Assembly: GCF_002775205.1 (NCBI RefSeq)
Contig: NC_036460.1
Span: 868,501-932,500, forward strand
Source: Xiphophorus maculatus
Lineage: Eukaryota > Chordata > Actinopteri > Cyprinodontiformes > Poeciliidae
DNA length: 64,000 nucleotides
Reading direction: 5' to 3'
The position numbers were made by a program, and so were the translations under genes. The stretch's first letter is position 1; each line of letters starts with the position of its first letter. Positions 1 through 64,000 of this stretch are shown here, in pieces. The notes beneath the pieces were generated by a model that worked only from the letters and a program-made list of their open reading frames with translations, was not told where the DNA came from and made no database searches.

Positions 1-600
1 ATTAGTAAAAACAAAAAAACAGACAATATCTAACAATTTATATTTACAGAATTATCATATATTAACATAGCCTATATCCCACAGATGCATTGTTCTGTAT
101 TTAATGGGCTGCTTCGGATTTGTAAAAGGGTTTGGGAGAATTAATGTGTATCTGAACAGCTGAATTGATGCTTTGTCTGGTGTCTCATGCAGATATTAGC
201 TGCCTAAGTCAAGCCCAACCGCTCATCCACGCACAAAAACTCTGGAGCAGGTCGGCAGATATAGCTGATGGATTAACCTAGGTTTGCAGTGGAGTATCAG
301 ATGTGGTGTGTAATATAGACTGTGCTATTTTTGGAATATATATAGTTGCTTAAGTATGAACAGTTACCTGCAAAAGTGGTGCAATACTTCTTGGTAAAGC
401 TTTTTATTTCCAATCATATCTAATTATTGATTTGAAAGTATCAATGTTTTTTATTATCAGTAATTGTTAATTTATATGTGTTGTAATTGCATAAATAATA
501 TGAGGGTCATAATCATAAGGCTCAAGGCTGAAATGGGCGTTATTAAGAAAGGAAATCTTGTTGTCCATCACAAACATTGTCCAGTTAAATTTGGGAAGAA
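1..600. other. AT-rich flank, nothing recognised
   Basis: No reading frame, RNA gene or recognisable repeat was seen in this stretch on either strand. It is AT-rich and leads into a promoter-like region just to the right. Confidence 0.5.
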
Positions 601-696
601 GGGCGGGTCTTTCTCTTAGTCCCGCCTATTTTAGCTCGTCTTGTATAGTCTCAGATTCGCGGTCATTTTCTTTTATTGTACGACTGAATCAGAGAC
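601..696 (+). promoter_or_regulatory. Promoter-like GC box and 5'-UTR exon
   Basis: A GC-box-like GGCGGG (602-607) and its inverted partner CCCGCC (621-626) sit in otherwise AT-rich DNA. About 70 bases further on, GAGAC|GTAAGT makes a strong splice donor after 696. A TTTTCTAG acceptor lies just before the ATG at 796. The likely arrangement is a promoter, a short non-coding first exon and a ~100-bp intron for the gene that follows. The promoter role is inference from position and motif only. Confidence 0.35.
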
Positions 697-795
697 GTAA
701 GTATTTTATGGTATTATTTGAATAATAAGTTAATGTTTTTATTGCGTTTTGTCTTTATAGTTGTTATTGTCTATATATTTTGTGTTTTCTAGAAA

Positions 796-3139
796 ATGGC
801 AGAATGTTCTCCATTAAAACTTAAATTAAGCGACCCGGACCTCAAAGCGGTCCAAAATGCTGCCCAGCTGGCTTGTGTAAGTATATTAGTTGGTAACTAA
901 GTTTAAAAAAGTATTGTGTTTGGAAATTTGTGTATGAGGTTGTGTAGTGTTAAGTAGTTCGAATGACGGTAATTCTTTTTGGATATGAAAACATACCTGT
1001 GAAGTTTTAGGTTAGAGAATTCCATAACGTTCGCCTCCAGTGGGTACAACTACCTACGTAAAATGGAGGGGGGAGGGAGGGCCGCCATTACACTACGGAC
1101 AGGTGGACGTAAGTTCACGTAGTGGGATAAATGTAAGACTGGGGGGACAGAAGAAAGGAAGTAACGCGGCGTAAAGTCAGGGGATGAAGATGGAGGGGAT
1201 GGGGGGCAATACAGGGAAATATTAATATTGGAGCATGGCTAGAAAGATGGGTAAAATAAACTGTGGTTCCCGGCTAATACGGGAGACTTTACAGCTAATT
1301 ATTAAAAAGCTATAAAACATGGTATAGTCCAGAAAACTAAGTGCGGGGAAAGAAACATAACCTAAGTGCGGAGTGGATTCATGTGGGTATAAATGGTGCG
1401 ATTTGATTGTCAGGCGCATGTGGTTTATATTGAACTTCTATGTGGATCACCTCGAGGATTGTCGTGGTGCGTTTCGTTTGGCGTTGTGCGATTTGAACTG
1501 TATTGAGCGGTTAATGCTTTGAGCGCGTCCGACACTTCAATGTAAACCTTACGACCAAGGCGCGTTTTGTGGGCATATGTTTCGAAGTTGAAGCAAACAT
1601 GTCTTTGATATCAATGCAGCTTTAAATGTGTTTCATGTAAGACTAATTTCATTTGAAAGAAGTAGTTAAATTCTTTATTGATATTGCATAAAGATACAAT
1701 TACAATATTTTGTTGAAGGCATTCATAAGTTCAAATTATGAAACTATTACATTCCTAAACATCAACACAATAAAGGTAATATAAATATTGATATCTAATA
1801 AATTATTTCAGTTTTGATAGAATTATGCTAAAAAAGTGAAGCAAAAGAGAAGACCTATCAACTGAGAAAGCAATAGTAAAATGATGAAATTGTTTCCACA
1901 TAATTCAACAAAATTATTTTCTAGCAGCTTTGAGTAAACTTATTTTTCTTTTCTTATACACATAACAACTGCAGAGCCAGTTGTTATGTGTTTCATATGT
2001 GACTACTTTCTTAAAAAATTTCTTTATTTTCTGTGTCAAGTTTTAAGTTATCTTTAGATGTTTTCTTTGTTTTAAACTTTTCTTCACAAACTAAGCATGT
2101 GTGACATGAAGCATTTAGAGTGATGGAATAGTTTCCCTATTAGTTGTTTAATAGGATTTATTATTTATGGTCCTGTTAAGTATAGTATTAGTGTTTGTTG
2201 TAAAATGTGTTTAACAGTTAATTTATTTTTTTTTACAGTACCATTGCAGAGATCCCCTAGCTTCCCGCGAAGCGATCCAACGAAGCATGCATGAGGCTTT
2301 CCAGCTGAGCCTCGAAGCGCTAGAAAAAAAGGCCAGACAGCTGAAGGCTTCGGAAAAGAGGGTGCAGCATCTCCTCAATGAAGTTGAGCATGCCAACAAG
2401 AAATTGGTTGCTGCCCAACAAAAAATTGAAATATTGGAGGGCTGCACAGCATTTTATGTTGATGGTAGGTATATTTATAGTATATCATGCTGATTATAGG
2501 TTTTATTTTTGTTTTATATTTTAATCTTAATTAACATATGATATAATGGTATATCATGAGGTATTTGTAGTGTATACAGAAATTATTTTTTGTTTCTTCG
2601 ATGTTTTATTTTTTTTTTTGTTTTTACAAATCCATTGAGAATAAAAGGAAAGATTCACTTTTGATAAAAGAAATGTAAAAAACTGTTAACTATCAAACTG
2701 AAAAATGAGCTTCACAAAATAATGACATTCACTCATTTAGATGTTAAATAATGATTGTATTAATATTTAGCCCCGTCTAGTGAGCATCTACTGGCTATCC
2801 CTTCATATTTGATCCTGGCAGAGATTTTAAAGCAGAAAATGTTGTGTAAGTGAGCATAGAGTTTTGCAGGAGCTTGAGAAGCAAGGTTTGAGTCCAAACA
2901 CTACAAGTTTTAAGACGAAAGACATCAAGTCCTGCTCCACGTTCCTCCCACAGTCATGTTAATTGGGTTTTATAAAATTTTACTTTGGTATGTGTGTGCA
3001 AAAAGCAGACAGGTCGCAGGGTATCCTGTCTGATATTCTTTTTTTATGCTAAAATCTTTCAGAAAAAACCGATGCAACGACCCAGACACAGGACGAGGAG
3101 GAAGAAGTCTCAGAGATGAGTTGCATTGCTGAAGATTAA
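796..3139 (+). CDS. Unrecognised 127-aa acidic coiled-coil protein, three coding exons
   Basis: Coding exons are 796-876 (27 codons, donor GTAAGT), 2239-2464 (acceptor TTTTTTTTACAG, donor GTAGGT) and 3063-3139 (acceptor ATCTTTCAG, stop TAA). They join in frame at phases 0 and 1 to give 127 residues. The protein begins MAECSPLKLKLSDPDL. Its middle (about residues 45-100) is charged and heptad-like, rich in Lys, Glu, Leu and Ala, as expected of a coiled coil. The tail has a run of five acidic residues and ends CIAED. An ATTAAA at 3193-3198 could be the polyadenylation signal. I do not recognise the family and see no catalytic motif. It lies 2.5 kb upstream of the Helitron 5' region on the same strand, so it may be a host gene or an accessory gene of a mobile element; the sequence does not decide this. 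Confidence 0.6.
877..2238 (+). other. First coding intron of the coiled-coil gene
   Basis: This 1.36-kb GT-AG intron is AT-rich in its second half and holds no convincing reading frame. Around 1020-1600 there is a more GC-balanced stretch with G-rich runs, which I cannot assign to a known element. Confidence 0.5.
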
Positions 3140-4255
3140 TTTTTTTTTCTTTAAGTTCAGTGTTTTTGTATGTTTTTTTTCAAAATGGTTCTATTAAAAT
3201 GGTTTTACTTTTCTGAATGGATTCATTTTACATTTTTGTAACATGATAAAACAAGATAACCCTTCTAGGGTAAAATGTAGTTTAATGTGAAGTTGAGTTA
3301 AAGTTTTAGGGAAGGTCCAAGTGGGATATTAACAGACTAAAAGTAAGTTTGGTATAAATGTTGATGTCACACAACTGTGTTATGGTTTTGACAGAGCTTA
3401 GATGGAAGGGAAGATTTTATTTATTTTGTTGGTTTCTATTTTTATTGAGCAACATGGATGGTGGTTAAAGTATGGTATGGACAACCCAAAGAACCAACAC
3501 CAGAACCGGTTGATTAAGGAGCTGAAGGAGGGAGAGACAGGGAGCAGCAACATCTGCAGCAGGTGGGATAGTGAGAAGTGAGACGCAAAGGATACTTTGA
3601 AGATGACTTGTACACACACTGGCCAGTGCAACAAAGATTCTGGAAAAATGGAGTATTTCTAATTTATTTCTATTTCCTTCTAATTTAATCTTTATTAAAT
3701 TAGATAAATTTATTAGTTGAAATAACTAATAAAATGGAGTGATCAGAATTAATTTAGTAAAATATAAACGCTGTGCTTTTTTCTACAAGTAAATAGTCAC
3801 ATCAAAAAGTTAGAAATGTCTAGTTTCTTACAGCATAGTTAAACAAAGTTAGAGATGTTATCTTTACTGCTTTTTTCCCCCAATTCCCAAATATATTGGG
3901 GTGTGTGACAGACTGTGTGAATGACAGGCATTAACTTATAATACTTTTTATAACAATGTTTTATGAACTTTGGTACATTTACTTGTATTAGATACACCAC
4001 ATTCAATTTTGGGGATGGTGTGACTTATTGCAGCAACTAGTCAAAATTTGTTTTAAGATATCTCCAAATGAATTAGCGATATTTTTAATTAGATGGCTTA
4101 TCCATTTAAGATATCTTAAAATAATTACGTTCAGATATGTTAAATTATGATAATAGATATGTGTCCCGTTAAATAACAGATGAAGTGACATCATTTGAGA
4201 TATTTTGAGAGTAACTTTCACTTGTCAAAATGTAATGTAAGATGTCATAAATAAA
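3140..4255. other. AT-rich spacer before the LINE fragment
   Basis: The 3' untranslated region of the coiled-coil gene probably occupies the first part. The rest is AT-rich with only short chance reading frames on both strands. I see no element in it. Confidence 0.45.
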
Positions 4256-5455
4256 CAAGTTCCAAAGTAATGGATTTGGATGGATGGTTAGGAAATGGAT
4301 TAAAATGTATGGATTAGAGGACAAGGAAATAGCTCATTTTAATCCAATTAGCGTTATTCCTCCATGGTTAATACCAGAGGTTAATGTAGATTTGAAAATT
4401 AATACAATGAAAAATGATTGGAATTTAAATGAAATAGGGATCAAGACTGATATTTATTTAAGAAATACATATAACAATTATCTTAAAATTTATACAGATG
4501 GATCTAAGAATCTAAAAGGATATGTGGGAATAGGAATATATATATCAGAGTTTAAAAAATGTATTTCTAAAAGAATATCAGATCATTTGTCGGTTTTTAC
4601 AGCAGAAATGGTGGCAGTTATATTAAGCTTGCAATGGGTTGAGGAGGTCCGACCAGACAGGGTGGTGGTGTGCACAGATTCCAAAGCTGTAGTAGAAAGT
4701 ATTAAGGGAGAAGGAAACGATAGAAAAGATTTTATATTAGAAATTCATCATATTTTATTTAGATTATATAGGGGTGGCATTGATGTTTGGTTTTGTTGGG
4801 TGCCAGCACATGAAGGAGTAAAAGGCAATGAAAAGGCAGATAAATTAGCTAAAAGGGCTTTAGAGGGGGAAATAACAATTTCAATTCCTTTTGGAAAAGG
4901 GGAAGGGAAATCACTTATTAAAAGTAAAGAAATGGAGAAATGGCAAGAAATGTGGAATGAAGATAAGAAAGGAAGAAGATTATATGAAGTACAAAAGTCA
5001 GTTTGAATTCGAAGCATTAATGAAAGAAACAGAAGAGAAGAAATAATAATTAGTAGATTAAGAGTAGGTCATACCTACTTAAATGACATGCTTTATACAA
5101 TAGGGAGGAAAAATAATGATAAATGTGAGAGATGTGGAGAGAAAGAAAATGTAGAACACATATTGATGAACTGTAAGTCAAATGAACTCGAAAGGGAAGA
5201 ATTAAAGAGAATAGTTAGAAATATGGGGCATGAATGGAATCTTAAAGGTATATTAGGAAATGAAGGAAACATAACAGATATTCACAAATTAAGGAAAGCA
5301 TTGTTTATTTATCTTAAGAATACAAAATTAAAAAATAGAATTTAATAGATGTGAAGTAATGTTTCTACACACTCATGTACAGTAGGTGGCGGTATGCACC
5401 TTAAAGTTGCTTGTGATCCGCCATAATAGAAAAGAAGAAGAAGAAGAAGAAGAAT
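4256..5455 (+). mobile_element. 3' end of an RNase H-bearing LINE, one premature stop
   Basis: One frame runs 4284-5345 and is interrupted only by TGA at 5005-5007. Before the stop it encodes an RNase H domain with the expected acidic set: YTDGSK, the Glu of FTAEMVAV, TDSKAV, and WVPAHEGVKGNEKAD. After the stop the same frame continues with a CERCGEKENVEHILMNC zinc-knuckle-like end, typical of the C-terminus of RNase H LINEs of the I/Nimb type. The 3' part (5346-5455) ends in a GAA/AGA simple repeat, as in fish LINE tails. The reverse transcriptase and ORF1 are missing, so this is a 5'-truncated insertion. The clade is inferred from the RNase H plus CCHC ending. Confidence 0.75.
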
Positions 5456-5459
5456 CTGA

Positions 5460-5614
5460 TTGGTTGGTAAACCTCTCTAGCCTTCTGCACGCTGATTTTT
5501 GAATTAGTCTTTTACAGACCCCGATTTAGTGAAGTTCTCAGTGAGAGTTTCATAAAATCCTCGCCAGTTTCAAACAGGAGTCTTTCTGATTGCTTTGAAG
5601 CTTTTTCCGTCGAG
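5460..5614 (+). promoter_or_regulatory. Probable 5'-UTR exon of the Helitron gene
   Basis: A non-coding stretch ends in GTCGAG|GTAAGA, a strong donor at 5615. The next acceptor, AAATGTAG at 7405, directly precedes the initiator ATG of the Helitron gene. The first intron would be 1.8 kb and hold a minisatellite, an hAT-like fragment and a TA repeat. The promoter itself is not evident. Confidence 0.35.
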
Positions 5615-5992
5615 GTAAGATTTTGCATATTTTAATAAAGATGTGATGAATGTCAGTTTGTTAAAATACAGCGCTGTACATAATATAAACTATTGCATGC
5701 ACTTCAGTAATATCCGCTACTGATGTTAATAAATATAAGCCTAGAACCGTTGCTAATCGTCGGTTACGTGGGGCTTGAGCAAAGTTGTTGACTTGTCAAG
5801 ATCTGTGTCGGCAGCGCGCTGCAGCCAAAGAGGCGCGTTAAAATGTCAAGTTTCTAATTTTAATCAAGAGTTAAGTATTTTTTATATATATAAATAGCTT
5901 TTTTCCCTCATTCTGAATCGTTTCTGTACTCTCTGTGGGGCCTGTAGTGCTTCATAGAGATTCAGGCTGTCTCTCCGTCCTCGTGCTGTTAG

Positions 5993-6126
5993 CACGTGCT
6001 CGTAGCTCGTGCTCGTAGCTCGTGCTCGTAGCTCGTGCTCGTAGCTCGTGCTCGTAGCTCGTGCTCGTAGCTCGTGCTCGTAGCTCGTGCTCGTAGCTCG
6101 TGCTCGTAGCTCGTGCTCGTAGCTGC
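5993..6126 (+). repeat. 13-bp minisatellite
   Basis: About ten tandem copies of a 13-bp unit (GCTCGTAGCTCGT) end at CGTAGCTGC. It lies in the predicted first intron of the Helitron gene, 0.4 kb after the donor at 5615. Tandem repeats near the 5' end are common in Helentron-type elements, but here it may simply be intronic. Confidence 0.9.
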
Positions 6127-6299
6127 TATGTTTTACGGCTGTTTGATTTTTACAAAATCTCTAAATTAAAAGAAGACGGAGAGTATATAGTTGTGTTTAA
6201 TGTTATTTTCCTCAATTAGAAAAAGGCACACCTAAAAGACAACAGCTGCTTATTCACTTATAATCACAGATTTCATTAGTGCTTATACAGTGAACCCGC

Positions 6300-6400
6300 T
6301 AGTGATGTGTCGGTCGCGAACGATCCGGCTCTAAGAGCCGGCTCTTTGAAGTGAACGATTGGAACCGGCTCCACAATGGGAGCCGTTTTAGGATCCTATT
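6300..6400 (+). mobile_element. hAT-like transposon end, fragment
   Basis: The stretch begins TAGTGATGTGTCGGTCGCG and continues with an AAGAGCCGGCTCTTT inverted motif and further GAGCCG copies. This resembles the subterminal region of fish hAT elements. A related stretch lies near 26345. No matching opposite end was found before 7080, so the right boundary is unknown. Confidence 0.4.
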
Positions 6401-7077
6401 TGGGAGCCGGGTTTTTTTCTACAGTATATCGCTGTCTCTCCGCCTCCCTGTCATTGTGCTTGTGCTCTGCAAGTGCCAGAGCCGATCGTTTCCCCCCCCC
6501 CCCTCCGTCTTTGTGTTTTTTTTTGTCCTGCCGTGCCTGGCTGTGTCACAGTTCATTGTGTACTGCGTCCTGATTTGCTAAACAGTCTCCGCGCTTCTTC
6601 TCTACCTGTGCGCCAATAACGTTACAGTATTTAAATATACGTAATACAGCTTGGCAAATTATTATGAATGTTTTAGCCCAGAAGAAAAAAAAGAGCGACA
6701 ACTATTGATAAGTATGTTCTTCTATCGAAAAAACACACCTGCACCACAGACTTCAGAAGAAAAGGACACTAGAGAGCGGATTCAACTCGCAGCGTCACAG
6801 TCAGAGGCACAGTGAAATACGCGAGTCACAATTTGTACTACTGTACTTTGTATTGATGATTAAAATTATTATTTTACTGTAGTTATTTTTAAGAAAGCGT
6901 TATATTTGTTGTAAAATGGGCCTGAAAACAGGTTTTGTTTGTTGGTTTCAATGTAGGGTCTTTAATTATGCTAAATAATAATTTATAAAAAATAAAGGTA
7001 ACTACTCCACGGATTTCGCATATCATGGGTTCTTTTCACAATGCAACAACTGTGAAAAACGATGGTTCACTGTATAT

Positions 7078-7079
<2 letters not shown>

Positions 7080-7116
<37 letters not shown>
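7080..7116 (+). repeat. (TA)n microsatellite
   Basis: An uninterrupted run of alternating T and A, about 18 dinucleotides, lies in the predicted first intron of the Helitron gene. Confidence 0.9.
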
Positions 7117-7826
7117 CACATTTTATTTGTAAAGTGCCTTTTAGCAACAAGGCATTTGAAAGTGTTTTGCATCATTAAAACACAAAATTGCAATGTAATA
7201 GTACACACAGTCAACACATTACATTTTGCACATCAGATTACTGATTAATATTTTATGATTAAGCCTGGTCGCAGGTTTTAGTTATAATTACTGAAGCTGT
7301 GCATTGAGTCTTGATTGTATGTATGTATATATATAACTGTTTAATATTTATATTGTTGTAATTATCTATATTCATAGTACTGAATTATTTCATGTCAAAA
7401 TGTAGATGCCTCGAGGAAAGTCCCATCGTCGATCGGAAGCTGCAAAAAGGAGAGTAGAGGCAGTCCGGCTCGAACGAGTTGGGATACCCAAGGCCTCCAG
7501 CGACTTTGAACCACGTCAGTATTAAATTTAATTACATTTCTTTAAATTTTATGTCATATTTCTATGTCAAATGAAATATCCAGAGTGCATAGTGCATATT
7601 TCTTTAAATAATTTGTATTTCTTTTTGGATTTTTGTTATTTTTTAGAGCGTGGCACAGGCGTGCGGCACGCTGTGCGAAAATGGCCAGTTAGTGAAGTGA
7701 CTAATCACTGTCACAAGCTGGTCGTTCCAGAGGGATTGCCCAATAAGAAAGTAAGTAAAATGAGCAATGATTTCAAATAGAATATGTAGGCATAAATCTT
7801 ATCTTGCTGTGTTTTTTCTATTTTAG

Positions 7827-8867
7827 TTTGTTCTTCTGATTGGTGCGTCCCACTTGCGCTCTTTTGTGGACGGCATTGTTGAGATGGCAAGTGGCTGCTT
7901 GCAGTTTGGATTTATTTCGACTCCCGGTGCTGACGCAGCTGACCTGCGTCTCGAGGTGTTGAATGCCGTCGTACCTCGAGAGCCTGACGCTGTCTGCGTC
8001 ATGGCTCCATCAAACAACCTTACGGCCAGTCGTCACCCAGAAGAAGCCGGACAGGAATTTGAGCGGTACCTATTGGCTGTCTGTTCTCGTTGGCCTAAGG
8101 TAATAACAATGGTTGATTTAAAGTGGTTCTTCATGCTGGTTCACAGAGTGCTGCCCTGCATGTTTTAGGTATTTGCCTTCAGAGACACATCTAAAGCATG
8201 CAGAACAATGGTCACTGAGGACTGGGATGGAGAAACACATAAATATCAATTTCTTAATAGGTTCATGGGCAATATAAATGTCTAAATATGTTATTTTTGT
8301 AGGTTTTTTGTACCGGCTTCGTCCCCCGCCTGACTGAGTCCAGAGAGAAGCAGGAGTGGTTCCAGCAGGAATTCCACCGCAGGTCGGCAAAGCTAGGTAC
8401 GTATTAAAATATTTCTCATTATGTTCTTTTTTTGGTGAATGTTTGAAAATTTCTTTTCATTTTATCATGATGTTTTTAGGGATTCGGTACTATCCAATCG
8501 CTGACAACTTTCCTCTGGGCCGTCGCCATCTGTGGTGTCCTGATGGCGTGAGTAAATGTTAATTTTAAACACAGTGAGGAAAAATTTTGAATTTATATGA
8601 AATATTAATTTTATCTCTAATGATTACTGTTAATATGTGCAGATCCACTTGAGCGATGACCACGGGATGCATATCCTCAAAGAACTGATTTGGATGTTTT
8701 CCTATCAGTTCCTGGAGTTGTCAGCACCAAAGCCACTGGTGCAAAGTCCGGCAACTCCTCCTTACAAACCGAGGTTTGCGCCCCGTGTGGTGGTTAAGGG
8801 ACAGGAACGTTCTCGTCCTTCTTCTCCTCTCCCTACCGAATGGACGCTCGTGAGATCCGGCAGGAAG
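7827..8867 (+). CDS. SGNH-hydrolase-like module of the Helitron protein
   Basis: Four exons (7827-8099, 8303-8396, 8480-8547, 8643-8867) encode a module with the hallmarks of SGNH/GDSL esterases. Block I is LLIGASHLRSF, with Ser in GxS. A PSNNL stretch matches the block with the catalytic Asn. The spliced CPDG|IHLSDDHG gives Asp-x-x-His in the D-G-x-H-L-S context of block V; this motif only appears after joining 8547 to 8643, which supports the splice. Before it lies a basic N-terminus (MPRGKSHRRSEAAKRR). Esterase modules are known in ORF1 of some CR1-like LINEs; in a Helitron I infer capture from such a source. The substrate is unknown. Confidence 0.65.
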
Positions 8868-9782
8868 GTATGAGTTTTTTATTTTTGCTTGCAGTGGAAG
8901 AAAGATGTTTGTTTAACTATTGCTAGTCATCCCAAAAATCTTATATGTCATCTACCTTTGCAGAGGAACCTCTCGGGAGAATCCGACTGTTTGTCTGATT
9001 CACCCAAGAAAAGAGTGGTTCATCACCAGGTGCGTGAAGCTTGCAGCTCTGTATAAGATGTAATTTTCAATGTCACTGGTATCTTAATAATTAATATGTT
9101 GGTCTTATAGCGGGACGACACTCCTGTGGCTTTATCGGAGTGTGCCATCCCGTCCAATCCTGTCCGTTTCTCACCCGCTATCTTGGTGGCCATGGAAACA
9201 GTCTCTCCATCGGCCGTTCCAGATGTTCGCACAGGCACCGAGGTAATTAGCAGAATGCTGCAACTATTAACAGTGTCATTATTTGCTTTTATATATAACA
9301 TGAATCTGCAATGTTGTTTGCGATATTACAGACAAAGCCTGTGGAACATCAAAAAAAACCAGCTGTCTCAAAGTCTAGGCGCACGAGACAGAAAGTTTGT
9401 AAAAGCATAACCTAATTAATTATTTTTAGTTCAGATGATTTTATGTTATTTAACTGTTCTTTTCTTCGTTTCTCCTTTAGGTTTCTCCTGTATCTTGTGT
9501 AACTCCTGCTACTAACACTGTAAGTGTTTTGCACATTAAAGTTAAAAGTGTAATGAATGTTGAACAGTGTCAAGTGTTTTATTGAAAACATTTGACATTG
9601 TATCTTTGTTGATCTTGTGCAAAATCAGCTTATTGTTATGTTTTTGTGTCATTTATTTGTAGGTTGTGCTTAAGCTGCCCAGGTTGCTGGTGTCTGATGC
9701 TCGTCCTGCTTGTCCTCCTGTGGCGTCTGACTCTCCTGCTTCGGGACCTGCCTGTCGCTTGGAGGTTCCTTCTGGCCAGGGG

Positions 9783-10645
9783 GTAATGTCTCCTTCAGTG
9801 TGTATTAATAAAAAATGTTGTCTGAGTGTTGTTCCTTTCATTCTACAATTTTCATAACAGAAATCAGATTTTCTCTTCCAAATTATTGTCATTGGCTTAT
9901 GTAATAAATCTGTTGTGCATAAAAAGGAATCAATTTGCAGTCAGGAGAGATTGAAACGTTAAATGTAGATATTTTTCAAGGTCTCCCTTCTGAAGCTGCT
10001 ATGCCCAACCCCAGATAAGCGGAAGAGGATGGATGGATGTCTTTTTCAGGGACATATTGGACTAAAAGTAACAATTGAGGCTCAAGCAATTAATTAGATT
10101 GCTCACAATGAATCAATTTCTGAAGTAATTAACTAATTTAGTAATCATGAACTGGACTATTTTGGGTCAAAAAAGGCCATTTGCTATAAAGTCAAAAGAT
10201 TTAAAAGAGTAATTTAGGAGAAATTGTATTGAAAACATTTTTTCCATTTAAAATTAAACAATAATTTCTCTGTAAGCTTTGTAATATACTTTATAATAAC
10301 GTTTTGGGAAGAGAATGGGACTGTGTGATTTACTACAGCAGAGTTAGACTGAGGGCAATTTCACGTTTCCTGTAACATTTGTAGGTAACCATTAGACTGC
10401 GCTAAAACCCATCCATATTATTGTGGAATTTCACTACAATAGTCTTAAATAATTTCTTATTTGGTTTACATATATATTGTATAAAACAGACTGGAATGAA
10501 ACATTAGCACAATGTGGATATTTTCTTTTTTTAATTTGATTGAAATAATTGTTAGTTGCAATTATGCTAATGATAGTATATTTAAGGAAAAGTCATTACC
10601 AAATGAGGATGTACAAATGTCATGGTTTTCATATTTTCACTCTAG
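9783..10645 (+). other. Last intron of the Helitron gene, with a Rex3-like scrap
   Basis: This 863-bp AT-rich intron separates the eleven small exons from the giant last exon. At 9991-10039 it holds about 50 bp resembling the 3' end of the Rex3-type LINE at 42.5 kb in this window: CTGCTATGCCC, then GATAAGCGGAAGAGGATGG and GATG units. The scrap is on the + strand, so a LINE insertion landed in the intron without breaking the gene. Confidence 0.55.
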
Positions 10646-13600
10646 ACGACTGAGGACGTGGCCGACTTCCAGCGCACGCAAACATCACCCAAAGGTCAGG
10701 CTGTTAACCCCGTTCCTTGCAGGTGTTCAACGGGGCTGCCACCGTCTCTTGTTGCAGGGACATTTTTTGGTACTAATCACTCTAGCTCTGATACCATAAT
10801 GTCATGTAGTGTTGTAGCAGCAATAAAACACCACATTTCTCCCGTCTGTACCTGGAAGACGTCAGATGTAGATGAAGTCGGTGTAGAAGGTCGGAAGTTG
10901 GCGGAATATGTTGCTCGAGAGAGACCAAACAGAGGTCCAAAGCCGGAGTTGTGCAAGCTGGTTGAAGATCTGACTATTTTTGGTCGAAAGTGGAAAGTAG
11001 TAACTGGAAACATTGTGTTTGGGACACTTGGTTTTGAGCAGGAAGAGGAACTGTATGAAATATTAAATAAGTACTTGTTGAGAGATGGAATGTGTATCTT
11101 TAGTCTTCATGGTGCAACTAGCTTGATAATCCAGCATGGAGACTACTTTGTCGTCGTGGACTTTGGAACACGGAATTCACAGGGGTTGGCATCTCAGTTC
11201 GGTACGTCGGTAGTCGTGTTTAACACGTGTTTAAATGATTTAATGATTCACCTTCTTAACCTCAGGGAATCATTAAATGCGACCGAGTACGGAATCTTTG
11301 CTATTTCTGTACAAGAGATGTACAGTAATGTGGAGACATGTGCAGCAGTTACTGCTGACAGACAGGCTACAGATGCATGCCATAGTGCAAGTAGCCATGT
11401 CGCATCACTCAGTGGATCGTTTCATCAGGGTGATGTTCAGTTTAAATATGCCGGGGTTCAGTGTACAGCCATAAGTGCTGTTGCTTTAACAAAGCACACA
11501 CTGGACAGCGTTTTTTCATGGAATGCTGACATATTGGATGATGTAGTTGTTTTGGGTGATCAGCTATATACATTTTTGCGTGACAACAATTTAATCAGTG
11601 GTGGAAGTCAGCTTCTCTCTGTTCCAGACTTGCCTAAAAAGATGCATGTTGATGGGCAAAGTTTTGAGTATGCTTATGGGGACTATGTTGCTGGAGCTAT
11701 TGATACACTGGATCCAGATCTTCTTGAATCAGGTGTGCACACTAGTCTTTGGGATGGACTCAGTAAGATGTGTGCAAAATATGAAACCAGCTTTATTACA
11801 ATAAGTGGCAGTACTTGTGCCCTTATTAGTTCTAATGGACGTTATGCTGTTGTGGACTCTCATGCACGTAACACCGACGGCATGGTACATGCAACTGGAA
11901 AGAGTGTTGTCCTTTACTTCAACACTCTTGATGATGTTTTTGTGTACATTGAAAGGTTTTCTGGTCAACTGAATGTCACTCCCAAATTATTTGAGATCAG
12001 TGGAGTTGATATTGTTCAGACAGGCTCAAGTAAAATTGCATCTGAACATGTAGCTACTGTTCCAGGGAGCAGCAGTGGTGTTTTTGATCACACCTTTACA
12101 GGTGTTGACATGCAGGACGATTCTTGTGGAGAACATTCATCCCAACTTGACATGTCAGACATGGATGATGATGTAGTTGTTACTGGTGTCCAAAGTAATG
12201 TATTGTATTTTAACCCTGTCTCTGAAGAGATTGCGCGGTCACTGTGTGGAAAGTTGAATGTGGAGTATCAACGGGCAAATTCTGTATCTTGTGTGGTCGG
12301 GGAACTGGGTGTGCCATGTCTGACGGAAAAAATTGTTGGAGATGGAAACTGCTTTTTTAGAGCACTTAGTCAAGCCATCAGTGGCACCCAGAAAAATCAT
12401 CGCAAAATTAGGCTTGCTGTTGTTAAACAGTTACAAAGGAATTCTCACACATATGATAGTATTTTAAGAAGTGAGTATTCCTCCATATCACAATATATTG
12501 CTGTTTCAAGGATGCAATATGTTGGCAGTTGGGCAACTGAAGTAGAAATTAAGGCTTCAGCTGATTATTTTGGTGTTAACATTTTCACATTTTGTGACGA
12601 TAAATGGCTTGAATACAGTTCTTTGAGTAGTGTGTCCAATCATGCTCTTTATTTGCAAAATATTAGCGGTAATCATTATGAGACGGTTACTTGTGTGAAG
12701 CAGCCTCGGTCACAAACATGTTATGGTTATTGCATGAATAGTGATCTTTCTGGGGAATATAAAACTCGGCAAGTTACAGCAGAACAAAATATTGCGCGTA
12801 TAAAGACGGTAAAAACAGAGACTTCCATTGAAGACGAGTGCGTGGGCATTTTACAAGATAACCAAAATACTTCCCTATTTACTCCCATCTCTGAAGTTAC
12901 TGCTAAAACTCTGTGTAACAATTTAAAAATAGATTTTGAAGAACATAATTTTCAAAAAGTAATATTGCGTGGGCCTTTGGGACATGTGTGTAAGACTAAA
13001 AATATTATAAATGACGGTAACAGTTTTTTCAGAGCTGTAGCCTATGCACTTACTGGTTCTGAGAAAAATCACCGTAAAATTAGACTCGCTGTTATTTCAC
13101 ACATGACCAAAAATACGAAAGAATGCGGAACATTTTTGGAAAAAGATTTTACTTCTGTGACAGAATATGTTAACCAGTCACAGATGAAGTACGTCGGTCA
13201 CTGTGCTACAGAAATTGAGTTTAAATCTGCCGCCAATATGTTAGGACTGGATATATATGTATTTAACGGTACACAGTGGACCAAATATAATTCAAATAGT
13301 CATTTGACCAATGAAGCAATATATTTGCAGAACTGTGATGAGCATTTTGACGTTGTTATTTGTGCAAAGCAAGGTGATAAAGACTTTTGCTTTGGACTTT
13401 GTGAAGAAAATGTTTCGTTAAAGAAACAACACATTCGTACAAGATCTCCACAAGTTCAGAAAAATGCAGAGCAAACTGTTTTAAGCGGTAAAGCAAATGA
13501 CAGTTTTTCTTTGTATTTAAGACAAAAAAAGAATCAGAGATATACCACTAAATATAGAACTAAAATAGTATATAGGCAAAAAATTAAATTTAATAAAAGA

Positions 13601-13689
13601 AATACATATAAGAAAAATTTCCTATACAGGGAACAAAAAAAACATTGGAGGACAAATAAATATTGTGAAGATCAGACTTACCAAAGAAA

Positions 13690-13920
13690 CCTTAGGCAAA
13701 TGAGCATTGCGAAATATCAAGAAAACAAATCTCACCAAGAAAAACTTAAGCACATGAGCATTGCGAAATATCAAGAAAACAAATCTCACCGAGAAAAAGT
13801 TAAGCGCATGAGCATTGCGAAATATCAAGAAAACAAATCACACCGAGAAAACCTTAAGCGCATGAGCATTGCGAAATATCAAGAAAACAAATCACACCGA
13901 GAAAACGTTAAACACTTAAG
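13690..13920 (+). repeat. 54-bp in-frame repeat encoding 18-residue units
   Basis: Four copies start at 13700, 13754, 13808 and 13862, each encoding MSIAKYQENKSH followed by a basic hexamer such as REKVKR. The spacing is exactly 54 bp. The copies are nearly identical in DNA, so the expansion looks recent and may vary in number among copies of the element. The basic, Tyr-containing units suggest nucleic-acid binding, by inference only. Confidence 0.9.
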
Positions 13921-16900
13921 TAGAAAGCAATACCTTAATCCACAACATAAGAGCCACATAATATCAAATGTAGAGTTAAAAAGACGGGAGATTAAAATAA
14001 AGTCAAAGGACTTTGACTTTGTTGTTGCGCAATTTGTGGACAAAGTAAAAGAGGGGCCCAATTTTGTGTGTTGTGTGTGCTTTCGGTTGTTATTCAAACA
14101 TCAGGTGTTGAATTGTTGCAAAGATTCATACAGGAAAACTAAAGAAATGTCGTTAATTGCAGATAAATGTATAAGTGATGATTATGTGCATATTTGTAAG
14201 GATGCATGCATTTCACCATGCAATCTCAAAACCTGTCGAAATAAGTTGTATATTTGTTACTGTTGTCATCACAAAATTAGCAAAGGTCAAATGCCCCCAG
14301 AAAGTTCATGCAATAATTTGACTGTTGATGACATCCCACCTCAGTTGACATGCTTGAATACTTTGGAGCAACATTTAATAGCTTTACATATACCATTTAT
14401 GAAAATGTTGGCTTTGCCCAAAGGTGGACAAAATGGAGTGCATGGTCCCGTTACTTGCGTCCCTGCAAATGTTGCTGAAACCTGCAGTATGCTACCGCGT
14501 AGTACTATGGAAGGGTCTTTGTTACCTGTTAAGTTAAAGCGTAAATTGACATACAAAGGTCATTATGATTATCAGTATGTTGACTCAATGCATGTCCAGG
14601 AAGCTCTTTGGTACTTGAAACATTGTAACTTTCATTATAAAAATGTAGAGTTCAATGAATCTTGGATCAATGAGTTTTCTGAGGAAGATAATAATTCTGT
14701 TTTAAACAATAATAATGTTAATGAAGAAAATGAGGACATGTCCATAGATGAAAATGATGATGACCTTTTACATGACAGGCAGCAACACTGCATGTTCCAG
14801 GACACTTGTCTTATGCCGGTAGATATAGGACAAGAAGCGTTGGATCTTTATGTTGACAATGTGTTGAATGTAGCACCGGGGGAAAATAATAACCCTATAA
14901 AACTGCTTTCTGATTGTACTAACGAAGCAAAATGTTTCCCTGTATTGTTCCCATCGGGTTTTAACACATACCATGAAAAGCGGCAGTATCGTTTGACTTT
15001 GAGTCGTTATTTTAATAACAGACTTCTTCATGCTGATGGTAGATTTGCACGTAATGTGGAATATATTTTCTTTGCGCAGTACATGTCGGAACTGGAGCAG
15101 GTTGTGTCTAAAGTGTCAATAGCTTTACGTAAAGGTACAAGTCGTACACCTCAAAATATGAGTGAGGTTTTAAGAGATGAACAGTCCATAAGTAAGTTGT
15201 TGGAGTTTGATGATGGCTATCGTTTCTTGAAACCTATTCGAGGCACACCAGCTTTCTGGCAGACGGCTCAACGCGACTTGCTAGCTTGTGTGAGAATGTT
15301 GGGGAAGCCCACATGGTTTGCTTCGTTTTCGTCTGCAGATATGAGATGGACTAATCTGCTTTATAGCATCTTAAAGCAGGAAGGGCGAACGCAGACTTTA
15401 GAACAGTTGCAATGGGCAGAGAAGTGTGAATTGTTGCGTCGAAACCCTGTTACTGCTGCTAGAATGTTTGACTTTAGATGGCATGTTTTTGTAAGAGAAG
15501 TCCTCATGTCTCCTGCTAATCCTATTGGAAAAATCGAAGACTACTATTATCGTGTAGAATTCCAGCAGCGTGGCTCTCCTCATTGCCATTGCCTTTTTTG
15601 GATTTTGGGTGCTCCAATTTTGGACAAAAACACAGATGAAGATGTTATTGCATTTATTGATAAGTATGTGACATGTGAAATTCCATCCGAAGAAGATGCG
15701 TTGTCTGAAGTAGTTACATCTGTACAACAGCATTCAAAACGACATTCAAAAACTTGTAAAAAGAAAAAAACTGTTTGTCGTTTTAATTTCCCTCGGCCTG
15801 TCTCTTGTCGCACTTTTATATGTCGTGGTGAAAAATATCAAGATCCGGTCAAGACTTGTAAATGCAATTTGGATAAAACTGATGGTAGTGCAGATTGTGA
15901 ATGTCTTGATAAGAATAAGACTCGTCCGGAACAAATGGACAGTGATGTAGCAAGCAATATTTTAACAAAGATAAAGAATGCCATTTCAGGTGAGAACTGT
16001 CCGTATAATACTGTGGAAGAAATGTTTGAAGGCTTGTGCATGAATCAATATGTATTTGAAACAGCATATAAACGATTTAGTAGGAATACACATGTGGTGT
16101 TAAAAAGGCAAATTAATGAAATTTGGATTAATCAATATAGTAGACCACTGTTAAAAGCTTGGGATGCAAATATTGATATCCAGTATTGTGTTGATGCATA
16201 TGCATGTTGTGTTTATATTGTATCTTATATGTCAAAAAGTGAACGTGAAATTGGTCTTCTTCTAGGAAATGCACAAAGAGAAGCAGCGAAAGAAGGTAAT
16301 GTTAGTGCTAAAGAGGCTTTAAAGAGACTTGGTAGTGTCTATTTGCATAATCGTGATGTTTGTGCTCAGGAAGCAGTGTATAGACTCACCAACATGCATT
16401 TAAAGGAGTGTTCTCGGAAAGTTGTTTTTATTCCAACTGGGGATAATATTGTGAAAATGAGTTTACCCATTTCTGTTTTGAAACAAAAAGCTACATTACA
16501 GGATCTTACCCCAGAAGACATGTGGATGACTGGTATAGTTGACCGCTATAAGAACAGGCCAAATGATGATGCGTTTCCTGATATGTGCCTGGCTAAGTTT
16601 GCTTCAGAGTATCGCGTTTTGTCCAAAAATGAGAAGTGTAGAAATCCAGTAAAACTGAATAAGAATTTCGGATTTGTTGTGAAAAGAACTCGGACAAAAC
16701 CAGCAGTTGTTCGTTATGCGCGTTTCTCTGAAACAAAAGAGCCAGAAAGGTTTTATCAAAGCATAATGCAGCTATTTCTGCCTTATCGCTTTGATAGTGA
16801 ACTGAAACCTGCACATTGTGAAACCTTTGGTGACTTTTATCAAACTGGTGTGATTAGTTTTGTTGATGGAACAAGGCATTCAGTAAAGTCTGTTGTAGAT

Positions 16901-19205
16901 TTAAATAGGAGTGAATTTGAGGTGGAATCTGATCATTTTGAGGCTGTGGACAATGTTACCGGTGATGTAATGCTGGAAGATGCATGGGCTGAATTGTGTC
17001 CTGAGGTTGAATTGGAACGATTGGAGTGTGTGGAATTACAAAGAGAAAGACAAATAGAAAACAGTGACCAGGAACAAATCCCTGATTTAAGTTTGCAGTG
17101 TAAAGAATTTTCAGTATTTGAGAAAAGAAAAACTACTAGAACTGAAGGCCTTGCATTAATTAGATCTTTGAATGAAAAACAGTTCTCTGTTTTTTATCAA
17201 ATCAGGCAGTGGTCTCTAGCCAAAGTTAATGGAAAAAATCCTGAACCACTGCATATTTTTATTACAGGTGGTGCTGGCACAGGAAAAAGTCATTTAATCA
17301 AGGCAATTGAATATGAATCCAAAAGGTTATTGTCCACTGTGTGTCAGTCTCCTGACAACACATGCGTGTTACTGACAGCTCCCACCGGCATTGCCGCATA
17401 TAATTTAGAAGCAACAACAATCCACACCACATTTTCTATTGGAAAGGATGTACGCCTACCGTATACTCCTTTGAGTGAAGAGAAATTAAATTCGTTGCGT
17501 GTCAAATATTGTGATCTCCAGCTTCTTATTATAGATGAAATATCGATGGTTGATCACAATCTCTTATCGTATGTTCATGGTCGATTGCGTCAGATAAAAC
17601 AAACCGTAAAATCATATGGGAATATTAGTATAATTGTAGTGGGTGACATGTACCAGCTTCCACCGGTGAAAGGTAAACCACTTTATTCTGATGGTGTTGC
17701 CACAAATATATGGTCAGATTTATTTAAAATTGTAGAGTTAACTGAAATAGTTAGACAAAAAGATGCTGTGTTTTCTCAACTGCTAAACAGGATGAGAACT
17801 CGCTCCAAAGGCACACCAATATTGGCTGATGATTTACAGATTTTAAAACGTTGTGAAACAGGTGAGGTTAGCTCAGCCTTGCACATATTCGCAACCAATA
17901 AACAAGTAAATGAGCACAATATTCAACGATTATATGAGACTTGTCCTGAATTTGTTAGCATTGGGGCACAGGACTATGTCAATGATAAGAAAACAGGAAA
18001 ATTGAGGTTGTTGGAAGGACATCATGCGAAAGCTTCGAATACTTGCTTATCGGAAGTCTTGTTATTGGGTAAAGGAGCGCGTGTTATGTTGTGTAAAAAT
18101 GTGGACGTTAGCGACGGTTTGGTTAACGGTGTTTGTGGTACTGTTACAGAAATATTAATACCAGAAAAGGACAAGTTTCCTAACGTGGTATATGTTAAAT
18201 TTGATAATGAACGTGTAGGCATGCAGAAGAGGAAGAGCTGCCACTATGCATCATCAGATTTGGCTGGATCCACAGCCATTGGACCTGAGGAGGAGAGAGC
18301 CACCGTTAAAGGTGGCATGCGGCGACAATTTCCACTCAGGTTGGCATGGGCATGTACAGTACACAAAGTTCAAGGACTAACTGTTGACGAAGCTGTTGTT
18401 TCTTTTCGTAAAATATTTGCACCAGGACAAGCTTATGTCGCGATAAGTCGTGTACGAAATATTTTAGGATTGACGATTCAAGATTTTGATGAAAAAAGGA
18501 TTTATTGTAAGGACGACATTTTGGTTTCTCTTGAGAGTATGACACCTCTTTTAAGTGGATCAATTCAATTTGATCGATTTAACACATCTGTTTTTACTGT
18601 ATTCCTAATGAACGTGCAAAGTTTGAATCGGCATGTAAAAGATTTGGCCTGTTATACAGAACATTGGAAACCAAAATGCATAGCTATTACAGAAACATGG
18701 GTGTCTTCAACCCACACGGATACAGTAAAGATAGATGGTTACAGCTTCACTAACCGTCCACGATGTTTGTCATATACTAGCAGGCATCCGGAACTGATTG
18801 CATTGGAAGACCAACAACATGGTGGTGTTGGCATCTATTGTGCAGACGATGTAGAATTTGAAATCCTACAGCAACCAGAGCTGAATTTGGAGTGTTTAGT
18901 GTATCGGTTTTGTAGTTTTAACATGGTGCTTGGGGTAATTTACCGACCGCCACTATACCCTCTGTCACTATTTAAAAATAATTTAGGTCAGTTACTTGAT
19001 TGGCTTGAGAAACAAAGTGACACTATTGCACTAATTGGAGATTTTAATGACGATATTTTGAAGTCATCAATTATCACAAAATTTGTTTGTGATAAAGGAT
19101 ACCTCCAAATGGTTGTAGAAGCAACCACTGAAAAAGATACTTTGATAGATCATGTTTATGTTAAATCAAAGACATATAAAGTAGAGGCAGTAGTTGTGCC
19201 TACAT

Positions 19206-19299
19206 ATTTTAGTGATCATGAGGGTATAATGTGTGGTTTTAGCTTGTAATCATTTTAGTAATCATGAGGGTGTAATGTGTGGTTTTAAGCTGTTGCAAT
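19206..19299 (+). repeat. 46-bp direct duplication across the Helitron stop codon
   Basis: ATTTTAGTGATCATGAGGGT begins at 19206 and a near copy (ATTTTAGTAATCATGAGGGT) begins at 19252. The first copy codes the end of the endonuclease, including SDHEG, the catalytic His motif. The second lies after the TAA at 19247-19249. The duplication therefore added 3' UTR and left the protein end intact. Confidence 0.8.
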
Positions 19300-19984
19300 C
19301 ATGTGACATTATGAACATTAAAAAAAGGTTTTGCTTTCTTCATCAAAATTAATTGAAATCTTTAAGACATGAAATTTTTTTATTATAAAATAAGAATAAA
19401 ATCACTTTATAGTGTAAACATTACTATTCCAATTTAATCAAAAGTATCTTAGTAGCTGTTATTTCAGCTTTATGTGAAAAGTTAACAAAACCTTTTTAGT
19501 TGTTTAAAGTTCATTGATATTTAGTCATGTATTTAGGGGTTTCGTTTCTTGCATTAAGACAGCTTTTATGAAAGTTTGATAGTTAAATTGGTGAATACAC
19601 ACCCAAAAGTAATAATGTAAAAGTAACACTTTAGCAATTGGAATATTATTTATTTGTATTCATGTTATCTAGTTTCCCTTTGGGATCAATAACGTATTTT
19701 TGAATTTGAATAATGATTAAAATGTATGTTGTTAAAACTTTGAAGCTGTTCTTGATGCAGGTTTTGCTTTACCTAGTCGCATAGCACAAAAAAAGCAAAG
19801 GCAGTCGTTTTGGAACTCCACATGTTGGGCAAGGTTCAAGTCCTTGGACTGCCGATTGTGCTGGCAATTAAAGGTAAAAGCTTAGAAGCATTAAACCTCC
19901 GGTAGTGGTAACATTTTAAAGTTACTATGATTATGAACTCAATCTATGCATAGCAGTATTATGATTCTTGTTGTTGCATGAGCT
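19300..19984 (+). other. AT-rich 3' region of the Helitron gene
   Basis: No coding region is seen. AATAAA occurs at 19395-19400. Near 19672 the text TTCCCTTTGGGATCAATAA resembles the 3' ends of fish CR1/L2-type LINEs. At 19800-19853 a short tRNA-like string has a perfect 7-bp end stem (GGCAGTC/GACTGCC) and a B-box-like GGTTCAAGTCC. Confidence 0.45.
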
Positions 19985-20070
19985 CACACAAGCTCATGCA
20001 ACACACATGCATGAGCTTGTGTGTTGCATGTGGATTGCTCCGTAGCCCAGCATTAAGGGTTGGGCTACGG
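19985..20070 (+). other. Two adjacent perfect hairpins
   Basis: CACACAAGCTCATGC (19985-19999) pairs perfectly with 20009-20023 across a 9-base loop. CCGTAGCCCA (20040-20049) pairs perfectly with 20061-20070 across an 11-base loop. They lie 0.7 kb after the Helitron stop codon. Helitron-type elements carry terminal or subterminal hairpins, so these are candidates for its 3' structure. A simple non-autonomous repeat is the alternative. Confidence 0.7.
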
Positions 20071-20787
20071 ATTTTGCTTTTCTCTCTCTTTGTGCTCCTC
20101 TCATTTTGCAGGTGTTGCTGATCCGTTGATTTGGAGCACAGAGTATTTGAACCTGGCTCTCTCCACCTTCTGGGTCGCCTTCGGCATCCACTCTGCCTTC
20201 TTGATGCTTGTGGGGTTTTGTTGCCAGGCCTCAGCTCCTCCACTTTTGCACATTTGAGTTTGTCTTTGTTTTTGCACTTCAACTGTTCCATATGCACTCA
20301 TACAACACATCCAAGCATTAGCATTACATCACTGATACTGACATCCACAATCCATTGTTGTTTTTGTTAATAAATATTCCTTTTCATGTACTTTTACCAC
20401 TGCATGGTCTCCTGTTTTCTTATGACTTTTAGCCAGTCATAACAGACTGAAAGTGCTGTGATATAGCATTTATATTTCTCACAGAAATTTAGTAGTTTTA
20501 ACATGAATTAATTGAAAAAACATTTGAGCAAGATTTTTATGTAAAATCATACAAAGTTGCAATGTAGTGTCCAATTCTGGATTTATTCTGTCATGTTTAA
20601 CTTGCTATTAACATTATTATTATTATTAGTAGTAGTAGTAGTGTTGTAATCACTTATGAAATAGGTGAAGTATAAATCATAAAAAAAACAATAGTTTGTA
20701 TGACGTGGGTTTTCTTGTTGTAGAACCCTGAAACATGCAGAAAAGCGGCAGTCATGATTGCATTACAGAAATAATGAAACTATTTCA

Positions 20788-20955
20788 GTAATTCGGCACC
20801 AGAGGGCAGCATTGCATTGATCTCTGTCATTCGTAAGGCAATGCTGCCCTCTGGTGTCGAATTACTGAAATAGTTTCTGTGATTCGACACCAGAGGGGAG
20901 CATAGCATTGATCTCTGTCATTTATAGGGCAATGATGCCTTCTGGTGTCAGAATA
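20788..20955. repeat. Foldback repeat built on a ~25-bp inverted unit
   Basis: The unit ATTCGACACCAGAGGGCAGC occurs here in alternating orientation four times (near 20792, 20839, 20881 and 20928), with small differences. Each neighbouring pair forms a palindrome. The same unit recurs back to back at 21919-22010. This is the pattern of MITE or foldback-element ends. Confidence 0.75.
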
Positions 20956-20989
20956 ATGAAATATTTTGTAAACAGAGACTTAGCTATTG

Positions 20990-23860
20990 AACATTGATGT
21001 TTCATGGCAAATAGTCAATTTTGACACTTAGCCATGCCCACATGCTTTGATGTACAAGAAATCCTTTGATAACCTTTCACCTTTTATGCCTCAAGGCTGT
21101 GCTCAGTGATTCTCAAGTCTGTATTTGCAAAACTGTAGCAGTAGTTCGATCAGATGCGATGTCTATAAAAAAAATGACAGATTTCCTCCAAAATGGCCAA
21201 CTTCCTGTTGGGTTTACACCATGGCTGTAAGAGACTTTTTTGTACGTTCTGACAAGGTACACATGTGTACTAAGTTTGGTAATTCTAGGTTAAAGCATGG
21301 CTTGAGGCTGATCATTTAAAATATTCTAGGGGGTGCTGTAGAGAAATTAGGCCATACACACCAAATTTTGTTATGGATTCCTATCGGAAGGTTGATAAGG
21401 ATCCATCTTAGTGAGTTTGGAGTAGCTCGGCCTGAAATTGTGGAGTCCATAACAGAGCCAAACGTAAGCATATGGCGAGGGACTGATATTCGCCATTTGG
21501 CCAGGCCCACACGGTTCAGCCAGCAGTGAGCATTGAAAAATCTCATAATCCAAATCATCTTCATTAGGTGAAGAGAGCCATAGATGGAACTTTCCAAGGA
21601 AAAAAACAGCACTTCCTGTTGTGAGGGGGCGGGGCTTAGATAACGTTATAATGTGATGACGTAAGATCGACGAGCATCCCACCAGATTCACTCAGGCAAA
21701 GTTTGATGCAGAATCTATCAACCGTTCACAGTAAAATAGGAAACTTCCTGTTGTCAGGGGGCGTGGCCTAAGTGATGTCATCATTTAACCATTGGATATT
21801 ATTGGACACAAGATGATGATCAATAACTGAAGGTTTGTTGTCTCTGTGAGTTTTTGTGTTAGAATTACAAATTTTTAATTTTTTCCTCTTTAATTCAACA
21901 TTGAACTGTCATTCCGTAGGGCAATGCTGCCCTCTGGTGTCGAATTACTGAAATTACTGAAATAGTTTCATTATTTCAGTAATTCGACACCAGAGGGCAG
22001 CATTGCCCTACACATGACGAACATGGACTGTTTATTCTGTTTAACACAGAAGATCTCTCTCATTCGTTCTGAGGGGGCGGGGCTTAGATGACGTCATAAT
22101 CTGATGACATAGAATTTTCAGGTATGACACCAGCATCACTCAGGCCAAGTTTGGTGCAGCTCGGTCGAAACATGTGGAATCTAGAAGCAAACGTATGGCA
22201 TCGGCGTTACAGGTCACTTCGCCACGCCGCCACACCCAGCTGCTTCATCGCAGCCGGTCAGGGCTTGGATCCACAACACACCAACATGTCTTCTGTCTCT
22301 GGACACAGTTTCATGTTGATTAGGTCAAAGGGCTAAGATAGCGACCGTTCACAGTAAAACATGACACTTCCTGTTCTCAAGGGGCGTGGCCTAAGCGATG
22401 TCATAATTTCACCACAGGGTATTTTAGGACACCTATTGATGATCAATAACTAAAAGTTTGGTGTCTCTGTGAGTTTCTGTGCAGGATATATAAGAGTTTC
22501 GTGTTTCATGGCGAGTAGGTGAACTTTGACCCCTGGTAACCCCCCTTCAGCAATCTCAGACAGTCACCAATTTGATAACTTTAAATCAGACATGCCTTAT
22601 GATCAGACTGACCGAGTTTGAAGCCGATCAATCGAAATCCCTAGGAGGAGTTCGATCAAATGCAAAGGCTGTAAACGTCAAAATCGAGGTCAAATGAACT
22701 TCAATCTAAAATGGCCGACTTCCTGTTGGGTTTCGACCATGGCTGTAATAGACTTTTTTGTACGTCCTGACAAGATACACATGTGTACCAAGTTTCGTAA
22801 TTCTAGGTTAAAGCATGGCTTAGGGCTGTTCATTTAAAATACTCTAGGGGTCGCTATAGAGAAATTAGGCCACGCCCACCACATTTTGTTATGAATTCCT
22901 GTCGGTGGGTGGATAAGGATCCATCCTAGTGAGTTTGGAGCAGCTGGGCCCGAAATTGTGGAATTCAGAGCCAAACGTATGGCAACGGCGTTACAGGTCA
23001 CTTCGCCACGCCGCCACGCCCACCTGCTATGTCAAAGCCGGTCGGGGTTGGAATCCACAACACACCAACATGTCTTCTGTCTCTGGACACAGTTTCATGT
23101 TGATTAGGTCAAAGGGCTAAGATAGCGACCGTTCACAGTAAAACATGACACTTCCTGTTCTCAGGGGGCGTGGCCTAAGTGATGTCATCATTTCACCATA
23201 GGGTATTGTAGGGCACCCGATGCCGATCAATCACTGAAAGTTTGGTCCCTCTATGTGTTTTTATATAGGAAATATAAGAGTTTCGTGTTTCATGGCGAGT
23301 AGGTGAACTTTGACCCCTGCTAACCCCCCTTCAACATGCTCCAAAACTCACCAATTTGATAACTTTAAATCAAACATGCCTTATGATCAGACTGACCGAG
23401 TTTGAAGTCGATCAATCGAAATCCCTAGGAGGAGTTCGATCAAATACGAAGGCTGTAAACGTCAAAATCGAGGTAAAAAATGGACTTCCAATACAAAATG
23501 GCCGACTTTCTGTGATAGTTGGCTTATAACATTAAATGTAAGTTCTGAGTCTTTTGGTGAGCTCTACAAGTGTACCAAATTTCATGTCTCTACGATGAAG
23601 TACGTTCATACCATTGTGTCAACAGAAAATTGCTAGTTGCTGCCGTTCAGCAATTTTTTTTGCGATTTTTGCGACAACCTTAAAATTCAAAATTTTTAAA
23701 TTTTCTAGTTGCGACCGCCAAGTTTGGTGAGTTTTTGAATATGATAAAGCCCCCAAAAAGGCACACGAAGAGGTGGGAAGAATCGTAATAATAATAATAA
23801 TAATAAACAGTACAGATACAATAGGCCTTCGCAGCGCTTTGCTGCTCGGGCCTAATTTAT
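20990..23860. repeat. Composite non-coding repeat with ~784-bp tandem modules and a hairpin end
   Basis: The region is a patchwork of recurring phrases such as TTCCTGTTGGGTTT, GGGGCGTGGCCTAAG and GATAGCGACCGTTCACAG. The last occurs at about 22337 and 23121, 784 bp apart, and the text around both is nearly the same. No protein is encoded. The right end is a TAA repeat (about 23790-23812), then GGCCTTCGCAGCGCTTTGCT, a small hairpin, and GGGCCTAATT. Similar sequences are common in fish genomes, but I cannot name the family with certainty. A Helitron-like non-autonomous element is possible from the hairpin plus CTAA end. Confidence 0.6.
21919..22010. repeat. ~90-bp near-perfect palindrome
   Basis: GGCAATGCTGCCCTCTGGTG followed by TCGAATTACTGAAAT is mirrored to the right around a TAGTTTCATTATTTCAG centre, ending CAGAGGGCAGCATTGCC. 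Each arm is one copy of the unit at 20788-20955. Back-to-back copies suggest either two abutting elements or a recombination junction. Confidence 0.75.
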
Positions 23861-24970
23861 TCAGAATAGGGTGATAACCTAAAGGAGCATCAGCTGGAGT
23901 GAAGACTTTTCCTCCAGAGGAGTGACCGCTGGAGGAACGATTGAACGAGAAGAAGTCTGCTTCAAATCAAAATCAAAAAATGGTCAACAACAAGTACTGT
24001 GTCCTGTATTTCTTCAGTTATTGGTAATTGGGTGCAAAATGCCTGAAGTCGATGCTTGAGAAGAAAGTTTTCAGCTAGCAGCTGGTTGAGAATCCCCTTT
24101 TTGGAGCCGAAATCTGATTTTCTATGTTAGGTTACATCGTTCCCACTAGCCCAGTTCAGACCACTTTAATCCAAATCCAGTCCATTTGCCTAGTAATCGA
24201 CCTCTGACCTCTGGTCCTCCAAACCTCAGTCTGGGTTCAGTTGAGGTGAACTCTAGTCTGGTTTGAATGTGAACGCCAAGCAGACCGGAGACCGCTCCAA
24301 AAGCAGGAAGTGGACTACAGCGCAGGGCATTCTGGGTAGATGCAACCAAAGCTAACATACTAGCCTAACGCTAGCAGGAGAAATGGCTCCTGGTCTTTAG
24401 CCAAAGACTAAAGAGAAATCCTCCAACACTAAAATCTGACGCCTCCATCTTGTTTCCATCTGGTGAAGAAGGAAGTTGCTCTTTGTGTCTTCAGAGGTTT
24501 TTGTGTCGTTTCCTTCAGTGGTTCTTGGTGCAGCGCCCCCACAGGCCAGGAGGGGAACAGGTTGGTTTGACTCAGAGCAGAGAGAACCGCAGCAGCTGGA
24601 GGTGGAGCAGATTATTAGGTTCCAATAGAACTGGGTCTATCGGACCATCAGGAGGATAAACAACTTAACACAGTGTTGCTTTTGGTATTTTTATTGAAAC
24701 AACTTGTGTTTTTGTGACACGTTGCTTGAACCAAAGGAATCAATGAAGTTCATAAAAAAGTTTAAATGACTTTCAGAAATCCTGGAGAACAACTTTTATC
24801 GACCACTGAAACAGATTAGAAGCAAATCTGGCTGCTTAGAAGGAAAATACAAAGAAATGAGGGCGGGGTCTCTAGAAGCGAAGCGAACTATAGAAGCGCT
24901 ACATGAACCTGCTAGCTGATTAGCTACTGGTTTACTGAATGGGGGGAGTGGGAGCGTCACCTCCACCTAC
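23861..24970. other. Non-coding region with a MITE-like piece at 24120-24360
   Basis: From about 24120 to 24360 the text (GTTTGAATGTGAACGCCAAG, GCAGGGCATTCTGGGTA) resembles a common fish non-autonomous DNA transposon. I see no coding exon here. In particular, no exon for the C-terminal SNARE half of the neighbouring minus-strand SNAP gene was found. Confidence 0.4.
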
Positions 24971-25082
24971 TTCTCACAGCTGCAGAGGCCGCAGCACTTC
25001 CCCAGGTCAGTCAGGTTTTTCTCTGCCTCCTTCATATCAGAGTTGATCTGATCCAAGCCTTCCTCTATCCGCTCCAGTTGCT
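24971..25082 (-). CDS. SNAP-family alternative exon b
   Basis: The exon is 112 bp, two codons shorter than exon a but with the same entering and leaving phases. It runs from acceptor TTCTCCTCAG to TGTGAGAA|GTAGGT. It encodes [20 protein letters not shown] and ends [10 protein letters not shown], keeping four cysteines. The TAG just after the exon is inside the donor and is not a stop codon if spliced. The exon corresponds to SNAP25 exon 5b by position. Confidence 0.75.
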
Positions 25083-28000
25083 CTGAGGAGAAGGAGGAAG
25101 CAGAAAACACAGAAACTAAGGAGCCAAGCAAGGTCAAAAGAAGCTGCAACTATTAACTGAAAAAACAGCAACTTAAACTCTTAAGGCTGCAGAACTCATA
25201 ACTACGGCCCAGTCTGGACCAGCAGGTGGCGCTAGTAGTGGTAGTTCCAGTCTGGTGCCCAGTTCCCTCAAGTTTCCTCCTGATCAACATTCAGAGACTT
25301 GGTGGTTCCAATCAGACTGCAGTCGGCTGGTGTTCAGTGATCCTGAATGAGAGAATCCTGATTTTAACGTGAGATCAGGCGGTTTCTGATGCAGCTGGGA
25401 CCAGGAGGAGGCAACCGGCCGGTCGAGCGGCAGAGACGGCCGTACTTCCTGAGCGGCCATATGCAGAGGCCGCAGCACTGAGCCATGTCCGTCAGGTTCT
25501 TCTCCGCCTCCCTCATGTCCCTGTTGATGGAGTCCATGCCCTCCTCGATCCGCTCCAGCTGCTCTGTGAGGAACAGGAAGTTCAACTAGCAAACATGGAC
25601 CGGTTCGGTTCAGATCCACATGGACAGGGTCAGACCTGGTCAATCTGAGTTTGAGAGGGGAGCCATGGAGATAGACTCCTGGTCTGGATCCATCCATCCA
25701 TCCGATGATCCATCCATCCATCCATCCATCCATCCATCCATCCATCCATCCATCCATCCATCCATCTGATCATCCATCCATCTGATCATCCATCCATCTG
25801 ATCATCCATCCATCTGATCATCCATCCATCCATCTGATCATCCATCCATCTGATCATCCATCCATCCATCCATCCATCCATCCATCCATCCATCCATCCA
25901 TCCATCCATCCATCCATCCATCCATCCATCCATCCATCAATCCATCCATCCATCCATCCATCCATCCATCCATCTGATCATCCATCCATCTGATCATCCA
26001 TCCATCTGATCATCCATCCATCCACCCAGATGGATGGATGGATGATCAGATCCATCCATCCATCATTCAGCCGCTACAGTTGGATTAATATTAGTCAGTC
26101 TAGATTCAGTCTGGGGATGTACGATATATCGGGATTGTATCATTCCAATGGGTAAAACGAGGGATTAGGGTGAGCCGATAAACTGATTTTATCAGTTCAC
26201 AGAATTTGCTGTTTATGAAGGTCAAACTTTTGGAAAAGCTGGTTATGGAGGTTTGTCAACAACAGACTCCCTGGGCTTCCGTTGTCTCTGTTGTGACGTC
26301 AGCTGAACAGCCCTGGTAGTTTTATCGGAGATGACAGAACAGTGACAGGTCGGTCGCCAACGCGTCAGCTCTTTGAAGTGAAAGACGGAGCCGCCACAGC
26401 AGCGCAGTGAGCAGCACACCATGAGAGGTGGAGACATGGCTCCGCCCTTGCTGCTTAGCTCTCACTCTCTATTACTCTGCTCACAGCAGAACTTTGTTTT
26501 GATTAGCATGGCAGTCTTGTGGCCAGTCGCGTGTGAGGATATGGAATCATAGCATAACATCAAAATAGAGATGGGGAGAGACGGGACGCACAGGTGAGTC
26601 CATGCCTCAGTCAACAAACAGGTGAGGAGCAGAGTGCATCACAAAAACACAGAAATATAACTGATACCTGCAGAGAAGCAGGTTGTTTATTGATGTACAT
26701 ACAAAGGACTGTGTGCAATATTTGCAAAGCATCTTGCTGGGTGGAGATCAAACACTGTAATGATTATGTTAACTGAACACAATCAGTTAACAGCTGAAGA
26801 TTAAAAGTATTAATCAAAATGAAAAATTATCATTATGGGCCTAGATTTGCTTGCAGTGTTTTGTTCATCTGTTTTTGCTAAAAAGGAAACGTTTGATTAA
26901 AATATTATACAAAAGTGTCAGCTTTCATAATAGAATAAATACATAAAATTAGGCAAATATAAGGCTTCTCATATAGGAAGCACTGAATGCTAAAGGATTA
27001 CCATGCAAAACATTAATAGTTGCCAAGTTATTTCAAGTATTGTGATAAAGTTGAAGTTTTTACCTCCTTGTTCATCCAGCATCACCACAGTTCTGATCCC
27101 CAGGTCTTTGCTCTGCAGGCGGAGAACATAAAACTCTTTATCTGTTCATTATCAAGTAAACAGTTATTATCTGCAGTAAATTCTGGTGTGAACTTCTGAT
27201 CTAGAATATATTAATAAATACATTTCAGATTCTTTCTCTCATTATTTTTGCTTTTAGCAAATAACCCTTCTGATTCTGACCAGAACCAAACTTCTGAACC
27301 AATCAGAAATGTGGTTCTCATTCAATTTTAAACAGAAAAAAATAAGGCTCTTAATTGGATGTATGTAAACTTCTGGTTTCAGCTGTAAATGTTGCTGATT
27401 TTAAAAAAAATATAAATAATCTATAATTTCATTGTTTTTGACCTATTGACTAAAATGTGGTTGCAGCTACATTTGATTCAGTTTAAGCAGAATTCAGATT
27501 ATCTGAGACCTTTGGGCTGTTTATTTAAAGACTGAAAATTAATATTACAGTCCTGCGTGTGTGTAGGCGTGTGTATGTGTGTCCATGTATGTGGGGGGTG
27601 TGTAGGCGTGTGTGGGGCTGTGTAGGCGTGTGTGTGCGTGTGAGCACCTCTTCCACCAGTTGAACCATCCGTCTGGTGCTTTCCAGGGACTGAAACATAA
27701 AGAAATGTTGCCTCAGTTATTAAAATGTAAGATTATTTTTGCTTTTTTCAGGTTTTTTGCAGACGGTTTGGATCTGAGTCGGCTGGGTTTTGGTTCTGAT
27801 CTAGTGTTTAAACATGCTGCGGGTTCTGCTGAGTCGGCGGCCGTCCTCTGTCAACATCCTGTCTGTCCTGGGGGACGTCCCCACTGAGACGCTGAGGAGC
27901 TGATAAATAACGACCCACAGTGTGTGTGTGTGAGTTTAGCTCCGCCCCCCGCTGACTTCACCTAGGGTTGTCTCTATGGCAACCAGGTGAGCCAGGTGTT

Positions 28001-28293
28001 GCTGTGATGCCTCCATGACAGCATCCCTGTCTAACCCTGTCTTCAGGTTATTTTTAGACTTTTGGAGAATAGATCCAGGTTTCCAATAAGAACATGAATA
28101 AACCCAGACTGGATTATGGATTATTATGATGAACAGATAATATGAAAATTATTGATAGAAACAATCCAGACCAGCTTGATCTGGTTTCCTCAGCTACTAG
28201 TGATGTCATCACCTCATCTGTGAGCTGGTTGGCTCTCCTCTGTAGCTCCTCCTGTTCCGTCAGGACGGGCGGGTCAGCACAGCTGGACGCCAT
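24971..28293 (-). CDS. SNAP25/SNAP23-family t-SNARE gene, N-terminal half, tandem alternative exons
   Basis: Exons on the minus strand: 28293-28213 (ATG, 27 codons), 27689-27648 (14 codons), 27112-27064, then alternative exons 25563-25446 and 25082-24971. The protein reads [20 protein letters not shown], then [30 protein letters not shown] and EQLERIEEG. This matches the first SNARE helix of SNAP25/23 exon by exon, with the same phases. Family members bridge syntaxin and VAMP in membrane fusion and are anchored by palmitoylated cysteines after this helix. The Qc SNARE half was not found to the left within the window. Either those exons lie beyond the left edge, placing the Helitron region in an intron, or the gene is truncated. 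SNAP25-type and SNAP23-type features are mixed, so no symbol is given. Confidence 0.8.
25446..25563 (-). CDS. SNAP-family alternative exon a
   Basis: The exon is 118 bp, the size I recall for exon 5 of SNAP25. It runs from acceptor CCTCACAG to AGGAA|GTACGG, entering at phase 1 and leaving at phase 2. It encodes [20 protein letters not shown] and ends [12 protein letters not shown]. Compared with the SNAP25 pattern CGLCVCPCNK, two later cysteines are replaced by Trp and Leu, leaving three in the cluster. Confidence 0.8.
25688..26063 (+). repeat. (ATCC)n minisatellite with TGATCATCC variants
   Basis: Long tracts of the tetramer ATCC/TCCA alternate with a variant containing CTGATCATCC. It lies in the SNAP-family gene between the third exon and alternative exon a, close to the latter. 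The open minus-strand frame reading repeated Met-Asp-Gly-Trp is a by-product. Confidence 0.95.
26100..26440 (+). mobile_element. hAT-like fragment in a SNAP intron
   Basis: CAGTGACAGGTCGGTCGCCA near 26340, followed by GCTCTTTGAAGTGAA, matches the hAT-like text at 6309-6355 with a few changes. The rest is non-coding and degraded. Confidence 0.35.
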
Positions 28294-30957
28294 TTTACCA
28301 CAGCTGGTTCTGGTTCAGGCTCTGGTTCGGGTTGTGGTTCTGTTTCAGGTGCTGGTCAGAGGAGAGGCTGAGTCTGCTGGACACAATGAGATGTCCAGAT
28401 TACATCCAACCACCATCCAGTGGTGGGCATGCTTCTTCTAATGCTCTTACAGCAGAGCTACTTTTTAGCTTAGCATTTAGCTTCTTTGGTAACTTTGAAA
28501 ACGTTTAGCTCACTTGGCTTCTACTAATTACATTTTTTCAGATAAATCCTTAAGCTTTCATGTTCTTGGATGATTTTTAAACTTTCAGTGGAATAAAGAT
28601 CAACATCTGTGTTGAAGTTTTTCTTATCAATTGTTCAAGTATTTGGATGTTTATATTCACACTCTTATTTTGAAGAGGGGGAAGTTGTTTATGGACTATG
28701 TAAAGTCTGATATATAATTATAAATAAATAAATCTGGAAAATAATGTGTATCAGTATATTTAACATAAATCATACAAACATATAAACGCTCTGTCTCACT
28801 AAAGCCCCATTTTTTTCATTCGGAATAAAACAACCTTATAATGTGAAACAGTATTTTTCACATTATTTTTTCATTAAAAAGTTTGTCATCTTTCCAGAAT
28901 ATTCTTGTATAACAATCTAAAAACAGAATCTCATCAGCCAGGTTCTTCATCTTCCTGTAAACTCAGCAGTTTGCTTGCAGGAGGAGGAAGAGGGGTAATG
29001 ATCTGATCTAATCATCTTCATGAGGATGATGATGGTCCATTCCGTTAATTAAGGGTCATGACTCTGAAGCTTCGGTCTCATTCAGGACTGGACGGGTTAG
29101 ATTATCTGACTTCTTGTCTCTCTGCTCGTCTTCTAACCAGAAGTTTCTGATGGGAGTAAAAATGTTTTAATTTTTTATCTGTTAAACTCAGGAAGAGATA
29201 AATGTTATTGATGAAACTGACTGAAACATTCAGAGTTGAAATCCTTCCCTTTAGCTCCTCTTCCTCCCTGATCAGCCTTCATCCTCCAGTCAAAGTGACA
29301 GAAACTCTCCTACCTTTTATCAGATCTTCCAGTCTTCCTGTTTTCTGCTCGTTTCCTTCAGATATTCGCCTTGAAGCCGCCAGCTGCTGCCGATCACCTG
29401 TTGTTCCTCTTCAGCATCCCCACCCTCCTCTTCCTCCTCCCTCCTCACCAAGCAAACACGCCCCAGCAGCAGAAAGGATCCTCACACACTAAAATACGCC
29501 AACATAATAGAAAAATATTTAAAATAAAATCATTTTCTTGGCTTAAATTTAAAAATATAATTTATCTTTAGTTTAAATTCATAAAAGTGAAGAAGTCAAA
29601 TAAAATGTTTGTGTTTTAAATCAGTTTTTAACCTGTATCTGTAATCTGACTGCCTCACTACCGCCATCTGCTGATCACTTTTGAACTAAATTCACACTGT
29701 GCGCATGCGCAGGAGCCATGGCTTGTTTGTAGTTGATCATGGACATAAATCATTTTTATTATGTAGCTGATGATCCCCCTTTCACTGGTAGACAGTAAAA
29801 AAATAACAAATGTATTCATAAATATAATTTTATGAATTATATTCATATGGTTATCATATTTAGAATAGAATATTACAAAATAAATTTTGTATTTATTACA
29901 AAATAAATACAACAAAAACAATAATTATATAATATAAAAGTGAAAAACATCTAATAAAAAATGAATACATAGGAAAATAAATCCTTAGAATTTCAGTTAA
30001 AATGTCAATTAAAAATTAGTATTCAGTACCAGAACAAATTCTGCTTTTCACATGTAGATATTTGTTTTTAGTCATTTTTATTTATTTATTTACTGTATTT
30101 GTAAAGGTGTCTTGCATGTGCTATTTGTTCCTGAAAACATGCATCTTGAAGTTAACAGTGTTTATAATACGTTTATGCTTGACATTGTTTATCCCTGTTA
30201 AATATGAACACCTCTGTATTAAATAATACTAATAAAAATATCACAAACATGTAGGACAAAAAATAGCATTAAAATATTCCACTTCTCATTAAAAAAAAAA
30301 CATTTTGTAGGTAATAACTCAGACTGAACTTTGCATATTTTTTCCTATGTAGTGGAAATCAGGTGGAAGTTTTCATGTTTAATTTAGAAGTTGCTGTTTT
30401 TAGAGTTGGAGTCTGAAAACGGCTCCTGGGTGAGGAAAGGGTTTCATTCCTGGAGAAAAAGTCTGACATGCTCCAACATCAGAAGAGCAACATGGAGAGA
30501 AATTAAAATAATCAGATGAATCACACTACTGGATCCTTCATTTACAGGTTGGTTCTGGATAAAATAAAACATCTTCCTGTTTAAACCAACACATCATCAG
30601 CGAAGAGATCAATTCTCTGGTAAAACATGTACATTAATAACAGGCCAGAGGATTGTAACACTTCTGATTGACGTGTGTGGAATAAAAAACAAACTCAAAG
30701 GAAAGAATTAAGAGTTTATTTCCAGTTGGGTCACTTTAAAACTTTAAACATTGAGAATTTTTCCAGACTCAGCATGAAGATCTTTCAAATCAAACATAGA
30801 CATCAGTGCAACAGAGATGTTATAGTGCCACCTGGCACAGAAGCAAAGCTGCACCAACTCTTCTTTGGTCCCAGAGGAAACGCTTTGTTCAGTTGGTCCC
30901 ATTGCTATGGATGGAGAGAAAACCAGGAAGAGCAGGAGAAGTTTTCCCTTCGCTGCT
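28294..30957. other. Intergenic region between capns1 and the SNAP-family gene
   Basis: This 2.7-kb region should hold the SNAP-family promoter and 5' UTR and the capns1 3' UTR. A minus-strand AATAAA at 30720-30715 fits a capns1 polyadenylation signal about 240 bases after its stop. The remainder is AT-rich with no element that I recognise. Confidence 0.5.
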
Positions 30958-33900
30958 TCAGGAGTACATCGTCAGCTGGAGCCACTGTGAGAGAGAGACA
31001 GTCGATGTTCAGACTCTCTTCACCTGATACTCTGCATGAAACACGTCTGGATACAATAAACCACAGTAAACTAACTCTCAGGAATTAAATTCCCCTCAGT
31101 TTTGCCTCATGGGCAGCACAAACGCTGGCAAAATGATGGTTGAATTGAACCATATGCAGATGATACACTGCTTTATGTTAGTTAGGGTTTAACTGATACT
31201 TAAGTTCAGATAAAGAAGAGGTTAGTGGGGAAAATGTGGCTCCATCAGAAATATTCAATAACAGCGTTATGATGTCTGGTTTTGTTAATATTATGACGTT
31301 TTTCTATTTCAAACTTTACAGGAAAAGCTTTGAAATGTTGAACTCTGCAGGAATGATGAGCAGAACTAATGATGATGCTTCACGAGAAGGAATTATGTAC
31401 TAAAGAACGGCTTAACAACCAGAGACTTTAAATAATCCCCTATAATTTACTCATATGCAGCTGGAAGGAAATGCATTAACATTAACCACCAGTAGGCGGT
31501 CCATCAGAACAGAAGGCCAACCCTCAGACCCGAGATAGAATCATTAAAACAGAGCAAACTCAAACCTCCTTGATGTCCAGGTCGATGGTGCCGCTGTTGT
31601 CCTTATCCAGGGTCTTAAACGCTCCTGAGAACAAACACAACATCATCATCAACATCATCATTTTAATCTGTTAATGCTACAGGGAGAAGCATTTTAAAAA
31701 CACGTTTTTATTTCTTCATGGAGGAAACATTTCAGGTCCTGCAGGGTCTGGAAGGCTGCTGAATTGACCACAATTATCTTTGTAGAACGTTTCTAGACAA
31801 TAAGAAGTTCCATGTTATATCAAATATTTATTTTGGGAAAGATGCAGAGCTATATGGGCGCTGTTTGTAAAGTTACAGTCTAAAATTAACAGCAGATCAT
31901 GAGAAAAACAATGGGGTTAATTTCTCAGTCATATTTTCACCATGTTGTTCATTCATTTATAAATAAATAAATATTTTTAAATCAAATACTTATTTAGCAA
32001 GTTCAATATTTACCCTGAAGCTAAGCTAAATATTGAACTTGATATATCAGTATGGGGTAAATATTTAACTTGCTAACCAAGTATTTGGCGAAATAACTAA
32101 TAAATTACAAACGGCAGTCCATACTGCAGCAGTCATTTTTAAAAAGTCAACCTAACAAGTTTCACCTTAAAATGAATCTTTTGGATGAAATAAATCTGCA
32201 TAAATCCATAAGCATAGCTCCTTGGAAGTCACTTACGGCACATGGCGTCCAGCCGCACCAGACAGCCGATGAAGTTATCAAAGTCCATGTCTCCGTTCTC
32301 ATCGCTGTAGCGGCGGATGATGAGTTTGTAGAGCTGGTCGTTCAGAGGGAAACCTGGAACCAGCGGTGGAATCAAAAACCGTTCCCAACCTTCCCCGATC
32401 ATTTAAGCTGGCCGGGTTTTTTACCTGCAGCCTGGAAGGCGTGCGGCAGCTCATTGGAGCCAATTGTTCCAGAGCGGTCCTTATCGTGGGACAGGTAGAT
32501 GTTCTGCAGACAGAACCAAAACCAGAACCATAAGCGGCTTGCCACACCCAGAATACGGCCCTGGCGGCAGCGCTGCCTACCTGCCACTTCTTGATATTGT
32601 TCCACAGATATTTAAACTCATGGAAGCCCAGTTTCCCCGTGCTGTCGCTCTGCAGGGGGTCGGGTCAAGGGTCAAAGGTCAAACTCAGGAGCAGGAAGAG
32701 AGCAAAGCCTACAGGCTGAAAGGATACATCCATGACAGCAACCATGCTCCTGCAGGACTCGATACTGAAGCCGTCAGTCTTCAGGTTCGAATCTGAGGAG
32801 AAACAAGAAAACAGAAGCTGATCTCTGACCTTTGCAGAACAACAACCTGGCAGCTGGTGCTGGAGAGAATGAAAGGGTCTTACGCCTGGAGATGACTCTG
32901 TTCAGGATGTCCTTCAGCTCGTTGGGGCTCACCTCCATGTCCTGCTCTCACACACACCCACACACACACACACACCGATGATCAGAGGCTCTGAGAGGAA
33001 AATCTGTTCTCCTGAAGGCACCATTCTCACTGTGAGACACAGCGGTGGCAGCATCACGCTGAGGAAAGCTGCATCCTGAAACTGGTATGGTTGAGATCAG
33101 AGCTGATTCATTGGTTAGAATGGCCTGGTCAAAGTCCAGACCTGAACCCAGCTGAGATTCTGAAAATTGTTTTCCATTGAACCTGCAGATGTTCCAGAGC
33201 AAGAGGAGGTTCTACAGAGTTCTTCAGATGCCTGCCATACTTTTCATATTTCTATTATAGTTTCTGGAGACTGTTCTGCCGTACAGCTCCCTCTGGTGGT
33301 TATTGTCCAACATTGTTTTGGATTCCTTGAAAATGGAAAACTGAGGAATCAGAAAATCCAAGATGGCCTAACCCCTAACCCTAACAGTAATGCTGAAGTG
33401 TTCATGAGTTAAGTTGACATCGACATCAAAATGTCAACAAGTGTTGGTTATGACAAAATAATCATCTTCTTTGTTTTCTGTAAAAATGGTTTGATTATTT
33501 ACATTTAATGTTATAAATATGTGTTAGCTCGCAGTTAGCATGAAACAAGTTAGTTTGTGATGTCAGCTAGCCAACTCTGTTTTGTTTATTTCAGTTCAAG
33601 GGTGGTCAAGAAGAAGGCAAAGGTCAGAGGTCAATCTTCAACTAGAAAGTGTGCATTTCCTATGAAAATGCAAGTCTGAATGCTGAATGCTTTTGGTGAA
33701 AATGGTGAAAGCTTTTGAAGCCAACCAAGACATGAGCTATGAAACACACCCGACATTTTATATTGTAATCCTCAGTTCTGCCTCAGAATGTAGCTGTTTA
33801 TCCCATTTCTATGGGGTGAAAAAAAATCATAAATAGCTGAATATTATAAAAAGTATGAAGTTTATGAACACCAAGAGATATAGTCGGCATTGGGAGAGCA

Positions 33901-36900
33901 AGCTGAATAGTATAAAAGTTGAATGTTTAAAATAGCACAAAGTATGCAGGAGAAGAAGCGCGGCAATAAAGAGAAACCACAATAATAAAAATAATAAAGA
34001 ATAAAGAGAAACAGAAACTCAAGAGTGTGAATGCCTACAGCATTCACACTAATAAATCAGCACAAAAAAAGTCTGTCAGCACAGTGGTTCCCCCAAGAGG
34101 CAGGGAGGGTCAGAGGTCATGTTCAGATCATACAAAGACAGACAGGGTCATCTTCTTTAATTAGGACATGAATGTGAAATCAAATAAATAAATACATAAA
34201 AGTTATTATTTATTTCATTATTTATTATTACTATATTAATCTAGCAGAACCCAGTAATCCTGGGTGGGTTCTGTTGGGCATAGTCCAGGCCGTTAGCTCT
34301 GATTGTTTGTTGCAGCCGCTTCCTGCAGCAGAACCGCAGCAGGATTCGGGTTTCCGCTCATAAACAGTGAGTCACAGCCGATATGACTCAACCCGGTTCT
34401 CCTTCTCTCTTCTGATGTTCTGCCACTTTCTGACTCACCACTGGGATCAGAACCACAGAGACACAGAAACACCCAGAACCACTCCTACCTGTTGTCACCA
34501 AAAGCCAATCTGGGCCAGTTCTGGAGCTGAACCTGGTTCTTTAACAGAACACAGAACTTTATTGGCTTTTTTTCAAACTAACTCATTCTTGTTTCCTAAA
34601 TGCAGCACAGATCTTGCTGGCTCCGCCCACCAGAAGCTCAGCTCAGGTGACCATCAGACAGAGCTGACTGGTTGAACTGGTGCACACACCCCGTCTGATT
34701 CATACACACCCACACACTCACACACATAGTATGAAAAACAGGGGCACATCAAAGGTTACTTGCATTCCTTAAATAGGACTTGAAGTTCCACAAGATGCTC
34801 TGCACTGCTTTACTTTTAAAGACATATGTAAATCGTAAACAGTGAAAGCAATAAAGTCTGAGAAGCGTGTTGGGGGCTTCTAGAACATTCCAGTATGCAC
34901 TGACAAATAAGGATGCAAAAAATGTCCTCATTCTTTCCAAGTGTCCTGATATTGAAGGTGCATTATCACATAATGTCCTGATATGTCATGAAAACAAGTA
35001 CACACACACACAACACTGCCCTGCCAAACAACGTCAGGAATGCAGCGAATAGCCCTGCAGCCAGACACAGTCGCATACTGCCCACAGACTGGGACACTTA
35101 CGGGCTCTGGGGCAGAACCAGAACTTCCAAACTCAACTGGGCTGTCCCAGTGAGAGCCGCCTGTCTGTGTTTCTCTGACGTTAGACAAGTTTTGTGTGGA
35201 TTGTTGAGAATATGATGGGATCTGTGAGCAGAACCGGTTCTGGTGGAATGGAGTGGACGGGTCCAGGGTGGGTCGGAACCGGTTCTGGAGGAATGGAGGG
35301 TGGGTCGGCAGTCAGGCGGGTGTGGTGAGAGGTGATGAAGCCGCTGACAGCTGGAGGACAGATCAGATCAGCTGCAGTCAAACGGCAGAAGGGAGGAGCA
35401 AAGCTAACTCCCGAGCTCATCTCAGAACAGATAGCGCTTCAGCTTCAGCTTCAGCTCAGGTCAGAACCAGAACCCGGTTAGAACCTCCACTGGAGGCTGC
35501 CCCTTAAAAAGACTTTTTCCTTTCAGCAAACTTTTCCTCACACTTTTTTTTAATCAAACTAAATAGTTTAGTTTAGTTTAATTAACCTTTCATTCTGTGG
35601 TTCATATTTTATTTTGAAGCTCAGTGATTTTCTGGATTTAATCCCATTAAATGTCGTAACTCAGGTCATTGCAGTATCTTTAAGGATGATGAGGCTGTGG
35701 CAGGAAGCCTCTCCAGTAGCTGCCAGTATGGCAGTGAATCTGAAGGGGCCTCTGACTGAAGACTCTCCTGACACGCTAACAGCTCAACACCAGGCAGCAG
35801 AGACATGAAATAGCAACATGCCATGGATGACGTCTTGAGCTTTTAGCTAGCTCGGCTAATCCACCTCCTTTGCTATTGCTGAATTTTCCTCAGGGGTTAA
35901 TAAAGCATATTCATTCATTCATTCATTCCTTCATTCATTCAAGTTCTCTGTCACTACAGTTAGAAAAACTCCAACGAATAGCCAATGAAAGCAATTGTCC
36001 ATTATGATCCGCCTTCTTTCTCTAAGCAAATAATACTTTGTTGCCATGGTTACACAAAATCCTTACAACTGAATCCAGAACCAGAAGAAATAAATGTCCA
36101 ATCAGGAACAATTCAACCAATCAGAGCCAGGCAGCCACCAGGAGGCGCTATTCTAGAATTCATTCTACTAGGAGCACTAGGTTTTTGATTTCTCCCCAGA
36201 CTGGCTGAAACAGAGCCAAAACACCCTGAGTCCAAACTAACGACTCTGATGGCTCAAATTAGCCTCCATTCATCCATTCATCCATTCTTCTATTCTTCTA
36301 TTGTTCTATTGTACATGTGGTCGTTGACCGTCAGGCCAGAAGGTAGGAGTGTGAATAGTCCATGTTGGGGGTGGGTATCTATGATACCTACAACTAGTCA
36401 GTTTAGTTTTGAAGCATACATGAAGTGTTTTTGGAGAGATGTGACCTTTTGCAGCTGATCCATGATGTTGTGCTGCATTATCCAGGTCATTTTGCCAAAT
36501 GTACATAGAGTTTGCAAAACATAGAATCTGTTTCAAAAAATATGCAAAGGTTTTTCTAAAAGAAATTAGTAATGTTTCTCTTTGAAATAAAGCTAAGAGG
36601 GTTTAAAATGACAGTTTAGAAATAAACTAACCAAATTAATTGTGTTGATCCACCTCAAAAAAATCAGGCAAAAAGTGTAAGCAAAAGAAATCTGGGAGAC
36701 TTTGCACATGCAAATTTGCATGCAGCCTTTTGTGCTGTGGAGGATAAATAGGTGACTGCTTCACCTATTTAGTTCACAAGAACTAATGGCATTTATTTCA
36801 GTCATAATCTTGCGGGGGGTGACCAAGGTTCCATCACTATGTGACAGCTGGTCAGCAAACCTGGCAAACATGATTGACATGGCAGCACTGAATGCACATG

Positions 36901-39612
36901 TGCTTTATCAGGCATGCATTGGGGTGCAGGAGAGACGGGTGGACTTCCTGGTTGAGCTTGCAAAAGAGTTGGGTAACTCTCATGTGAGTGAGAAGAAGGC
37001 ACACAAGGAGAAACTGCTTCGGCAACAACCTTCCACACCCAGCTCAGGCAAAAGGGCGAAGTGTCAGGTCAACCATCGATGCAGGATGCGTGTCCTGAGG
37101 CCGAAACATCATCAGTGACCCCTCACACCCCCACCATGGACTGTTCTCCCTGCTGCCCTCTGGAAAGAGGTTCTGCAGCATCCGGTGCAGGTCCACCTGG
37201 TTCTGAAACAGCTTTTTCCCACTTGCCATCAGACTGCTGAACTCTTAACTGGACTGCACTCAAAAACTGGTCTCCACTTTATACCTTGCACATGTACAGA
37301 GCTAAACAACTTCTATTTTACTGTCAGTCCTGCACTTTATATTTTATATTTAGATTTATATTCATATTTTATACTGTATTTTATTTTACTCACAACATTG
37401 GAACCTCAAACATTGTCCTGAGCCGTATGCAACAAAATTTCGTTCTGTATAAACCCTGTGCATTGAAAATGACAACAAAGTCAGTCTAAGTCGAAGTCTA
37501 AGGAACAATTGTGCAACTGTGAGATGCGTTGAGGCCATTACCAGGGTACTTATAAGGTAATGGCCCTATTTACAGAACAAAAGCACCTGCTAGATAAAAT
37601 CCTTCAGGTCATTTGGCCTGTCTCTAGACTGAATAGGTATATGTCACAATGGACTGACTCCAGCGCTTCTAGTGTTAAAACAAACACAAACGGAGGTGAT
37701 GATGAGTTCCCCTTCATCCTGCAGAGACACAAGTGTTCCCATGACAACCAGGAGATCAAATCTAGAAGCTTGAACCTCTGAACTTCCTGTGAACTAGTGG
37801 TTCTCACCAGTAGCAATACTGATAGACTTTAATGCATTTATTTTGATTAATTAATGACACTGATTTTAAAATGTTAGAATTTTTTAGACAATTAATTATT
37901 TTGTTTATGTTTTTTACAAAAGTTCCAGCCAGAACCTTTAAATTTGTGCGTTTCTGGTACGCCTGTAAATCTGACGCACAGCCACATCCACTAAGAGCAG
38001 AGATGGAAGCTGCTGCTCTTCATACACTGGGGGTTAAATTCTGCTTCTAACGATCTGATTGGATGATGGAAAAGACTATAGTTGTGTTTAAGTTGAGCTA
38101 AAAGGAGTTAGCCTATCAACGGAGCTATGTTAGCACACCTTTGAGCTCATGTTTATTTATTCTACAGGTTAGCAGCAAAGATATGTTTATGAACTTAAAA
38201 TGTTGCTTGTTTTGTTGATTAAAATGTGATCAAATAATTATAGGCCCTGAAATGAACTTCATTATACATGTCAACGAGTCCCATCACTAGTTTATATTCA
38301 AGTAGAAGTAAAAGTGTTACTCTGTAACTGTAATTAGTCAGTTCCAGTAACTCTGTAACTGTAATTAGTCAGTTCCAGTTACTCTGTAACTGTAATTAGT
38401 CAGTACCAGTAATTCAGGAACTGTAGTTAGTCAGTACCAGTAATTCAGGAACTGTAGTTAGTCAGTACCAGTTACTCTGTAACTGTAATTAGTCAGTACC
38501 AGTTACTCTGTAACTGTAATTAGTCAGTACCAGTTACTCAGTAACTGTAATTAGTCAGTACCAGTTACTCTGTAACTGTAATTAGTCAGTACCAGTTACT
38601 CTGTAACTAACTACTCAGAACCTGGTTCAGAAACGAAGCTTGAGGTTCATTAAGGGTTCAACTCGTGGGACTCGTCCAGAGACTCGACCAGCTGATTGTA
38701 ATAGGTCTTTGTCCTACAGTCCGAGTCGGTTCTGTTCAGACTCAGAGACTCGTTCAGACAGAACCTTGGAACCAGATGTGGGTCTAGTCCTGGTCAGAGC
38801 TGCAGGTCAGGAAAACCCAATAAAATGTGATGAGACTCACATCTCCGGCCAGCTGCTGGAAGACCTTCCTGAACTGCTTCTCCTCATCGTTCTCGCGAGC
38901 CTCGGCATAGTTCAGAGGTCGGCGCGGCGGCGGCTGGGGGAAGAAAGCAGCCTGTGTCAGACTGAGGGAGAGCAACAAGGCGCTCTCTGTGAGCCGGTGC
39001 CTTCAGCCCCGACATGTTCCAAACCCAGAACAGTCAGGGAGGAAACTAAGCTCTGAAGCATCAGAACTGTTTACAGCTGTTTACTGCTTATCTGACCTTT
39101 GACCTCATCTGCCAGTATGTAGCTACACGAGGCCTCGTCACCTTATCGTGTAGACCAGAGGTGTCAAACTCCAGTCCTCACGGGCCAGTGTCCTGCAACT
39201 TTTAGATGTGCCTCTGCTGCACCACCTGAATAGAATAATTAGGTCATTAAGGTTCTGGAGAACTGATCTACACAAGGAGGAGGAATGAAGCTGCTTCATT
39301 CCAGTGTTTTGTACCTGTGGCTCATCTAAAACCTGGAGGACAGCGACTGGAGGACTGGAGTTTGACTCCTGTTGTTTAGACAAACATTGCCTGCAAAACA
39401 TCTCTCTACAGTGGACCCTATAGACTGCTGTCGGTACTTACTGGGTCTGAGGGTCTGAACTGAGACGGGTCGATGTTGCTGTTGGACGGAAAAACAGGAA
39501 CTGGTTAGCTTAGCATAATGAATGGAAACCAATGAAAGCTGTTAGCCTGGGGCGCTAGCTTTCACCTCACAACGTTGATGATGCCACCGATCAAACTCTT
39601 GGTCAGAAACAT
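30958..39612 (-). CDS. capns1: Calpain small subunit 1, complete, ten coding exons
   Basis: Exons (minus strand): 39612-39566, 39478-39442, 38933-38841, 32941-32884, 32792-32728, 32649-32581, 32503-32425, 32353-32237, 31624-31566, 30984-30958. All phases agree, giving 216 residues. The start [15 protein letters not shown] replaces the Gly-rich N-terminus of mammals. Five EF-hands (penta-EF-hand) follow. Recognisable pieces are [103 protein letters not shown] and the end WLQLTMYS, near-identical to mammalian CAPNS1. The subunit dimerises with calpain-1/2 catalytic chains through its last EF-hand. The third intron is 5.9 kb and full of mobile-element debris. Two capns1 copies exist in many teleosts; which one this is cannot be told. 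Confidence 0.95.
33000..33190 (+). mobile_element. Tc1-like transposase fragment
   Basis: Phrases such as CAGCGGTGGCAGCATCACG and AATGGCCTGGTCAAAGTCCA followed by GACCTGAACCCAGCTGAGAT match the GGS and W-P-x-x-SPDLNPIE parts of Tc1/mariner transposase genes. The copy is short and degenerate, and lies in the third capns1 intron. Confidence 0.5.
33191..35855. other. capns1 third intron, unassigned part
   Basis: There is no coding exon for capns1 or another gene here; the reading frames present are short and lack splice support. The DNA is a mixture of AT-rich and CA-rich stretches. Confidence 0.45.
35856..35940 (+). mobile_element. LINE 3' tail with (ATTC)n
   Basis: TTTTCCTCAGGGGTTAATAA followed by repeated ATTC is the typical 3' end of fish CR1/L2/Rex1-like LINEs. 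No coding part accompanies it. Confidence 0.5.
36786..37100 (+). pseudogene. piggyBac-like transposase C-terminal remnant
   Basis: The + frame reads [20 protein letters not shown], then [17 protein letters not shown], then a basic end with KCQVNHRCR. This corresponds to the end of the catalytic domain and the start of the Cys/His-rich tail of piggyBac-family transposases. The catalytic Asp region is absent. The frame is interrupted by an abutting LINE 3' end at about 37100. Confidence 0.6.
37100..37495 (+). mobile_element. LINE 3' end, L2/CR1-like
   Basis: A + frame reads [19 protein letters not shown], then [12 protein letters not shown], the usual C-terminus of CR1/L2-type reverse transcriptase ORFs in fish. 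It is followed by an AT-rich 3' UTR with CAAAATTTCGTTCTGTATA and AAAATGACAACAAAGTC. It is 5'-truncated and joined directly to the piggyBac remnant. Confidence 0.65.
37496..38313. other. capns1 third intron, unassigned part
   Basis: No gene, RNA or recognisable element was seen here. Confidence 0.45.
38314..38612 (+). repeat. 31-bp minisatellite
   Basis: About nine tandem units of 31 bp, each starting GTAACTGTAATTAGTCAGTA and ending CCAGTTACTCT or a variant. It lies in the third capns1 intron, about 230 bp from the exon at 38841-38933. Confidence 0.9.
39156..39376. mobile_element. hAT-like MITE, copy 1
   Basis: The ends are inverted: GGTGTCAAACTCCAGTCCTC at the left and GAGGACTGGAGTTTGACTCC at the right. 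The interior matches the copy at 62505-62724 closely. Flanks GTGTAGA and GTTTAGA may be a decayed target duplication. It lies in the second capns1 intron. Confidence 0.75.
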
Positions 39613-42485
39613 GTTGAGAAGACCTGAGGAGACAGGAAGTGCATGAAGAGATGAGTTGGGTTTTTTAAATAAACTTTATTTATTATAATAAACAACAATA
39701 CAATTGTACTGTGAACAAAACTCAGGAAGATAATAACAATAATTTACCAGGGGGAGAATAAAATAAAGCAAGAAGATAAGAAAACGACCATCAATATAAA
39801 TATGTATAAAGGAAATAGCGCAAACTGTGATATGTGTGCCAGATGTCACAGTGCATTAACTTAAAAGATAATCCAAAATTCCAAGTTGATTAAAAGCCCG
39901 TATTGTTGATTCTGCTTTTTGATTAGTGGAGGATTGAAATGTTGATAAATAATGTTTAAGTTCGATCAAAAAAACTAAAAAATTTGGTTTTTTCTTCAAA
40001 AATGTGCATTTATGTAGGTGAAATTTAGCCTTAATAATTAGTAAATTGATAAGGAGACTCTTTACATTCATTCCTCCATTTTGTTGAAATCCAAATAAGA
40101 CATGAAGAGATGAGTTCAAAGTCTTCCTGGACTTCACGATTACGCCACATCTGAACGATGCATTCAAGGACCTCTGGTCATTTCAGAAAATGTAATGAGC
40201 CCGTCTTTGACTGTCTCTCTCGACGGTATGCTAACGGCATCATTACAAACAACCCGAGAGCTGGATCAAACCTGATGGTTCTACACTGAGCAGAACATTA
40301 TGACCACCTGAGAACATATATAATATGGACCAGATTGTTCTGAATGAGTCCACTGGCATTTTATGGGCTGAGCTTAATAACTTGTTGCTGCCACCACCGT
40401 ACTTCACAGCTAGGATGGTACATTCCAGTTTTTCCTCCAAATGTAACGATGGTCGTTATGTCCAAACAGTCCCATTCAGTCTCATCAGACCAGGACAAGA
40501 GAGATGAAGACGTGGCTTCTTCCTCTCTGATCGGCGTTTCAGCCCATGTCGGTACCAGACTCGTTTCACTGTGGATCGTGACTATGAAGCTTTTTGTTGT
40601 CTTCTAATTCTCCTCCTCATGTTGTTGGATGATTTCCTTTGAATTTTTATCCACAAAAAGGTTGTGAATCAGCCAATCAGAAGATGATAAATGATGACAT
40701 CATCATGTGAGCTTTTACAAAGGCTTTAAATTTTCCGTGGAGTTTAATTTCTGAAGGATTCAAATATCAGGAAGCTGAGTCCAAGAAAACTGGAAATCTG
40801 GCTGCTTGTGAGGAAAATATGGCATAATAAGGCTGATTGATGTTGTTTTGGTAAAACTGATTTCTCAGCTGCTTTGGCGTTAAACGTTGAGATGTTTTGG
40901 ACCTGAACCCGTCCAAAGCGTCTCCAGTCCAAACAAACACTTCTAGCTGCTTCCACCTCCTTACAGATGCGCTTCTGTAACTTTCCACCAGTGGGTGTGA
41001 CGCTCCTGATGGTCAACAACAGAGTAAAGTTCAAAGCAGGACGTTTTCTGGTACTTACAGTTTATCTTCAGTAGGAAACCAGAACCAGAACCGGAACCAG
41101 GACACGGAGCTGGAATTGCAGAGGACAGGCAAACTGGAGACGCTCCCAGAAACAGAGTCCACAAAACCAGGCAGAGGTACCTCCTAGCCTGACGTCACCA
41201 TTAGCTCCGCCCACCAGCAGCGCCCAACCCGTCCATGTTACTAAAGCGGAGTAAACATGTTGCGTTCAGGTCCAACAGGAAAAGCCAGTTCTTTCTTTCA
41301 TGGCATAATGCTTAAAAAATTTGTTAGTAAAGATTTACATAATAATTTAAACCCAAAATAAAAACTAAATAAATATGATATTTAAAGGACTGGAGTTAAA
41401 ATCTCAGTATTTTAATATAAATGTGTTTTCTTAATAAGAATTTATCACAGAATACATTTTTCTCAAATTTTTCTCATTTATCTTGAGACTAATCAGTTAA
41501 AATATAAGATATTTATATTTTCTATAAATATATCATATTTATATAAAATAAATATTAAACATTTATTTTACTGACATAAAAAATCTGTTTTTATGTGTGT
41601 AGTGCCAGATTACACAAATGTGAAAAGATGTTCAACATGATCTAATTTGAGTAAGTAATGCAGAGAGCTATAATATTTTAACAGTCTAACATTAATACAT
41701 TCTGTCTCCATACAGCAGACAGAAGCAGATAAATAAGTTATTGTCAGGCAAAAAGCCTGACATCCAGCAAGCTCAAAATGTTCATTCATAAAGTTTATAG
41801 AAAATATTCAAACCAAAAACACTTTTAAAAAGGAACATTTTTAACAGTCAAACTCTGAATGAAAGTGGTTTTATTGTAAGTTTCCTTCAGTGAACTGATG
41901 AACAAACAGAAACGTGTTCCTCCGGTCCTGATGGGTGTGTCCTGCTCACAGCTGATGGACCTGATCCAGGCGGAACCAGTCAGCCTAAAAGACACCATCC
42001 TCTCAATCCTGAGGCCAGTCAACGTTTACTGCCCCCTAGTGGTTATATTTAGTGCCCCACGCTGTACCTGGTGCCCCCCTTGGTGCTCTACAAGCAGACA
42101 GTCAGGTTCATTCAGACTGATACGTTTGATCAGATAATAAAACATTGGAGAAAAACGATTCAGTTGAACCGCAGGAAAGCTCCAGCAAAACCAGAACCAG
42201 AACAGGTTTACGTCTCCTTTGGGTCAGCTCCAAGCAGAAATACACAGGCACTGACCCAGGAGTACTTTCTCCACCCAGGTGTAAAACTCGGTCCACTATA
42301 TTTATTCACCCCTCAGACCTCAGAATGACACAGAAACAACAGCTGAAAGCTTAAATAATATTTTATCAGTCAAATCAAATCAGTTTTTATGTAGATAGTG
42401 TCAGATTGCAGAAATGTGAAAAGATGTTCAATATTATTTAATTTTAAGAAGTACTCCCTGACTGCAGAGTGTTGTAATATTTTAA
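39613..42485. other. Spacer between capns1 and tmem87b, left part
   Basis: The two genes are divergent, so capns1 5' UTR and promoter must lie here. No CpG-rich block marks it clearly. A degenerate Tc1-like stretch is at 40240-40520; its minus strand reads a WSDET motif. The rest is AT-rich and unassigned. Confidence 0.45.
40240..40520 (-). mobile_element. Tc1-like transposase fragment, degenerate
   Basis: On the minus strand a frame reads LSWSDETEW, containing the second catalytic Asp motif (WSDE) of Tc1-like transposases. The + strand text GTCTCATCAGACCAGGACAA is the familiar complement of that region in fish. It is too short for a full gene. Confidence 0.45.
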
Positions 42486-42487
42486 CA

Positions 42488-44118
42488 GCTTCCATCCATC
42501 TTCTTCCGCTTATCCGAGGTCGGGTCGAGGGGGTAGCAGCTTCAGAAGGGAGGCCCAGACTTCCCTCTCCCCGGCCACTTCTTCTAGCTCTTCCGGGGGA
42601 ATCCCGAGGCGTTCCCAGGCCAGCCGAGAGACATAGTCTCTCCAGCGTGTCCTGGGTCTTCCCCGGGGCCTCCTCCCGGTGGGACGTGCCCGGAACACCT
42701 CACCAGGGAGGCGTCCAGGAGGCATCCTGACCAGATGCCCGAGCCTCAACTGGCTCCTCTCGATGTGAAGGAGCAGCAGCTCTACTCTGAGTCCCTCCTG
42801 GATGACTGAGCTTCTCACCCTATCTCTAAGGGAGAGCCCAGCCACCCTACGGAGAAAACCCATTTCGGCCGCTTGTATCCGCGATCTCGTTCTTTCAATC
42901 ATGACCCAAAGCTCATGACCATAGATGAGGGTGGGAACGTAGATCGACCGGTAAATCGAGAGCTTCGCTTTTTTGCTCAGCTCTCTCTTCACCACAACGG
43001 ACCGGTACAGCGCCGCTTCACAGCAGACGCTGTACCGCCTGTCGATCTCCCGCTCCCTTCTTCCTCCATTTGTGAACAAGATCCCAAGATACTTGAACTC
43101 CTCCACTTGGGGCAGGACCCCCCCCCGACCCGAAGAAGGCACTCTACCCTTTTCCGGCTCAAGACTATGGCCTCGGATTTGGAGGCACTGATCCCCATCC
43201 CGGCCGCTTCACACTCGGCTGCGAACCGCTCCAGCGAGAGCTGCAGATCACGGCCTGATGAAGCCAATAGGACCACATCGTCTGCAAAAAGCAGAGATGA
43301 GATCCTAAGGCCACCAAATCGGATCCCCTCAACACCTTGGCTGGTCTAGAGATTCTGTCCATGAAAGTAATGAACAGAATCGGTGACAAAGGGCAGCCCT
43401 GGCGGAGTCCAACTCTCACCGGAAACGAGCCCGACTTACTGCCGGCAATGCGGACCAGACTCTGACACCGGTCATACAGGGACCTGACAGCCCGTATCAA
43501 AGGGCCCGGTACCCCATACTCCCGGAGAACCCCCCACAGGGCTCCCCGAGGGACACGGTCGAACGCCTTCTCCAAGTCCACAAAACACATGTAGACCAGT
43601 TGGGCGAACTCCCAGAACCCTCCAGGACCCTGCTGAGGGTGTAGAGCTGGTCCAGTGTTCCACGACCAGAACCAGAACCACACTGCTCTTCCTGAATCCA
43701 AGGTTCGACTATCCGACGGACCCTCCTCTCCAGGACCCCTGAATAGACCTTGCCAGGGAGGCTTAAGAGTGTGACCCCTCTATAATTGGAGCACACCCTC
43801 CGGTCCCCCTTTTTGAACAGGGGGACCACCATCCCAGTCCGCCAATCCAGGGGAACTGCCCCCAATGTCCATGCGATATTGCAGAGTCACATCAGCCAAC
43901 ACAACCCTACAACATCTAGAGCCTTAAGGAACTCTGGGTGGATCTCATCCACCCCGGGGCCCTGCCACCGAGGAGCTTTTTAACCACCTTGGCGACCTCG
44001 TCCCCAGAGAGTGGAGAGCCCAACCCAGAGTCCCCAGGCTCAGCTTCTTCAATGGAAGGCATGTTGGTGGGATTGAGGAGGTCTTTGAAGTATTCTGCCC
44101 ACCGGCCCACAACATCCT
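42488..44118 (-). pseudogene. Rex3-type (RTE-clade) LINE, 5'-truncated and frameshifted
   Basis: The minus strand encodes most of a reverse transcriptase split over at least three frames (43865-43497, 43701-43165, 43142-42510). Pieces include VVPLFKKGDRRVCSNYRGVT, YMCFVDLEKAFDRVPRG, VGLRQGCPLSP and a FADD catalytic motif near 43285 that lies out of frame with its neighbours. The C-terminus carries ERLGIPPEELEEVAGEREVW, which I associate with Rex3. The 3' end is a GATG-type tail at 42488-42500, also a Rex3 trait. The endonuclease domain and 5' part are missing. Several frameshifts make it inactive. Confidence 0.85.
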
Positions 44119-44832
44119 GATTTTTAACAGATTGTTAATGTATAACTGTCCTTCAGTGGACATCCCTGAACTTGATACGACCGACAGGAAAATGAGCTTG
44201 AGCCCATAATCTATACAATTACTATAGTTAATAATAAATGCAGAGTAGTAGGAGAAAGTAGCAAGAAGTTCAGCTTGTCTTCCTGTCGCCTCTAGCCGCA
44301 GCTCAGGATAACATTAGCTAGTCCATCAGCTTCATCAAAAAGGAAAGTTTAAGCCTAGTTTCTGACCAGGTGATTTTTGTCCCCATTTTTCAGATGAAAA
44401 TGTGATGAACACTAAGGATGAAACATCCCAACAGGCTCAACCAAACTTTCGGGTTATTTTTTAGGGATGTTTGTAAAAACAAATGGAGGTAGTGGAGACA
44501 GTGTCATGCTGAGGGAATGAGGGAGGCATTTAATCAGCAAAATTTCAGTTTTTCACCACAAAAATATGAGAACAAACAGAAATAATATGACAGTAAGTGA
44601 CACAATAAAGCAGAAAACGATTTAAAATTTCTATGTTGCTATGGAAACCTGCTTTGGACCTAAACCGGGTCAGAGAATCTCCCAGAACCTTCTCAAGTGT
44701 TGTTTTTAAAAAGTCCCACGGTCCCTGAACGCCGTCCTGTTCTTCCTGTGTCGTCATCACCCGGAATCCGGAAGTGTCCCGCTTGTTGTGAACTGTCTAT
44801 CCGTTGGTCCCTTCTTCTTCCTGCTGGTTCGA

Positions 44833-47800
44833 ATGGCGGGTTCTGTGGGTTCGGGTCGGACCGGCTCTGGGTTCTGCTGCTCTGCGGTGCTGCTGCTGCT
44901 GCTGGCGGCCGGACCTGGACTCGTCCGGGCCGTGTCGGAACCGGGGACGTGGACGGTGCACGTCGGTGTGAGTTTTCTGTTATCTAAAAGTTAGTGACGC
45001 TAAAAGGTTCCAAGGAGGAGAGCGAGTTCGGTTTCAGGTGGTTCTGGTTCGGTTCTACTGCTCCATGGAGCTGATTCTGGGTTAGTCATTAAAGCCGAGT
45101 CAAGGACATGAACTGATCTGATCAGAAAATGGCGAACATGGCAATGCGCAGATTAATGAGAATTTAACGACTTTAGTTGTAAGAATCGTGTGTGACGTCA
45201 CTAAGAGAGCAGCCGAACTCACGGACGGGTTACAGCCTCCAGAACCTCCTTATTCTATTTACAGGAACCGAACTTTTGATCTTTTAGTTTTCTTGACAGG
45301 ACTTAAGTCAGGTTTGGGTCTGGGCTTTGACTAGGCCATTCTGCTGTAGCTCTGCTGCTGGGTTTGGTTCAGTCGGATCCTCTGGTTCTGGTTGTGTTTC
45401 AGGAGAACCAGGAGCCTCAGTTCTTCCTCTTCAGGAAGACGCTGTTCAAAGACAGCACCATCCACCTGCGAGGTGAGTTCTGACCCGGTCCGGTCCGACT
45501 CGGCCTGGCCTCTGACCCCTGACCTCTGTGTTTGTCTCAGCTGATCCTCAGGACTGCGACTCGTCCTCGACGATGGACGTTTCCTGGTACCTGAGGAACT
45601 CCCACTGCTACAACGAGGTCTACAACAAGAACGTAAGCGGCTCGGTCCTGATGGTACCGCCGGGTTCTGGTAGTCCCGCCGGGTCCTGGTGGTACCGCCG
45701 GGTCCTGGTAGTCCCGCTGGGTCCTGGTGGTACCGCCGGGTCCTGGTAGTCCTGCCGGGTCCTGGTGGTACCGCCGGGTCCTGGTGGTACCGCCGGGTCC
45801 TGGTAGTCCGGCCGGGTTCTGGTGGTACCGCCGGGTGCTGGTTCGGCTCGGAGGTTTGTTTGGAGCAGAAACGCTGCAGATTGCAGCCGCAGCATGAAAC
45901 TTTTCTGAAGATAATTTTTCCTGTCAAACTTCCTCCATGTTGTGACAGTTTGATATGAAACAGAAAATCTGTAAAAAGATTGATCTTAGTGCTGTCAATC
46001 ATCCTCATGTACTCTCTAATTGTGTTAATGCCAGAGAAACAAATTGCTGTTATAGGAAAGTCATTTATTTGTTGTCATTTTTGACTGTGCTAGCTATCAT
46101 TAGCATTAGCGACAGGCCGTGCTTAGGCCTGTCGCTGTAACAAATTTAGCTGGATGATAAATCATGATAAACGATAATATTGTTGTTTTGAGACCATTTT
46201 CCAGTAATGGAAACATTCTCAAAGATCAATAAACTTTATTCTAATAAACATCTAGCTGCAGCGTAGCAGAGAGCAAAGGGACGAACAGCGTCACACGACA
46301 CGACATTGTGATTGACAGCGCTAAGACCCGCCTCCTGGCTCTGATTGGCTGTTTCCGGAACATGGTGACAGTTATCACTAAGACATTTTATTATGTTCCT
46401 GCAGCTTTAATCTTGTTGTCCAGGTGCATTGCCTTCAAGTGCCCGTGTTTCTGTAGGATTTTATGGCTCAGTTGATGTTTGTGTCTCCACCCAGCTGATA
46501 CCAGAGGAATACTACATCTCGGACTCGGTGAAAGTAGAGGGGGGGTCGGGGTCCTTCATGAGGCACACCTACGAGCCAATCAGCTGCCAGATAAAGCGCC
46601 CCATTGTGAGGACCGCCGGATGAGCAGCCGCCGAGTCGGAGACAAAAACGCAACTAAAGCTGTTTGCTTCGTGTTTCAGTTCAGCATAGCGCCGTTGAAC
46701 TCGACCAAGCTGCTGGAGAACTCGGTGTCATCGTCGTCAGCTCCGGTGGGTCCAAAAGCAGCAACATTGATAACGTCACCGCAGGAACGCCTCGTTCTGA
46801 GAAACGGGAAGAAACTTTGATTCTCATTGCTTTTCTTTTTAAGTTAAATTCCTCAAATAGATTTTTCCCCTCCAAATATACAAATTACTCAAAATTAAAC
46901 CTGAAGTTGGGGCGTGCTGTGGTGGCGCAGCGGGTTAGCACGCCCCACGTTTGGAGGCCTTAGTCCTCGACGCGGACGTCGCGGGTTCGACTCCCAACGA
47001 CCTTTGCCGCATGTCTTCCCCCGTCTCCTCACCCTCCTTCCTGTCTGCCTACTGTAGAAAAAATACGAGCCACTAGTGCCGCAAAAACTCTCCGGAGAAA
47101 AAAATGGAAAAAAAAAATAAAAAAATTTAAACCTGAAGTTATTTAATTAAAAATGCTTTAAATGTAAAAAATAAAACCCCTGACCAGCAGTTGGCCGGCT
47201 CACTTCTGTAGCCGAATCCATACAAATTGATTAATCATTGAAATAATAATTCATTTAGTTATGGAGACCTGGAGTACACAGACTCTAAAACAGGCCGTCA
47301 GCTGAAGGAACAACTCGGCTACTGTTGCCTGGACGACGCTTTGCTGCGTTTTTTCTGTCTACAACAGTAAACTAATTTCAGTGAATCTGTGGTTTCCTTC
47401 AGCTGAGAGAGAGAATCATCCTGCTGTTCTTCTCCTGATGCCTTTTTACGACCAGAACCGAGCCGGGTCAGGCTGTAGAGCTGCTAACGGACTCGTCAGG
47501 ACTGTAAAACAGCAGGATAGATTCTGTGACCTTTAATGTAACTCACGGTGACCTTGAATCGACCTTTAAAAGGTTAAAGTTGAGCTGCTGGAGGCAGCAG
47601 AAACCCAGGCTGGTGTTTGGACCAGACCTGGTTCTGGATTGATCAATACTTTAGCCTTGGAGTTGAAACTCGACCTGTTGGACAGATCACATTTCAGGTC
47701 AACCATTTCGGTTTTTACCTGAGGTCAGTGAACGCATCGTCGCTGGGTGTGGTTCTGGTTCGGCCGTATCAGCCGGTCCAGTTCTGGTTCTGAACTCTAA

Positions 47801-48170
47801 TGTTGTCTTTCCGTTATGACTCAAAGGAAAAGTCCGGGAGGAAGAGGAGGGAAGCTAAGAAACCAGAACCAAAGGTACGGCCCGGTTCTGTTCGGTTCCG
47901 GTCAGAGCCGTTTGGACCTATGGTCCAGAACCTTCATGTGAACTTGACTGATCTTCTTCTTCTCTGGTCCTCAGGCTGCTGGTGTCTCCTCTAATCAGGT
48001 CAGTCGGGTCACCAGAACCGAGTCAGGGTTTGTTGCGGGGTGAAAGGTCAGGGAGCTGACCCTGTTTGTTCCTCAGAGCGACTCCGACATTGTGGCTCGG
48101 ACCTGGGAGGACGGACCCTACATGTTCATCATCAAGGTCCAGAAGACCGGGCCGTGGACACTGCAGCGTC

Positions 48171-48223
<53 letters not shown>

Positions 48224-51200
48224 GCACTCAGAGTGTTTGGTCTCTTCCTGGTTGAACTGGTTCTGTGTTTCTGTTTCCAGTTCGGGTCAGCATGAAGGGA
48301 CCTCATGGCTTCATCTCAGGAACTGAGTGGCCTCTGATGGTGGTGAGACCCCAACACACACACACACACACACATGCACCCACACACACACACACACACA
48401 CACACCTACACACACACACACACACGCACACACACACACACACAACACACGTTTGCGTGGGTATCTTTGTAGGAGCCTTAGATTGACTTCCATTCATTTC
48501 TATAGCCTAACCCTAACCAAAACTCAATTCACACCTTAGTCCTGTTTTAGGGTCAAGGGTCAACCCCGACCCACAAACAGCGTTTCTCCTTGTGTGGACC
48601 ACAGACCACGGAGCTGATCCGCTGGACCCATCTTCAGGGTCTCTAGGTCTCCATAGCAACCATGAGAGACTACAGTTTGGCCTACACAAACATGAACATG
48701 TAGACATTGTTAAGCTCCGGTGGGCCTTTAACTAGACCAGATATGGACCCTGCAGACTGTGGAGCCATTTTCTTGGCTTTCCTTCAAATTAAAGGCAGAT
48801 TCTTTCTGACCTCGTGTCAGATGCTGCTTCAGTAAAAACTCAAATAAAAGTTTTGTAGACACGGTCATGGGCGCTAACTCCTCTTGCTAACTGATCCTGC
48901 TAACTGATTATTCTAACTCCTCCTGCTAACTCCACTGGCTAACTCCTCCTGCTAACTGATTATGCTAACTCCTCCTGCTAACTCCAGTGGCTAACTAGAT
49001 TGGCTAACTAATCCTGCTAACTCCACTGGCTAACTCCACCTGCTAACTGATTAGGCTAACTCGTCCTGCTAACTCCACTGGCTAACTAGACTGGCTAACT
49101 CCTTCGGCTATCTCCACTGGCTTACTCCTCCTTCCAACTCCACTGGCTAACTCCACCTGCTAACTGATTAGGCTAACTCGTCCTGCTAACTCCACTGGCT
49201 AACTAGACTGGCTAACTCCTTCGGCTATCTCCACTGGCTTACTCCTCCTTCCAACTCCACTGGCTAACTCCTCCTGCTAACGCCACTGGCTAACTCCTCC
49301 TACTAACTTCACTGGCTCACTTCTCCTGCTAACTCCCCGTGCTAACTCCACTGGCTAACTCCAATGTCCTGCTAACTTGTCCGTGTCTCTGCAGTTCTAC
49401 ATGGTGATGTGCATCGGGTATGTGCTGCTGGCTGTGATGTGGCTGGTTTTGTCCGCCTGCTACTGGAGAAGCCTGCTGCGGATCCAGTTCTGGATTGGTG
49501 GCGTCATCTTCCTGGGCATGCTGGAGAAAGCCGTGTACTATGCCGAGTTCCAGAGCATCAGCTATGAGGGCGTATCAGGTAGCCTGTTAGCCGGGTAGCC
49601 TGTTAGCCAGGTATCATGTCAGCCTGTTAGCCATTTATCATGTCAGGCTGTTAGCCATTTATCATGTCAGGCTGTTAGCCATTTATCATGTCAGGCTGTT
49701 AGCCATTTATCATGTCAGGCTGTTAGCCAGGTATCATGTCAGCCTGTTAGCCAGGTATCATGTCAGCCTGTTAGCCATTTATCATGTCAGCCTGTTAGCC
49801 ATTTATCATGTCAGGCTGTTAGCCATTTATCATGTCAGCCTGTTAGCCATTTATCATGTCAGGCTGTTAGCCATTTATCATGTCAGCCTGTTAGCCATTT
49901 ATCATGTCAGGCTGTTAGCCATTTATCATGTCAGCCTGTTAGCCATTTATCATGTCAGCCTGTTAGCCAGGTATCATGTCAGCCTGTTAGCCAGGTATCA
50001 TGTCAGCCTGTTAGCCAGGTATCATGTCAGCCTGTTAGCCAGGTATCATGTCAGCCTGTTAGCCATTTATCATGTCAGCCTGTTAGCCATTTATCATGTC
50101 AGCCTGTTAGCCATTTATCATGTCAGGCTGTTAGCCATTTATCATGTCAGCCTGTTAGCCAGGTATCATGTCAACCTGTTAGCCAGGTATCATGTCAGCC
50201 TGTTAGCCAGGTATCATGTCACCCTGTTAGCCAGGTATCATGTCAGCCTGTTAGCCAGGTATCATGTCACCCTGTTAGCCAGCGTCTCCTCCTCCTGGTT
50301 CGACCTCCTGAGCTGTCATGTGTCCTCCTGCAGTCCAGGGGGCGGTGGTGTTTGCCGAGGTGCTTTCGGCTGTGAAGCGGACGCTGGCCAGAGTTCTGGT
50401 GATCATCGCCAGTCTGGGATATGGAATCGTCAAGTGAGTCCAGCAACTGCTGCCATCAGAGAACAGTAATCCCAGTAGTATAACAGAACTGGGCCTGGAG
50501 AGAACGGGTCGCCCAGAACCACGAATCACTTCCTAGCCTGTTCAAGGTTCTGACAGCATTTGTATTTATTAACATGTCTCAAAGATTAAAATGATCGAGA
50601 ACACTGCTGACAGATCCATCGGGTTCCCTCCTGAACTTCCTCTCATCCTGCATTGAGGATCTTTGCAGCAAGATGCCTCACTCCGGCAACTCACAGACAT
50701 CTGTTTTAATGCGTTTTGTTACATAAGAAAAATAAACTCAAATAAACTTTTTTGCATCCAGAGTTGATGTTACAGATGCTTTAAGTTTCATGATTCCCAG
50801 ATTTGTAGGTTTTCTTTGTTTCTAAGCTATTATGACCTTTAACCCCTGTGACCTTCTACCCCCCCTGTTTCTGTCAGGCCAAGGCTGGGTGCCCTGCTGC
50901 ACAGAGTGGTCGGCGTCGGCTTGCTCTACCTGCTCTTCTCCATCATCGAGGGAATCCTGCGGGTCCACACGGTGAGTTCTGACCTGCTGGCCCGGTTCTG
51001 TTGGACCTGTTCCAGCCCAGTTGTGGATCAGTTCCGGCCCGGTCTAACCCGTGTGTTCTGCAGGATCGGGGAAATGACGACCGGAGCCTGATAGTGTGTG
51101 ACGTGGTTCTGGCTCTGACCGACTCCTGCGTTGTCTGGTGGATATCCTTACAGCATCAGAACCTTCAGTCATGATTGAATATCGTTTCGCTGTTTGATTC

Positions 51201-54200
51201 GTTATGTCTGCCTGGTTGAACTCCAGGTCCAGATTTCTAATCTGAAAACAGAGAAGAAGAAAAAGCCTCTGAGAACCAATCAGCTGCTGATTTAATTTCT
51301 TTCTATTTATTCTTTCTCATCCTCCTTTTTTCTTCCTTCTTTATTCTTGCATTCATCTCCTCCTCCTCCCTTTGTCTTCAGGCTGAAGATGATGTTCTTC
51401 TGGCTGCTATTCCTCTGGCTGTGCTCGATTCTGCCCTCTGCTGGTGGATATCCACTGCTGAACCTTTCCTTTTTAGCTGTAGAGAATCAGACTGTTGCTG
51501 CCTCTTATGTGTTAGCGATCCATGTTAGCGTCTTCCATGTTTGGGTCCCCCATGTTAATGTCCCTCATGTTAGCGTTCTCCATGTTAGCGTCCTCCATGT
51601 TAGAGTTCTCCATGTTAGCGTCTCCCATGTTAATGTTCCTCATGTTAACGCCATCCATGTTTGGGTCCCCCATATTAGCGTCCCTCATGTTAATGTCCCT
51701 CATGTTAGCGTCCTCCATGTTAATGTCCCTCATGTTAGCGTTCTCCATGTTAGAGTTCTCCATGTTAATGTCCTCCATGTTAGCGTCCTCCATGTTAATG
51801 TCCCCCATATTAACGTCCTCCATGTTAATGTCCTCCATGTTAGCGTCTTCCATGTTAATGTCCTCCATGTTAGCATCCTCTATGTTAGCGTCTCCCATGT
51901 TAGCGTCCTCCATGTTAATGTCCCCCATGTTAGCGTCCTCCATGTTAATGTCCCCCATGTTAGCGTCCTCCATGTTAATGTCCCCCATGTTAGCGTTTTC
52001 CATGTTAATGTCCTCCATGTTAATGTCCTCTATGTTAGCGTCCTCCATGTTAATGTCCCCCATGTTAGCGTTTTCCATGTTAATGTCCTCCATGTTAACG
52101 TCCTCCATGTTAATGTCCTCCATGTTAGCATCCTCTATATTAGCGTCTCCCATGTTAGCGTCCTCCATGTTAATGTCCCCCATGTTAGCGTCTTCCATGT
52201 TAATGTCCTCCATGTTAGCATCCTCTATGTTAGCATCTCCCATGTTAGCGTCTTCCATGTTAATGTCCCCCATATTAACGTCATCCATGTTAATGTCCCT
52301 CATGTTAGCGTTCTCCATGTTAGCGTCCTCCATGTTAGCGTCTCCCATGTTAATGTTCCTCATGTTAACGCCATCCATGTTTGGGTCCCCCATGTTAGCG
52401 TCCTCCATGTTAGAGTTCTCCATGTTAGCGTCCTCCATGTTAATGTCCCCCATATTAACGTCCTCCATGTTAATGTTCTCCATGTTAGCGTCTTCCATGT
52501 TAATGTCCCCCATGTTAGCGTCTTCCATGTTAATGTCCTCCATGTTAGCGACTCCCATGTTAGCGTCCTCCATGTTAATGTCCCCCATGTTAGCGTTCTC
52601 CATGTTAGCGCCTCCATGTTAGAGTTCTCCATGTTAGCGTCCTCTATGTTAGCGTCTCCCATGTTAGCGTCCTCCATGTTAATGTCCCCCATATTAACGT
52701 CCTCCATGTTAATGTCCTCCATATTAATGTCCTCCATGTTAGCATCCTGCATGTTAATGTCCCCCATATTAACGTCCTCCATGTTAATGTCCCCCATATT
52801 AATGTCCTCCATGTTAGCATCCTGCATGTTAATGTCCCCCATGTTAGCGTCTTCCATGTTAATGTCCTCCATGTTAGCGTCTTCCATGTTAATGTCCTCC
52901 ATGTTAGCGTCCTCTATGTTAGCGTCTCCCATGTTAGCGTCTCCCATGTTAACGTCCTCCATGTTAATGTCTCCCATATTAAGGTCCTCCATATTAGCGT
53001 CCCCCATGTTTGGGTCCCCCATATTAGCGTCCCCCATGTTTGGGTCCCCCATATTAGCGTCCTCCATGTTACCGTCCCCCATATTAGCGTCCTCCATGTT
53101 AGCGTCCTCCATTTTAACGTCCCCCATATTAGCGTCCTCTATGTTAGCGTCTTCCTTTATGGCGCTCTGTGTTATGTCTACTTGGAGCATTTGGTCCGGG
53201 TTAGCTGTAGCGTCTCGGTTTCTCGATGAAGCTTCCTTGACCTTTGGTCCCACATCTTCGTGAGCCTGGCTCAGACGATGAAGCTGCTGAAGCTGAGAAG
53301 GAACGTTGTGAAGCTCTCTCTCTTCAGACACTTCAGCAACACCCTCATCTTTGCTGTCATCGGTGCGTGAATGCCTCCTGTTCCTCCTCTTCCTCTTCTT
53401 GCCTTTCTAAATCTCTGTGTTGTTTTCAGCTTCGGTGATCTTCATCATCTGGACGGCGAAGAACTTCACCATGTCCAGGTGTCTCCCTGTAAGTAAGGAG
53501 ACGCCCTTATGTCTCTCTGTCGTCACGTCTCCAACGTTTTCATTCTTGCTGGTTTAGGACTGGAGGGAAGTCTGGATCCAAGACGCTTTCTGGCGCTTCC
53601 TGTTTTCCGTCATCCTATTGGTCATCATGTTCCTATGGCGACCGTCGGCAAATAATCAGATGTAAGAGGCGTTCTGGGGTTGGGTCATGTTTTATTCTGT
53701 GGTTTTAAGTGGACTGTGTTTGTGCGTGTCAGGTACGCCTTCAGCCCCCTGGTGGACGGGGACAGTGAGGATGAGGAGGAGAAGGAGCCCATGATGAACG
53801 AGGCTTTTGGTCAGAAACCTTCATCGTTTGTCTTCCTCAGCCTTTCCTCCCAGCCTCCAGTGAAGCTGCAGTTTGTTATGAAGTGAAGTTTTAGCTACCC
53901 CTTTAACTGCTTCCTGTTTGATTCAGGGGGTCACTGGTTTTAATATTTAATAAGAAATCAGTGCAAATCCAATAATAATCCTTATTAAATAGTTAATATG
54001 TTTATAAAAGCAGCAGATGGCTGAAGTCTTGAGGCTTAGTGTGTTGTTTCTTATATGTTGAAGCTTGTTGACCTTCTAATTGAGTCGTGGTTCTCTGCAG
54101 ACTCAAAGTGGGCGTGTCTAAAGCGTGAGCTCTGATTGGCTGGCTCCGGCAGCAGGAATCTGACAGGAATTGTTCATCAGTGGCGACCGCTTTAAAAAGA

Positions 54201-55786
54201 TAAACTAGAAAGTAAAAAGGTTAAGGCCAGCTGAAGTCACGTTATGTTTTGAATGATAATTTTCCAGTTTTTGTGGTTTCCATCCGGGTCAGACTGTAAA
54301 CGTGTCTCATCTGGTTCTATAGTTCTGGATTGTTGTTATGGAGACCAGATTCTGTAGCTGCTGGTCGTCACAGTTCCTACAGATGTATTACTGAACGGTT
54401 CAGCCCAGACAGGAAGTGAACTGGAAGCGGACCAAACCTCCACCGCCTTCAGCTGGTCCAGGAACTCTGACATGTTGAAGCTTTGCTGTTTGTTTCCCAT
54501 CAGACGGGATGAAGATGAGGGGGACGAAGACCGAGAGCAACGGGACAGCCAGACCCAACAAAGTGGTGAGCTCTGTAAATCATCTTCATCGCCACCATCT
54601 TCATCAGCTTCAGCTGTTTGCTAACCAAGCGGTTCTTCTGTGAACGTGTCGGGACAGGATGAAGATCTGAAGTGGGTGGAAGAGAACATCCCGTCATCGA
54701 TGGCCGACATGTGAGTCAGTTCCCGCTCAGCAACCCGAACTGAGCTAGCCTCCAGCTAACGTCGAGCTAGCCTCCAGCTAACTGGCTCCTCTTCTTTCCA
54801 CAGAGCGCTGCCCCCTCTGCTGGACTCAGACGAGGTCAGTTCCTACTTCCTGGTTTCACTTCCTGGTTCTGGTTTTCCAGTGTGATCAATGTTCAGTTGA
54901 GTCACTTTAACCTCTGATCTCCCAGAGGGTTACCATGGTTACCTGATGCACAGAAAACACTCGGTGTTGTCCTGCATCTAAGCAGCAGGGGGAGAAAAAT
55001 GCCCAGCAGAGCTGACCGGTCGCCATGGTTACATCATTCTTGTTGTCATGGCGATGATGGCTGAGCTGCTGCAGCCATTACTAATCTGAGGAGCAGAACC
55101 AGAGCCCAGTTCTGCTGACTGACCCGGTGGATCCGGGTGAGACCAGTTCAGATCCGGTCTTCTGGTCATCTTCTTGTCGTCTTCTTGTCGTCTTCTTGTC
55201 GTCTTCTGGTCATCTTCTGGTCATCTTGCCGTCTTCGGGTCGTGAAATGAAATGAATCCATCAGTAGGAACCTAAACTATGTCATCATAAATCCTGATTG
55301 GAGCAGACTCCGTCAGTCTGTCCTCCATGTTGGTTTGTCCTGAATTAAACCTCTAACCTGGTTTATTTGCAAACCAGTCTTCATCCTGCTCATTCTTACT
55401 GGACAGTCTGTTTATGGTACTGATGATGATGATGAATATGATACGGAGCGCTATTAAACCCTAAAGTTAGTCGGGTAGACTCTGATTAGCTTCTCTGCTC
55501 TCCTATTGTTTAGTGTGAAGCATAAAGTTATTACAAGTTATCTGATGAAGATCTGCTGTTCATGAAATGTCCTCAGGTTTGGACGCCAGTTATTAAAAAC
55601 GATCAATCCGTCCAGGCTCCTGTCAGCTCTACCGGATGGCAGAGAGTGCTAACCGGGATAGCATACAGGCTAACATCCCAGATGAATGTTAAAGTAGCTC
55701 ACTATGAACCAAATCAATGAATCATATTGATCTCTCTGTTTCAGGAAACCCAGACGACAAAGCTGGAGATGTCTAAGATGGAGTGA
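44833..55786 (+). CDS. tmem87b: TMEM87B, GOLD-domain seven-helix membrane protein, complete
   Basis: Exons: 44833-44967, 45403-45472, 45541-45632, 46495-46605, 46680-46745, 47827-47874, 47975-47998, 48077-48167, 48281-48342, 49395-49578, 50334-50433, 50878-50971, 51064-51141 or 51382-51447, 53254-53362, 53430-53488, 53558-53661, 53733-53809, 54504-54565, 54658-54710, 54804-54834, 55745-55786. All phases agree: 563 residues (559 with the second alternative), against about 555 in human. A signal peptide ([14 protein letters not shown]) and a luminal Golgi-dynamics-type domain lead to seven helices starting near residue 234 ([16 protein letters not shown]). Signature pieces are [29 protein letters not shown] and [29 protein letters not shown] favours TMEM87B over TMEM87A. 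The protein acts in the Golgi/endosome system; its exact role is debated. Confidence 0.95.
45655..45842 (+). repeat. 19-bp minisatellite in tmem87b intron 3
   Basis: About ten units of 19 bp (CCGCCGGGTCCTGGTGGTA, with TAGTC variants) begin about 20 bp after the donor of the third exon. The copies are GC-rich, close to each other, and open on both strands. Confidence 0.95.
46909..47126 (+). mobile_element. tRNA-derived SINE with 14-bp target duplication
   Basis: The head GGCGCAGCGGGTTAGC and a GGGTTCGACTCC (46983-46994) match RNA polymerase III A and B boxes. The body (GACCTTTGCCGCATGTCTTC) is a common fish SINE. The tail is A-rich. Perfect direct repeats TTAAACCTGAAGTT flank it at 46895-46908 and 47127-47140. 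It lies in the fifth tmem87b intron, same strand. Confidence 0.9.
48172..48222 (+). repeat. (CA)n microsatellite beside a weak splice donor
   Basis: An uninterrupted CA run begins four bases after the donor GTCCGT (48168) of tmem87b exon 8. It reads as repeated Thr-His or Val-Cys in all frames, which is not coding. Confidence 0.95.
48353..48446 (+). repeat. (CA)n microsatellite in tmem87b intron 9
   Basis: A long, slightly interrupted CA run starts about 10 bases after the GTGAGA donor at 48343. Confidence 0.95.
48880..49375 (+). repeat. GCTAAC-based tandem repeat in tmem87b intron 9
   Basis: Irregular units of about 16-18 bp and multiples (CTAACTCCACTGG, CTAACTCCTCCTG and ACTGATTA variants) fill the end of the intron up to the acceptor CTCTGCAG at 49394. 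A ~115-bp higher-order copy is visible near 49030 and 49150. Confidence 0.9.
49600..50285 (+). repeat. 24-bp minisatellite in tmem87b intron 10
   Basis: About 28 units of 24 bp (CCTGTTAGCCAGGTATCATG plus TCAG) have two interleaved variants, with CAGG or CATT after GTTAGC. The array starts about 20 bp after the exon 10 donor and ends about 50 bp before the next exon. Confidence 0.97.
51064..51141 (+). CDS. tmem87b: tmem87b alternative exon 13a (TMEM87B-like)
   Basis: The exon has 26 codons, phase 0 at both ends. The acceptor is GTGTTCTGCAG (U2 type). The coding ends [14 protein letters not shown] and is followed at once by ATATCCTTAC, a match to the U12 AT-AC donor consensus ATATCCTT. It resembles the human TMEM87B segment at this place (Asp-x-x-Leu-Ala-x-x-Asp-Ser). 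It encodes part of a transmembrane helix. Confidence 0.88.
51382..51447 (+). CDS. tmem87b: tmem87b alternative exon 13b (TMEM87A-like)
   Basis: The exon has 22 codons, phase 0 at both ends, 240 bp after exon 13a. A long pyrimidine tract and TTTGTCTTCAG form a strong U2 acceptor. It encodes [20 protein letters not shown] then WW, followed by ATATCCACTG, which matches the first six bases of the U12 donor. The PLAxLDxALCWW pattern is that of human TMEM87A at this position. Joined to the exon at 53254 it continues [10 protein letters not shown] in frame, exactly like 13a. Confidence 0.8.
51505..53152 (+). repeat. 1.65-kb, 15-bp minisatellite inside the U12-type intron
   Basis: About 110 units of 15 bp (TCCATGTTAGCGTCC, TCCATGTTAATGTCC and close variants) fill the intron between exon 13b and the branch site. 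Because the unit is 15 bp and mostly lacks stops, it creates long frames on both strands (repetitive His-Val, Met-Leu-Ala-Ser or Asn-Met-Glu-Asp). A larger period is visible, for example CCATGTTTGGGTCCCC near 51534, 51655 and 52374. Confidence 0.97.
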
Positions 55787-56212
55787 ATTTGACGGAGGTG
55801 GAGCAGATGGAGAGATGGCTGGTGTTTCTAAATGGACATAAAAAAGGATGGAGGAGTGATGGATGGAGGAGTGATGGAGGAGTGGACAGTTTTTGGGTTT
55901 TTCTCTGATTGTCTCCTGGCTCCCTGAGCTCCTCTAAACGTTTCACTGGGAGCTGAATCCAGTCATTCTGTGTATAATGATAATAATGATGATCTGCTTT
56001 CTGCAGCACGGCCGCTGGCTTCCATTGTTGTTGTGCAGTGGCGCCGCCCTGCTGGATGTCTGTCGGGTTTGCTTTTGCTTTTATGTTTTTTGCGTTGTGA
56101 ATTGGTGTTTGGATATTTTTCCTCCTCTAAAAGCCAAAGGGACGAACCAGAGAGAGAAATCACGAGGAATTATTGACTTTTATTTTGTAAAGTTTGTCTT
56201 TGTGTTTCAACC

Positions 56213-56218
56213 AATAAA
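56213..56218 (+). terminator. tmem87b: tmem87b polyadenylation signal
   Basis: AATAAA lies about 430 bases after the tmem87b stop codon, followed by a T-rich stretch. It is the first canonical signal in the 3' UTR that I noticed. Confidence 0.7.
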
Positions 56219-56250
56219 GTTTTTATTTTCACCTGATTCTTACTGAAGCT

Positions 56251-56398
56251 TCATTCTGCCTCCTCTTCCTGGACAGAACCGGTTCTGATCGGGCTATACA
56301 TGGCCGCCCGCCTGTCCCAAACCGACATGGCGTCCGCCCTCTGCTCCACCAGCGCCATGGTAACCGTTAGTGACATTATCCAGATTAATCCAGACACA
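56251..56398 (-). CDS. Possible last coding exon of a convergent gene
   Basis: On the minus strand an acceptor GGAATCTGCAG (ending 56399) opens a frame reading VSGLIWIMSLTVTMALVEQ, then RADAMSVWDRRAAMYS, and ending EEEAE before TGA (56253-56251). The first part is hydrophobic, like the end of a membrane helix, and the end is acidic. I do not recognise the protein. No upstream exon was found in the remaining 7.6 kb. It would converge with tmem87b, with stops about 470 bp apart. A chance frame is a real possibility. Confidence 0.25.
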
Positions 56399-58298
56399 CT
56401 GCAGATTCCAGGCAGGAATGATCCCGGTGGATCATCGGACCTCCTGGGAAAATGAAACTTTATGGAAAAACATAAATGATCCGAACGGAACCGGCCGGAC
56501 GGCAGGAAGCAGGCAGAGCAGATCAACAGATCCAAAACTTCATGGCTGGAAACACGATTTAGTTTTTACTTCCAAAAAGAAAACTGATCTGAAAAATAGT
56601 GGCAAAAATCTGCAAAGGAGGAAAAACTTTATTCTTAGCTCGGCTCTGAGGACTCTAGCCTCTTCCCCCTTTACTCTGCCACCTGTAAATAAAGCCCAGT
56701 GTGTCTGACGCCCCCTGCTGGAGGGCCATCTGTAAAGTCTTTTAGAACATGGCAGTTTAGCAAACGCCGCATTTATGTTTGTGATGGTAGGACAGAAAGT
56801 TGTGAACCTGAACTCCAGATGACCTTAAAATGTGTCTAATGGTTGTCATGGAGACCGCCCGATGCGAGGCGTGAAGATGTTTTCACTTCATCACTGTGAG
56901 CAGCAACCGGGTCTCTGGCCCAGTTTCATTATTGCTCTGAAACCTATTGTTTATTATTATTTATTGTATAATTTATGCACAATTTTAATTTGTTTAATAA
57001 AAAAAATTGGATAAAAATTAGCTTATTTTAACCTAATTCAGGCACACTTACATTATATAATGTTGACTAATTCACTAATGCTTTAGAAAATGTTAGAATA
57101 TTGACTCATTTTGCTGATTAGTGATAAATGAATTACAGGGTTTAGAAGCCCAGTGTATCAGAAGCCTGGCAGCCCGCCATGCTTTGCTTGTAGTCTTTCT
57201 TTCAGAGGAGCGTTGAGGAGAGATGAGAATGATTTAAATGTGTGAACAAACAATTATGTGTTGTTTCCATCTCATCTCGCTGCCCAGCGTGTGGCGCTGT
57301 CTGCGCTGTAAAGTTCATGTCTGTGTCCCGGTTGGTCAGAGCGTTAGCGGTTAACGAACCAACGCTAATCTCATCATGCAGGTTCAGCCTGTGAGGAGCT
57401 TCACGCTGGTTTTATATTATTTTATTATTATTTTTATATAATTTTTCTGGTTACACGAAGCACCAACCCATAACAAATGTTTTGTCCACTTAGTCAGAGT
57501 TAATGAGGGCGGAGATCTGAGAAACTGAAGCAACCAAAACAGTTTCTGTGGCTCTTATTAAAACTCAACAGACAGAAATGTTAGAGCTGCTAAAGCCACA
57601 TTAGCAGCATTGAATTAAATCTCAGTTTGTTGCTCATCTCTGCTCAGTGCAGCAGATTGAACTCATCCTGCAGGGCCGGTCCAAGGCTGCATGAGGCCTG
57701 GGGCAGAATCTGACCTAGGGGCCCCTCTTGCTGCTAAAACCATCAGCACCTCTAACAGCTTCTGGGTTGGATTTAATCTGGGAGAGAGAGAGTAGATTAA
57801 CTGGCCAACCTGAAAACAATCAGTTATAATTACAGTTTATTCATTTGTATTTGTGAACAAACAGCTCAAACTCACAGCATCAGATTGTTGCTATGGTAAC
57901 AAGACAATCTAACTATGAAGATTGTTCTTTGATCTTTTACAAAGTAAACTTACCAGCTCCTTAAAATCTTACATTTAAATGTTAAACAATTTAAAATCTT
58001 TTAATTTATGCTGAAACCATTAAATCAAATTCAGCAGCTTTGATCATCTCAATAAATAAATGTTACATTTATGTATCTGTGATACACCATAAAGTGGGAG
58101 AATTTAATTATCACTTGGTGATAGTCCAGAAAATCTGTTTAAGAAAATATACGCCACCACACAGAAATTAATAGTATTGCAACTAATTACATATATGGGT
58201 TTTAAAAGAAAAAGAAAAAGAAAAAAAAAAGGGTAACGAAGGTTCGGGCAACGTCTCACCAGGAGACCGGAGTTGAGGAGCCCCGGCCCTCGCTCTTC

Positions 58299-59114
58299 AG
58301 ACAGAGTTTGGGGAAGAAGACGGCGGTTGTCCTTTCTTTCTCTCACTGACTGTTCGTCATTACAGGTTAGTAGTGTGAAGCTGGTGAGGGCTGCCCCCCC
58401 TTTAAAAATGTGGAGTAACAATGTATATGTGGATATGATTTGTAATTTGATTGATAGATGTGCTGAAACATTGAAAATAAATAAAGAAAAAAAGGATTTG
58501 TTAGGATCGCAGTTAGCTACATTTTAGCTACAACGGTCCCATAACGGCCGTTTTTAGCTCCGTTCCACTCCCCGATTAAACATTGGTACCCTGAGATACA
58601 TTGTGTTGTTTTATCTGTTAAAAAGGAGTTATTATTATTATTATTATGATTATTGTTATTATTATTATTATTATTATGATTATTGTTATTATGATTATTG
58701 TTTTTATTATTATTACTATAGACTTTACTTTTTCTCCCTTGCTATGTAATCAATTAAACTGTAGTTTATTCAGTCGGACAGTAGTTATTGAAAACACATT
58801 AGAGCGAGCTTAAGGTTTTGTCCATTATTACATCTCCCTCTTGCAGTATTCAACATAATTAATCCTCTTATTTGAGAAATGGTTTTTTTAATGTATATCG
58901 CTGCACTCTGGATTGATTGGTGAGAGTTGATACCTTTTTACACAGGTGAAGGCTGTGTGTGGTTTTTTGTAGCAGAAGAAAGGACACAGGAATGTGATTG
59001 TTCTAGGAAATGTTAATAATTTCATAATTTCAATAATTTGTAATAAAGACAGAGTTTGGGGAAGAAGACGGCGGTTGTCCTTTCTTTCTCTCACTGACTG
59101 TTCGTCATTACAGG
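58299..59114 (+). repeat. 68-bp direct repeats around a 680-bp non-coding segment
   Basis: The same 68 bases (starting AGACAGAGTTTGGGGAAGAA, ending TCGTCATTACAGG) occur at 58299-58366 and 59047-59114 with no difference that I can see. AATAAA overlaps the start of the second copy. This is the layout of R-U5 and U3-R-U5 ends of an LTR element, but the text before the two copies differs, so the first would lack its U3. No coding region lies between them. Confidence 0.5.
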
Positions 59115-62100
59115 CTCTCCAAGATCAAGGGAAAGTAGAAAGTCTTCAGAAGAAGAAAAAAAACGGAAAAACAAAACAAAACATCATTTGTTATATTTGT
59201 CACTATAAGTAGAGACGAGTAACATATCTGTGCTAAAATATCATCATTTATGGCCCCTGAAGCCCTGGGGGCCCGATGGAGCTGCTGACTTCATTTGGAT
59301 TAAACAGAAGTGAAAATAATTGATATTCATTTTAATTGTATTTTTGATTAATTGTTTTTTTTTAAGACAAGTAATTACCCAGTAATATTTTACATTTCCT
59401 GTCAACTTAACATCTTTTAATACAAAAACATGGCGGACGCCTCGGCGTCCCGACCGCCGGGCTCAGCAGGTTTACTGGGGGAAACTCTGAATTAATAAGA
59501 GAATATACGTATTTTTGTTTTTGTTGCAAATTAAACATGAACGAGTCGTCAGTCCAACTTCTGGACTAAATCTAATCAGATCGGATATTTCCACTTCAAC
59601 TTCTCTGTAGTTTTTTAATGACTTCATCCTCTCTTTACCTTCTAAAAACTTTCAAATATTTAAAATAAAGATTACCTGGATGCTGAAAATATGAGCTGAA
59701 ACTTCTTTTTCTCACTTCTTAGAAATAGAAACCAGATTTAGGTCACTTTTAAAATTTGTGGACTGCACAAAATCAGCCCAGGAGCCACAAATGGCCCCCT
59801 GGCCACCCTTTGAACACCCTGGACTTAAATCCGTTGCTTTGCTTTAAAGTTCTCTAGTTGTTCCGGGTTTGGTTCAGAGAAGTTTGAGTTAGAAAAGTAA
59901 AATATTAATTTAAAACGCTCTTAAGTCACATGTTGCAGGAAATCAAAAAGGTGTTTTTAGCTGTCTGTGAATTTGGTAGAATTATGAATGAATATTTTTA
60001 AAGATGAATTAACGTTTCCAAAGTGAGAGCGGCAGGAATGTCTTCGCTTCTCTCAGCAGCAGTTTCAGTAACACTGGAGGGAAGTTGCAGATGAATTTCC
60101 GAGCTGTCATAAATCCATCGTAATCCAGCAGGCAGATTGTTGATCATATTATAATCAGGCATCATGTTTTGGTGAGCAGCGCCGGATTAAAGGATTGTTC
60201 CTCATGTTTGTCTAAAATAAATCTGCTGAACCTTTTCAGCTCAAATCCTTTAGAGGACTGAGGCTCATTTTTTATTTCTATAAAAGGACCAAACTAATTC
60301 ATATCTATTGTTTTCATTACATAAAGAAAACAGCAGCAGATAAAAGGTGTGAAGCGTCTGGCATGTGGAGCTGCAACATCCCATAATACTCACAGATCTT
60401 CTTCAGTACAAAGGAATCTCGCCTCACTCCGCCCATTACGTAACGGGATTATTGATACGCAGATTAGCGGCCGACCAATCGGAACAGGCCCCGCCCCCAA
60501 ACAGAAACACACCGAGTGACTTGCAGTTTAGTTGTTAGATTTTAGTCTTTATTTTTCTATCTTTTTCTTGACAATTTGCTAGCAGACATGTGAAAACTTG
60601 GACCAACAAAACATTATCATCGTTATCATTATTATTGTTGCTTTTTATTGTTTTATTAATTACAGCATATTGTCAGATGTAACAGTGAGAAGATGGCGTT
60701 TTAAAAAACAAAGAATCAAAAACCAAACAGGAAAACAAGAAGAAAGAAACATTTTGACTTTAGTAATCAAAGCTGTTTTGCTTTTCTTTTTATTCCATAT
60801 ACACAATAAAACAGTCTAAAACATTAAACACACAGAGCTGAAGACGGTGCAGTGGTGGGGGGCAGTCCTCATCTACTGGGAGCAATGGGAAGACTGGGGC
60901 TGAGGGAGGGGACTACAAACAAAACTGGTCGTCAATATAAAACTAAGAGTCTTTTTTCTTCTTTTGTTTTTTGTTTCCTTCACATTTAAATCCACCAATC
61001 AGACGTCGGCAGTGATTGAGGTGGGGAGGAGCTAAAGGAGGGTTTTTTACATTTCTGCGTTTTCTTTTCTCTCGTAGACATTATAAAATCTCACAGACAA
61101 GCAAAGAAAAAGTTAAAAAAACAGGATGCACGTTTAGTCTGCATGACCCGGGCGACGGATGAAGGTGGGGTGAATTATTGCTTTCTGAGGAAGTATTTTT
61201 ACTTCTCATCTACATGAATTGCATCCCTCTCATTCGCTCCGACTGTCTCTCACCGTGGTGATCTGTTTACGTGATTGCTCCGATTATTCGGGAGGAAGAG
61301 GAGGGATGGAGGGAGGAGAAGGAGGAGGAAGAGTTGGGGGCGGGGCTCAGAGCTCCTTGCTCAGCGAATCCCGGGCAGTTTTAATCCTCTTTGTTTGGCC
61401 TCACACGTTTCCCGCCTTTTTGTCTGGCAAATGATAACAAAAGAGATTGAAAAAATGTATTAAAATAGAATAAAAGCAGTCATACAAAAAGATTAGATGT
61501 GAGTTTAGTGGTTTAGTACAGATGTCGGTCTCTAGTGTTGTTAGTTTTTTAGTGTTAAAGGAAACAGAAAGAAAAACCAGCATGGAGGATTATCATCACA
61601 TTCAGCATGAAGAGCAGCGTCTGAATCGGCTTCTCTCCTTTTATTCATCACTTCAGAGAAACAAGCCTCAGCCTGAAATCTGACCAAGTTTAGATCCTGA
61701 CAGAAAAATAAACCTGAGATGACAGAAGTCTGAACTCTGTTCAATAATTCACTGATCAATTCACTACAAACTAACCATGCGGGTGCAGCTAGTCAGCTAT
61801 TAACTATTTATTGATGCACTTATCAATCTTGATGTCCCATTGAAAAGCTTTCTTCTTTCAACATAAACACTGAGCTAACTATATGAGCTGGTTAGCTATT
61901 TAAATCTAACAACTAGTAGCTACGTTTAGGTGCTGAAACTCTTGAAAAGCTCTTGTGACACTTTAATGTCACATTGATCGACTCTTTTGATGTCCTTCAC
62001 TGCAGACGCAAAGCTAACTACGTAAGTTAGGACTAGTTAGCTAGTTACAGCTAACCTCTTGCTGCTGAGTGCGAGGCCTGGAAGGTTTTAAAAGACTTAT

Positions 62101-62504
62101 TTTTAAAAGGCTAATTTTGATTTAGATTTTTCTCATCTGTTGATGTGACTTTAATTTTCTTTCCTTCATTAAAAAGTGGAGTACCACAACTTCAGCTATT
62201 TAGCTTGCTAAAGCTAACAGCTATGTAGTTAATTCAACTACCATAAGATGTTTAGCAAGCCTTTGTTAATATCAGATCAGTCTTTGATCGACTTGCGTTT
62301 CCCTTTCAAATATTCAGATTTTTTTTCTATAGATCTAAATATTAAGCTAAAGATTGTTAGCTAGTTGAATGTAACTGCTACCAGTTCATTTTAACTGATG
62401 GAAGATTGTGAATAAAGCTTTAATTTTGACCGCCAATGACAGCTTGATGGTCACAGCTAGTTAGCTATTTACAGCTAGCAGCTACTGGCACCTGGAAGCT
62501 CTAG

Positions 62505-62724
62505 TCCAGGAGTCTCAAACTCCAGTCCTCGGGGGCCAGTGTCCCGCAGCTTTTAGATGTGCCTCTGCTGCACCACCTGAATAGAATAATTAGGTCATTA
62601 AGGTTCTGGAGAACTGATCTACACAAGGAGGAGGAATGAAGCCGTTTCATTCCAGTGTTTTGTACCTGTGGCTCATCTAAAACCTGCAGGACAGCGACTG
62701 GAGGACTGGAGTTTGACACCTGGA
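62505..62724. mobile_element. hAT-like MITE, copy 2, with 8-bp target duplication
   Basis: Inverted ends are TCCAGGAGTCTCAAACTCC at the left and GGAGTTTGACACCTGGA at the right. Perfect AGCTCTAG flanks at 62497-62504 and 62725-62732 form an 8-bp target duplication, the size used by hAT elements. The interior is about 95% the same as the copy at 39156-39376 by eye. No protein is encoded. Confidence 0.85.
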
Positions 62725-64000
62725 AGCTCTAGAAGGAAGATCAACTATAAAAACAGTCTGCAGTTGTACATCTAATGATTTCAATAAATCAAAACGTTTT
62801 TTCTGAGGTAAAGTTTGTCATGGAAGAAGACTTAGGAAGAAAACCAAACAAATAACGTACAGCTATCTGAACTATTTCTGGATTGCAGCTTTGCCTGGAA
62901 CACCAGCCAACAATATGAAAAACTGAGTGTAATCTTTGTTTTTCTAACTTCATTCACTTTAATTCAGCTTCAAGAAGCTTTACAAACAGCCAACTAACTC
63001 AGCATTTGCCCAAGTTAACCCGGTACTTGAGTCTGGAGTGGAGGATTTATGTTTTTCAGGAATGACAATCGTTCCTTCAGACTGTTGTTGTCTCTTTGCT
63101 GTCAAAGTCAGTACAACGAAGGGAAGCTAGTTCTGCTCTTACATCTCCGACCTGGAGGGTAAAATGCCCTTTTAATTGATTTAAAATAATAACTTGTATC
63201 TGAATGCTGTAGATTCTCTCCTGTTTGGTGTACAAATAGAGAAAATACATCATGAAACGTTGCAACATCTGCAGGTTGGGACAGAACAAAGTTACAGAAA
63301 CAGCTAAACCCCTTTAGCAACACGTCACTAACAGCCTGCGGGAAACGTTGCTGCAGCGCCGGCTGAGCATGTTGGGATGAAAGCAGGCGCCGCTGGACGG
63401 CGAGCCGCGCGCAGCAGTCTGAATGGAGAGGAGGTGACAACCATAATAATGGAGGAAGGTCAGAGGTCGCCCTGAGCAGGTGGCAACCACAGAAAAGCTT
63501 CAAAAACGGAGCGCCGAGTCGGCGGAAAGGAACGCGCTCCCTCAGCAGACCTCACAGAGTGACGGAAACGTTTGGCTAGTTTGTGTTTTCAGACCGTTTG
63601 CTGTCAGTCAGAAGCCGCTGTTTCTGTTTGAACGACTTCCTGAGAAAAAAGCTTCCTGTGGTCTGAAAGCTGCTGCCGGCGCCGGAGTCTGGCTTCCATC
63701 AGCAGCTGTTTCTGTCCATCACCTTTAGCTGCTCTGAGGTTAGCCAACTTAGCATAAAGACTGGATAGCGTCCAGGTTAGCCTAGCTTAGCATAAAGACT
63801 GGATAGTATGGTGACCAAATGTCCGTATTTCACGTCCTGTCCCGGGCGTCCCGGGTTTTTTTTAGAAAGTGAGGAAATGTCCTGTTTTTTTAAATTTCCT
63901 TCATTGGACCATTAAATTTACAGGCACTAGGGCCCTGCGCTGCATGTCACGTAATCCCTGAGCTGCATCAGTGCGGGCAGCCATGTTCTTAATCAGAAGA

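Follow-up and report, generated by a model that had tools for sequence, protein, structure and literature searches.

The TMEM87-family gene analysed here carries two neighbouring homologous exons of equal phase, 13a and 13b, which very probably form a conserved mutually exclusive pair of that family, made exclusive by the incompatibility of the major (U2) and minor (U12) spliceosomes. The window, a stretch of 64,000 nucleotides of Xiphophorus maculatus DNA, contains a U2-type donor upstream of the pair, a U2-type acceptor before each alternative exon, a U12-type donor after each, and one shared downstream U12 acceptor with a nearby branch site (Table 1).

Table 1. Features of the alternative exon pair and its gene (window positions, all on the + strand)
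Feature	Position	Strand	Description
tmem87a-like (zgc:162698) gene	44833..54834	+	21-exon model built by reading, with 20 exons in each mRNA; final exon not located
Exon 12	50878..50971	+	upstream constitutive; phase-0 end; U2-type donor CACACG/gtgagt
Exon 13a	51064..51141	+	a-type alternative; 78 nt, 26 codons; phase 0/0
U12-type AT donor of 13a	51142..51153	+	ATATCCTTACAG; 8/9 to ATATCCTTT
Exon 13b	51382..51447	+	b-type alternative; 66 nt, 22 codons; phase 0/0
U12-type AT donor of 13b	51448..51459	+	ATATCCACTGCT; 7/9 to ATATCCTTT
Shared U12-type branch site	53233..53241	+	TTCCTTGAC; branch A at 53240; 9/9 to TTCCTTRAY
AC acceptor dinucleotide	53252..53253	+	common to both AT-AC introns
Exon 14	53254..53362	+	109 nt; second half of TM5 and start of TM6

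The two exons had been described in an initial annotation of this DNA, with their lengths, phases and Trp-Trp ends, and every coordinate given there is borne out. They share 8 of 22 aligned residues (shuffle z 5.3, a score for short hydrophobic peptides). An annotated protein of Xiphophorus couchianus (P0001) has a segment identical to 13a. Aligned to human TMEM87A, exon 12 matches the TM4 region and exon 14 starts at residue 378; exon 13 forms the first half of TM5, so that the alternative exon would exchange a membrane-helix segment, as had been proposed.

We took ATATCCTTT as the U12 donor consensus and TTCCTTRAY as that of the U12 branch site; the terminal dinucleotides are not sufficient to tell which spliceosome acts, and U12 introns ending in AG exist. 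The GT-AG-type acceptors reported before the two exons are present as ttctgcag, with a weak pyrimidine tract (64% Y), before 13a and tgtcttcag, with a strong one (95% Y), before 13b. Also as described, ATATCC follows each exon, and a single branch site and AC acceptor precede exon 14, the branch A lying 13 nt ahead of the last intron base of AC/ATC. In the 45 nt ahead of 13a the best branch-site match is 5/9, and ahead of 13b it is 7/9, at a distance of 38 nt; control scans at four further acceptors in this gene gave 6/9 to 7/9, so the match upstream of 13b is background, as opposed to the perfect one before exon 14. On the + strand TTCCTT[AG]A[CT] has a single copy in all 64 kb, at the right place (1.5 expected per strand, from 30 first-order Markov sequences), and the 10-kb gene has just two copies of ATATCC, at 51142 and 51448, each directly at the end of one of the two exons. 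Since 64 kb of sequence should contain either motif by chance, it is the positions that carry weight.

We propose that the major spliceosome would join exon 12 to 13a or to 13b, and that the minor spliceosome would remove an AT-AC intron to link the chosen exon with exon 14. A 13a-13b junction would match a U12 donor to a U2 acceptor, and a 12-14 junction would match a U2 donor to a U12 acceptor; as neither spliceosome could use the other's sites, both events would be barred and each mRNA would contain exactly one of the two exons. The earlier claim that 13a cannot splice to 13b thus fits the two U2 acceptors, the two U12 donors and the shared U12 acceptor, as well as the published model for the family, and we retain it as a prediction from the DNA. 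Its logic is a little stronger than first stated, because with a U2 donor on exon 12 the skipping of both exons should be barred too. The reading frame is kept, with no internal stop, whether both exons are included or neither, so frame loss would not remove the wrong products. The mechanism presumably operates in X. maculatus in this form.

The gene product matches GOST_TM (PF06814, E 3.6e-78) and TMEM87A-B_GOLD (PF21901, E 1.2e-28), and the gene is a member of the TMEM87 (GOLD-domain seven-transmembrane, GOST) family. The initial annotation named it tmem87b. By annotated names and our tree it is instead a tmem87a-like fish paralogue: it clusters with fish tmem87a-like/zgc:162698 proteins (99/98), while the Danio and Astyanax 87B proteins form a separate clade (100/100) with another X. 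maculatus copy, on contig C22. The window gene does not group with annotated fish tmem87b, and we reject the label of tmem87b orthologue for it. The tree has 13 rows and no human TMEM87B, which was not seen among the listed proteins either; the rows of the window, C19 and C22 copies are just 39-40% filled, and long branches were flagged by the tree tool (C19 with mammals), which leaves the C19-mammal join unsure. NCBI names in this family are mixed, in that many proteins of the tmem87b query list are called 87A by NCBI, and some of those 87B by UniRef.

The C22 copy has the same arrangement, with exons of 72 and 72 nt, donors matching at 8/9 and 9/9, one AC acceptor and AT-AC introns. Its two exons share 9 of 24 residues (shuffle z 6.3, again for short hydrophobic peptides); its branch site, TCCCTTGAC, is a poorer match to the consensus, and the pyrimidine tract of its 13a-type acceptor is almost absent. 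ATATCC donors and AC acceptors recur in two paralogues. A third copy, on C19, retains an a-type exon alone; its b exon has apparently been lost.

Both exon types persist in other fish, at the level of annotated proteins. Classed by alignment score, the 360 listed homologous proteins comprise 169 a-type, 190 b-type, one with both exons and none with neither; each protein stands for a 90% cluster, and the names indicate that most are automatic predictions. This classing supersedes an earlier one by fixed text patterns that had left 33 of the 360 unplaced: the exon 14 pattern was lacking in 25 and the exon 12 pattern in three, and five fitted neither class. Both forms are annotated from one genome in Oryzias latipes (P0022/P0069), Poecilia mexicana (P0004/P0006) and Mus musculus (P0232/P0145). 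The one double-exon protein, P0287 of Stegastes partitus (from the tmem87b query list; 87A isoform X1 in NCBI), reads ISFQCTSVAP past the 13a donor and looks like a gene-prediction read-through. In 17 of the 360, by text pattern, exon 13 runs on into I-S..., the read-on to be expected of a gene prediction that overlooks an ATATC donor. Mean identity is 0.42 within six a-types, 0.72 within four b-types and 0.33 between the types. With a-type exons so short and diverged, and with the mouse a-type scoring lower against that of the window (z 3.6) than several a-b pairs do, a-type orthology is less secure than b-type.

A possible objection is that this fish uses a single exon and that the other, most likely 13b, is decaying. 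The nine scored donor positions read ATATCCTTA after 13a and ATATCCACT after 13b; the latter, the weaker of the two, departs from consensus at +7 and +8. Both ATATCC donors are present as first noted, but that of 13b is weaker than was implied, and isoform b could be weak in this fish. Exon 13b is also one codon short of its close relatives, which read AEDDVVLLAA, and the apparent loss in the C19 paralogue indicates that loss does occur. Against this, 13b is open and keeps the invariant residues of a 36-member b-type alignment, proteins of X. hellerii (P0002) and Poecilia mexicana (P0006) are annotated with the 13b-type exon, and it is 13b that has the better pyrimidine tract of the two U2 acceptors. 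Exon 13a is intact too. We consider decay improbable.

Slightly less probable still is that exclusivity has some other cause, be it steric interference, RNA structures that compete or a regulatory repressor, and that the U12 sites are incidental to it. Isoform use in mouse differs among tissues, so that the site logic must be overlaid by regulators, and RNA-structure mechanisms are reported for other genes (PMC6071210). But the C22 paralogue repeats the U2/U12 layout, and the 240 nt from the 13a donor to the 13b acceptor leave room for a spliceosome, which makes steric interference unlikely as the main cause; we set it aside. That the AT-AC sites are chance motifs and the exons are spliced at nearby GT-AG sites can practically be dismissed: GT dinucleotides do lie near both exon ends, a few in frame by position, and the motifs are common enough in 64 kb, but those here lie precisely where the two exons end and ahead of exon 14, recur in paralogues and fit the I-S... 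read-on of the listed homologues, no GTRAG or GTRNGT donor occurs between 40 nt ahead of either exon end and 60 nt beyond it, and mouse RT-PCR already speaks to the contrary for the family (PMC6717393).

For the mutually exclusive pair, the residues changed by the swap are those of the TM5 half beside the lateral lipid opening, and we infer that the exchange tunes this lipid-facing half. In published structures of human TMEM87A, D371, C375 and W376 touch bound lipid. The PE-phosphate ligand D371 is kept in both exon types while C375 and, in mammals, W376 differ, which might give the a-type a different lipid slot. The PDB sequences matched at E 0.001 are four, all human TMEM87A, and each chain scores about 22 bits higher with the b-type protein than with the a-type one; structural work may thus have covered one of two natural forms. 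AlphaFold models predict a single helix spanning exon 13 into exon 14 (366-399 in a-type P0001, 362-393 in b-type P0002); with mean pLDDT of 59.8 and 56.2, respectively, they serve only to show that helix.

The common layout suggests a pair older than the TMEM87A/TMEM87B split, a proposal that draws on the C22 DNA, on TMEM87A proteins of mammals and on the paper about mouse Tmem87b. More tentatively, and with the odds somewhat against it, the switch may be both older than that split and a spliceosome-controlled change of the lipid-facing TM5 half, giving the a-type form a lipid slot, and possibly cargo or channel behaviour, unlike those of the solved b-type form. What is new here is the mouse-type U2/U12 layout in two fish paralogues, and a third that seems to be without one of the two exons.

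The MAPK8/MAPK9 (JNK) exon switch, in an unrelated gene, changes part of the kinase domain, as against a membrane helix in TMEM87. Its exons 6a/6b (7a/7b) are likewise a tandem pair with two U2 3' and two U12 5' splice sites, interlocked, as the passages available from a 2021 review describe (PMC8329584). The Mapk9 switch is reported to be Nova2-regulated, and Tmem87b was not a Nova2 CLIP target (PMC6717393). For tmem87b itself the initial annotation knew of no description, but RNA-seq and RT-PCR had established in 2019 that exons 11 and 11a of mouse Tmem87b exclude each other at the minor intron, with no exon 11-to-11a reads and with isoform use varying by tissue (Olthof et al. 2019, PMC6717393). 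Those passages of the 2021 review also give a U2/U12 model for TMEM87a and TMEM87b, with a U2 acceptor interlocked inside the U12 intron and mutually exclusive inclusion (PMC8329584). The fish arrangement shares that interlocked layout and, as predicted, the exclusivity; fish paralogues, exon loss in one copy and the protein consequence lie outside the passages in question. It resembles the mouse pair in family, in having very probably exclusive neighbour exons at a minor intron with a U12 5' site after the alternative exon, and in exon lengths divisible by three. It differs in that both mouse exons are 72 bp (PMC6717393) and those of the fish 78 and 66 nt, in a TMEM87A-branch paralogue known from DNA and annotated proteins. 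The fish switch is a conserved relative of the published mouse one and not a new mechanism.

The gene in the window, read by hand as 21 exons from 44833 to 54834 (20 per mRNA; last exon not located), encodes a protein with a GOST seven-transmembrane domain and a TMEM87A/B GOLD domain, and its predicted a-form is 98% identical to an annotated protein of Xiphophorus couchianus (P0001). The 704-Mb, 101-contig genome holds the window at C18:868501-932500, and three of its loci match the window protein (25 matches). In a 13-row tree, where the three genome copies occupy only 39-40% of columns and human TMEM87B is absent, the window copy falls in a clade with fish tmem87a-like / zgc:162698 proteins (support 99/98), the copy on contig C22 joins proteins of Danio and Astyanax that carry the name 87B (100/100), and the copy on contig C19 joins TMEM87A of mammals (96/93, a grouping with flagged long branches). 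On this evidence the initial annotation was wrong to call the window gene tmem87b; NCBI names are themselves mixed among the tmem87b-query proteins listed.

Exons 12 and 14 flank two alternative exons, 13a (a-type, 26 codons) and 13b (b-type, 22 codons, one valine codon fewer than in close relatives). The splice sites first read there, AG acceptors, ATATCC donors and an AC acceptor before exon 14, were all correctly placed.

Exons and splice signals at the site of the alternative pair in the three TMEM87 copies
Copy	Feature	Position or length	Signals
Window	exon 12	50878-50971	U2-type gtgagt donor at end
Window	exon 13a	51064-51141	AG before, ATATCC after
Window	exon 13b	51382-51447	AG before, ATATCC after
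Window	exon 14	start 53254	AC before; TTCCTTGAC ends 12 nt upstream
C22	a-type exon	72 nt	donor ATATCCTTC
C22	b-type exon	72 nt	donor ATATCCTTT
C22	shared AC acceptor		TCCCTTGAC upstream
C19	a-type exon, single	72 nt	donor 9/9
C19	AT-AC intron	139 nt	CTCCTTAAT ahead of acceptor

Donors and branch sites were scored as matches to the nine positions of the general U12-type consensus. The best branch-site match within 45 nt upstream was 9/9 for exon 14, 5/9 for 13a and 7/9 for 13b, and four other acceptors of the window gene, used as a control, scored 6/9 to 7/9. The + strand of the 10-kb gene has ATATCC at two exon ends only, those of 13a and 13b, and the branch motif has a single + strand copy in the whole window. 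Exon 13a has the poorer pyrimidine tract (64%) and the better donor (8/9), whereas 13b has the better tract (95%) and the poorer donor (7/9), an opposite balance that may serve regulation.

Joining 13a to 13b, or skipping both, keeps the frame without an internal stop, so nonsense decay would not remove such mRNAs. A possible objection is that the two exons are simply too near each other to be joined, but the 240 nt between them is enough length for a spliceosome, and crowding is thus a poor explanation. Site class would exclude both products: to join 13a to 13b, a U12 donor would have to pair with a U2 acceptor, and to join 12 to 14 the donor would be U2 and the acceptor U12, neither of which is allowed.

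A minisatellite with a 30-bp unit repeated about 55 times (51519-53155), with long open stretches on both strands, fills the shared U12-type intron, downstream of the 13b donor and upstream of the branch site; two more (24-bp and 26/52/117-bp units) fill introns of the gene at 49597-50281 and 48873-49362. Elsewhere in the window are a Helitron transposon, with a 2863-aa open frame at 10658-19249 (+) carrying Helitron_like_N, PIF1 helicase, OTU protease and endonuclease domains, and an RNase H open frame at 4284-5006 (+), likely of retroelement origin.

Of the 2147, 2232 and 2272 proteins matched in three protein searches, the best 120 from each search, 360 in all, were assigned to a type by their highest local score against six exemplar exons. 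Among these representatives of 90% clusters, in which a species' second isoform can be hidden, we counted 85 a and 35 b in the window-type fish list, 77 a and 43 b with the human TMEM87A query (mammals where named), and 7 a, 112 b and one with both in the tmem87b-query fish list; none of the 360 had neither exon. The double model (P0287, Stegastes partitus) runs past the 13a donor and then joins 13b, and looks like a prediction artefact. Persistence of both exons in other fish, raised in the initial annotation, is borne out among annotated proteins, for example by Oryzias latipes (P0022, a; P0069, b) and Poecilia mexicana (P0004, P0006), and both forms are likewise annotated for TMEM87A of Mus musculus (P0232, a; P0145, b). 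By text pattern, 17 of the 360 (e.g. P0018, P0039, P0125, P0149, P0182) are database entries with mis-modelled minor introns: I-S... directly follows exon 13, as ATATC would be read where a gene caller overlooks an AT-AC donor.

The C22 copy has the same layout as the window gene (U2 donor, a-type and b-type exon, one AC acceptor), with almost no pyrimidine tract at its a-type acceptor. The C19 exon and AT-AC intron lie within 4259-4470 of the fetched stretch (L027). Since a second ATATCC is absent from the + strand of that 7.5-kb stretch, and a pattern scan of intron 12 of the C19 copy found no b-like exon, the b exon appears to have been lost from this copy.

Exon 14 of human TMEM87A starts at residue 378, and the b-type exon therefore ends at W377 and contains D371, C375 and W376. 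In excerpts of the 2024 structure paper, D371 of TM5 coordinates the phosphate of bound phosphatidylethanolamine, and C375 and W376 touch the acyl chain leaving via the TM5/TM6 gap; the same excerpts name three human TMEM87A isoforms and do not mention the a/b exon pair (PMC11239671). The 2022 structure paper, again by excerpt, describes this slot too, between helices 5 and 6 (PMC9711517). Counted back from the start of exon 14, the a-type exons retain D at 371, which is invariant in both 36-member alignments (a-type and b-type); position 375 is mainly V or I, a few fish having A or F instead, and 376 is L in the listed mammalian a-types. The a-type form may behave differently from the b-type. 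PDB matches of the window protein at E 0.001 are four sequences, all human TMEM87A and no others, whose scores with the b-type protein exceed those with the a-type by about 22 bits (alignment inspected for 8HSI only).

We found no description of the exon pair in fish in the portions of the open-licence literature covered. New here are the layout of the switch in two fish paralogues, a third paralogue that appears to have lost one of the exons, and an indication that the swap concerns the half of TM5 in contact with lipid. The switch itself is already known in the TMEM87 family, and the earlier statement that no description was known has been overtaken. According to sections of Olthof et al. 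2019 (PMC6717393), mouse Tmem87b exons 11 and 11a, around the minor intron, are mutually exclusive: no reads connect one to the other, and RT-PCR with AvaI digestion was used as well; 11a dominates in cortex, and Tmem87a is among the listed genes that skip the upstream exon. A 2021 review (PMC8329584) sets out an interlocked U2/U12 model that takes in TMEM87a and TMEM87b alongside MAPK8/9. Both mouse Tmem87b exons are 72 bp, like both exons of the C22 copy.
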